A DNA stretch of 45,923 bases from a virus, in IMG/VR virus record IMGVR_UViG_3300036838_000040, positions 1-45,923 of that record. One strand, written 5' to 3'. The translations under genes were made by a program, and so were the position numbers. Positions 1 through 45,923 of this stretch are shown in pieces; positions within the stretch are counted from its first letter, which is position 1; the number at the start of each line of letters is the position of its first letter. The notes beneath the pieces are model-generated. The model searched no databases and was not told the origin of the DNA. It saw only the letters and a program-made list of their open reading frames with translations.

Positions 1-1092
1 GCTCAGCAGTGGCAGGCCCCGTCGTTTGAGCAGGCGGCCCCGCTGGCCACCTCGCTGACGCAGGCCTATCCCCCGGCCAATCCGCAGGGGCAACGTGGCT
101 TCGGGGATTGGTGGGGCGGGTTGTCGGGCCCTGGGAAGCTGGGAGCCATTCTCGCGGGTGGGACGGCGGTGGCTGGCTTGGCGGGGGCGCTCCAGCAAGC
201 CTTCGGCGGGGGAGCGAAGACCAAGAGCACCACGGTCCAGAAGGTGCCTCCGCCGGGTCCGGATGAGCTGGCGATCCGGGCCCAGGCGATGGCCAACGCG
301 AGACGGATGGATCCACAGCTCCAAGCGGCGCTGGATCAGATTGCTCGCAACCAGCAACTGCTGATGGAGCTCCAGCAAGCGGCGATTCCCGTGGCGCAGC
401 AGGCTCCCGATCTGGCGGCGCAGCAGGCGCAGATCCTGGGGGCGCTGGCGCCCACTGCTACTGGGCTCGCCGGTGGGCAGATGATGCTCACGCCCGAGAT
501 CCAGCGCACCATCGAGCAGGCCTTTGAGCCGGCCATGGGCGACATCGCAAGGCAGGCTATCGAGAGCGCGAGGAATCGTGGGTGGGCCGGTGGGGCGGAG
601 TTGCTCGCTGGACCAGGGGCCCCCATTGCGGGGCCGGCCCTCGCGGATCTCCAGGGGCAGATGGCGAAGGCCAAGCTGGAATATGGGCTGGCGCTGCCGC
701 AGGCGGCGGCCACCATCGCGGGAGCGTACACCCAGCCGCTTGAGACCCGGCTGGGGGCGGGCATTCCGGTGACGCAGGAAGGGGCCCGGTTGGCGGCGGC
801 GCTGCAGGGGGTGTCCAAGGAGCGGGCGGATCAACTGCTCCGATTGCTCCAGCTTCTGCAGGCGGGGCGGACAGGCCAAGCGACGTCCATTGTGACGGGG
901 GAGAAGGGGCCTGACTACGCGGCGGCGGCGGGCACCTTGGCCGATACGCTGTCGGGGCTTGGCCAGTACATCGGTGGTCGCGAGTCGGCGCAGGCCTTGG
1001 CCCAGCAGATGGAGAACCAGCGGATCCTCCAAGAGCAGCAGCGGCAGATCAATCAGATGCAGCTGGAGCGGCTGATGAGCGGTCAGGGCTAG
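1..1092 (+). CDS. Virion-associated Ala/Gln-rich protein, C-terminal part (gene starts at 45825 if the window is circular)
   Basis: The frame is open from the first base of the window, so no start lies here; a TTG at 121 is internal. The 363 residues seen are rich in Ala, Gln and Gly. A Gly/Ala hydrophobic stretch (residues about 40 to 65) is followed by long helical, coiled-coil-prone segments (about 90 to 350) with many Gln at the C-terminus. There is no recognisable enzyme domain. The gene sits one base ahead of the next late gene (TAG C ATG), in a run of similar low-complexity genes after the tail genes; in podoviruses that position is held by internal virion/DNA-ejection proteins. That role is inference from position and composition. 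The open frame at 45825..45923 joins this one in frame and supplies a plausible ATG start. Confidence 0.7.
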   Translation, partial: AQQWQAPSFEQAAPLATSLTQAYPPANPQGQRGFGDWWGGLSGPGKLGAILAGGTAVAGLAGALQQAFGGGAKTKSTTVQKVPPPGPDELAIRAQAMANARRMDPQLQAALDQIARNQQLLMELQQAAIPVAQQAPDLAAQQAQILGALAPTATGLAGGQMMLTPEIQRTIEQAFEPAMGDIARQAIESARNRGWAGGAELLAGPGAPIAGPALADLQGQMAKAKLEYGLALPQAAATIAGAYTQPLETRLGAGIPVTQEGARLAAALQGVSKERADQLLRLLQLLQAGRTGQATSIVTGEKGPDYAAAAGTLADTLSGLGQYIGGRESAQALAQQMENQRILQEQQRQINQMQLERLMSGQG

Positions 1093-1093
1093 C

Positions 1094-4000
1094 ATGGCCC
1101 TCACCCTCGATCATCTGGCCCAGGCCATCTACGGACGCCCCTCGTTCAACGCGGCGGAACCGTGGCAGCAGAGCACGATCATCCGCTTGTCGGGGACGCC
1201 CAGCATGCCCACGCTGAATCCGAGTGTCCTGAACTACACGCCTGGGCAGGGCGTGCCGGGACCCTCGCAACTGATGGCCAGCACCCAGCAGCCCCGGCTG
1301 CCCCCGATGCGGCGTCCGTTGACGCCGGTTGCTCCGACGCTGGGCGGCCAGCCGCCCTCGACGGGGATGCCGGTGCAGGGTCAGGCTGGCACCTTTGGGC
1401 CCCCGCTGGGCCCGCAACTGACCCCGGAGCAGGAGGCCCGGCGGGATGTCACCGCGCGGCAGATGTTCCAGGGACGGCCCTACACGGAACTGAGTCCACC
1501 TGAGCAGGCAGAGGTGGACCGGGTGTTTCCCGGGATCTGGAACATCGAGCAGCAACTGCAGCAGCGTCGGATGCAGGAGCTGATGCCGCCGCCCACTCGG
1601 ACGCCCGGGCCGCCCGCTGGGTCCGTTCCGTGGCCGCTCGGGTTCAGCGAGGAGATCCTCGGCCCTCCGTCTCCAGCGCACGAGGTCCTTGGTCCCCCGT
1701 CTCCGCCGCCACAGATCCCAGGGTTCGGCGAGATGCGGCCACAGGCGATCCGTCCGGGTGAGGCAATGGGCCCAACCGCTGTGACGGGCCGCCCACAGAT
1801 TACTGCCGCCGATACCGCGAGGATCGACGCCCTCGACACCATGGCCAAGCACCTGTTCGGCGTCTCGTACTACGCCACGCACCCCACGGGCGAATCCATC
1901 CTGACCCCGGAGCAAGGTCAACTCGTGCGGGTGATGGTTGGCCTCTCGGGTCATGTCCCGACGCCGCAGGTCCCCAAGGAAGGCGAAGTGCAGATCGGCG
2001 GCTTCCCCACCTATCCACCGCCGAAACTCTCGGAGCCCGACTTCCAGGCTATGCTGGCGGCTCGGCTGCAGGGGTTGCAGAGGGCGGCTGCGCCGTCACC
2101 AGCGGGGCCCGCCGAGTTTCCGACCGGCAAGGGTACCTCGCCGATGCTGCAGGCGCTCTTGGCGGCGCAGGCGGCTCCACCAGCACCGGGGCCAGAGACG
2201 CCCCTCGCGCCTCTTCCCGCTGGAACGGCCATGGACTACATCCGGCGAGGGACGCTGCCAGCGTGGGGCTCGGTGCCGTTCACGACGCTGGGCGGGCCCT
2301 ACACGGCTCTGGCGCGACCGGAGCCAGGGGTGGATCCACTCGGCGGTCCACCAGGTAGCACGGCGCGCTTCATGGAGCTTGGGCAGCGGAACCGCGCGGC
2401 CATGGAGCCGCCGGTGGTGCCGGGGTTGGAGGATTACTTGGCGTGGCAGCGGTCGCCCGTGCCGTGGGAGACCAACTGGCCTGAGGTAGCCCCTGGAGGC
2501 ATGATCAGCTACGTACCGACTCCGACTCCGGTCCCGACGCCAGCGTGGCCACCCGGCTTTCGCAGGGCCGGAGCGATGGGTGCTCCAGCCGTGGCCCAGC
2601 CGCCTCCTGTGGTCCCGCCTGTCGAGCCCCCGGCTTCGCCGGGCGAACCCCAGATCACCGGCTTGCCGACGACAGGGATGGGCCCGCTCTTTCCACCTCC
2701 GTCTCCATCGTGGGAGACAGGAGACTGGACGGCCTTCACGCCAGACACTGGGGCACCGGTTGGTGGGATCTCGCATGGACCGGGTACGCCGGTTGGTCTG
2801 ACGCAGTCGAGCCCGGTGGCTGGGTTGACTGCTCAGCAGACGTTTACGGTGCCGCCTGACACGGGCCCACCCGCTCTTCCTATTCTGGGATCGATTCCAC
2901 CCGCGCCAATGGTGACCCCTCCGGGCGACACAGTGACGGCGGCGCCGCCTGAGCCTCCGCCGGGCACGCCGCCGCCTCCCCCACCCTCACCTGCTCCTCC
3001 ATCGATGCGGCACACCACCACCATCTACGAGGAGCCCGGTGGGGCAGCGAGGCCCGTGCCCGTGCTGAGCCCCATGCTCGAGTTCGCCTCGCTCATCTCG
3101 CGAGGCCCCCAGGGCAACCCGGTGCTGAACATGATGCTCGCGGTGAACAAGCAGCGGCAGGAGGATGCCTACCGAGAAGAGCAAGCGGCGTTGCTGCGCC
3201 AGCACCGGATGATCGAGGAAGCCCGGCTCAAGCACGACATCGAGGAGAGCCGCCGCAAGGAGAAGCGGGAAGCCGCCTCCGACGAGGAACGAAATATCGA
3301 GAACCTCGCCAAGATGGGCCTGGACCTGACGAAGAGCCTTAATGAGACGGCTCGCCGGCGGGGCTTTGAGATCCTGCAAAAGACGAAGAGACTCCCGGCG
3401 GACGAGGACCCGGCGTTACTGGCAGCGGATCCTGATCTGGGCTTCGGGAATACAGACGTCGGGCGGGTGGCGAGGGATAAGTTTGTCGCGGCCACGGAGG
3501 CGGGAACGCCCATCTCGAGGGCGGACGCCATTACGCGGGCCCACCGGGAATTGCGACAGCAGACCAACGTGGATCAGCTCGCCGCCGGATTGCGGGAGGT
3601 GAACCCGAAACTAAGCGAGGCCGAATCCATTCTTCAGGCAGAGCGGATGCTGGCCGGGGCTCGCTTGAATCCCACGCCGTCGCTGGCGGAGCGGCTTGCT
3701 CAGTTGCCGCCTCAGGAGAAAGAGGAGATCCTCAGGATCCAGAAGGAAATCGCGGAAGCCGGGGCCACCAAGATCCAGATGCCGAGGCCGCTGCCGACCG
3801 AGATCCTCCGCGAGGCCATCGCGCTGAAGACGACGGCCCAGGAACTGGCGGCGGCTGCCGAGTTATTCGACCCCTCGTTCGTGGGAACGTGGGCGAATGT
3901 CAAGCAGTGGTTCGGCAAGGCCGCGGACATTGCAGGCATTCCCGTCTTCAAGGAACGGCGGGCATTCATCGACCGCTGGATAAACGCGATCTTCAAGCTC

Positions 4001-4366
4001 AAGGCGATCATCATGCAGTCCACTCGTACGACGGCTGAAATGAAGGACTTCGCGCGGGCCGTGCCTGACCCGAGCGAGTCCACCTCGCTAACGGAGTTTG
4101 CGTCAGCCGCGGCCGCCCTCATTGACCGAACTATTACCGAATTGCATACGATGCCTGACCTCCTCGTGCAGTCGGGCTATACCGACATCGGCTTCGCCGA
4201 CGAGATCGTCGCACTGGACCGGGCGCGGCAGAAGATTGCTCCACTGGCTCCCTCCCAGCTCATCGCGAGAGAGGAATGGGACGAATTGATACGGATGGGA
4301 AGGACGCCCGCCCAGATCCGCCGTGAAGGATTCCGGGTGGGACCGTCCGCTCGGCCAGGGCTCTGA
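1094..4366 (+). CDS. Very large Pro-rich putative internal virion protein
   Basis: A 1090-residue protein. The first 640 or so residues are extremely Pro-rich and low in predicted order (long PPP and PPSP tracts near residues 600 to 640). From about residue 680 there is a charged, helical region rich in Arg, Glu and Lys (coiled-coil-like, about 685 to 770), then a mostly helical C-terminus. The start follows the previous stop by one base (TAG C ATG). Its stop overlaps the next start (TGATG), which indicates translational coupling. I do not recognise a family. Length, position after the tail genes and composition suggest an ejected or internal virion protein; this is inference only. Confidence 0.75.
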   Translation: MALTLDHLAQAIYGRPSFNAAEPWQQSTIIRLSGTPSMPTLNPSVLNYTPGQGVPGPSQLMASTQQPRLPPMRRPLTPVAPTLGGQPPSTGMPVQGQAGTFGPPLGPQLTPEQEARRDVTARQMFQGRPYTELSPPEQAEVDRVFPGIWNIEQQLQQRRMQELMPPPTRTPGPPAGSVPWPLGFSEEILGPPSPAHEVLGPPSPPPQIPGFGEMRPQAIRPGEAMGPTAVTGRPQITAADTARIDALDTMAKHLFGVSYYATHPTGESILTPEQGQLVRVMVGLSGHVPTPQVPKEGEVQIGGFPTYPPPKLSEPDFQAMLAARLQGLQRAAAPSPAGPAEFPTGKGTSPMLQALLAAQAAPPAPGPETPLAPLPAGTAMDYIRRGTLPAWGSVPFTTLGGPYTALARPEPGVDPLGGPPGSTARFMELGQRNRAAMEPPVVPGLEDYLAWQRSPVPWETNWPEVAPGGMISYVPTPTPVPTPAWPPGFRRAGAMGAPAVAQPPPVVPPVEPPASPGEPQITGLPTTGMGPLFPPPSPSWETGDWTAFTPDTGAPVGGISHGPGTPVGLTQSSPVAGLTAQQTFTVPPDTGPPALPILGSIPPAPMVTPPGDTVTAAPPEPPPGTPPPPPPSPAPPSMRHTTTIYEEPGGAARPVPVLSPMLEFASLISRGPQGNPVLNMMLAVNKQRQEDAYREEQAALLRQHRMIEEARLKHDIEESRRKEKREAASDEERNIENLAKMGLDLTKSLNETARRRGFEILQKTKRLPADEDPALLAADPDLGFGNTDVGRVARDKFVAATEAGTPISRADAITRAHRELRQQTNVDQLAAGLREVNPKLSEAESILQAERMLAGARLNPTPSLAERLAQLPPQEKEEILRIQKEIAEAGATKIQMPRPLPTEILREAIALKTTAQELAAAAELFDPSFVGTWANVKQWFGKAADIAGIPVFKERRAFIDRWINAIFKLKAIIMQSTRTTAEMKDFARAVPDPSESTSLTEFASAAAALIDRTITELHTMPDLLVQSGYTDIGFADEIVALDRARQKIAPLAPSQLIAREEWDELIRMGRTPAQIRREGFRVGPSARPGL

Positions 4367-6537
4367 TGCCTCCGCTAGGGCGGCCGCCTACCGTTGCTGA
4401 GGACTTGGAGCGGATCCGGCGGGAGAAGCGGGAGAGAGAACTGGGGAAGACTTCCCCGACTGGCCGGCCGGTGGAGCCGGGCAGCGTCGCCGACGACATC
4501 ATCAAGATGCGGGGGCAACAGGGGCAACAGCCTGCAGCAACCGCTCCGCCCTCGTGGGCCGAGTGGTGGTCCCAAGGGATCGCTCCCGCTGACATCCCGC
4601 TCGGCATCCAGCGCGGGCTCGAGAGAGGGGGTCCGATTGCGGGCGGTGTCATTGGTGGAATCATTGGGGCTCCGCTGGGTCCGTTCGGCGTGGCCGGCGG
4701 GGCTGGGTTGGGCTCGGCACTGGGGTATCAACTTCCCAACATCACCCGGCCCTTCCTGACCGGTGAGCCATCGCCCACTCTTCCGGAAGCTGCGCTAGGA
4801 GCCGCCCAGGAGTTCGGAGCTGGAGTAGCCGGTGAAGGGATTGGGACGGCCACGGGGAAGGTAACCCGCTGGGTCAAGGACTGGCGGCCCTTCCGTACCG
4901 GAGGCCCGCTTGATGTCGCTACGCAGAAGGTTCGAGAGACCGCCGCCCAGACTCAGGAGTACCTGAAAAGGGGCGGCTCGTATCTGACGACGGCTCAGCA
5001 GCTTGGCACTCAGGGGCCCCAGCGAGTCGAGGAGTTCGCCAAGGGCGCGTTCTTTCCATCGAGGAAGTACGCGGCGCTGCGAGCGGAGCAGCCCCAGGTC
5101 ATCGAGAAGCAGATACGGGAGTACGTCAATGCGGTGGGCACCCAGATGGGGGACGAGGGCCTGGGGCAGTTGCTTCTGGATGCCTTGCAAGGGAGTCGGG
5201 GCACGATACGGGGGGCGACTCGCCGAGCATTTCGGGAGATCGACCGGCTGGCCACCGGGGTGCAGGTCGATACGACCTCGTTCGTCAACGCCGTGGAAGC
5301 CGCGATTAAGCGTGGGGGAAAACCTGGGGGCCCGCCCGTTCTGGATACGCTCAAAGCCGCGGGGATTCCTCGAGAGGCCTATGAGTTGCTGGGCAAGACC
5401 CGGCGAGGAGCCGTGGAAACGATCAAATCTGCCAAGTTCTCCGATGTGCTGAAGCTCCGTGAGCAACTGGAAGCGGTGGCTGAGCGAACCCCCGTCACGT
5501 TGAAAGAGCAGGAGATCGTCCAGACAGCCGGGGACTTGGTGAGCAAGCTGAACGAGGCCATTGACGCGGCCGGGCGTCGGTTGCCGGCCTCGGCTCAACT
5601 CGAATACCAGACGATCCAGAGCCTTGGCGCGGGTGGTCGAGCCGGACTCGACAACACCACGATTCGAGAAGTAATTACGAAGCTCCGGGACCGCCCGGAG
5701 AAGTACGCCGACTTGCTGCTCCAGCCCAAGAACTCCACCGCACTGCAGCGGATCAAGGCGGCGGTCAGCCCCGAGGAATGGCAGAGCGTACAGGCGGGGC
5801 TCAGTCAGGAATTCCTGCGGCGGGCAACCAACCCCTCGAGCCAGTTGCTGGTGGGTACCGATCTGATGAGGCAGCTTCACCAGCTCGGCCCCGAAACAGT
5901 GCAGGCAGCCTTCGGGACGCAGGCGGCTGGGTTGCGGAAGCTCGCGGAGGCGATGGAATTCGTGCAGCGTGAATCCCAGCTAGAGGGAGCCGACCGTGTG
6001 CTGGTGCGGATCGGGCAGGGCCGGGCCATCTCGGAGGCGGCTGGAGCGATCGGCACCCTGGCTCCATTGGCGGGGGCAAGTATTGGGTGGACCCCGGCCG
6101 GGTTGACCCTGCTGCTGTCGCCAAAGGGGCTTGGATGGCTCTTGGCCAATCCCAAGGTGATCGACTGGCTGACGGAAGGGCTCAAGGGATCGGCTCGCAG
6201 CCCCGAGGTACAACGAAAGCTGGGACAGGTGGTGGCGCACGTCACCGCGTGGCAACTTCAGCAGCAGCCAACGGCCCCGCCCACGAGCCCAGCGGCCGCA
6301 GGTCAGCGCCAAGGGTTAGGGCTACGCGGGCAGCCGGCGGCTCCGGTCTCGCCGCGTGAGCAGGCCCGGCAGCAGGCCATCGGGACGATGGACAAGAGCC
6401 TGCAGGCGATGGAGGCCTACAAGCAGGCGGTCGAGCAGTACCGGGCGGGGACGCAGCCAGCGCCGGCCCCCCTGCCCGTGCCCCCGCTTCCCAATCTCCA
6501 GCAGACGCCGCTGGTGCCCGGTCCTGCCTTTCCGTAG
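4366..6537 (+). CDS. Putative internal virion / DNA-ejection protein with Gly-rich hydrophobic segment
   Basis: 723 residues, translationally coupled to the preceding gene through TGATG. A charged N-terminus (about residues 10 to 30) leads into a Gly/Ala/Pro hydrophobic stretch (about residues 85 to 125, with repeated GG motifs) that could insert in a membrane. A long helical body follows, then a Pro/Gln-rich tail. Phage ejection proteins often combine such a glycine-zipper-like segment with helical bodies; that is family knowledge, and the assignment here is by analogy and position. No lytic transglycosylase or peptidase motif was seen. It is the last of the long late genes before the metallopeptidase gene. 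Confidence 0.75.
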   Translation: MPPLGRPPTVAEDLERIRREKRERELGKTSPTGRPVEPGSVADDIIKMRGQQGQQPAATAPPSWAEWWSQGIAPADIPLGIQRGLERGGPIAGGVIGGIIGAPLGPFGVAGGAGLGSALGYQLPNITRPFLTGEPSPTLPEAALGAAQEFGAGVAGEGIGTATGKVTRWVKDWRPFRTGGPLDVATQKVRETAAQTQEYLKRGGSYLTTAQQLGTQGPQRVEEFAKGAFFPSRKYAALRAEQPQVIEKQIREYVNAVGTQMGDEGLGQLLLDALQGSRGTIRGATRRAFREIDRLATGVQVDTTSFVNAVEAAIKRGGKPGGPPVLDTLKAAGIPREAYELLGKTRRGAVETIKSAKFSDVLKLREQLEAVAERTPVTLKEQEIVQTAGDLVSKLNEAIDAAGRRLPASAQLEYQTIQSLGAGGRAGLDNTTIREVITKLRDRPEKYADLLLQPKNSTALQRIKAAVSPEEWQSVQAGLSQEFLRRATNPSSQLLVGTDLMRQLHQLGPETVQAAFGTQAAGLRKLAEAMEFVQRESQLEGADRVLVRIGQGRAISEAAGAIGTLAPLAGASIGWTPAGLTLLLSPKGLGWLLANPKVIDWLTEGLKGSARSPEVQRKLGQVVAHVTAWQLQQQPTAPPTSPAAAGQRQGLGLRGQPAAPVSPREQARQQAIGTMDKSLQAMEAYKQAVEQYRAGTQPAPAPLPVPPLPNLQQTPLVPGPAFP

Positions 6538-6616
6538 TATCCTGTAATCCGCGAGTGTGCTGGTTGGCTGGGCCCTCCGGGGCTTGGCCCGGTGGTCATC
6601 TTCTGGAGGCTCTCCG

Positions 6617-7114
6617 GTGTCCGAGCTCATCCTTACCCTTATCGCGTGGTTGTCTGCCCATAGTCCGTACGTGCTGCCTGCGACCCCACCCGCGGTGATC
6701 ACGGTGTCCCATGCGGACCTCTGTAAGCTGGCTGGGCTCCGTTCCGGCTGTCCGTATGGGGGGCTGTTTCACCCCGGGTACGGAGCGATCTACGTGCGGG
6801 AGGATTTCCCGCCGACCAACCGGGTGCATCTGTCGGTGGTGCTTCACGAGCTGGTGCACTGGGGGCAATGGCTGACCGGGACGGGCCGCCCATTGGACTG
6901 TCAGCAGCGGATTGCGTGGGAGCGGGAGGCGCAGTCACTGCAGGCGGAGTGGTTATACGGGTACCCGGTGTCCGTCACCGGGTCGTGGGTGACCCCGCCG
7001 ATCCCGAATCAGCCGGGCGTGCTGGGACCCACACACACACAGTGGCGGGTCAGGCTGCCGACGCTGGAGGAGTGTGAGGCGGAACTCCGGGGCGTCTCGG
7101 CTCAGAAGCGCTGA
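6617..7114 (+). CDS. HELVH zinc-metallopeptidase-like protein
   Basis: From the GTG at 6617, which has GGAGG 7 bases upstream (6605..6609), the protein is 165 residues; a longer frame reaches 6557 but has no ribosome site. The first 20 residues are hydrophobic, like a signal peptide or anchor. HELVHWGQ at residues 77 to 84 is the classical HExxH zinc site, and a WEREAQ segment at about 101 to 106 supplies a plausible third ligand Glu. This HELVH...EREA layout is like small bacterial/phage putative metallopeptidases (DUF6647-like). Role unknown; being last in the late operon and facing a small membrane protein, it could act in lysis or on the cell envelope. The enzyme call rests on the motif alone. 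Confidence 0.72.
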   Translation: MSELILTLIAWLSAHSPYVLPATPPAVITVSHADLCKLAGLRSGCPYGGLFHPGYGAIYVREDFPPTNRVHLSVVLHELVHWGQWLTGTGRPLDCQQRIAWEREAQSLQAEWLYGYPVSVTGSWVTPPIPNQPGVLGPTHTQWRVRLPTLEECEAELRGVSAQKR

Positions 7115-7116
7115 GC
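7100..7116. terminator. Hairpin between convergent operons
   Basis: GCTCAG (7100..7105) and CTGAGC (7111..7116) form a perfect 6-bp stem with a 5-nt loop. It overlaps the stop codons of the + strand metallopeptidase and the - strand membrane protein. No U-run follows, so it may be only a weak bidirectional terminator. Confidence 0.35.
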
Positions 7117-7206
7117 CCACCATACGCTGAGCCCGATCAGCAGGCACAGGGCTGCCAGGACGATCCACGCCCATTCCATGGGTCGGTTCGGCTCGGGAGG
7201 CGGCAT
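7102..7206 (-). CDS. Small single-pass membrane protein (34 aa)
   Basis: The ORF starts at ATG 7206 inside TGATG, overlapping the stop of the upstream gene, so it is translationally coupled. After a short Pro-rich polar N-terminus (10 residues) there is one strong transmembrane helix (residues about 11 to 30, Trp/Leu/Ile/Ala-rich) and a short basic end. It is the last gene of the minus-strand replication operon and its 3' end overlaps the metallopeptidase gene tail to tail by 13 bases. Size and topology would fit a holin/pinholin accessory, but nothing proves it. Confidence 0.55.
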   Translation of the reverse strand: MPPPEPNRPMEWAWIVLAALCLLIGLSVWWAQRF

Positions 7207-7709
7207 CACGGCGTCACGGGCGTGGGCGCCCCACGGAGCCGCTGTGCGCGTGCTGATGGCCCCTGGGCGGGACTTTGGTGGGTAGCCAAGGGGGGGATAG
7301 CGGGGGCAGCGGGATCGTGGCGTGGAGGGGCTCCGAGCGGGGCACTGGCGCGCCTGACCTGACGGCGGGGGATCCGGTGCTGGTCCTCGTGGGTGGTGAC
7401 GGGCTGGTCCTCATGCCGCCAGTCGGCGAAGCGGGCCCGGACGTATTCCTGCTCCATGAAGGTGAGGGCCTTGACCATCTCCCGCCGGAACATGGACCAC
7501 TGCTCATCTAGGGTGCCGGTGCGGCGGATCCAGATGGTCCCCGCGAAGACGCCGTCGGCGGGCTGGTTGGGTTCCCACTTGGAGCGGTAGGGGTACCCGG
7601 CCCCGAGGTACTGCATCTCCACCCATTCCGTGGGTCCCACCCAGACCCGTTTGGGGAGGCGCTGGCCGCTCAGGCGATTTGCGTACTTGGGCCAGCGTCG
7701 GGGTGCCAT
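7206..7709 (-). CDS. Hypothetical phage protein
   Basis: 167 residues; no family recognised. The N-terminal 110 residues look ordered (mixed aromatic and charged, with WVEMQYL and WSMFRREMVKAL segments), while the last 55 are Pro/Ala/Arg-rich and probably disordered. The frame overlaps the upstream gene by 40 bases and its stop overlaps the next start (TGATG), so it is part of the polymerase operon. Confidence 0.65.
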   Translation of the reverse strand: MAPRRWPKYANRLSGQRLPKRVWVGPTEWVEMQYLGAGYPYRSKWEPNQPADGVFAGTIWIRRTGTLDEQWSMFRREMVKALTFMEQEYVRARFADWRHEDQPVTTHEDQHRIPRRQVRRASAPLGAPPRHDPAAPAIPPLATHQSPAQGPSARAQRLRGAPTPVTP

Positions 7710-8086
7710 GGGGTGACTTTCCAGCGGGTGCCTTTGCGGAGGATGGTGGGGCGGGTGCGGCTGGCTCCGGGGAGCCCCTGCCCGCTCAGCCGGTCGGTGA
7801 CCAGGGCCCGGGTGAGCTCTCCGTCCACCAGCCAGAGATCCTCCCCCGCGGTGACGACGACGGCGGTATCGACCTGCTGCTCGGCCTGCTGGACCAATGG
7901 GAGCAGTTCAGCGGGGGTATAGAGCACGGTGGTCTCGGGGCCATCGGAGCCCTGTTCGGGGAGATAGTGAATGGTCACCCGGGTGCCCCGGGGGCTGCGG
8001 GTGACGCTCACGGTACTGACCCGGGCCCGCTGGGGTTCCCCCAGCAGAGCCCCGGCGGCATAGGCCAGCCAGTCGGCCTTCTGCAT
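7670..8086 (-). CDS. Hypothetical phage protein
   Basis: 138 residues, no recognised family. A likely alpha/beta N-terminal part (residues 1 to 80) includes alternating Val/Thr strands, and the C-terminus is basic. It begins 5 bases after the upstream stop and its 3' end overlaps the next gene by 40 bases. Compact spacing downstream of the DNA polymerase suggests a replication or nucleotide-related accessory role, which is inference from context only. Confidence 0.65.
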   Translation of the reverse strand: MQKADWLAYAAGALLGEPQRARVSTVSVTRSPRGTRVTIHYLPEQGSDGPETTVLYTPAELLPLVQQAEQQVDTAVVVTAGEDLWLVDGELTRALVTDRLSGQGLPGASRTRPTILRKGTRWKVTPWHPDAGPSTQIA

Positions 8087-8091
8087 GGGCT

Positions 8092-8331
8092 TCAGGACTC
8101 CGTGGCGGGGAACATCGTGGACTGGGCGGGGCCCCGCTGCTTGGCCGACACCCGGGCCTGCTTGAGCGCCAGCTCCACGAACTCCCGGTGCTGGGGGGTG
8201 AAGTGCCAGCAGTCGGGTCCGATGGCCAAGTCATACCCGTGGTGGGCCACCGTGATCTCGTAGCCCCGCCGGGCCATGATCGCTTGCCATTCTGGCAATG
8301 CGGCCAAGCTTGGATGCAGGAGGATCTTCAT
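8092..8331 (-). CDS. Small hypothetical protein downstream of DNA polymerase
   Basis: 79 residues with a beta-alpha N-terminus (MKILLHPSL) and several His/Trp residues (GPDCWHFTPQHREFV). The ATG overlaps the stop of the polymerase gene (ATGA), so the two are translationally coupled. A conserved-looking single domain, but no family is recognised. Confidence 0.65.
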   Translation of the reverse strand: MKILLHPSLAALPEWQAIMARRGYEITVAHHGYDLAIGPDCWHFTPQHREFVELALKQARVSAKQRGPAQSTMFPATES

Positions 8332-9344
8332 GCGGGGGGGCCCAGGACTTCCTTCCAGGAGCCGGTCAGGCGGAGCCGGTGCCCGCCGATGTCCCAGTCC
8401 GCTTCCACGATCTGCCGCACGGGCTCCAGAATAGCATGGTCCTGGGGGACGGCGATCTTGGCGGCATCGTGGCTGGTGTAGGCCAAGATGGCGTCAGGAA
8501 AGGCGGTAAAGATCCTGATGAGCGTCAGGTTCAGGATGCCCGAGACCGCCCCTTGGATCATGTGATTCAACCCGATCTTCATTTGCTCTCGGGTGTCACC
8601 CAGCAGCAGGCGCTTGGCTCCCAGGAAGGTGCGTGAGTGACCGGTGCGGAGACACTCCGCCCAGACCTGCTCTTTCCAGGCCCGGAGCTTGGGCTTGGAG
8701 CGGAGGTAGGCCCGCCCGGTGGCCAGCAGTTCAGCCCGGGTGACGCCCAGTTCCTCCACCCCCTTGGCTTGGAGGATGGCGTTCTCGTCCATGCCATAGG
8801 CCAGCGCGTAGCGGGCGGTCTTGTACAGCCTGCGGCGCTTGTCCTCGTCGCCCTCCCACTGGTAGCGGGCCCGCCACTGAGCGGAGGCGTCGTCCCCGTG
8901 GAGGGCTTTGGTCAGCGTGGGCGGGAGATCCATCCCGAGGGCCCGGCAGGCGGTGATGGTATGGATATCGTGGCCCTGTTGGAAGTGGGCGAGGTCTTCC
9001 TCGTCCCCCGAGTACGCAGCCGCCAGCTTGGCTTCTATCGCATCGAAATCCCAGCAGATCCACTTCCACCCCGGATCGGGCCCCACGACGTCCCGGATGG
9101 AGCTGGGGAAGTTGGTCAGCGGGGGGTCAGTGGTGGACCAGCGGAGGCTGGCCTGGGTGGGCAAGTGGGTGGGGTGGACTCGCTGGACCTGGGTCATCGG
9201 GAGGATGTAGTGATTCAGGAGCTGGGTGGCCTCCGCATACTCGAGGCGGGCCTCCAGCACCTCGGAGGTAAAGCCCCCGAGCTTGGCCCGGCGGAGCGTG
9301 TCCTCGTCAATCGGGGTGGCGGTCTTGGCGTGGGAGCGGGGCAT
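8328..9344 (-). CDS. polA: DNA polymerase I (family A), palm/fingers fragment
   Basis: 338 residues carrying the polymerase core of a family A DNA polymerase. Visible motifs: the template/primer region ending in TNFPSS (residues 77 to 82), motif A DFDAIEAKLA (99 to 108, canonical DYSQIELR), motif B as K-TARYALAYG (175 to 184, the finger helix that contacts dNTP), the NHMIQG segment (260 to 265), and motif C SHDAAK (291 to 296). The usual HDE of motif C reads HDA here; the catalytic Asp is kept. The thumb and exonuclease lie in the preceding gene in another frame, with a 38-base overlap (9307..9344). The short N-terminal piece before motif A (about KTATPIDEDTL) is the normal continuation of the thumb ending in that other frame. 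So the polymerase is either split or joined by a +1 frameshift. Confidence 0.92.
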   Translation of the reverse strand: MPRSHAKTATPIDEDTLRRAKLGGFTSEVLEARLEYAEATQLLNHYILPMTQVQRVHPTHLPTQASLRWSTTDPPLTNFPSSIRDVVGPDPGWKWICWDFDAIEAKLAAAYSGDEEDLAHFQQGHDIHTITACRALGMDLPPTLTKALHGDDASAQWRARYQWEGDEDKRRRLYKTARYALAYGMDENAILQAKGVEELGVTRAELLATGRAYLRSKPKLRAWKEQVWAECLRTGHSRTFLGAKRLLLGDTREQMKIGLNHMIQGAVSGILNLTLIRIFTAFPDAILAYTSHDAAKIAVPQDHAILEPVRQIVEADWDIGGHRLRLTGSWKEVLGPPA

Positions 9345-10638
9345 GCCGTTTCACCCGCTTCGTGAGCCCCTCAATCGCATAGAGCTGGGTAGCCAGGTGT
9401 TTGGTCGATCCGAGATTGATCGTCCAGCCCAGGGCCGCCTGGGCCCGCACAGCGGCTCGTTTGGCCTGGGTGCTCAGCTCACTCGCCACCTGCGTGGCCC
9501 GCGCCTGGTTCACCCGGAGGCCGTGCCGGGTGGCCCGGTCGATGATGGGGACCAGTGGGTGCAGCTGGGTCCGGTAGACTTGGGCGGACAGGGGATCCCG
9601 GCCCAGCTCCTGCTGGAGGGCCTGCCAGACCTCCCAGGTGCCCCACGCGTCCGCCCCGGAGTAGACGATGGGAGCGGCCTTGGCCAGATGCTTCCAGCGG
9701 TTGGTGCTGGCGTAGAGCGAGCTCATGTAGTCGAGGTCATGGGGGAACCCGGCCCACAGCACGGCGTGGGCGTACATGATGTCCTCGTAGCGTGGGGTGG
9801 TGAGGCCCGTCAACTCCTTCAGGGACTGGTAGTCAGCCACGGCGTTCTGCATGATGAAGCGAGTGGTTCCATCCGCCTGGACGCCCCCCTCCCCGGCTTC
9901 CGTCACCTGGATATGCCCCGGCCACGCCAGTGAGTACCGGGTCAGCGTGCTCCCCTCGAACTCGGTGTCGAAGGCCACCGCCGGCTCGGTAATGGGACTG
10001 GCCAGCGGGCCGGTGTGGATCTCTGGAAGCGGGTGGGGCCAGCGGCCCCGTAGCAGCCGGGCCACCCGCCGCCAGTCATGCAACAGGGGAATCCGGAGCG
10101 ACGGCTCCCGCATGATCCGGGCGGGGTGGGCGGTGGCGAACACGGGGATCTCCCCCGGCGCTGGCACCCAGACGCTGGTGCGGTGCCTGGCGTGCGTGCC
10201 CCGCTGGGGCAGGAGCCAGCCCCGCCACTCACTCGAGGAGGGCTCCCCGGCGGTACTGAGCAGTGCATAGTCGCCCATCGACACCAGGTATTTGGTGCCT
10301 TCGGGGACCCGCCAGTGCCGCCGGCAGTGCGCCACCGCCTGCTTCAGCAGCGTAGAGCGGACCTCGGGGAGCTCGTTGGATCGCTGCCACCGGCACCGGA
10401 GCGCATTGCCCAGGCTGACGTCTTCCCGGGTGAGCCCCGCCTGGCTCATGTACTGGCGCTCCAGGGCCTGGCCCGCCGCGCCTACGAAGGGCTCTCCCGC
10501 GAGCTCCTCCTCCGCCCCGGGGTTCTGGCCCATCAGGAAGAGCGGGGCGTGCTCCCGTAGCCGGTCCGGGACGAAGGGCTTGGCTCCATCCTCTCGGAGG
10601 GGGCAGCCCTCACAGGCCGGGATGTCCCGGACTCGCAT
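9307..10638 (-). CDS. Uracil-DNA glycosylase / 3'-5' exonuclease / PolA thumb fusion protein
   Basis: 443 residues in three parts. Residues 1 to 205: family 4-like Fe-S uracil-DNA glycosylase, with CEGC (Cys9, Cys12), motif 1 GQNPGAEEELAGEPFVG (about 37 to 53), two further Cys (about 82 and 105) completing a probable 4Fe-4S site, and ATAHPAR (about 168 to 174) at the usual HPS motif. Residues 215 to 345: DEDD exonuclease with AFDTEFEG (motif I), an H/D-bearing motif II, and YSGADAWGTW (motif III, YxGxDA). Residues 350 to 443: start of the PolA thumb, ending abruptly where the polymerase gene begins in the next frame. It excises uracil and proofreads (inference from the domains). The last 12 or so residues (from RHAPLPRQ) look out of register with PolA, marking the frameshift point near 9340. 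Confidence 0.88.
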   Translation of the reverse strand: MRVRDIPACEGCPLREDGAKPFVPDRLREHAPLFLMGQNPGAEEELAGEPFVGAAGQALERQYMSQAGLTREDVSLGNALRCRWQRSNELPEVRSTLLKQAVAHCRRHWRVPEGTKYLVSMGDYALLSTAGEPSSSEWRGWLLPQRGTHARHRTSVWVPAPGEIPVFATAHPARIMREPSLRIPLLHDWRRVARLLRGRWPHPLPEIHTGPLASPITEPAVAFDTEFEGSTLTRYSLAWPGHIQVTEAGEGGVQADGTTRFIMQNAVADYQSLKELTGLTTPRYEDIMYAHAVLWAGFPHDLDYMSSLYASTNRWKHLAKAAPIVYSGADAWGTWEVWQALQQELGRDPLSAQVYRTQLHPLVPIIDRATRHGLRVNQARATQVASELSTQAKRAAVRAQAALGWTINLGSTKHLATQLYAIEGLTKRVKRHAPLPRQDRHPD

Positions 10639-10954
10639 GCTGCGGATCCGCCCGCCCGTGGAGCCGCTCCCACGTAGCGGCGGTCATGACCATGAGGGCG
10701 GGGCTGGCCCGGCCCTTCCCCCGCCGACGCTGGATGGCCACGAGCCCCACCTTCCGCGTGGGGGCCGCGTCCCGCTCCACCTGTTCGACCAGCTGGGTCA
10801 GCTGCTCGAGGGAGCAGGTTTTCACATGCTTGACCTGGGCGAGGTAGCCCTCGGACTCCACGTCGATGGACCGACCCGAGTTGGCCCAGTACCGTTGGCC
10901 TCCGAGCAGCCGGGCAATCTCCCGCTCCAGGGCTTTCCAGGCCCGGTCAGGCAT
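10610..10954 (-). CDS. PD-(D/E)XK endonuclease, Holliday-junction-resolvase-like
   Basis: 114 residues. An N-terminal helix with Glu (WKALEREIARLLGG), then GRSIDVESEGYLAQVKHVK gives the E...D...QVK pattern of small PD-(D/E)XK resolvases and related nucleases. A helix (SLEQLTQLVEQVER) and a strand (KVGLVAIQRR) complete the fold. Its 3' end overlaps the glycosylase-polymerase gene by 29 bases, so it likely works on replication or recombination intermediates of the same replisome. Structure-specific cutting is inferred from the family. Confidence 0.75.
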   Translation of the reverse strand: MPDRAWKALEREIARLLGGQRYWANSGRSIDVESEGYLAQVKHVKTCSLEQLTQLVEQVERDAAPTRKVGLVAIQRRRGKGRASPALMVMTAATWERLHGRADPQHASPGHPGL

Positions 10955-11080
10955 GGGAACGGGCGGGATTTGAGGCCATGATTCTCCCCGGGGAATACCT
11001 AGACATGGGTTGAGGGGAGATCGTGGCTCTCAGGGGGCTTCACGGCGCTCACAGAGGCGGCTGGGTGAGGGCCTGTGGGG
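10955..11080 (-). promoter_or_regulatory. 126-bp gap upstream of the polymerase operon with palindrome
   Basis: The only sizeable gap inside this minus-strand block. It holds a perfect 10-bp palindrome TCCCCGGGGA (10985..10994) flanked by ATT and ATA, a possible operator. I see no convincing -35/-10 pair. It separates the replication genes from the lipoprotein and upstream genes. Confidence 0.3.
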
Positions 11081-11389
11081 TCACCGACGCACGCTCTCCT
11101 GACCGGTCCTCACGCCGACCAGCCCCGTCAGGAGCTGCAGCACCAGCTGCCCATCTGCCCGGGACTGGGGCGGGGCGAAGAGCTGCGTCTTCAGTGTGTC
11201 GGCCGCCTCCCGGAGCTGCGCGCAGGCCGTGACCTGGAGGGTGCCGGCACGACACGCGGCCCGGATCTCCGGTTCTAGCGAGCCCAGCAGATAGGCCGTC
11301 TGCGTGCGCGGCAGCGTGATGGTGTCCTGGGCGGCACAGCCCCCCACGAGCAGCATGGTTCCGATCAGACGCATCACCCGAGCAGACAC
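11081..11389 (-). CDS. Small lipoprotein
   Basis: 102 residues with a classical lipoprotein signal: basic start, hydrophobic core (MRLIGTMLLVGG) and a lipobox ending VGGC, predicting acylation at Cys18 (counting from the first Met) and export. The mature part is helical and polar. The 3' neighbour is the replication block; the 5' neighbour overlaps by 16 bases. It could be an o-spanin-like or superinfection-exclusion lipoprotein; both are guesses. The lipobox itself is clear. Confidence 0.68.
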   Translation of the reverse strand: MSARVMRLIGTMLLVGGCAAQDTITLPRTQTAYLLGSLEPEIRAACRAGTLQVTACAQLREAADTLKTQLFAPPQSRADGQLVLQLLTGLVGVRTGQESVRR

Positions 11390-11709
11390 ACCTTGACCTG
11401 CTGGGTCGCGCCCTGTGCCCCCCCCTTGGAGTTAGTCGAGGCAATGACAAGGCCACGACCAAAGACCACGCCACCGGATGGCAGGTTATGGGGGAGGGAG
11501 ATGTCATTGGCCTTGGCCCCGATCACCCACGTCGCCCGAGTCGTCCCCATGGTGACCTCCTCGACCCTCGCCGCATCGAAGCACTGGACAAAGGCCTCGC
11601 CCGCCGTGTCATTGGCGGACACGACCCCGGTGAGAATACAGTGGCCCGTGCGGACCAGCACCGGCGTCACGCCGAGGTCGGTGAACGACAACACGATGGA
11701 CGGCCCCAT
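11374..11709 (-). CDS. Hypothetical protein, small beta-rich (possible virion accessory)
   Basis: 111 residues with high Val/Thr/Gly content and alternating strands, no long helix, ending in TQQVKVCLLG. Such composition fits a small decoration or tail accessory protein, but no family is recognised and the gene lies outside the structural operon. It starts 3 bases after the upstream stop and overlaps the lipoprotein gene by 16 bases. Confidence 0.6.
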   Translation of the reverse strand: MGPSIVLSFTDLGVTPVLVRTGHCILTGVVSANDTAGEAFVQCFDAARVEEVTMGTTRATWVIGAKANDISLPHNLPSGGVVFGRGLVIASTNSKGGAQGATQQVKVCLLG

Positions 11710-11712
11710 CTC

Positions 11713-12099
11713 TCACATCTCCGGGCGGGGGACGATGGGACGACCCCGACGGCTCACCCGCGGAGCCGGTCCCGTTTGGGAGCCATCTCCGGGACCCTGT
11801 GGGCACCCATACCACTGCTCACGCGCATTGACGGCGGCATCGAACGCGGCGAGACACGACACGAGGTAGCGCGCCAAGACGAAGTCTGGGGTGTGGCTGC
11901 CAGCCTCTAGGCTGTGACGGTTAATCGCTTGCTCCAGGTGCTTCCGGAATCCACGCCGGATCATATGGAGCACATGGCAGAACGTGCACCACCCTCCCTC
12001 CCGACGATACGCACACGGCTGCTGCGCCGTGCAGGGTCCAGTGGACGGGGAGCGACCCCGACCGCTGCTGGCTATCGGAGTCGGAGCCGCCCCCGTCAT
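11713..12099 (-). CDS. Conserved hypothetical phage protein (SHTPDFVLARYLV type)
   Basis: 128 residues. The central part (about residues 50 to 95: FRKHLEQAIN, then SHTPDFVLARYL, then LAAFDAAVNAREQWYG) resembles a small helical protein frequently annotated as hypothetical in environmental phages; this recollection is not verified by search. A Cys-rich N-terminal half (Cys residues within about 20 to 42) could bind metal. The C-terminus is basic and Pro-rich. Confidence 0.65.
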   Translation of the reverse strand: MTGAAPTPIASSGRGRSPSTGPCTAQQPCAYRREGGWCTFCHVLHMIRRGFRKHLEQAINRHSLEAGSHTPDFVLARYLVSCLAAFDAAVNAREQWYGCPQGPGDGSQTGPAPRVSRRGRPIVPRPEM

Positions 12100-12105
12100 C
12101 GTGTG

Positions 12106-12888
12106 TTACTCAGGCTTCGCCGGAGGCTCCTCCGGCCCCACCGATCCCGGCCCCTCGGCGGGGGCTAAGACCCAGCCATAGGCCGGGGACCAGTAGACGA
12201 CGAATCTGCCGCCAGGCCCGGGCAGCCCAGCGACCGGGGGGATGGGCACGCCTCCTTCGCCTCCCCCTCCCTCGGGTGGTGGACTCACGATCGGGTGCGT
12301 GGGCACGCCCGGTGAGGGCCAGATCCCCGGTGGCAGCGGCAGCATGATCGGGTGGCTCGGGTAGCCCGGTGACGGCCAGATGCCCGGCGGTGGGCCTCCG
12401 GGGGCAATGGGATGCGCCGGGTAGCCCGGAGCCGGCCAGATGCCGAGTGGCGGACCGCCTGGCGCGATCGGGTGCGCGGGGTGTCCGGGGGACGGCCAGA
12501 TACCTGGCGGGGGCGGGTAATAGATTGGTGGGGTTGGGACCCCCGGTCCCGGCCAGACCCCCGGCGGTGGACCGCCCGGGGCAATGGGATGGGTCGGAAA
12601 TCCTGGTAGCGGTCCCCAGATCCCCGGCGGGAGCGTGGGTGGGTAGTAGATAGGCGGCGTCGGCACGCCGGGGCCCGGCCAGATACTCGGGGGGTAATAG
12701 ATCGGTGGCGTGGGCACCCCGGGTCCTGGCCAGACGACCGGCGGCTGGGGGATCACGATGGGATGCGCTGGATGCCCGGGGGACGGCCAGATGCCCGGGG
12801 GTGGCAGCACGATGGGATGCGTGGGGACCCCGGGGGCCTCATCCGCCCACGTCATCAGTCCTTGAATGGTCACTTGGCGCGTCGGCAT
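12106..12888 (-). CDS. Proline-rich tandem-repeat protein
   Basis: 260 residues with a good ribosome site (AAGGAG, 7 bases before ATG). After 19 ordinary residues it consists of about 10 imperfect tandem repeats of roughly 17 to 23 residues, built as PPGIWPSPG, then HPAHPI or TPPIYYP, then PGGPP, up to about residue 205. A Gly-rich hinge and a conserved C-terminal box (VVYWSPAYGWVLAP) follow. There is no signal peptide. Similar PPG/IWP repeat proteins occur as hypothetical genes in environmental phages (recollection). The repeats probably form an extended polyproline rod; the aromatic C-terminal box may be the binding end. Function unknown. Confidence 0.8.
   Translation of the reverse strand: MPTRQVTIQGLMTWADEAPGVPTHPIVLPPPGIWPSPGHPAHPIVIPQPPVVWPGPGVPTPPIYYPPSIWPGPGVPTPPIYYPPTLPPGIWGPLPGFPTHPIAPGGPPPGVWPGPGVPTPPIYYPPPPGIWPSPGHPAHPIAPGGPPLGIWPAPGYPAHPIAPGGPPPGIWPSPGYPSHPIMLPLPPGIWPSPGVPTHPIVSPPPEGGGGEGGVPIPPVAGLPGPGGRFVVYWSPAYGWVLAPAEGPGSVGPEEPPAKPE
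12290..12850 (-). repeat. Coding tandem repeats (about 51 to 69 bp units)
   Basis: DNA-level counterpart of the proline-rich repeats. Units share GGCCAGATCCCCGG-like and GGGTGCG-GGG segments on the + strand, with lengths differing in multiples of three, so copy number can change without breaking the frame. Such an array invites recombination-driven length variation. Confidence 0.65.
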
Positions 12889-12964
12889 GTCATGCTCCTT
12901 CGTTCATCTAGCGGGGTTGAGGGAACGGAACCTCGCCTGCACACGCAGACAAGCTGCCAGCCGG

Positions 12965-13456
12965 TTAGGACGTGGGAGCCGGTGGCAGTGACGCCGACAA
13001 AGCTTCCAGATTCGTGAGTGCGTACTCGATATCAGCCGGGAACGAGTGCTTGCCCGAGGCCAAGGCGTCCATGAGCTCCGGCGGAATCCACGCGGTGGGG
13101 TTGCTCGAGGGATACTCGGCCCACGTCTCGTACGTGCTATAGGTGCTGCCCTGCGTGGCGATGGCCGGCTTCATGGATTGGAGCCGCCGCTCAATCGCCG
13201 TGATCTCCGCCGCGTTCAGGTCGTCAGCCAAGTCCTCCAGCGCCTCGAGGACCCACTGGACGTCAGCAGGGAGCGTGGTCTTCCCCGGCTCGAGGGCTTG
13301 GAGCAGATCAGCGGGGACGGTGGCCGCCGGACGCGTGGGCGAGTGGGCCCCATGGTAGGTGTCGTAGGCGCTGCCCTGCCGGGTGAGGGCGGGCTGCATG
13401 GATTCCAAGCGGTTCTGGATGTTGCCGATACGAACCTGCGGATCAACGCTGCTCAT
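12965..13456 (-). CDS. Hypothetical protein with internal duplication
   Basis: 163 residues made of two homologous halves of about 70 residues. The first half has RLESMQPALTRQGSAYDTY, then PADLLQALEPGKTTLPADV. The second has RLQSMKPAIATQGSTYSTY, then PPELMDALASGKHSFPADI. Each half ends with an EALEDL/NLEAL helix. Strong ribosome site GAGGAG before ATG 13456. No known family; the duplication may form a pseudo-symmetric dimer. It lies between the methyltransferase and the repeat protein. Confidence 0.72.
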   Translation of the reverse strand: MSSVDPQVRIGNIQNRLESMQPALTRQGSAYDTYHGAHSPTRPAATVPADLLQALEPGKTTLPADVQWVLEALEDLADDLNAAEITAIERRLQSMKPAIATQGSTYSTYETWAEYPSSNPTAWIPPELMDALASGKHSFPADIEYALTNLEALSASLPPAPTS

Positions 13457-13585
13457 GGGCGCTCCTCACTGAGATACGAGAGTCAGGCAGGCCCGCCCCC
13501 CAAGCTCGACAGGCAGATGCCCACGCACCGGACGCCCAATCGCGCCCGCCACGCCGTTGGGCGGCTGGGAGACGAGCCTGCGCCA

Positions 13586-14749
13586 TCAGAGACACAGGAC
13601 CTCTTGGGTGTGGTGTCCGTTGCCAGTGACTGCCGCCCACTCCAGCAGCGGGGCATCGTCGGTGATCCGCCGCCGGGCGAGGTCGCAGTAGGCGGGGTTC
13701 AGTTCGATGCCGAGGAAGCGCCGCCCCAGCCAACGCGCCACGAGGCCCGTGGTTCCAGCCCCAGCGAAGGGATCGAGGACGAGATCATCTGGTCGGCTGC
13801 CCGCCTTGATGCACGGCTCCACCAGCGCGGTGGGATAAACAGCGAAGTGCGCTTCCGGGTAGGGCTCAGTGGCGATGGTCCAGACGGAGCGGCGGTTGCG
13901 ATTCTGCGGGCGTGGAGCCTCTCGGTCAGGCCGCTCATTGCCGGTAGCTTGTCGACCCATCGCTCCCGCGCGTTCTGGGTAGAAGCGTAATCCGCCATTG
14001 GTATCGATCGCTGCTTCCTTGATCGCCTCCGCGTCGTAGTAGTACCGCTCCCGCTTGCTCAGGAGGAACAAGTACTCGTGGCTCTTGGTCGGCCGATCCG
14101 TCACTGACTCAGGCATGGGATTCAACTTGCTCCATACGATGTCAGAGCGCAGCGTCCATCCGTCGGCCTGGAGGGCGAAGGCCACCCGCCACGGGATGCC
14201 GACGAGGTCCTTCGATTTGAGGCCGGGCAGCGGCATCCTGTTCGGCGGCGTCGTCGGCCCGTTCCACCGCTCGCCCTGCGCGCCGCCACCGGGACAGTCG
14301 CCCACCTTGCCGGCACCGGTGGCGTAGCTATCGCCGAGATTCACCCACGCCGTGCCGTCCTCCCGCAGCACGCGCCGCACCGCACGGAAGACCTCGACGA
14401 GATGCGCCACGTACAGCTCGGGCGTGGGCTCAAGGCCGAGGGAGCCGCGCCAGGCCCCGCAGGCGCAGAACGTGCCCGTTGACGTGACAACCGCATTCCC
14501 ATGCTCGTATTTGTCTCCAGGCTGAGGACCGCGACCGCCGTTCGTGGTGAGCGTGCTTTTCGGAGATGGTGCGTTGCCGACAGGAATCGTATGGGTCTCA
14601 CCCCAGACATGTCGACACGCCGGATCGCCGCCCCACACCTGCGGCGGAATCCCGTAGTCCCGCAGCCCCCAATACGGCGGGCTCGTGACCACGGTCTGCA
14701 CGCAGGCATCGGGGAGCGTGCGGAGGACCGTGAGCGCGTCGCCCGCCAC
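13586..14749 (-). CDS. DNA methyltransferase (beta-class, N4-C or N6-A)
   Basis: 387 residues. The catalytic motif IV TSPPYW lies at the N-terminus (about residues 22 to 27) and the SAM-binding motif [11 protein letters not shown] near the C-terminus (about 334 to 343), followed by LGIELN; this order defines the beta class. TSPPYW is most typical of N4-cytosine enzymes, though adenine cannot be excluded. The target-recognition region is the middle 200 residues, with a CACG pair of Cys. The start is uncertain: a GTG at 14749, which leaves [12 protein letters not shown] as the usual N-terminal strand. No restriction partner is visible, so it probably shields phage DNA from host restriction. Confidence 0.9.
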
Positions 14750-14784
14750 GACGGCCCACGGCTGCCCCCCTGCAAGGACATCGG

Positions 14785-14976
14785 TTACTTGGGTAATGGC
14801 ACCACCTCAGGCCCCGTGGGTAGGAGCCACCACGCCACCAGCGCCAGCCCCGCCAGCCCGGCCCAGATGACCCAGACGAGCCAGCGGGGCAGCGTCCGGT
14901 GGCTGGCCACCCACCAGCCCACGCCCCACGTCGCCACCGCCAACAGGATGGCCACGATCACGCTGGTGAGTGTCAT
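14785..14976 (-). CDS. Small two-helix membrane protein
   Basis: 63 residues from ATG 14976: two hydrophobic helices (about residues 3 to 22 and 33 to 51) linked by a short basic stretch (ASHRTLPR), with a polar tail. The longer frame to 15060 is the upstream gene read out of frame. Two-helix topology of this size is seen in class II holins, but the gene sits in a recombination/modification operon, so this is only a possibility. Confidence 0.6.
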
Positions 14977-14977
14977 C

Positions 14978-15268
14978 TCAGAGCGTGGCGCCGAAGGGGT
15001 CCGGGTAATAGGCCCCACAGCGCGTGCACCGCCAGCCGGTGTCCAGATCGACGCCCTCACTGGAGCCGCACATGCCGCAGTGGCTCACCCGCTCCGCCGG
15101 CGGGTCCACATACTGGTTCCAGGCCCGGCCCCGGGCCGGCTTAGTAGCCAAGCTGCTTGGGCTTGGCTTTGGTGGCCGTTCCCTTGGGCTTTCGCTTCCC
15201 TTTGGCTTTGGCTTTTCCCATGTCGAGGGGTCTCCGTGTTGAGAGGTGGGGGGTTTCGTCTCGGCCAT
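14978..15268 (-). CDS. Small zinc-ribbon protein
   Basis: 96 residues. The start ATG 15268 overlaps the previous stop (TGATG). The N-terminal 50 residues are Lys/Pro/Ser-rich and disordered. The C-terminus has a zinc ribbon: CGMC (about residues 68 to 71), then CTRC (about 85 to 88) in GWRCTRCGAYYPDPFG. Nucleic-acid or protein contact is likely; exact role unknown. Confidence 0.68.
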   Translation of the reverse strand: MAETKPPTSQHGDPSTWEKPKPKGSESPRERPPKPSPSSLATKPARGRAWNQYVDPPAERVSHCGMCGSSEGVDLDTGWRCTRCGAYYPDPFGATL

Positions 15269-15483
15269 CACGCACCTCCCGATCCGCGCCCGAAGTCGGG
15301 GCTGGGCCCGGGGCAGGGATAGGTCGGGTAGTTCAGGTCTCTGCCCTCGTGGCAGTGGATGGCGGGCGCAGGGTTGATGCCCGGTGGGGGGGCCTGGACC
15401 CCCACGGCCACGCCGAACAGCAGCATGGCCATCACGAACAGCGAGAACAGATCCGGGGGATTGGGGAACTCGTACCACGGCAT
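15268..15483 (-). CDS. Small membrane protein
   Basis: 71 residues: a hydrophobic helix (LFSLFVMAMLLFGVAVGV, about residues 12 to 29) preceded by a short N-terminus and followed by a Pro-rich external-type tail with two Cys and two His. It starts 3 bases after the upstream stop and is coupled to the next gene through TGATG. It could be an anchored lysis or exclusion factor; unknown. Confidence 0.6.
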   Translation of the reverse strand: MPWYEFPNPPDLFSLFVMAMLLFGVAVGVQAPPPGINPAPAIHCHEGRDLNYPTYPCPGPSPDFGRGSGGA

Positions 15484-15486
15484 GGC

Positions 15487-15975
15487 TCAGCTCGCCGCGA
15501 TGTTGACGACCATGGTGGACGGGCCCCGGCTCCCGTTGCCATTCATCTGGCGAATCAGGTAGCGCACCGGCTGGCTGCGCAGGTAGTCCGTGACGTTGCG
15601 GAACGTGCTGGGCGGCTCCCCCACGGCGGTGATGTAGGCCCGGCGGGCCTTCAGCCACATCTCGTAGCGCCAGTCGGCTTTCTCGGGCTCAAGGACCATC
15701 CCGTCCCGGTCCCGCTTGGGGCGGTAGTCGGGGGAGATCCGGGTGAAGATGCGCGTGCGCTTGCCCTTCTCGTTGGTAGCCAGCCCCTTGATCACGTACT
15801 GCTTCCGGCCATCGTCGGTGATCTCAGGATCCACGGTCATCCCGTCGTGGGAGACGTAGTAGCCCGGCTCGTCGAGCAGGGCTTTCTCGGCGTTGTCCGC
15901 CGCTTGGTTGTCGATGGCGGTGTCTTCGATGCTCCACGCGGCATCCAGATCGATCTCGCTCGTCTCGGTACTCAT
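15487..15975 (-). CDS. Conserved protein paired with Sak4-like ATPase
   Basis: 162 residues, with AGGAGG five bases ahead of ATG 15975, and the ATG overlapping the stop of the ATPase gene. An acidic N-terminus (MSTETSEIDLDAAW) is followed by strand-rich middle residues (KQYVIKGLATNEKGKRTRIF) and a basic helical part (WLKARRAYITAVGEPP). In many phages a Sak4-like recombinase is followed by a single-strand-binding or annealing partner; coupling here suggests the same. That is inference, and no OB-fold signature was proven. Confidence 0.7.
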   Translation of the reverse strand: MSTETSEIDLDAAWSIEDTAIDNQAADNAEKALLDEPGYYVSHDGMTVDPEITDDGRKQYVIKGLATNEKGKRTRIFTRISPDYRPKRDRDGMVLEPEKADWRYEMWLKARRAYITAVGEPPSTFRNVTDYLRSQPVRYLIRQMNGNGSRGPSTMVVNIAAS

Positions 15976-16766
15976 GCGTCCCTCCTCGGGGTGTTGCCAT
16001 TGTGAGACATGCCCAGGGCGGCCATCAGGGCTTGGTAGGTATTGGGAATATAGGTCGGGATGCGCTTGGCTCGTTCCGGATCCACCTTCACGCCGCAGCC
16101 CCAGACCTCGCCCTCGGGGCGGAGCTGCCAGCGTCCGACGAGCTCGGGCTCTCCGGGCTTCACCGGGCTCAGCACGGCGGCGCAGGTGACATCGAACTCG
16201 CCCACGATCTGCTTGGCCAGCTTGCCGATGAGATCCGGCCACACGTGGCTGGGCCCCCCCTTCATCCCTGGCTTGTCGGCCTCGGGGGCCGACCAGCTGG
16301 TCACCACCACGATGGGGACGCTGGACCGGCACACCATGTCCGTGTACTCGGCGAACTGGCGATGGGCCAAGCCGTACAAGCGAGGTTCGAAGTCCCGCCC
16401 GCTGAAGTAGTCGCCATTGGTGACCGCGTCGACCATGTAGCCGGGCAGCTTGTGGAGCCCCTCGATGGCGAGGGTTCTCAACCCGGGGGTGGCCATCGCT
16501 TTCACCGTCGCCGCATGAATCTCCTGGAGGATCTGAGCCGAGGGCCGGCGTCGGTCCACGGTGTCATCGACCCAGATATCGGCGGTCACGTCAGGGTCCC
16601 CAACGGGTATCGTGGAGTAGCCTTTCTCGCCGGGCAAGCTGATAATGTGCAGGGGTCTCGGAAAGGTCAACAAGCTCGTGGTCTTGCGGGTCCCGGTGGG
16701 CCCGGTGATATGCACGCGGGTACGTCGGCTCAGCTGATCAGGTTCCGTCAGTCGCTGGAATGGCAT
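15972..16766 (-). CDS. Sak4-like RecA-fold ATPase (recombination)
   Basis: From ATG 16766 (GGCGGA ribosome site) the protein is 264 residues. Walker A GPTGTRKTT at residues 22 to 30, a Walker B-like strand LRTLAIEGL (about 95 to 103) and a later strand VPIVVVTSW match the AAA_24/Sak4 group of phage single-strand annealing proteins. It should bind ssDNA and promote annealing or recombination with the neighbouring nuclease and partner protein. The 5' end overlaps the nuclease gene by 29 bases. The 26 extra residues available upstream are the nuclease read out of frame. Confidence 0.8.
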   Translation of the reverse strand: MPFQRLTEPDQLSRRTRVHITGPTGTRKTTSLLTFPRPLHIISLPGEKGYSTIPVGDPDVTADIWVDDTVDRRRPSAQILQEIHAATVKAMATPGLRTLAIEGLHKLPGYMVDAVTNGDYFSGRDFEPRLYGLAHRQFAEYTDMVCRSSVPIVVVTSWSAPEADKPGMKGGPSHVWPDLIGKLAKQIVGEFDVTCAAVLSPVKPGEPELVGRWQLRPEGEVWGCGVKVDPERAKRIPTYIPNTYQALMAALGMSHNGNTPRRDA

Positions 16767-17559
16767 CGTTCCGCCTTTCGTACACACTCTCGAGGTTCTG
16801 GCCATGGAGCACATGGCAGGCCGACCAGAAGGCACACTTGCCACCGTAGCGTTGACAGTTCATCAGGTTGCGCCAGACGATCCCGTGGCGCATGAAGTCC
16901 CAGACGATTGAGGCTGACGCCAGCCACTGACGGATGTCCTCGCCCGTGAGTCCCCACACGTACGGGTAGACGGCGGCTCGAGGGCCCAAGACGATGAAGA
17001 CCTGGGAGACCCGGGTGACGGTGTGCTCGGGGTGGTCCCGTTCCCACGCCCACGCATAATGTTTCAGTTGCCAGCTGTGGATCGTCGAATCCAACTCGCC
17101 CTGGACTCGGTACTCAAAGAGCTGTGTTCGGACTTTGCAGTCCACGATCATGATCTCGGTGCCATGACCAATGACCAGATCGGCTCGCGCGGGCTGGGTG
17201 GAGCCGGGGGCAATGGGATCGATGGCCACCTCGCTGGCGATGAGCTCGCCACCGGCCAGCCAGTCATGGCTGTAGGCCAACCGCATCCCCTTGTCGATCT
17301 GGATCTCCACCGGGGCCCCGTCTTCCTCCGGGGACTCCTGCTGGAGCCGCGCCAGGCCCGCTTGGATCGCCAGCGTGGTCGCCTGGGGCTGGTCCGTCCC
17401 CGTCAGCCACCGGGACAGGCCCGTGTGAATGCCCGTGCCCACCGCCCGCTCCGAGGCCCGCCGGTCTCGTGGCAGGTACTGCCGCCCGAGCCGCCAGAGT
17501 TCGGGACAGAGCAGCCACGTGGCGGTCTGGCTTGGGCTGTACGGGCCGGCCCCGGTCAT
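16738..17559 (-). CDS. Cas4/RecB-like PD-(D/E)XK exonuclease with Cys cluster
   Basis: 273 residues from ATG 17559. Helix GTGIHTGLSRWL (about 40), then EVAIDP, ADLVI and IVDCKVRTQ (about 110 to 146) give the E...D...DxK active site of the RecB/Cas4 nuclease superfamily. One Cys near the N-terminus (LLCPELW, Cys18) and three near the C-terminus (NCQRYGGKCAFWSACH) match the Cys layout that holds a 4Fe-4S cluster in Cas4 and AddB. It probably resects DNA ends for the Sak4-like ATPase encoded next. The start is uncertain because the zinc-ribbon ORF above reads on through this region in another frame. Confidence 0.82.
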   Translation of the reverse strand: MTGAGPYSPSQTATWLLCPELWRLGRQYLPRDRRASERAVGTGIHTGLSRWLTGTDQPQATTLAIQAGLARLQQESPEEDGAPVEIQIDKGMRLAYSHDWLAGGELIASEVAIDPIAPGSTQPARADLVIGHGTEIMIVDCKVRTQLFEYRVQGELDSTIHSWQLKHYAWAWERDHPEHTVTRVSQVFIVLGPRAAVYPYVWGLTGEDIRQWLASASIVWDFMRHGIVWRNLMNCQRYGGKCAFWSACHVLHGQNLESVYERRNDAIPATDGT

Positions 17560-17812
17560 TCTCGACCCAAAAATGGGTCCAGGTTCCGCACAGATAACAG
17601 GCTTGGGCAATGGAGACACCAGCATCGGTGGCGTCCAGTCTGACGTGGGTGCGCCCTCCGCACTTTGGACACGGTTGGGGTGTTGATTGCACGAATTTAA
17701 CATTCCACTCTCGATCTACCAAGTCCCACCCGCCCCATCGGGGTCGGCACTGGCGGCAATAGCGTCTCCCTGCCATCCGCAGGGAGGCCTCACAGATCCG
17801 GCAGCGATCCAT
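17264..17812 (-). CDS. Zinc-ribbon protein whose frame runs 296 bases into the nuclease gene
   Basis: Good ribosome site (GAGGAGGGG) before ATG 17812. Residues 1 to 85 hold CRIC...CRQC and CPKC...CYLC pairs and end in THFWVEND; this part is convincing. After that the ORF (182 residues in all) becomes Ala/Gly/Pro/His-rich exactly where the nuclease begins in the other frame, so residues 86 to 182 look like shadow translation. Either the protein has a meaningless long tail, or ribosomes move +1 near 17560 to make a zinc-ribbon/nuclease fusion. Confidence 0.6.
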   Translation of the reverse strand: MDRCRICEASLRMAGRRYCRQCRPRWGGWDLVDREWNVKFVQSTPQPCPKCGGRTHVRLDATDAGVSIAQACYLCGTWTHFWVENDRGRPVQPKPDRHVAALSRTLAARAAVPATRPAGLGAGGGHGHSHGPVPVADGDGPAPGDHAGDPSGPGAAPAGVPGGRRGPGGDPDRQGDAVGLQP

Positions 17813-17926
17813 CTCACCCCTCCTCAGGTGATGAGCCCTCTTCCCCCCACATCCCCGCCAGGTGCCCGAGCAGCCTCCAGGAGCGACGATCTCCCTCGAC
17901 CCGCTCCCTACCTATTCCCCGCTCCC

Positions 17927-18133
17927 TCACGTCTCGTCTACGACCCCGCTAGCTCGTCTGGCGGGCCTTCGGGCCCGTGGCTCTCGGGTCTGCCGGGTTC
18001 GGCAGAGCATGCAGACATACCGCTCTGGCCGGACTATCGCGGTGGGCCACTTCACCGTCCCACACCGGAGACACGTCACCTGATGCACCTGGAGCATCCC
18101 ATCCGTCTGCCCCCCACACATCGGGCACCGCAT
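17927..18133 (-). CDS. Small double zinc-ribbon protein
   Basis: 68 residues with GGAGGCGG just before ATG 18133. Four CxxC knuckles are present: CPMC at 3 to 6, CLRC (about 21 to 24), and CMLC (about 41 to 44), with an Arg-rich basic tail (REPRARRPARRAS). This suggests a nucleic-acid-binding protein. It is the first gene of the leftward recombination/replication operon. Confidence 0.65.
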   Translation of the reverse strand: MRCPMCGGQTDGMLQVHQVTCLRCGTVKWPTAIVRPERYVCMLCRTRQTREPRARRPARRASGVVDET

Positions 18134-18223
18134 CCGCCGCCTCCCCCTGTGGACAACCCGGTGGATAACTCACCAGAACCTGGGCTTCGCTAGATAGGTA
18201 CATACGTAGAGTATCGTAAGAAA

Positions 18224-18252
18224 CGAGTTCTCTCCTCAAGAGAGAGAACTCG
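18224..18252. promoter_or_regulatory. 11-bp inverted repeat, operator or terminator
   Basis: CGAGTTCTCTC (18224..18234) and GAGAGAACTCG (18242..18252) are perfectly complementary with a 7-nt gap. It lies in the divergent region between the leftward zinc-ribbon gene and the rightward small gene at 18383. A TATAAT (18272..18277) lies close by. A dyad here is well placed to control both directions. Confidence 0.5.
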
Positions 18253-18299
18253 AACTATGTTCTACTGTCGTATAATACTCACACTCAGTATTCACACCT

Positions 18300-18327
18300 T
18301 GACCCACACCAGGCTCGTGGTATGGTC
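18300..18327 (+). promoter_or_regulatory. Sigma70-like promoter
   Basis: TTGACC (18300..18305), 16-base spacer, TATGGT (18322..18327), located 56 bases before the ATG at 18383. It fits a promoter for the single + strand gene there. Confidence 0.45.
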
Positions 18328-18382
18328 GCACCACAGCACGCCCATCGGCAGGATTCACCGTCCGGACTGAGGAGGAGTGTCC

Positions 18383-18625
18383 ATGCTGTATTGCGATGAT
18401 GCGTGGCACCATGTCTCCCCATTCAGCGACCATGTGCACCAGCGGATCCTCCGCCCGAATTACGATTACTCCCTCAGCGTGCCGACCCTCCCCAAGCACT
18501 TCTACCTCATGCTCCGAGAGATCTGTCACCAGTACCATCTCACCAATTGGGAAGCCATTATTCTCGCCATTCAGACCCTCCACGACCAGCTGCCCGCCGC
18601 TCAGCCCGTCGAGTCCATCAAGTAA
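18383..18625 (+). CDS. Small putative regulator, isolated + strand gene
   Basis: 80 residues from ATG 18383 with GAGGAG upstream; a GTG two codons earlier is possible. The sequence SVPTLPKHFYLMLREICHQ, then HLTNWEAIILAIQTLHDQL, suggests a strand-helix-helix arrangement like ribbon-helix-helix DNA-binding proteins; this is weak resemblance only. It is the only rightward gene between two leftward operons and follows an 11-bp dyad and a promoter, a typical setting for a small repressor. Confidence 0.6.
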   Translation: MLYCDDAWHHVSPFSDHVHQRILRPNYDYSLSVPTLPKHFYLMLREICHQYHLTNWEAIILAIQTLHDQLPAAQPVESIK

Positions 18626-18686
18626 TCCCATGCCGTGGTCGACGTGGCATCCCATGGCCACCACACCCTGGCCGCCAGCGCCAGCA

Positions 18687-18968
18687 TCATCCTGCACCTT
18701 CAGCCCAGTGGCTTGGTGGTCGGAGGCGGGCGTCTGGTCCGTCGGCGTACGCTGCCACTAACCAGGGCACCGTCTGGTCGATGGTGCCTGCCAGCACTGC
18801 CTCAATCGCCACCGCCTGCGCCTCCTCCTCACTCGACAGCTGGCGAATGCTGGCACTGAGCAAGACCAGACTGCCCAGGAACACGACCCCCACGCTCTCC
18901 TCACTGGCCAGCGGGCCCAGCCGGGCCACCAAGGCATAGACCCGGTCCAGGATCTCGGTCTCCGTCAC
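18687..18968 (-). CDS. Small helical hypothetical protein
   Basis: 93 residues, mainly Ala/Leu/Glu/Val helices (SEEESVGVVFLGSLVLLSAS, about 23 to 41; SSEEEAQAVAIEAVLAG after it). The start overlaps the previous stop (ATGA). It is last in the leftward small-gene operon and convergent with the 18383 gene. Confidence 0.6.
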   Translation of the reverse strand: MTETEILDRVYALVARLGPLASEESVGVVFLGSLVLLSASIRQLSSEEEAQAVAIEAVLAGTIDQTVPWLVAAYADGPDARLRPPSHWAEGAG

Positions 18969-19339
18969 CGATGGTCCCGGGCGTAGGCCACCGTCTGCCC
19001 TCTCCCATCCAGACAGTCGTCACACCACCAGCCCTCGTCCCAGATGAGCGGGAGTCCCTCCCCGTCCCCGTCACAGTCCCCGCACCTCGGCTCCAAGCCC
19101 CGCCGGCAGAACCGACAGGCCCACCCCCCGGCCCGCAGGGGCACCAGCTCCAGCACGTCCATGTCACACTCGGTGCACCGCATCGCCCACACCTCCGTCA
19201 CCGTCTCCGCCATCTCTCGTTCCTCCCGCTCCAGGAGTTCCGCCGCCTCCGATGCCTGCTCACACTGACTACATGGGTTCGCGGCCCGACACGCTGTCTC
19301 ATGATCCCAGTACGGATCGCCATCCCATCGCACTGACAT
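18965..19339 (-). CDS. Multi-knuckle zinc-ribbon protein
   Basis: 124 residues. The N-terminal part DGDPYWDHETACR, then CSQCEQASEAAELLEREERE, is related to the protein at 21662..21868 (DGNLYWDPDTECS, then CSDCEAELEARLEQADRE), so the two are paralogues. The rest has CTEC, CRFC, CGDC and CDDC pairs, enough for two zinc ribbons. It may bind nucleic acid or host proteins. Confidence 0.7.
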   Translation of the reverse strand: MSVRWDGDPYWDHETACRAANPCSQCEQASEAAELLEREEREMAETVTEVWAMRCTECDMDVLELVPLRAGGWACRFCRRGLEPRCGDCDGDGEGLPLIWDEGWWCDDCLDGRGQTVAYARDHR

Positions 19340-19374
19340 TTGTCACTCCTGACTGACCAAAACGGGGAGCCCCA

Positions 19375-19473
19375 CTAGCTCCGTAGCAACTCCCAGACCA
19401 CCCACCCCAGCACCACGATCCCGATCACCGTCTCCCTCTCACGTGTCATCCCTCGCATCATTCGACGCTTCAT
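19375..19473 (-). CDS. Tiny membrane protein (32 aa)
   Basis: ORF MKRRMMRGMTRERETV followed by a hydrophobic helix IGIVVLGWVVWELL and a stop. Positive-inside topology, single pass. It overlaps the preceding zinc-knuckle ORF by 35 bases. Too short for family assignment. Confidence 0.4.
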   Translation of the reverse strand: MKRRMMRGMTRERETVIGIVVLGWVVWELLRS

Positions 19474-19609
19474 AGCAGGACCAACACAGACTCTGGCTGC
19501 GAACCAGTTCTGCCCACTCGGGTTCAACCGTGGTGAACTCCACCTTCTTGCACCACGCGCACGTCTTCAGAATCGTGACCAGATTACTCGTCGCTGTCCC
19601 CGTCTCCAT
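19439..19609 (-). CDS. Small CxxC zinc-knuckle protein (56 aa)
   Basis: Begins at ATG 19609 inside the end of the 19584 gene. TCAWCKKVEF and SLCWSCYEAS give two CxxC knuckles about 22 residues apart, a minimal zinc ribbon. It belongs to the set of tiny Cys proteins in this operon. Confidence 0.55.
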   Translation of the reverse strand: METGTATSNLVTILKTCAWCKKVEFTTVEPEWAELVRSQSLCWSCYEASNDARDDT

Positions 19610-19787
19610 CCTGATAGTCCTCAGCCTCTTGCAAGGCGTGCATCACAATCCCCTCCAGTTCGAGGGCGTACTGCCGCCAGTCCTGTGCTCCTCCCGCGTG
19701 CTCCCGTGCTAGGTGCGTGGCCATTGCGACCTCATACGCGGTTCGCATGCGCCAGTAGCTACGCCGACGCTCTGGTCGATCCGCCAT
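19584..19787 (-). CDS. Small hypothetical helical protein
   Basis: 67 residues: a basic N-terminus (PERRRSYWRMR), two helices (AYEVAMATHLAREHAGG; WRQYALELEGIVMHALQEAE) and an acidic tail (DYQDGDGDSDE). No family recognised. Confidence 0.6.
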   Translation of the reverse strand: MADRPERRRSYWRMRTAYEVAMATHLAREHAGGAQDWRQYALELEGIVMHALQEAEDYQDGDGDSDE

Positions 19788-19825
19788 CCCGTCAGTTCCT
19801 CGATTGTCTCAGGGTTCTCGATGAG

Positions 19826-19996
19826 TTAGGCTGCGCCTGACCACGTCGCTTCCCGGCACGCCGGGCACAGATACTCGTCCCGACGTTGGGGCGTGTTCCC
19901 GGCTTTCTCAATCCAGAACCGGTCTAGCTTCGCGCAGCGCCGACAGACCCACAGCACCTCGACCTTGGTCGCCTGGTCCACGTGGCCCCTCCCCAT
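19826..19996 (-). CDS. Small zinc-ribbon protein
   Basis: 56 residues from ATG 19996, with GAGG 5 to 8 bases upstream; the frame extends to 20062 but that part looks non-coding. CRRC and CPAC knuckles flank DRFWIEKAGNTPQ, giving a short zinc ribbon similar in style to the 17264 protein (TWTHFWVEND). Confidence 0.58.
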   Translation of the reverse strand: MGRGHVDQATKVEVLWVCRRCAKLDRFWIEKAGNTPQRRDEYLCPACREATWSGAA

Positions 19997-20318
19997 GCAT
20001 GCCTCGGGTTCTCTCAGCCGTACCCAGTGAACCCGGGCTGAGAGGCGCAAGCTTCGTACCACGTGGGGTATCCACCGGAATCCACCGGGGCCATCGGTCC
20101 ATGGGGCAGCTCACTCTGCCTGTGACCCTCTCGCCACACTCGTGGCCGTCCGTCTGGCCGTCTGCGAGCCGGGTGAGTGGGCACGGCTCTCTCTCTCACT
20201 CGCCGGGTGATAGTCCATCGATTGACCCCTCTCAGCCTCGCAGGCTGGTTCGTATGCCTCCCCATGTCTGGATATTCCCCGCCTCACGATCGTTGATCCT
20301 GGGGCCTCCTAGGCCCCG
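19997..20318. other. Gene-free stretch, 322 bp
   Basis: No convincing ORF on either strand. It contains a hairpin CAGCCT-CGC-AGGCTG (20233..20247) and the hairpin at 20301..20317. CT-rich stretches lie around 20185..20205. It probably holds the end of the recombinase transcript and the leader of the zinc-ribbon gene at 19996. Confidence 0.5.
20301..20317 (-). terminator. GC hairpin directly after the recombinase gene
   Basis: GGGGCCT (20301..20307), 3-nt loop, AGGCCCC (20311..20317), one base past the recombinase stop. There is no U-tract, so termination may be weak or Rho-assisted, or the stem may protect the mRNA end. Confidence 0.45.
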
Positions 20319-21032
20319 TCAATCGCGCCAGAACTCCCGAAACCTCCCCGGCGCGAGCTCCGTATACCTCACCGTGTGCTGAATGTTCCGATGGCCGAGG
20401 TAGTGCTGGATCGCCCGCGTATCATGCCCATCGTTCGCCAGCTTGTACCCGCACGCGTGGCGCAGCATGTGGGGGTGGACCGAAAAGCCGAGGGCCGCCT
20501 CCTCGCCTGCCCGCGCAATGATCTTGCGGACGGCGGAGTCGCTCAGGGGCCCGCGCCGTTCGGTCGTGAACACGTAGGGGGCGGTACCGTTCTCACGTTG
20601 AAGCTTCCGGAGCGCCCGCAACTCGGGACCTCGAAGAGGATGGGTCGAGGGCACGCCGTTCTTGAGGCGAGCAACGTGCAGGAGTCCCTGTCGCAAGTCG
20701 ATCTGGTCCCAGCGCAGCGCCACCAATTCCCCCACGCGAAGGCCGTGGCGGTAGGCGAGCAGGATTACCGTCGCGTCTCGGTGCCCATGCCGCCCGACGC
20801 CGCCGGCGGCGGCCATTAGCGTCTCGACCTCAGACGGGGTCAGATATTCTCGCGTCCGACGGTCGCGGTTGGTCACGCGGCGGGGCGGTCGGAACCCCGT
20901 GCGTGGTGCGGCCGGTCGAACCGCCCGTAAGTGAGTCCCTTCGCCGCGGCGCCTCATCCGGCGTCCCGCTCCGTGGTGTGTCGGAGCCGTCACGCCGCCC
21001 AGCATGCCGCCGAGACTCACGGGCTCGGTCAT
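20319..21032 (-). CDS. Short FimB-like tyrosine recombinase
   Basis: 237 residues, essentially only the catalytic domain. First catalytic Arg in YRHGLRVGEL (about residues 93 to 102), Lys in LKNG, HxxR in HPHMLRHACG (about 186 to 195), His in YLGHRNIQ and the nucleophile Tyr in HTVRYTEL (about 218 to 225). The 55 N-terminal residues are Arg/Gly-rich and replace the usual core-binding domain, as in FimB/FimE-type invertases of similar length. A second, full-length integrase lies at 25542, so this enzyme more likely performs inversion, dimer resolution or excision. The 5' end overlaps the LPD29-like gene by 4 bases. Confidence 0.88.
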   Translation of the reverse strand: MTEPVSLGGMLGGVTAPTHHGAGRRMRRRGEGTHLRAVRPAAPRTGFRPPRRVTNRDRRTREYLTPSEVETLMAAAGGVGRHGHRDATVILLAYRHGLRVGELVALRWDQIDLRQGLLHVARLKNGVPSTHPLRGPELRALRKLQRENGTAPYVFTTERRGPLSDSAVRKIIARAGEEAALGFSVHPHMLRHACGYKLANDGHDTRAIQHYLGHRNIQHTVRYTELAPGRFREFWRD

Positions 21033-21538
21033 TGCGTCTCACCAACGAGTCGGCAGCCAATGGCGCGTGCCGCGTCGTTCACCGACGCGCAGTGCTGGAA
21101 CATCCTGTGTTCGCCCATATCCCACAGGGTCAGGCGCCAGCTATCTGGGCGTCCCACGAGGAACCTCGTCCCGTCAATCTGTTGGAGGGTCTGGCTCCCG
21201 ATGTCCACCTCGTTGACGGCTCGCTGCACCGCGTCTGCATACCGTCGTCCGAGTGTGTCCAGTGCCTCAGAGCTATAGCGCACCGACACGTACCGATTGC
21301 CGCCGCCGAGGATCTCGCCCGTCCTCTCATCCCGACGGATCGATTCCGCCTGCTCGGCGATCTGCTTCACGGTGGTGAACGGAATGGTGGGATCCTTGAT
21401 CGTGATCGCAAGGCTAGAGCCGAGTGAAAAGTAACTGGCTCGGATCGACACCTGTCGGCTCGTCCAGCCGCGCGTGGTCTTCAGTGCCTCGCGAATCTGC
21501 GCCGCGTACTCGGTTGTGGTCATCTTGGTTGTGGTCAT
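21029..21538 (-). CDS. LPD29-like protein
   Basis: 169 residues. The first 105 (TTTEYAAQIREALKTTRGW, then SRQVSIRASYFSLGSSLAI, then a basic/acidic helix, then YVSVRYSSEAL) resemble the LPD29 domain, a small domain found alone or inside large polyvalent proteins of phages and plasmids. I recognise the pattern but could not search. The C-terminal 60 residues are a separate mixed segment (GTRFLVGRPDSWRLTLWDMG). Biochemical role unknown; LPD proteins are often injected with DNA. Confidence 0.68.
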   Translation of the reverse strand: MTTTKMTTTEYAAQIREALKTTRGWTSRQVSIRASYFSLGSSLAITIKDPTIPFTTVKQIAEQAESIRRDERTGEILGGGNRYVSVRYSSEALDTLGRRYADAVQRAVNEVDIGSQTLQQIDGTRFLVGRPDSWRLTLWDMGEHRMFQHCASVNDAARAIGCRLVGETQ

Positions 21539-21661
21539 CTCAGAGGCTCCCTCGTGTGTGTGCTCATCTCCGGGTCTCGTCCCGGGCCGCCCTGCCCGTC
21601 CGCTTCCTCAACTCCACTGGGGGCACCTGTCCGGTGCCCGTCTCAGGAAACCCGCCACACG
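21539..21661 (-). promoter_or_regulatory. 123-bp spacer with two hairpins
   Basis: On the minus strand this leader of the LPD29-like gene has GGGCACC-GGACA-GGTGCCC and CCGGG-ACGAGA-CCCGG stems. The same operon has hammerhead ribozymes in other spacers, but here no CTGATGA/GAAA core is present. A structured RNA of another kind is possible. Confidence 0.35.
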
Positions 21662-21868
21662 CTAGGCTGCCTCTCGCTCACGTTGGTAGCCTGAATCGTG
21701 GTCTCTCTCAGTCCCTGTTGGGTTTGTCTCCCGTTCCTCTCGTGCCTCACGATCGGCCTGCTCGAGCCGTGCCTCGAGCTCCGCCTCGCAGTCGCTACAG
21801 AGTCTCCGTGGACTGCACTCTGTATCAGGATCCCAGTAGAGATTGCCGTCTCGACCAAGTCGTTCCAT
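21662..21868 (-). CDS. Small Cys/coiled-coil protein, paralogue of 18965..19339
   Basis: 68 residues: DGNLYWDPDTECS, then CSDCEAELEARLEQADREARE, matching the N-terminus of the 18965 protein, then a polar charged tail. It has three Cys that could bind metal as a dimer. It starts 2 bases after the stop of the preceding small frame. Confidence 0.62.
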   Translation of the reverse strand: MERLGRDGNLYWDPDTECSPRRLCSDCEAELEARLEQADREAREERETNPTGTERDHDSGYQREREAA

Positions 21869-21870
21869 GG

Positions 21871-22048
21871 CTACGCCCAGCCTTGCGTCGCGGCGGGAAA
21901 CTTCCCGTAGACAAGGATATGGTCAATATCAGCTTGGATCTCGTCCTTGGTACCCCAACGGACCCGTCCGTTGTACGAGACGAACCAATCATTCCGACCC
22001 CCCATCCGGTTTTTGCAGCGTGAATCCTTTGTACGTATCTGTTGTCAT
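21871..22048 (-). CDS. Small gene apparently broken by a +1 shift at a G6 run
   Basis: From ATG 22048 the frame reads MTTDTYKGFTLQKPDGG and then stops soon after a run of six G (minus strand, about 21998..22003). With five G it would continue as RNDWFVSYNGRVRWGTKDE and so on to the stop at 21871, giving a coherent protein of about 58 residues. The downstream part also has its own in-frame ATG at 22005 (44 residues). Thus: sequencing error, true mutation, frameshifting at the G-run, or two starts. It follows hammerhead copy 1 by 15 bases. The GGAGAAAACCAT leader before ATG 22048 gives a good ribosome site. Confidence 0.55.
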
Positions 22049-22063
22049 ATGGTTTTCTCCATT

Positions 22064-22125
22064 GGCCATCATCAGGCCCGGGCCCTTACCCGGACGACGT
22101 CCCCGGCTCGGGGGACGTTTCGGCC
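22064..22125 (-). ncRNA. Type II hammerhead ribozyme, copy 1
   Basis: Read 5' to 3' on the minus strand: GGCC (stem II 3' half, 22125..22122), GAAA (22121..22118), stem III of about 7 bp closed by a short loop and ending in the cleavage triplet GUC (cleavage after C at 22096), stem I GUCCGGG/CCCGGGC with a 6-nt loop (22095..22076), CUGAUGA (22075..22069), one extra U, GGCC (22067..22064) pairing with the first GGCC. All core nucleotides of the hammerhead are present, open at stem II (type II). It sits in the spacer between two small genes and would cut the operon mRNA. Confidence 0.88.
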
Positions 22126-22129
22126 TTGG

Positions 22130-22336
22130 TTAGATACCGAGCTTGCCGATTACCTCTACCGTAGCGTTCAGTCGCCGGGCTGCATGTCGCCACGCCATCG
22201 CTAGCGTCTCATCCTGCCAGTTGGCGCGGATAAACTCTGATTTTTCCTGACAGATTCCCTCAAGAGCTCGTAGCACTGTCCGTAGCGTAGCTCCGTCGAC
22301 CATGCGTTCCAGATCTTCGCTCATCGTCGTAGTCAT
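22130..22336 (-). CDS. Small helical protein between two hammerhead ribozymes
   Basis: 68 residues from ATG 22336, with AGGAGG 12 bases upstream; an ATG at 22366 lies inside ribozyme copy 2 and is unlikely. Mostly helical: LERMVDGATLRTVLRALEG, then a WQDETLAMAWRHAARRL segment. No family recognised. The gene is flanked on both sides by hammerhead ribozymes, so its mRNA would be released as a separate piece after self-cleavage. Confidence 0.62.
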   Translation of the reverse strand: MTTTMSEDLERMVDGATLRTVLRALEGICQEKSEFIRANWQDETLAMAWRHAARRLNATVEVIGKLGI

Positions 22337-22357
22337 CGGTCTGCTTTGCCTCCTATT

Positions 22358-22420
22358 GGCCATCATCAGGCACGGGCCCTACCCGTGCGACGCCAGGCAT
22401 TTGAGCCCAGCGTTTCGACC
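22358..22420 (-). ncRNA. Type II hammerhead ribozyme, copy 2
   Basis: Minus strand: GGUC (22420..22417), GAAA (22416..22413), stem III of 8 bp (CGCUGGGC/GCCUGGCG with two G-U pairs) and triplet GUC (cleavage after C at 22389), stem I GCACGGG/CCCGUGC with a 5-nt loop (22388..22370), CUGAUGA (22369..22363), an extra U, GGCC (22361..22358). Compared with copy 1, stems I, II and III differ in bases yet keep pairing, while the core and the bulged U are identical: real covariation. It lies directly after the stop of the gene at 22425 and directly before the AGGAGG of the next gene. Confidence 0.88.
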
Positions 22421-22424
22421 TTGA

Positions 22425-22688
22425 CTAGCTCGCCTCCACGTTGTTGATGCGCCACCCGAGCAGTTGCTCGGCTTTGCTTACCTCGTCTCGGAGCATGGCC
22501 GCCATGTACTGTCGGATCGCCGGGTAACTGAGATTGGTTTCGTAGTCGCGAACTACCAGGGGCAACATCCCCATCAGATTCACAATCCAGGTTCGCAGCT
22601 GGATACACTCATCGCCCAATCGGTGGTATTCGTCTGCGGTCACACAGTAGTTGTGCCGATCTGTTGTCAGGCTCTGTCCGTCTGTCAT
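22425..22688 (-). CDS. Small hypothetical protein
   Basis: 87 residues from ATG 22688 (AGGAG nearby, start overlapping the stop of an 18-codon ORF). Predominantly helical: TADEYHRLGDECIQLRTWI, then a hydrophobic VNLMGMLPLVV segment, then helices with DEVSKAEQLLGW. The frame is open to 22790 but the upstream part has no ribosome site. Not recognised; first full gene of the leftward early operon. Confidence 0.6.
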   Translation of the reverse strand: MTDGQSLTTDRHNYCVTADEYHRLGDECIQLRTWIVNLMGMLPLVVRDYETNLSYPAIRQYMAAMLRDEVSKAEQLLGWRINNVEAS

Positions 22689-22741
22689 GCCCGTGGCTCC
22701 TGTGGTGGTGACTGCTGCTGCAGATTGAGCAGGCTTTCCAT
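22685..22741 (-). CDS. Possible 18-residue leader peptide
   Basis: ATG 22741 preceded by GGAGGCGAGG, ending in ATGA that overlaps the next start. The peptide is Gln/Pro-rich (LLNLQQQSPPQEP). Translation of it would couple to the following gene; a QQQ stretch could make it a sensing leader, but this is only a suggestion. Confidence 0.35.
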   Translation of the reverse strand: MESLLNLQQQSPPQEPRA

Positions 22742-22802
22742 ACGCTTGCCTCGCCTCCGCTGTGTGTTCCATGATCAATATCAGTTGCACGCCCTATGCC
22801 AG

Positions 22803-22831
22803 CGTGTACACTTAGTGCTACTCCATATCAA
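22803..22831 (-). promoter_or_regulatory. Possible leftward early promoter
   Basis: Minus strand TTGATA (22831..22826), 17-base spacer, TACACG (22808..22803). The -10 is weak. It is well placed for the leftward operon starting at 22741. Confidence 0.35.
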
Positions 22832-22913
22832 CCCATGTTGACTGGTGCTAACCGTGCGTACTTCTTCGCGGTGGATGGTGAGAATTTTCCCGCCTCCTGT
22901 GGCTTCGCGAATT

Positions 22914-22944
22914 TGACTCAACAGGTGATAACAGCTTTGAGTCA
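22914..22944. promoter_or_regulatory. Spaced inverted repeat TGACTCAA / TTGAGTCA
   Basis: Perfect 8-bp arms (22914..22921 and 22937..22944) with 15 bases between, so centre-to-centre distance is 23 bases, about two helical turns. This is typical for a dimeric regulator bound to one DNA face. Confidence 0.45.
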
Positions 22945-23012
22945 GGAAATTTACTAGCGGGTAGGATGCCTGAGCCGTGCCAGAGTGCTACACGACATTC
23001 TGCTATGTGTCG

Positions 23013-23041
23013 GTTTCAGCGAGGTGCTGAAACGCTGAAAG
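23013..23041. repeat. TTTCAGC motif cluster 1
   Basis: GTTTCAGC (23013..23020), GCTGAAAC (23026..23033) and GCTGAAAG (23034..23041). The first two form an inverted repeat with a 5-base centre. Same motif as the clusters at 23316 and 26900. Confidence 0.65.
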
Positions 23042-23069
23042 TGCCGAATAGATATGCAAAAGATTTCTA

Positions 23070-23098
23070 TTGACGCATTCTTGACTAAAGAATGTATT
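23070..23098 (+). promoter_or_regulatory. Rightward promoter with dyad in the spacer
   Basis: TTGACG (23070..23075), 17-base spacer, TGTATT (23093..23098). The spacer and its edge carry CATTCTT (23076..23082) and AAGAATG (23088..23094), a perfect 7-bp dyad with a 5-base gap, so a repressor there would block RNA polymerase. Confidence 0.5.
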
Positions 23099-23315
23099 TT
23101 GGGGGAATTTGGGACAGGGCTGGGTGGAGACGGGTCTCAGAACTTTCCCGTTTACGATGGTTGGCGCCCTCGTGGCGCGCCGGCGTAAGTGTGCGCCAGC
23201 GGGCACGCGCCCCTCGTGAACAGTCCCGCTTCCGCCCATAAATGGGAAAGTTTCTCGGGGTGGATGAGGAGCGCTCCTCACCGGGGTTTGTCTGGGGGCC
23301 CGCGTCCTTTCACTC

Positions 23316-23405
23316 TTCAGCATGATGCTGAAAGCTGGGTTTCAGCGTTTCAGCAGGTTTCAGCAACTTTCAGTCGTTCAGCGAGTTGCTGAAAGTGGCT
23401 GAAAG
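23316..23405. repeat. TTTCAGC motif cluster 2 (iteron-like)
   Basis: Nine copies in 90 bases: TTCAGC 23316, GCTGAAAG 23327, GTTTCAGC 23339, 23347 and 23357, CTTTCAG 23367, GTTCAGC 23376, GCTGAAAG 23388 and 23398. Most adjacent copies are 8 to 12 bases apart, close to one helical turn. Forward copies occupy the middle, reverse copies the right end. It looks like an array for cooperative protein binding (iterons, operator or partition site). Confidence 0.7.
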
Positions 23406-23486
23406 TGTCAGGGTGGCACCCCCCCGGGGGAGCCCGGTTCCATCAGGGGGCGGGGGCGGAGCGAGCGTTAGCGAGCTACTTGGGTG

Positions 23487-23502
23487 TGTGTGTTGGGGGC
23501 CC
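23487..23502 (+). repeat. Leader repeat TGTGTGTTGGGGGCCC, copy 1
   Basis: A 16-bp perfect repeat of 23781..23796, placed 27 bases before the ATG of the 23529 gene and followed by CGGGAATTT. Probably part of the mRNA leader. Confidence 0.55.
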
Positions 23503-23528
23503 CGGGAATTTCCACGAGGAGGGCGGGC

Positions 23529-29519: not shown

Positions 29520-30793
29520 ACGGTGGTGAGCTTGCCCCGTCGGGCCAGATGCAGCAGCACCCGGTCATAGCACTGGCGGTAGGAGCTCTCCCGATTCCCC
29601 ACCCACTCGGGCCGATTGTTATTGTCCCGATGCTCCACCACGCACACGCGCACCAGATCGTCGATGACCTCTTCCACCAGTGTCTCGAGGGGAATGCGCC
29701 ACTGGAAGCGCATCCGGGGGAGATCCCAGTCCACGTTGGCCCGGAACCCGGCCAGCATCGGCATCAACCACCCACGTGGCACCCGATACGCCATGGTCTT
29801 GCCGATGAACGGGAGCGGGGTGTTCTTGTGCCCCCCGCTGCCCGCCCGCACCTTCGCGCCGGGACGATCCTTCATCCGGCCGAAGATGAACGACGCCCGT
29901 CGGGCCGCTTGGGGGGTGTGCAGGCTGATCAGGTCTGCTAGCGAGAGAATCTCGTGGACGTGGGGGATCAGGAGATGCGTGGGCGTCCGCGTGGTGGGCT
30001 GCTGGATGTCTTCCTTGAACGCATCCACCGCCAGGCGGGGCTTTCGATAGAGCGCGTACGGATGCTTCTCCTCGCTGTAGCGTTCACAGTTGAAGAGCTG
30101 GAGTGAGACGAGGACCTCCGGGATGTAGAGATCCCCCTTGTCTCCCTGGAAGTAGGAGATAGCCTCCTCGCCGGGCTTGCCACGGAGCTGGTCCTTGATG
30201 GCGTCGAACAGGCCCCGGAGATCATCGAGGCTGGGATCATCGACTTGCTTGGACCGGTTCAATCCCTCGGCAATGTCTGGCACGGCGGCTTCATCAATCC
30301 CCTGGAGGATGTGCAAACGGACGTAGGCCCGGTCCAGCGCCTGCAATTCATCCTCATCGGCATGCGTCACCGTATCTCGGATGGCGGCGTAGGTGTGCCC
30401 GCCGTTTACGATGCCATGTTGCTGGCGATGCATGGTGATGACGAGCTGGCTCTCCCCCGGCAGGAACTCCGCGGACTCCACCAGGAGATACATCCCCTGG
30501 TTCCGGACCGCCATATCTTCCGGGTCATCGGTGAGGGTTTTCTGAATCCCGGCGATCACGGGCCCCGTGAGCACGCCCGCCCGCGTGCGATTGGGCACTC
30601 GCGGATTCACCTCGAGGAAATCATCGAACTCGCCCGGGATATCGGTGACCTTTACGAAGCAGCTCCCGACGCTGGCCCGGAGTCCCGGGATCGCCTGTTC
30701 ATGATAGTGGGCGGTGGGCAGCACGAACCGTCGGGTCAACGTGGGTGCGTTAGGGGCACCCGCATTGTTCGTGGACGTGGTTAGGCTTGGCAT
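29516..30793 (-). CDS. AIPR-domain protein (abortive infection phage resistance type)
   Basis: 425 residues from ATG 30793, with GGGGAGGGG just before it. The middle region VRNQGMYLLVES, then HGIVNGGHTYAAIRD (about residues 127 to 141), then AEGLNRSKQVDDPSLDDLRG is the AIPR pattern (NQG..., IVNG.QT., N.Q..V). AIPR proteins are known from abortive infection and related phage-defence loci; the biochemical activity is not settled. First gene of an operon continuing into the coiled-coil protein, tas and the guide array, which hints at a joint function, or at a defence island carried by a phage. Confidence 0.75.
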   Translation of the reverse strand: MPSLTTSTNNAGAPNAPTLTRRFVLPTAHYHEQAIPGLRASVGSCFVKVTDIPGEFDDFLEVNPRVPNRTRAGVLTGPVIAGIQKTLTDDPEDMAVRNQGMYLLVESAEFLPGESQLVITMHRQQHGIVNGGHTYAAIRDTVTHADEDELQALDRAYVRLHILQGIDEAAVPDIAEGLNRSKQVDDPSLDDLRGLFDAIKDQLRGKPGEEAISYFQGDKGDLYIPEVLVSLQLFNCERYSEEKHPYALYRKPRLAVDAFKEDIQQPTTRTPTHLLIPHVHEILSLADLISLHTPQAARRASFIFGRMKDRPGAKVRAGSGGHKNTPLPFIGKTMAYRVPRGWLMPMLAGFRANVDWDLPRMRFQWRIPLETLVEEVIDDLVRVCVVEHRDNNNRPEWVGNRESSYRQCYDRVLLHLARRGKLTTV

Positions 30794-30841
30794 GGCAGGC
30801 CCCTCCCCTGGTCTGGTCATGTCGTGGTGAGCGGGCCCTCA

Positions 30842-30879
30842 CTGTACTCGTGTACAGCTCGCTATTGCGTGAGCAATAG
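30842..30879 (-). promoter_or_regulatory. Two adjacent inverted repeats upstream of the AIPR/tas operon
   Basis: CTGTAC-TCGT-GTACAG (30842..30857) and CTATTGC-GTGA-GCAATAG (30862..30879; one extra base in the gap) lie 49 bases before ATG 30793. Perfect arms of 6 and 7 bp suggest operators controlling the operon. Confidence 0.55.
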
Positions 30880-30901
30880 GGGGGCCGCCCACGGGTTAAG
30901 C

Positions 30902-31162
30902 CTATACCACCGTCTCGTTATTCCCCAAAGCCCTTTTGCCCGCAGCGGTGAGGAGCAGGATCTCCGGAATCCCTCCCACGTGGTAGGTCAGGTGCTGGAT
31001 CGCGTCGGTCACGGCGTACACGTGGGCCCGACATTCCTGTTCGGAGGCAAAGGCATCGCTCTCAAGGAGCACCAGTCCGTTTCCGGCCCGGAGGAACCAG
31101 CGGTACGGGCCAATATCGGTGTCGGCTTGGATGACCAGCCGGGCGGGTCGAAACCGTCGCAT
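30902..31162 (-). CDS. DUF1508/YegP-like small protein
   Basis: 86 residues. GPYRWFLRAGNGLVLLESDAF, then ASEQECRAHVYAV is the DUF1508 pattern (FYF..NGQVI..S..Y...A....I..V), a small alpha/beta domain of unknown function found in YegP. It is separated from the AIPR gene by the operator pair; leftward, upstream of it lies the divergent packaging operon. Confidence 0.65.
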   Translation of the reverse strand: MRRFRPARLVIQADTDIGPYRWFLRAGNGLVLLESDAFASEQECRAHVYAVTDAIQHLTYHVGGIPEILLLTAAGKRALGNNETVV

Positions 31163-31242
31163 GGCGCGTTCTCCGACCTTCCTGCGGGGCGGGTGACTTG
31201 ACAGACTGACACGGCCAATGTCATGGTGGCACGCGGGGCCGC

Positions 31243-31710
31243 ATGACGGATGAAGGGACTGACCAAGATCCTGAGCAGCTTCCCGCCACGGCCCACGGCC
31301 CGCGCGTCCGGGGCCCCGGGATCTGCCCTACGTGTCGAGGGTGGTCCTGGCGACGGGACGACGCCCCCCGACGCCACGACCAGCGGCTCCGGTACACCTG
31401 CCTCACTTGTGGATTTGACCGCTGGAGTGACGCCGCGCCAGGAGCAGCAGGTATCGGTCCTGCGGGGGGCGGACTTCTCGCTCCAGGCCACCACGGCGGC
31501 GACGGGGCTGCCCCGTCCGGTGGTCAAGGCCATCGAGTCCAAACCCGCCAACCGGGAACTCATCCAGGCCACCCGCGCCATGATTCAGCGGAACGAGCTG
31601 CGGGGGATCAACCGGAACACGCGGGGCCTGTATGCGTGGCTGGGCGAGGTGGTGGCCGCCAAGGACAGTGCCGAGTTGGCCCGGCTGACCAGCGGGCTCC
31701 TGCGGATTGA
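31243..31710 (+). CDS. Zinc-ribbon ORF overlapping the small terminase
   Basis: Residues 1 to 66 (MTDEGTDQDPEQLPATAHG, then CPTC, then CLTCGFDRWSDAAP) form a plausible zinc ribbon. The remaining 89 residues look like the small terminase read in the wrong frame. Where the ribbon ends (about 31430), the terminase part starts in the +1 frame: either overlapping genes or frameshift fusion, as at 17264..17812. Confidence 0.55.
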   Translation: MTDEGTDQDPEQLPATAHGPRVRGPGICPTCRGWSWRRDDAPRRHDQRLRYTCLTCGFDRWSDAAPGAAGIGPAGGGLLAPGHHGGDGAAPSGGQGHRVQTRQPGTHPGHPRHDSAERAAGDQPEHAGPVCVAGRGGGRQGQCRVGPADQRAPAD

Positions 31711-31852
31711 GAAGATCGCCTCGTCCGCTGCTGGGGAGGCCCGCCGGGTGGAGTCTACGATCACCCAAACGATTGACCACACGGTGGATGTCAACCTGGA
31801 GGCCAAGCTGCTGCTCGCGACGCTCATGGGTATCAATGACCCCCCGAAGTAG
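31409..31852 (+). CDS. terS: Small terminase subunit-like protein
   Basis: About 147 residues from a GTG at 31409 (another GTG at 31427; the frame is open back to 31250 but that part is low-complexity). Residues after QVSVLRGADFSLQATTAATG form a helix-turn-helix-like start, then helices (RELIQATRAMIQRNELRG; VAAKDSAELARLTSGLLRIEK) and a C-terminal helix, as expected for TerS. It lies 134 bases before the large subunit, its normal place. It recognises the packaging site and regulates TerL (family knowledge). Start uncertain. Confidence 0.62.
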   Translation: MDLTAGVTPRQEQQVSVLRGADFSLQATTAATGLPRPVVKAIESKPANRELIQATRAMIQRNELRGINRNTRGLYAWLGEVVAAKDSAELARLTSGLLRIEKIASSAAGEARRVESTITQTIDHTVDVNLEAKLLLATLMGINDPPK

Positions 31853-31986
31853 GGCGTCACGTGGACGTAACGCCTGTGCAATCACTTTCACACCTCACCC
31901 TAGGGTGTTGTCTAGCGCCATGTTGGCACCGTTGCCATGGAGCGGAAATCTCCAACCGTGATGCTGACTTCCATGGGACGTTGTGA
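31853..31986 (+). other. 134-bp gap before terL with palindromes
   Basis: CACCCTAGGGTG (31896..31907) is a perfect 12-bp palindrome and GGCGT/ACGCC flank 31853..31874. A CCATG-N-CATGG dyad follows around 31918..31940. It could hold the packaging (cos/pac) site or an operator. No gene is seen. Confidence 0.4.
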
Positions 31987-33729
31987 GTGAATCCTACGTT
32001 AGACGCGCTGGATGCGGCGCTGGGCCTCGATGACCGGGAGAAACGCCGCATTCTGCGTAAGATTGACGAATTGGACCGGAAGCAAGTGGAGCAATTACTG
32101 GTGGCCTTGCGGGCGGAGGCGTTCCTGCGGTGCGCCAAGGACGGCCTGCTCTGGCTGAAGTTCGTGAAGACCCGCGATGAGGCGGATCAGACGGCGACCA
32201 TCAAGCCCTTCCCGGTGGACGATCCCTACGTGCGGGGATTGTGGACGGTGCTGGAGTGCCGGCAGCGCATCGTCATTGCCAAGAGTCGCCAGATGTTGAT
32301 GAGCTGGGTGGCCGCTGCCTACTGTGTGTGGCACGCCCGCTTCCATCCCAATTCCTACGTGGTGTGGCAGACCCAGAAAGAGGACGACGCGGACAAGATG
32401 GTCTGCTTGGGAGAGCGGGCCGGGTACCTGGGTCGGATGCAATTCATTGAGCGCCATCTCCCCAGCTGGATGGCAGTGCCCTTCCGGGAATTGCAGGGGA
32501 TCATCTCGTACGACAACGGCTCCATGATCGAGGGCGTGCCCGGCGGGCAGAACCAGGCCCGCTCCAAGGTGGCCAGCGTGATCGTGGAGGACGAGTTTGC
32601 CTATCAGGAGGAAGCCAGCGGCGTCTACGCGAGTGTCAATCCCCTGATCCAGAAGACCACCAAGTTCGCCGCTATCTCCACCCCCAACGGCTTCGACAAT
32701 GTGTTCGCCAAGCTCTATCACGGGCAGTCCATCGACGGAGCGGAGGACGGGTCGTCAGCGGCCACGCCCCGGATCGTCAGGGACCGGGTCACCGAGCTCC
32801 CGCCCATCAAGGGATTGCAGATCCACCAGAACGCGCTGGGCTTCACGGTGGTCCGATTGCACTACACCGCCGATCCCAAGAAAGATCCGGAGAATCCCGA
32901 TCCTGTGCAAGCGGCCGCCGCCCGCCGCTGGCTTGACCAGCAGAAGCAGTCCTATCCCGACCCTAACGACTTCCAGCGGGAGTTTGAGATCAACTTCTTC
33001 GCTGGGAAAGGCACGCGCGTCTTTCCCCAGTTCACGGAAGCCATTCACACCGCCCGTCTCCACTACAACCCCCGAAAGGTGCTCTATCGCGGCTGGGATT
33101 TCGGCTGGCACTGCCCGGTCTGCTTGATCACGCAGGTGGATGCCAAGGAGCACCTCTTGGTGATCCAGGAGATCGTGGGCAAGCAGCGCACCACACGAGA
33201 CTTCGCGGGCGATGTGATTGCCGAGTGCGCCAAGCGCTACCCGAATCATGCGGCGGGCTTCGTGGACTACTGCGATCCGGCGGGGCAGCAAATCAAGTCC
33301 ATCGAGAACGACCGCAATGAGCGCCGGGACGTGGAGGTGCTGAACGGGCTGGGCGTGTTTCCCACCTATCAGTACGGCTGGTCCAACAAGGACGGGCGCA
33401 CGCTGGTGCATCAGCTCCTGGCCATCCGCTCCGACGGCACGCCGGGGCTGTCGATTGATCCCTCGGGCGCGCCCTATTTGCTGCAGGCGTTCTTGGGCCA
33501 GTACATCTACCCCGAGCGGCGGGACGGCAAGGTCTCCGAGGATCCCAACGACGACACGCACCCGTGGGGCGACGTGATGGCAGCGCTGCGCTATCTGGTG
33601 ACGGGCTTGTTCGAGAAGCTTGGATTGCGTCGTCTCTTGCCCGTCATTCCCCCGCCGGTGATCGGCGGACCCGCGCTGGAGTATCACGGCTACGGCACGG
33701 TGAGGAAGAGCCATGCCCGACTCGTCTGA
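31987..33729 (+). CDS. terL: Terminase large subunit
   Basis: 580 residues from a GTG at 31987. ATPase: Walker A-like VIAKSRQMLMSW (about 94 to 105) and Walker B VIVEDEFAYQ (about 197 to 206). Nuclease: GWDFGW (about 368), VDYCDPAG (about 425) and HPWGDVMAA (about 525) carry the acidic residues. It cuts concatemers and pumps DNA into the prohead through the portal encoded next; the 3' end overlaps the portal gene by 17 bases. Confidence 0.95.
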   Translation: MNPTLDALDAALGLDDREKRRILRKIDELDRKQVEQLLVALRAEAFLRCAKDGLLWLKFVKTRDEADQTATIKPFPVDDPYVRGLWTVLECRQRIVIAKSRQMLMSWVAAAYCVWHARFHPNSYVVWQTQKEDDADKMVCLGERAGYLGRMQFIERHLPSWMAVPFRELQGIISYDNGSMIEGVPGGQNQARSKVASVIVEDEFAYQEEASGVYASVNPLIQKTTKFAAISTPNGFDNVFAKLYHGQSIDGAEDGSSAATPRIVRDRVTELPPIKGLQIHQNALGFTVVRLHYTADPKKDPENPDPVQAAAARRWLDQQKQSYPDPNDFQREFEINFFAGKGTRVFPQFTEAIHTARLHYNPRKVLYRGWDFGWHCPVCLITQVDAKEHLLVIQEIVGKQRTTRDFAGDVIAECAKRYPNHAAGFVDYCDPAGQQIKSIENDRNERRDVEVLNGLGVFPTYQYGWSNKDGRTLVHQLLAIRSDGTPGLSIDPSGAPYLLQAFLGQYIYPERRDGKVSEDPNDDTHPWGDVMAALRYLVTGLFEKLGLRRLLPVIPPPVIGGPALEYHGYGTVRKSHARLV

Positions 33730-36040
33730 CGCCGACCTCATTCCCGTCGAAGCCCCCGAGGCGCAGCCCCTTGACGAGCTCACCAAGGCGCTGCTCCCCC
33801 CGCTCAAGGACGAGGACGTGGTGGCGTTGTATCAGGCCATCACCACGGACTACACGCAGGCGATCAATGATCGGAGCGAGTGGGAGACGCGGCTGGCGGA
33901 ATGGGACGCGCTCTACTTCGGGATCCTCCCCGAGAAGACCGTCCCGTGGCCGGGCGCCAGCAATCTCCACGTGCCGCTGACGATGCTCGGGGTGGAGACG
34001 CTGAAGCCCCGCCTGACGGAGTCCATTCTGGGCGGGCCTATTCTGGCCATTCCCACCGAGGCCACCGACATCGAACGGCGGGACCGGGTGGAGCAGTTCA
34101 TGAACTGGCAGAGCGCGGTGGAGCTGGATCTCCGCCGCGTGGTGCCCGAGACGGCGCATCTCTTCCTGACCCCCGGCACCTGCGTGGTGAAGGTCTACTG
34201 GCGGAGCCGTCGCACCAAGCGGAAGTACATCCGCACGTTCCCGCCCACCACGCCCATCGACGAGATCATGCTGGCCATCTTCGGGCAGGCGGTGCCCAAG
34301 ACGTTGGAGTCCGAGGGCAAGACCACGTGGACCGGCGAACTCCCCTCGACACCGGGTGGGCCCCCGCTGACCTTCCGGGTGGAATTGAAGATCACCGACA
34401 CCGAGATCAACGCCTTGGTCGAGCAGGAGACGCTGGCCGAGAAGCCGGTCATCGAGCCCATCGACCCGCTGGACTTCATCGCGCCTGTGCACGGCGGGTC
34501 GAGTGTGCAGGATCTACCGTGGTGCCAGCTCAAGCTCCGGATGACGGAGGACGAGCTGCGCCGCCACGCCAAGTCGGGACGCTTCGATGCGGACGTGGTG
34601 GAGGAACTGCTCCGCACGTCAGAGGCTGGCGTGGAAGACGAGCCGGTGGGCAGTGCCTACCGCACCCAGCAGGACGAGCTGGAAGGCGTGCAGGCGGGGG
34701 AGTCCAGCGTCCGCACGCAGCAGTACGAGATCCTGGAGGACTATCGCCGCTGGGATTTGGATGGGGATGGGCTCGAGGAAGAGATCATCACCTGGGTCTC
34801 GCGGGATCTCTCCGACAAGCTCCTGGGCCGGGATTATCTGGACAACGTGTACGCGCATGGGATGCGGCCCATCGAGATCGGCCGGTATTTCCCCATCCCC
34901 TTTCGGTTGTATGGGCTCAGCTTTCCTGAGGTGGTGCGGAACCTCAACGAAGAGATCAACACCATTCACAACCAGCGCGTGGACGCGGGCACGCTGCAGA
35001 ATCTCCCGTGGTATCTCTACCGAGCCAGCGCGCTCCATGCGCCCACTCGGTATCCCCTGCGTCCCGGGGAAGGCATCCCCATCGACAACCCGCAGACCGA
35101 TGTCGTCATCCCGCGCTGGCAAGGCACCTCCGTGTTTGGGCAGAACGAGGAGAGCCTCGTCTACCAGTACTTCGAGCGGCTCACGGGGCTCACTGATCTC
35201 TCGCTTGGGCGGCAACCGAGCCGGGTGGGAGCCACGCGCACGGCGACCGGGGTGGCCAGTCTGTTGAGTGAGTCGGGGTTGCGTTTCAAGACGGCGATGG
35301 ATGCCTTTCAGGCGTTCTGGGTCCGGATCTTCCAGCAGGTGCTGGCGCTCAATCAGCAGTACCTCCCGCCGGGGAAGGAATTCCGGGTGACGGGCAAGCT
35401 CCCCGAGTTCATCACGTTGAAGTCCCGGGCGGAGATTGCGGGGCAGTACGACATTCGCTTGTCGGCCACCACGGAGACGATGAACAAGCAGGTACAGCGG
35501 GAGGACGCCACGCTGATCATGCAGACCGTGCTGAACCCACTGGGCCTGCAACTGGGCATCGTGGCGCAGAAGGGCATCGTGCGGGCCTACCGGGAGCTCC
35601 TGAGCGCCTTCGGGAAAGATCCCGATCTCTACATCGAGCCGCAAGTGGAGGAGCAAATCGCGCTCACGCCCACCGAGAAGCTGATGATGATTGCCAGCGG
35701 CGTGGAGGTGCGGCCCCACCTCGGGGAGAACCTCCAGGCTGCCCTTCTGGAGCACATGATCCAGCGCCGCACCCCGGCCGTGCTCAACGGGCTGGGTCCG
35801 CAGGGGATCCGCAAGCTGGACCAGCTGATCGCCCAGACCCAGCAATTAGTGCAGACCCAGCAGGTAGTCCAGCAGCTGGGTGGGGGCAAGCCCGGCCAGG
35901 CCCCCGTGGCTCCGCAGGGCCCGCCCGTGGGCCAGCAGGCCCAGAACGCGCAGATCGGGCGTCAGCCGCAGGGATTGGGCCAGCCTGCTGAGCCCGGTCT
36001 GGGCCCCACGCAGACGACGCTCCCACCCGTGGCGCAGTGA
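33713..36040 (+). CDS. Portal protein
   Basis: 775 residues, directly after TerL. WPGASNLHVPLTMLGVETLK (about 81 to 100) and LTPGTCVVKVYWR (about 161 to 173) are typical of large podovirus portals, followed by a beta-rich wing and a long helical stem (NEEINTIHNQRVDAGTLQN, about 407 to 425). The C-terminus (about 690 to 775) is Gln-rich, coiled-coil then disordered. As dodecamer it forms the DNA channel at one capsid vertex. Confidence 0.9.
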   Translation: MPDSSDADLIPVEAPEAQPLDELTKALLPPLKDEDVVALYQAITTDYTQAINDRSEWETRLAEWDALYFGILPEKTVPWPGASNLHVPLTMLGVETLKPRLTESILGGPILAIPTEATDIERRDRVEQFMNWQSAVELDLRRVVPETAHLFLTPGTCVVKVYWRSRRTKRKYIRTFPPTTPIDEIMLAIFGQAVPKTLESEGKTTWTGELPSTPGGPPLTFRVELKITDTEINALVEQETLAEKPVIEPIDPLDFIAPVHGGSSVQDLPWCQLKLRMTEDELRRHAKSGRFDADVVEELLRTSEAGVEDEPVGSAYRTQQDELEGVQAGESSVRTQQYEILEDYRRWDLDGDGLEEEIITWVSRDLSDKLLGRDYLDNVYAHGMRPIEIGRYFPIPFRLYGLSFPEVVRNLNEEINTIHNQRVDAGTLQNLPWYLYRASALHAPTRYPLRPGEGIPIDNPQTDVVIPRWQGTSVFGQNEESLVYQYFERLTGLTDLSLGRQPSRVGATRTATGVASLLSESGLRFKTAMDAFQAFWVRIFQQVLALNQQYLPPGKEFRVTGKLPEFITLKSRAEIAGQYDIRLSATTETMNKQVQREDATLIMQTVLNPLGLQLGIVAQKGIVRAYRELLSAFGKDPDLYIEPQVEEQIALTPTEKLMMIASGVEVRPHLGENLQAALLEHMIQRRTPAVLNGLGPQGIRKLDQLIAQTQQLVQTQQVVQQLGGGKPGQAPVAPQGPPVGQQAQNAQIGRQPQGLGQPAEPGLGPTQTTLPPVAQ

Positions 36041-36063
36041 CACCTTGACACACCCCAACTGCT

Positions 36064-36351
36064 GTGCCAGCATGGCGTGCCAGAGTGGCCCATGAACTGG
36101 ACGTGGAGCTTCTGGAGGACGCGGCGGTCCTATCGGACTTTCTCCACACGCAGTATTACGCCGTCTTGGACAAGCTCTGGCGGCGGGCCAGCCAAGCGGT
36201 CCAGGACGGGGTGTTTCACAAGCCTGCCGATGAGTTTGAGGTCCAGAAGGGGCGGTTCCTGGGGATGCAAGAGCTGATCAATCTTCCCTTGCAGATCATT
36301 CAGATGGCGGCGCAGGCCCGCCGGGCGGCCCATCATGCCAGCCAAGTCTGA
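36064..36351 (+). CDS. Small helical head-module protein
   Basis: 95 residues from a GTG at 36064 (a GTG at 36088 is an alternative). All-helical: EDAAVLSDFLHTQYYAVLD, then a KLWRRASQAVQDG segment, then LINLPLQIIQMAAQARRA. Lies between portal and scaffold; unknown. The 3' end overlaps the next gene by 17 bases. Confidence 0.6.
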   Translation: MPAWRARVAHELDVELLEDAAVLSDFLHTQYYAVLDKLWRRASQAVQDGVFHKPADEFEVQKGRFLGMQELINLPLQIIQMAAQARRAAHHASQV

Positions 36352-36652
36352 GCGGCAGCGCCGATTCATGATGGCGGAGCTGGGCCGCGCCAAGGCGGGG
36401 AAAAAGACCCGCACGGGCATGTCCGCGAGCCAGCTGGAGGACTTCAAGCACATGGAGAAGAAGCGGAAGCCCAAGAGCTACATGCCCGAGGGCGCCACGC
36501 TGAGCCCGCAGGGGGATATCGGGGCCTTCCGGCAGGAGGAGGCGGTGCGCGTGGGTGGGTTCAAGAGCGGCAGCACCGTGCGGGCCAGCAGTGAACTCCC
36601 CTACCGTCCCTGCAAGGAAGCCCGGGATCCCTTCATTGAGCAGAAGGTTTAA
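36335..36652 (+). CDS. DUF3008-like small basic protein
   Basis: 105 residues. MPAKSERQRRFMMAELGRAK is the typical start of DUF3008-like small phage proteins (MPAKS.AQQRFM). A Lys/Arg-rich N-terminus and a polar C-terminus. Found between portal and scaffold genes in several podovirus-like phages (recollection); role unknown. Confidence 0.7.
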   Translation: MPAKSERQRRFMMAELGRAKAGKKTRTGMSASQLEDFKHMEKKRKPKSYMPEGATLSPQGDIGAFRQEEAVRVGGFKSGSTVRASSELPYRPCKEARDPFIEQKV

Positions 36653-36654
36653 GT

Positions 36655-37455
36655 ATGGCTGACGAACCCATCGAGCCTGACGCTCCAGAGTCCCCGGCGC
36701 CAGACCCTGAGCCCGAGCCCACGCCAGAGCTCAGTCCCATGGACCGGCTCCGGGCGGATATGGAGCGTCAGATGGGCCAGGTGCAGGCCCAGGTGGCGGA
36801 GGTCGTGAACAGCTTGGCCTCGATGGCGCAGGCCCGCCAAGCGGGCCCGCAGCCCCAGCCTCAATTAGTCAACGATCAAGAGATCCGTCAGGCGGCGGAA
36901 CAGGGCCACTTTGCCGCGCAGGAGTATCTGACCCGTCAAGCGGCCCGAGCCGAGGCCACCGCGGCGGTGCAATCCGGGCTGGCCCAGCAGCAGCGGGCTA
37001 CGCAGATCACGCAGCAGATCCAGTTGCTGATGGCGAAGTATCCCCAGTTCAAAGAGGCGGGCAACCCGCTGTCCGCCACCACGGCCAGCGTCCGTAACAC
37101 GCTCTTGCAGCAGGGCTATCCCAACGATCTCTCCACGATCCTGGAAGCCATGAAGGTGGCCATCGTAGACAACCCCGAGGTGGTGGCGCAGATGGTGAAC
37201 AAGGGCCCGGTAACCAACGAACTCGCCCGCCAGTCGGCGGTGGCCAGCCAGTCCATGGGGTCGATGCGCACCGGCGCTGCGCGCCGGTCTCCAGCTGAGC
37301 CTGAGACCCCCAAGCTCGAGAAGCGGGCCCTGGACATGGCCAAGCGCATGGGCGTAAAGGACCCCACCGGCTCCGTCAAGCGGATGTATGAGCGCAACGC
37401 GGGCGGCAAGTCCGCGCTCTCCCCGACCGTGGCGATGGTGATCCGGGAGGGCTAA
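36655..37455 (+). CDS. Putative scaffolding protein
   Basis: 266 residues: an acidic Pro/Glu N-terminus (about 1 to 25), a Gln/Ala-rich coiled-coil middle (MDRLRADMERQMGQVQAQV; AARAEATAAVQSGLAQQQ) and a basic C-terminus (about 220 to 266). This composition and its position two genes before the capsid gene match scaffold proteins, whose basic end binds the capsid subunit. Confidence 0.75.
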   Translation: MADEPIEPDAPESPAPDPEPEPTPELSPMDRLRADMERQMGQVQAQVAEVVNSLASMAQARQAGPQPQPQLVNDQEIRQAAEQGHFAAQEYLTRQAARAEATAAVQSGLAQQQRATQITQQIQLLMAKYPQFKEAGNPLSATTASVRNTLLQQGYPNDLSTILEAMKVAIVDNPEVVAQMVNKGPVTNELARQSAVASQSMGSMRTGAARRSPAEPETPKLEKRALDMAKRMGVKDPTGSVKRMYERNAGGKSALSPTVAMVIREG

Positions 37456-38102
37456 TGGGCGGCACCAATCTCGGCAGACGAGTCGCCATCGAGGCCGGGA
37501 TCGAGCTCCCGCCCGAGCCGAGGCCCCCCAAGCCGAAGAGTCCGGACCCACTGTCGCTGAACCTCCCACCCGCTGCGGAGGAACTCCTGGACCCGGTGCC
37601 GGTGCCCGAGGTGCTGGGGACGATGCCACTCCCCCCGCCTACGCCTGTGCAGTCCGAGGAACCCCCGCCCCCGTGGGAGACGGACCCGGTCTACCTCCGG
37701 CACAACGGCGACGCCCGGCGCTTCGTCCGGGTGCCCGACAACGTGGAGCTGCGCTGGCTCTCCCCTCGACTGGTCAGCGTCTCGGGCCTGCGGGACTGGC
37801 AAGCCGTGCCGGCCAAGGGCGATTCCCGCTTCAAGCTCCTGAACAAGAGCATGGCCGCGCCCGACAACACCATCCGCCGGGGCGGGCACGACGGCATGTT
37901 CCTGGCCTGGATGTACCGCTCGTGGGTCGAGAGCCGGAAGAAATTGAAGGCGGCGCAGGTGGCTCGCCATACCCAGTCCGCGGTGGCCCGGCAGGACGCC
38001 CTGCGGCAGCAGTTCCGGCGTGGTTCGTTTAGCGGCATCACCGTGGACTCCGCCCAGCACCCGACGCACACGATTGCCGAGGGTGCCACGATGGCGGACT
38101 GA
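37455..38102 (+). CDS. Hypothetical head-module protein
   Basis: 215 residues: a Pro/Glu-rich disordered N-terminus (about 1 to 75), then an ordered C-terminal region (DPVYLRHNGDARRFVRVPD; MFLAWMYRSWVESRKKL). It overlaps the scaffold stop by one base (TAATG). Not recognised; sits in the head operon. Confidence 0.65.
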   Translation: MGGTNLGRRVAIEAGIELPPEPRPPKPKSPDPLSLNLPPAAEELLDPVPVPEVLGTMPLPPPTPVQSEEPPPPWETDPVYLRHNGDARRFVRVPDNVELRWLSPRLVSVSGLRDWQAVPAKGDSRFKLLNKSMAAPDNTIRRGGHDGMFLAWMYRSWVESRKKLKAAQVARHTQSAVARQDALRQQFRRGSFSGITVDSAQHPTHTIAEGATMAD

Positions 38103-38119
38103 TCAGGAGGACCCTTCCC

Positions 38120-38653
38120 ATGGCCCTGCGTGCGCGGTCGAATGGCAATCTGGACATTCCCCAGGGCTTTGCTCCGTATGACGCCGTGCTGCGGATCACG
38201 CCCTACACCAAGGATGCGGCGGCGCCGGCCATCTACGCGGGTGATGTCGTGGTGATGGAGGCGGATGGGGGGATCGGGCTGGCGGCCACCGGATCCGTGC
38301 CCATCGTGGGCGTAGCGGCCGAGACCAGCCCGGCGGCCACCGCCAAGTCGGATTTCCTCGTGTACGACCATCCTGATCAGTTGTTCGTGGCCCAGGACGA
38401 TGGGGACACCACCCCGATGACGGCGACGGAAATCGGCACTAACGCCAACATCGTGGTGACGGCGGGCTCCGGGGGTCGGTCCTTGATGGAGATCGACGCC
38501 AGCACGGCCGCCGTGACCGCCACGCTGGCCGTGAAGGTCATCGGGCTGCATCCCATCGAGAAGGGCAGCTTCGCGGCGGCGGCCGGGGCCCCTCGACTGT
38601 GGATCGTGAAGTTCAACAACCATCTCCAGAGCGCCGGGCTGGCGGGCATCTAA
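38120..38653 (+). CDS. Putative capsid decoration protein
   Basis: 177 residues with AGGAGG upstream of ATG 38120. Beta-rich and Gly/Ala/Val-rich (AIYAGDVVVMEADGGIGLAA, then VPIVGVAAETSP, then WIVKFNNHL), lying immediately before the capsid gene, as do many head decoration or capsid-fibre proteins. Family assignment is by analogy. Confidence 0.65.
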   Translation: MALRARSNGNLDIPQGFAPYDAVLRITPYTKDAAAPAIYAGDVVVMEADGGIGLAATGSVPIVGVAAETSPAATAKSDFLVYDHPDQLFVAQDDGDTTPMTATEIGTNANIVVTAGSGGRSLMEIDASTAAVTATLAVKVIGLHPIEKGSFAAAAGAPRLWIVKFNNHLQSAGLAGI

Positions 38654-38662
38654 GGAGGTTCC

Positions 38663-39574
38663 ATGGCCACGCTACGATCTACGCTCCCTGATCTCTACCT
38701 CCAGCGGCTCGCCTTCCTGGAAGACGTGTTGTTCGATGAGATGCCTATTGAGCAGGGGATCTCCGAGAAGATCCTGAAGGTGCGGGACATGGGCAACCGC
38801 CCCATGGTCCGCACCACCACGGTGGCCAGCTTCGGCGTGGTCCCGATCAAGGCCGAGGGGGCCAACGTCGCGTACGACGACCTCGCGCAGGGCTACGACA
38901 AGACCTACCAGGCCGACGCCTACGAACTCGCGTTCCGGGCCAGCAAGGAGGCGCTGGACGACGAGCAGGAAGAGGTGGTGTCGGACGCCGCCCGGGCCCT
39001 GGGCTCCTCGATGAACTACACCCACGAAGTCGATATGGCGAACTTGTTCAACAACGGGTTCACGGACACCACAGGCTCGCCGGATGGGGTCGCGTTGTTC
39101 AGTGCCGCGCATCCACTGGTGGGCGGCGGCACCGCGAGCAACGTCCTGGCCACCCCCGCTGACTTGGCCGTGCAGTCGCTGCGGGATGCCTTGGCGGCGG
39201 TGGCCGACACCGTGGACGACGCGGGCAAGCTGGTGCACTGGCGGCCCCGCGTGCTGTTGGTGCCCTACGAGCTGAAATGGACGGCGGACGAGTTGATCAA
39301 CTCCACGGAGCGCCCCGACACGCCCAACCGCGCCAAGAACAGCTTTGACTTGGAGCAGCTCACGGTGGTGGCGTGGCCCTATCTGACGGACCCCGACGCG
39401 TGGTTCCTGCTGGCCGATCCAGGCGTGCTCAATGTGCGGAAGTACTGGCGGGAGAAGCCGATGGTCATGCATGACTGGGACTTTGAAGCCTCGGCCATGA
39501 AGGTCAAGATCCGGGCCCGCTGGGTCCGTGGCTGGTCGGACTTTCGTGGGGTCTTCGGCACCCCTGGCGCATGA
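38663..39574 (+). CDS. Major capsid protein
   Basis: 303 residues with AAGGAGG before the ATG. N-terminus DLYLQRLAFLEDVLFDEMP, then a beta-rich body. The segment ALFSAAHPLVGGG (about 149 to 161), then NVRKYWREKPMVMHDWDFEA is characteristic of HK97-fold capsid proteins of the Mu gpT/phage-coat type. It is preceded by scaffold and decoration genes and followed by adaptor genes. Confidence 0.88.
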   Translation: MATLRSTLPDLYLQRLAFLEDVLFDEMPIEQGISEKILKVRDMGNRPMVRTTTVASFGVVPIKAEGANVAYDDLAQGYDKTYQADAYELAFRASKEALDDEQEEVVSDAARALGSSMNYTHEVDMANLFNNGFTDTTGSPDGVALFSAAHPLVGGGTASNVLATPADLAVQSLRDALAAVADTVDDAGKLVHWRPRVLLVPYELKWTADELINSTERPDTPNRAKNSFDLEQLTVVAWPYLTDPDAWFLLADPGVLNVRKYWREKPMVMHDWDFEASAMKVKIRARWVRGWSDFRGVFGTPGA

Positions 39575-39678
39575 TCCACGGCACCAGTCGTACGCTGTGG
39601 ATTCGGGTTGGCTGGCCCCGGTATCGCCGAACCTCCTCCGGTGCTACGAAGTCCAGCCATCCTTCGCCTGGTCGCTGA
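39571..39678 (+). CDS. Possible tiny protein after the capsid gene (35 aa)
   Basis: ATG overlaps the capsid stop (ATGA). Basic, Arg/Ser-rich (TLWIRVGWPRYRRTSSG). Only the coupling supports it; composition could be accidental. Confidence 0.3.
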   Translation: MIHGTSRTLWIRVGWPRYRRTSSGATKSSHPSPGR

Positions 39679-39755
39679 TGGGGTTCCGGAGTGACCGCAT
39701 GGGGACCCCTGGAGGGATGGCCGCCCGCTAGCCCGACCCTGTGCCGGGGGCTCTG

Positions 39756-39881
39756 GTGATTTACTGCCAGGCCTGTGCCCCGCCGGAGTGTCGGCCCGTG
39801 ATCCTGTTCGATGCCTTGGAGTGCGATGTCTGCCAGCGGTGGACCGCGCCCATCTATGAGCCGCCCGTGGAGCTGGGGTAA
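39756..39881 (+). CDS. Tiny zinc-knuckle protein (41 aa)
   Basis: From a GTG at 39756: YCQACAPPECRP, then ECDVCQRWTAPIYEPP gives two CxxC knuckles, a minimal zinc ribbon, between the capsid and adaptor genes. The stop is 3 bases before the adaptor start. Confidence 0.55.
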   Translation: MIYCQACAPPECRPVILFDALECDVCQRWTAPIYEPPVELG

Positions 39882-39884
39882 CGC

Positions 39885-40847
39885 GTGGCGAATCTCGACT
39901 ACACCGCCATCGAGACCCGGGTGATGAACCAGCTCCGCCTTCCCGTCACCAACACCACCGAGCAGGCGAAGATCAACGCCCTGATCAACGAGGTCTACCG
40001 GGATCTCTATGCGAAGGCGGACTGGTACTGGCTGGTGAAGTACACCACGCTGAACACGGTGCCCGTGGAGCGGGACGGCACGGTGAGCGTGACCAATGGG
40101 AGTCCCACCATCACGTGGTCCATCGCGAAAGCCATCACCACTACGCCCAAGGTGTTGCTGGTGACGGGGCAGGCTCGAGACACAGGGGGGCGCTATCGGA
40201 TCGTGACACCGGTTCCCGTGGCGGATCTGGCCGCCACGCTGGAGTCCCCGTACGCAGGAACGACCAATACCGCGGCGACCTACCGATTATACCAGGACCA
40301 GTACGATTTACCCGCCGACTTCGGGAAGCTCCTCCGGATCGGGCGCAGCAGCTACCGCTGGGCTCCGCAGCTGATCGCCCCCGACGAGATGTACGAGCTG
40401 AAGGGTGGAGATCAGCGCGAGGGGGCCCCGCAGTGGGCCTGTGTGTGGGACTTCGATACCACGGGGGATCCGAGCACCGCCCGGCAGCTGGTGATCCATC
40501 CCTACCCCGACCAGACCTATCAGATCGACCTGCACTACAAGCGCACGCTCAACACGGAGCTGAGCGGGACCACGATCCCGCTGATCCCGGATGAGTTCCG
40601 CCACCTGCTGATCTACGGAGCCTTGTCGCGGGGCTACCCGATCTTCATGAACGATATCGAGCGGGGTCGGTATTACCAGGCGCTGTTCAACGACATGCTG
40701 CTGCAGATGACGGCGGCCCAGCGGGACCGGCAGAACGAGAACCCCCGCATCCAGATCCGGGACCAGTACCGGACGTTCTACCGGAGCCGCGGGCGGCTCT
40801 CCCCCGCCCGGGCGGATCTGGGCTCCATGTTTGATCGCTGGCCATGA
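39885..40847 (+). CDS. Head-tail adaptor-like protein
   Basis: 320 residues from a GTG at 39885. The helical N-terminus (ETRVMNQLRLP, then INALINEVYRDLYAKADWYWL) and later RDQYRTFYRSR fit phage head-completion/tail adaptor proteins of podoviruses (gp4-like), with a beta-rich insertion (about 60 to 150). It comes directly after the capsid gene and overlaps the next gene by 4 bases. Confidence 0.7.
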   Translation: MANLDYTAIETRVMNQLRLPVTNTTEQAKINALINEVYRDLYAKADWYWLVKYTTLNTVPVERDGTVSVTNGSPTITWSIAKAITTTPKVLLVTGQARDTGGRYRIVTPVPVADLAATLESPYAGTTNTAATYRLYQDQYDLPADFGKLLRIGRSSYRWAPQLIAPDEMYELKGGDQREGAPQWACVWDFDTTGDPSTARQLVIHPYPDQTYQIDLHYKRTLNTELSGTTIPLIPDEFRHLLIYGALSRGYPIFMNDIERGRYYQALFNDMLLQMTAAQRDRQNENPRIQIRDQYRTFYRSRGRLSPARADLGSMFDRWP

Positions 40848-42415
40848 CCACCCGCAACTTCTCGTTCATCGTGCATCCGGCGTTGGGCGGGCTCGATGTC
40901 ACCAAGGCCCCTACCCTGCTCGAGCACAACCAGCTCACGGTGGCGGAGAACATCGAGTACTACACCTCTGGCTCCCGCAAGAAGCGGCTGGGCACCGCCA
41001 AGTACAACGGTGCGGCGGTAGGCAGCGCGTTCACCGATCTGGAGGACTTCTGGCGCTACGGGGTCAGCCTGATCCCCACCCAGAAGTTCATGGCCCACAC
41101 CGGGACCAGCATCGTGAAGGACGATGGTGACGGAGTCTGGGACGTGCTGGACGGAGCGTGGGGGAGCCCTGACGCCCAGACCGATATCACCATCGCCCAG
41201 GGCTACGCCGTGTTCGCCACCACCCATGGCGACGTGGCCAAGAAATACGATCAGACCGCGCTGAGCGATCTGACCAGCACTGGGACGCCCAAGTTCTCCG
41301 CGTCCACGTATCACCAGCGGCGGCTGTTCACGGCGGGGGAGACGGAGGCGCTGTCGGGGAGCGCCAATCCGTCCCGCACTACGTTCAGTGCGGCGGGGGA
41401 CATCACCGATTTCTCTGGAGCGGACACCGGCTCGCTGATCTTCGACCAGGACGATGGCGATCGCTTGATGGGGATCTCCGACAGTTACCGGGGCCGACTC
41501 TATTTCTTCAAGGGGCCTCAGTATGGAGCCGTGTTCGAGTTGACGGGGACGAGTCCCAGCACCTACGCCAACAACCGATTGTTCTCTGGTGCTCCGTGTG
41601 TAAGCCACCAGGGCATCATCACGCTGCCCAACGATATCTACTGGGCCTCGCGGTATGGATTCCATAGCCTGGCCGCCACCCAGAAGTTCGGTGATACGGA
41701 GGAGGCAAATATTAGCCGGCCCGTGCAGGCACTGTTCAACCGCTTGAATCATGGCCGCCTGCACCAGATCGTCGGGTTCTATCATCCCTCGCGCAATATC
41801 ATCGGGTGGACGGCCCCGGAGTCTGGCCAGACGCAGAACAATGTGGTCTTCGTCTACAACTACCTGCTCCAGCAGTGGAGCACGTGGCGCTTCACCTTCC
41901 CGGTGGCCACCGCCGCCGTGATGCTGGACCCGGCGGGGGCGAGCCAGGGGCAGCCCCGCCTGTACCTCGGTGGCTACGACGGCTACGTGCGGGAAGGTGA
42001 TCAGGAAGTGCTGGCCGATGATGGCACGCAGGGCTATGCCGCCATCGTCGTGACGCCCATCTATTCCCGGTTCTCCGACAGCGTGACGGAACTGCACGAG
42101 AAGCAGTTCTATGCGGTGACCACGTTCTTCAATCCGAAGGGCCAACACGTGGCGAACCTTGAGGTGCTGATCGACAAGCGCACCCAATCGGCGGCCGTCG
42201 AGATGGTCGGGGGGGGCGCCGTCCTGGATACCTTCGTGCTGGACGTGGATCGGCTGGCAGGGAATGAGTACGACTACGTGGAGACCATCATCGAGGACCG
42301 GGGTCGCTCCATTCAGCTCAGCTGGACCCAGGCGGGGGTGAATCAGGACATGGAGATCTACGGGCACGCCGTGCGGGCGGCGGTGGCCGAGGGCCACGCC
42401 ATGGAGCCGAGTTAG
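40844..42415 (+). CDS. Tail stabilisation / nozzle-like protein (beta-propeller)
   Basis: 523 residues. FIVHPALGGLDVTKAPTLL at the start, then repeated beta strands with Trp/Tyr (LYLGGYDGYVREGDQEVL; TWRFTFPVATAAVML). The start and length resemble packaged-DNA stabilisation/tail nozzle proteins of podoviruses (P22 gp10-like). It overlaps the adaptor gene and abuts the fibre gene (TAG ATG). Confidence 0.65.
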   Translation: MTTRNFSFIVHPALGGLDVTKAPTLLEHNQLTVAENIEYYTSGSRKKRLGTAKYNGAAVGSAFTDLEDFWRYGVSLIPTQKFMAHTGTSIVKDDGDGVWDVLDGAWGSPDAQTDITIAQGYAVFATTHGDVAKKYDQTALSDLTSTGTPKFSASTYHQRRLFTAGETEALSGSANPSRTTFSAAGDITDFSGADTGSLIFDQDDGDRLMGISDSYRGRLYFFKGPQYGAVFELTGTSPSTYANNRLFSGAPCVSHQGIITLPNDIYWASRYGFHSLAATQKFGDTEEANISRPVQALFNRLNHGRLHQIVGFYHPSRNIIGWTAPESGQTQNNVVFVYNYLLQQWSTWRFTFPVATAAVMLDPAGASQGQPRLYLGGYDGYVREGDQEVLADDGTQGYAAIVVTPIYSRFSDSVTELHEKQFYAVTTFFNPKGQHVANLEVLIDKRTQSAAVEMVGGGAVLDTFVLDVDRLAGNEYDYVETIIEDRGRSIQLSWTQAGVNQDMEIYGHAVRAAVAEGHAMEPS

Positions 42416-43576
42416 ATGGCGCTGTCACGAGTCAAGGTCTGGTCCAGCAACGAGATCCTGACGGCGGCGGCGTTGAATGCCGAGTTCAACAACCTGTTGA
42501 ACAACGCGGCGGCGCTGATCTCGCCCCTCACCGGCAATCTCGACCTGGGCAGCAATGCGATCCTCAATCTCGATAGCCTGACCTTCAATGACATGCTGGT
42601 GAGCCCGGCCACCGCCGGCCAGCTCCAACGCAACGGGGCGCTGCTCCAGTACTACGACGGGACGCGGAGCCATTCCCTGCTGAGTGCTCAGGCCCCCGCC
42701 AACTTCAATTACATATTCAACGGGGATTTTGAGATTTGGGGGGGTGGCGGTTCGGCGGCACCGACGGGCTGGACTCTAGTTGGGGCAGGCGCAACTATTT
42801 CCCGCAACAGCGGTGGAGTGGGGCCTCGAACGGGTACCTTTTTCCTCGACATGACGCGAGCCGGGACGGATTGTCGGATTGAGCAGGACGTGGCGGCGAT
42901 CTATCCACAGATCTCGTGGTGGCAAGGGAAGACTGTCACTTTTGGGTGCCTTGTCCGCACGGCGGTTGCCAACGCCGCGCGGATCATGGTCACTGACGGC
43001 AGCGGTAGCTCTACCATGTCAGGCTATCACGCGGGCGATGATGTCTGGCGATGGATGACCGTCACGCATACGATTGCCAGCGGTGCCACGAGCGTGTTCT
43101 GCTATTGTCGGATCGACAACACGAACGCGCTAGTCAAGTTCGACGGCGCCACCCTCGTCATCGGCACCAGCCTCGCCGACTTCCTCCCGAGTGGCTGGCG
43201 GGGGCGGAAGGCGATCATGCAGGGTGGCAGCGTCACGACGACGGTTCCGGCGGGCTCGACCTACTATCTACACCCCGCCGGGACCGCGAGTACCGACCTC
43301 GTGACTGGTCAAACTCCGTTCAAGGGTGTCGCCCGCAATTTGTACGTGCTCGCTGGCACTGCCCCCGGAGCCGCGAGCTTTGTGTACACCTGTCGGACGA
43401 ACGTCGGGGACACGGCGTTGACGGTAACCCTGACCGGTGGGAGTCGCACGAGCAGTAATGTGACGGCTGAGGTCGAGGTCCCGAAGGGCTCTGGCTTCAA
43501 CGTCAAGCTGGTGACCAGCGCGGGCGCTCCCGTGGCCGCCCATGCGTGGGCGGTGGAATACGAGGAGATACCCTAG
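42416..43576 (+). CDS. Tail fibre / host-recognition protein
   Basis: 386 residues. The N-terminus SRVKVWSSNEILTAAALNAE, then FNNLLNNAAALISPLTGNLD is the usual virion-attachment part of tail fibres. From about 95 the FNYIFNGDFEIWGGG region starts a jelly-roll carbohydrate-binding-like domain (NGDFEIW), and the C-terminus is a second beta domain (about 265 to 386). Codon and base use shift slightly at about 42700, suggesting domain exchange (inference). Confidence 0.8.
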   Translation: MALSRVKVWSSNEILTAAALNAEFNNLLNNAAALISPLTGNLDLGSNAILNLDSLTFNDMLVSPATAGQLQRNGALLQYYDGTRSHSLLSAQAPANFNYIFNGDFEIWGGGGSAAPTGWTLVGAGATISRNSGGVGPRTGTFFLDMTRAGTDCRIEQDVAAIYPQISWWQGKTVTFGCLVRTAVANAARIMVTDGSGSSTMSGYHAGDDVWRWMTVTHTIASGATSVFCYCRIDNTNALVKFDGATLVIGTSLADFLPSGWRGRKAIMQGGSVTTTVPAGSTYYLHPAGTASTDLVTGQTPFKGVARNLYVLAGTAPGAASFVYTCRTNVGDTALTVTLTGGSRTSSNVTAEVEVPKGSGFNVKLVTSAGAPVAAHAWAVEYEEIP

Positions 43577-43978
43577 ATGTTTCTCCTCGTCCACTCGAAC
43601 ACCCGCAAGATTCACGATGCCTCGGACGTGGGCACCTGGGAGGTCGCGCCCGCCTTTGAGATCGTCGAGGTGCCGGGGTCCGTTGACGGTGATCCCGACG
43701 CGACGCCGCCGGTTCCGCCCTATGCCTGGCCAAATGAGAGTCCGACCCGGTGCATGCTGGACACTGACCTGGTGACGATTATTCCAGATCCCAGCTGGAG
43801 TGAGACGCAGGCCTTCGAAGATCAGTTCGATCAGACGAAGGACATCAAGACGATTGCGGTGTGGGCCCGGAATCACTTCAACCAGATTCACCAGAAAATG
43901 TCACCGGTCATGCCCGCCATCACGCCCGCGCAGATGCGCGACGAGCTGCTCGCGATTCGAAAGCAGCTCGGCAAATGA
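43577..43978 (+). CDS. Small tail-associated hypothetical protein
   Basis: 133 residues, starting immediately after the fibre stop. A beta-rich N-terminus (FLLVHSNTRKIHDASDVG), an acidic Pro-rich middle and a helical C-terminus (WARNHFNQIHQKMSPVMP; QMRDELLAIRKQLGK). Could be a fibre chaperone or tail component; unknown. Confidence 0.6.
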   Translation: MFLLVHSNTRKIHDASDVGTWEVAPAFEIVEVPGSVDGDPDATPPVPPYAWPNESPTRCMLDTDLVTIIPDPSWSETQAFEDQFDQTKDIKTIAVWARNHFNQIHQKMSPVMPAITPAQMRDELLAIRKQLGK

Positions 43979-44082
43979 CACCCGGACAAGCCTGGCACGA
44001 CCTCAACGTTCCCCTGCGCGGCGTCGATCTGGTCGCCATCATGAAGGAGATCACCGAGGAGGCGCCGCCCCCCAGTGGCTGA
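43975..44082 (+). CDS. Tiny coupled ORF (35 aa)
   Basis: ATG overlaps the previous stop (ATGA) and the end overlaps the next start by 8 bases. TPGQAWHDLNVPLRGVDLV, then an acidic helix. Coupling on both sides supports translation. Confidence 0.5.
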   Translation: MTPGQAWHDLNVPLRGVDLVAIMKEITEEAPPPSG

Positions 44083-45823
44083 GCAAGACCGCGTCATTCC
44101 CCTGGCTGGAGTCCAGCCGTCGCTCAGCGGGGTGCCGGGTGGCCTGAGCGGGCTGGCCGGCGGATTGAGTGGCCTCGGCCCGGCGGTCACTGGACCAGCG
44201 GGCGTGCAGGCCCGGCCAGGGCTCGCCCCGACGCCGCTCCTCGGCAAGCAAGCGCCAGCGGTCGCCCAGCCCCGAGGCGTTGTTTCCTTCCGACCCACTG
44301 GGTTCAGCAATCTGGTGACTGGTCGGCCGGCGCAGGTCAACCGGAGCCTCATCGGGGCGATGCCCGATCCGCTGGCCGGGCTGCCGCTGGCCGGGCTGCC
44401 GCTGGCGTCATCCACTGATATCGCCACCTTGCTTGAGGCCCTCCAGGCGACCTCCCCTGGCCTGCTGGATCAGCTCAAGGCTGGCGGGGCCCTGCCTGGG
44501 CTGCAAGGGGTGGGAGCCCAAGTGAATGCGCCACCGGTTCCTGTGGCGCAACCCAGTCCTGGGGCGCAGACGCAGGCCCAGCAGGCGCAAGCGGCGTCGC
44601 AGACACTGACGCCGACGCAGCAATCGGTGCTGCCGCAGGCGATAGCGGCGGTGCAGACGGCGATGGGGCTTGGCGGCGCGGTCCAGAAGGTGGGCCAGGC
44701 GGGAGTCACGCCAAGTTCCGTGGCTGGGCTGGCGGGCCCGGTGCTGGACACGGCGGCGATTGCGGCCGAACTGTTGAAGGCCAACCCTGACCTGGTGCTG
44801 GCGCTCAAGGCAGGCGCTGACGCAGCGCCCATCGTCTCCAAACTGCTCTCACCAGCGTTTCGCCAGGTATTGGCCGGCGGGAGCGGGTTGGGAGGCGCCC
44901 TCACCGCGGGTGCCGGTTTGGCCGGGCTGGGAGCGAATCTCGGTGGCACGCTGGCGAAGGGGCTGGGGGCACCGAACGAGCTGAGCTTTGGCTTGCAGCA
45001 GGCGGGGGCGTTGGCGGGTGGGATTGGCGCGCTGTCGTCCATTGCCTCGCAGGGAGCGGCACAGGCGGCGGCCTCCGCTGCCCCCGCAGCACTGGGGAGC
45101 ACACTGGGTCCAGCCATCGGTGGGGCGAGCCTGGGGCAAGGCCTGGGGGCGCTGCTCTCCATTCCTGGAACCGTGGCGTGGTTCATGGACGCGCAGGCGC
45201 GGGCGGATGAGCGCCGTCGCATGGGCAATCAGGCGGGGGCCATGTTCCAGGAACTGCGGGCGAAGGGCTTGCCCCGGGCCCAGCAGGGCTTCATGCAGAT
45301 GCTGCAGGGGAACCTCGGTGGGGCGGATGCGGTGGCGGAGGTAATGCAGGACCTGATCCGGGTGGAGTTCTTCGCGAGGCAGGCGCGAGGGAGTGTGCAG
45401 GGCACTGGGATCCCGGAACTTCGGCAGAACATCATGCAATCGGTAGCTCGGCTGGGGCCCCGGGCCTTCGATGCGGTGGTGGATCGGTTGGTGGCGCGGG
45501 CGGATCAGCCCTCGGTGGACAAGTTCCAGAAGGGGATGGGGCGGATGCTGGTGCCTGGGGAGACCCGGCTGGTTGGGAACGTCCCGGCGATTGCCCAGTG
45601 GCTCGGCACGTATCTTGGGGAACGGCCTGGGCTGGCGGCGCAGCCCACCATCGGGGAGCGGTTCTACGGCATGGCCCCCCAGGGATCGCGCTATGCTCGC
45701 CCGGCGGCGGCTCCTGCGTCGAGGGCGCTGACGGCCGCTGACGTGGCGGGGCTGCCCCGCCAGAGTCTTCAGCAGGCGATGCAGGACCCACGGATTGTCG
45801 AGTACCTGAGAAGGATGGGCTAG
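44075..45823 (+). CDS. Large Ala/Gly-rich putative ejection protein
   Basis: 582 residues from a GTG at 44075. Low complexity: GLSGLAGGLSGLGPAV at the start, Gln-rich linker (about 165 to 190), then long Ala/Gly/Leu hydrophobic helical segments (about 265 to 370) that could insert in membranes, and a more polar helical C-terminus (MFQELRAKGLPRAQQGFM; LRQNIMQSVARLGPRAFD). Together with the next three late genes it resembles the internal core/ejection gene set of podoviruses by position and composition only. Confidence 0.7.
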   Translation: MAEQDRVIPLAGVQPSLSGVPGGLSGLAGGLSGLGPAVTGPAGVQARPGLAPTPLLGKQAPAVAQPRGVVSFRPTGFSNLVTGRPAQVNRSLIGAMPDPLAGLPLAGLPLASSTDIATLLEALQATSPGLLDQLKAGGALPGLQGVGAQVNAPPVPVAQPSPGAQTQAQQAQAASQTLTPTQQSVLPQAIAAVQTAMGLGGAVQKVGQAGVTPSSVAGLAGPVLDTAAIAAELLKANPDLVLALKAGADAAPIVSKLLSPAFRQVLAGGSGLGGALTAGAGLAGLGANLGGTLAKGLGAPNELSFGLQQAGALAGGIGALSSIASQGAAQAAASAAPAALGSTLGPAIGGASLGQGLGALLSIPGTVAWFMDAQARADERRRMGNQAGAMFQELRAKGLPRAQQGFMQMLQGNLGGADAVAEVMQDLIRVEFFARQARGSVQGTGIPELRQNIMQSVARLGPRAFDAVVDRLVARADQPSVDKFQKGMGRMLVPGETRLVGNVPAIAQWLGTYLGERPGLAAQPTIGERFYGMAPQGSRYARPAAAPASRALTAADVAGLPRQSLQQAMQDPRIVEYLRRMG

Positions 45824-45824
45824 C

Positions 45825-45923
45825 ATGGCGGACTTTACTCTCGATATCCCGGATCTCCAGCTCGGGGGTTCCTTCGACAGCGGGGGATTTGGCGGGGGCT
45901 TTGGCTTCGGGGACTATGGGGGG
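45825..45923 (+). CDS. N-terminus of a late protein cut by the window edge (continues at 1..1092 if circular)
   Basis: 33 codons from ATG 45825, one base after the previous stop. MADFTLDIPDLQLGGSFDSG, then Gly/Phe-rich GGFGGGFGFGDYGG. The length is exactly 33 codons, so the frame continues at base 1 without shift, giving a protein of about 396 residues. Confidence 0.7.
   Translation, partial: MADFTLDIPDLQLGGSFDSGGFGGGFGFGDYGG

Follow-up and report, generated by a model that had tools for sequence, protein, structure and literature searches.

What do two self-cleaving RNAs do on either side of a single small phage gene? The question is raised by a virus record from IMG/VR, whose 45,923 bases were analysed in full and are called the window here. 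Its genes include those for a terminase, portal, head, DNA polymerase, methyltransferase, Sak4-like protein and integrase, and a search of 50,697 phage records found no close DNA relative. Two short elements on its minus strand flank a 68-aa open reading frame (ORF) (Table 1) and qualify as a tandem array, being hammerheads of the same orientation on either side of a phage gene. The reading we consider probable is that both are self-cleaving hammerheads of type II layout from a compact phage subfamily, marked by an additional U at position 9a, and that they cut the transcript between genes.

The first-pass annotation had described two type II hammerheads in tandem with covarying stems, and sequence and structure bear this out. 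Both copies contain CUGAUGA, GAAA and GUC on the minus strand, as it had listed, and with them the conserved core of CUGANGA, GAA, an NUH triplet and the A15.1–U16.1 pair. Stems I and III are closed by loops and stem II is open, an arrangement visible in the predicted fold and in covariation among relatives, and this is the type II layout. Stem II pairs GGUC with GGCC in copy A and GGCC with GGCC in copy B, and stem I comprises seven Watson–Crick pairs in each. Stem III pairs in both copies, as claimed, over 9 bp (A) and 8 bp (B) when the conserved A–U and C–G pairs are included, a refinement of the 7 and 8 bp given at first. The hammerhead fold is the exact minimum-energy structure of both copies (z = −3.2 for A and −2.2 for B).

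Covariance searches agree in part. The Rfam type II family (RF02276, Hammerhead_II; gathering cut-off 37 bits), named in the annotation as a check, recovers copy B at 40.8 bits and leaves copy A below the cut-off at 25.5 bits. An independent model (R2), built from 23 relatives with both window copies excluded, scores copy B at 53.3 bits (E 1e-13) and copy A at 49.7 bits (E 1e-12); the best remaining site in the window reaches only 12.6 bits, and neither a scan nor this model disclosed a third copy anywhere in the window. The match of both copies to the hammerhead fold is far beyond chance. Cleavage is predicted at 22389/22388 (copy A) and 22096/22095 (copy B), and the 5′ ends at 22388 and 22095 had thus been positioned correctly.

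The bulged U reported for both copies is likewise present, but it is not the ordinary hammerhead part it was taken for: it is inserted where A9 would otherwise adjoin the first pair of stem II (CUGAUGA-U-GGCC), and it is in fact the most distinctive feature of the two copies. The standard hammerhead core has no insertion between A9 and stem II, and the window copies are core variants. Because type II is defined by layout and not by core insertions, the extra base leaves this assignment intact.

Table 1. Positions of the two hammerheads, their parts and the neighbouring genes in the window
Feature	Position	Strand	Basis or remark
Hammerhead copy A, type II layout	22420-22358	minus	sequence, Rfam, independent model, fold
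Copy A stem II, 5′ strand GGUC	22420-22417	minus	then GAA, then stem III
Copy A GUC and start of stem I	last base of GUC 22389; stem I starts 22388	minus	sequence
Copy A CUGAUGA	22369-22363	minus	sequence
Copy A extra core U (9a), between A9 and G10.1	22362	minus	sequence, family comparison
Copy A stem II, 3′ strand GGCC	22361-22358	minus	sequence
Hammerhead copy B, type II layout	22125-22064	minus	sequence, Rfam, independent model, fold
Copy B stem II, 5′ strand GGCC	22125-22122	minus	sequence
Copy B GUC and start of stem I	last base of GUC 22096; stem I starts 22095	minus	sequence
Copy B CUGAUGA	22075-22069	minus	sequence
Copy B extra core U (9a), between A9 and G10.1	22068	minus	sequence, family comparison
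Copy B stem II, 3′ strand GGCC	22067-22064	minus	sequence
Upstream ORF, 87 aa from ATG 22688	22425..22688	minus	longer GTG-start frame to 22790
Shine-Dalgarno AGGAGG of the 68-aa ORF	22354-22349	minus	3′ of copy A
68-aa ORF between copies A and B	22130..22336	minus	orphan; ATG 22336
Gene 3′ of copy B	21871..22048	minus	ATG 22048-22046, Shine-Dalgarno GGAG 22060-22057
Tyrosine integrase gene, further downstream	20319..21032	minus	phrog_216, E 5e-35

The pair is fitted closely between its neighbouring genes. The 68-residue ORF lies exactly where it had been annotated and its stop codon is 4 nt ahead of copy B; the stop codon of the 87-aa ORF is 4 nt ahead of copy A. Relatives of the 68-aa protein were found neither in PHROGs nor in annotated phages or viral contigs, and the 87-aa ORF has no PHROGs match. 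No promoter or terminator above chance is located near the pair, and the contigs with related integrases, all of them fragments, contain no hammerhead. The gene after copy B is seemingly frameshifted at a six-G run (22003-21998): the frame from ATG 22048 ends after 19 codons and the next frame stays coding-like, and the shift could be a sequencing error or real. Elsewhere in the window, two overlapping minus-strand ORFs (8328-9344 and 9307-10638) match consecutive parts of the DNA polymerase family phrog_17, so that the polymerase gene looks split or frameshifted, and a transposase-like ORF (28372-29568, minus; phrog_4285, E 8e-47) is situated between the early region and the terminase.

The extra U is shared by many viral relatives. 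Scanning viral contigs for the U-insert form yielded 64 stretches for CUGAUGAUGGCC, about two-thirds of them with proper hairpins, and 55 stretches for the class with a GGUC/GACC stem II; with A, C or G in place of the inserted U, the two stem II classes gave 5 and 1 stretches. Scans without the insert gave at least 120 stretches per stem II class. After structural filtering and removal of duplicates, the insert type comprised 107 distinct sequences (104 with U, 3 with A) at 77 loci, and the no-insert type 261 sequences at 191 loci among the matches listed. A pattern scan of bacterial and archaeal genomes produced nothing with hammerhead structure among the matches listed. Stem II of the insert type covaries to GGUC/GACC beside the U, which shows that the base at 9a is genuinely additional. 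Standard pairs fill 99.5% of pair cells in the family alignment (A1), and two-sided changes occupy 129 cells versus 38 in shuffles. Since the filter required hairpins of at least 4 bp, stems I and III do not test pairing wholly independently of the selection; stem II, Rfam and the independent model do.

Copies with and without the insertion can stand side by side. In one three-copy array (L351, minus), stem I is identical between copies that have the extra U and copies that lack it, which suggests that the U was gained or lost between near-duplicates. An extra-U hammerhead of a four-copy array (L049:8469-8533, plus) has CCGAUGA for CUGAUGA, a U4C change said to lower in vitro activity in a viroid. 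We also considered, as a structural rule, that the extra U might be tied to a G–C first pair of stem I. In the first sample, mostly with a GGCC stem II, this pair occurred in 36/47 sequences with U versus 12/103 without among the matches listed (p = 6e-15); the GGUC class gave no significant replication (13/47 versus 17/117 distinct stems among the matches listed, p = 0.07). The rule was rejected and the link is treated as lineage history.

The site of the insertion bears on how the ribozymes might be controlled. A9/G10.1 is a metal site in hammerhead structures, and the extra-U variant is a natural experiment on it. An extra core nucleotide was reportedly described by De la Pena and Flores in 2001 for the plus-strand hammerhead of Chrysanthemum chlorotic mottle viroid, where it is said to lie between A9 and G10.1 and to be naturally an A. 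By that account the insertion place is the same, but the base is A and the hammerhead comes from a viroid and is not type II, whereas here the base is U and is spread over many phages. The U could make the ribozyme a slowed or conditional cutter, dependent for example on Mg2+ or another metal, and processing would then be regulated rather than constitutive. The insertion adjoins the metal site, the near-exclusive use of U as the inserted base points to a specific role, and other natural core insertions slow cleavage or impose salt dependence (PMC3088659). We nevertheless judge such control quite improbable, since the elements have no aptamer or variable extension, and copies with and without U occupy like sites, sometimes within one array, which argues for interchangeable function.

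Other features absent from the search patterns unite the relatives as a compact subfamily, with or without the insert. Stem I is 17 nt long in 95/107 insert-type sequences and in 231/261 no-insert sequences among the matches listed, and an A stands directly 5′ of stem II in 105/107 and, again among the matches listed, 254/261. Among first-sample stems of 17 nt, the 5′ side of loop I carries a U in all 40 of the insert type and in all 92 of the no-insert type among the matches listed. Pairing of loop I with the 3′ tail into a pseudoknot, a majority feature of published type II hammerheads although not a defining one (PMC3088659), reaches at least 4 pairs in 5% of the family versus 4–5% of shuffles. 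In viroid hammerheads, a pyrimidine on the 5′ side of loop 1 pairs with a purine on the 3′ side of loop 2 (PMC3185496). Since the invariant A sits at the equivalent place outside the open stem II, we infer that the subfamily docks by contact of the loop I U with the A just 5′ of stem II and not by a pseudoknot. Both window copies retain this U and this A; their stem I has 7 Watson–Crick pairs versus 6 in nearly all relatives, and the added pair may weaken docking.

The family is also poorly covered by current annotation. At the Rfam cut-off, 0/32 model hits are recovered at 17 mostly insert-type loci and 3/54 at 14 mostly no-insert loci, and most such arrays are consequently probably unannotated. 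The window copies share the open stem II and the CUGAUGA/GAA/GUC core of RF02276, and copy B passes its cut-off, unlike copy A and nearly all of these related hits.

The placement of the relatives is the evidence that bears most directly on function. In a sample of 99 hammerheads from sampled loci plus the window, the nearest upstream stop codon lies a median of 2 nt from stem II. It falls 0–20 nt upstream in 64/99 (control, 13%), and in a further 16/99 it overlaps the hammerhead by one base (of the type UAG then GCC). A Shine-Dalgarno sequence and start codon follow within 30 nt in 57/99 (control, 9%), and an open frame runs across the hammerhead in only 29/99 (control, 71%). Among the matches listed, 76 loci hold at least two hammerheads, 75 of these arrays being on one strand; the spacing has a median of 479 nt, and the largest copy numbers per record are 11, 9, 8 and 8 among the matches listed. 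Eleven no-insert hammerheads occupy about 5 kb of one record, nearly one per gene and all on one strand (L072, IMGVR_UViG_3300038412_000035, 2567-7561, minus); nine lie in the L427 record and eight each in IMGVR_UViG_3300032897_000001 and the L124 record. The first-pass annotation had called a tandem pair around one gene unusual, which these 76 loci and the prophage precedent (PMC3088659) do not support.

Such placement and arrays are the pattern expected of elements predicted to cut between the genes of polycistronic transcripts. The ribozymes could instead cleave and yet have no role in expression, as tolerated or selfish motifs spread by local duplication into the gene gaps where they do least harm. 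Copy number ranging from 1 to 11 per record among the matches listed would suit such spread, as would near-identical stems within single arrays (L351, L072), neighbour genes that are not common to the loci, and the orphan ORF of the window. We regard this as unlikely: adjacency to the stop codon and the ribosome-binding site is tighter than mere avoidance of coding sequence needs, and the core stays fixed while the stems diverge with compensatory changes, which indicates that activity is selected.

Processing between genes thus remains the preferred account. Because the relatives are confined to the gap that separates a stop codon from the ribosome-binding site that follows, release of the middle gene's mRNA by the predicted cleavage is the best-supported function. 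A co-transcript of the 87-aa gene, the 68-aa gene and the following genes would be cut at both predicted sites. With the end chemistry known for hammerheads in general, the upstream products would carry the stem III hairpin and a 2′,3′-cyclic phosphate at the 3′ end, and the downstream products a 5′-OH and the stem I hairpin at the 5′ end, immediately before the ribosome-binding site. Each gene would be expressed from a separate mRNA that has hairpins at its 5′ and 3′ ends and a decay uncoupled from that of its neighbours. Since cleavage in a type II layout would furnish each new end with a hairpin, mRNA processing together with stabilisation is favoured. The host enzyme RNase III cuts the polycistronic early transcript of T7 between genes and leaves hairpins at the new ends; the likeness lies in the intergenic cuts and the hairpins, but there the cutter is a protein and the end chemistry differs.

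The same two cuts would set both termini of a 293-nt RNA (22388-22096) containing the 68-aa ORF. RtcB joins a 5′-OH to a 2′,3′-cyclic phosphate, the ends that hammerheads produce, and a ligase of this type could in principle close the excised piece into a circular mRNA, for which the chemistry is suitable. Each end is, however, held in a separate hairpin rather than paired with the other, long arrays with many copies would be left unexplained, and circular products of tandem hammerheads were sought earlier and none was detected (PMC3088659), making circularisation very improbable indeed.

The evidence observed directly for intercistronic processing consists of sequence, fold, covariation across the family and family-wide placement. 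Cleavage of the window copies, the chemistry of their ends and an effect on mRNA stability or translation are predicted from these. Cleavage in vitro has been published for tandem prophage arrays, and for one of them in E. coli as well; 4 of 18 consensus hammerheads assayed in 2011 were inactive (PMC3088659). Counted against the processing account are the score of copy A below the Rfam cut-off, the 7-pair stem I, the orphan 68-aa ORF and the lack of a nearby promoter.

Tandem hammerheads around phage genes are already known and common in phages. Perreault et al. (2011, PMC3088659) found them flanking individual genes of prophages, in many cases close to integrases, and proposed that long phage transcripts are cut into gene-length mRNAs. 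The arrays described here resemble theirs, which comprise co-oriented hammerheads, type II included, flanking single genes or short blocks near integrases. They differ from the published type II consensus, which has a pseudoknot and no 9a insertion, in the extra U, the fixed 17-nt stem I of the relatives and the absence of a pseudoknot above chance. Bacterial hammerheads and twisters also cluster together and near phage genes, for a reason stated to be unknown (PMC10085705); the text consulted gives neither the order of stop codon, ribozyme and ribosome-binding site nor the U insertion.

What appears new, provisionally, is a variant that occurs widely and mostly lacks annotation, marked by a particular base inserted in the core and by a sharply defined position between genes. 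The 2011 paper (PMC3088659) does not describe the U insertion in its main text; judged against openly accessible main texts, the novelty of the U-insert subfamily is provisional. We put forward more tentatively, as a possibility we think somewhat doubtful, that these elements constitute a large phage subfamily of type II hammerheads, mostly unannotated, in which a U–A loop contact replaces the pseudoknot, a U is often inserted at the A9/G10.1 metal site with changed catalysis, and operons are generally punctuated into single-gene mRNAs. The placement rule recurs across numerous viral contigs, single records holding as many as 11 copies among the matches listed, and the idea of mRNA processing can accordingly be tested directly. 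Two ribozyme classes seem to be combined in a single phage operon: in L039, an extra-U hammerhead is preceded on its own strand, at a distance of about 1.3 kb, by a Twister-P5 that scores above the Rfam cut-off (2769-2828, minus).
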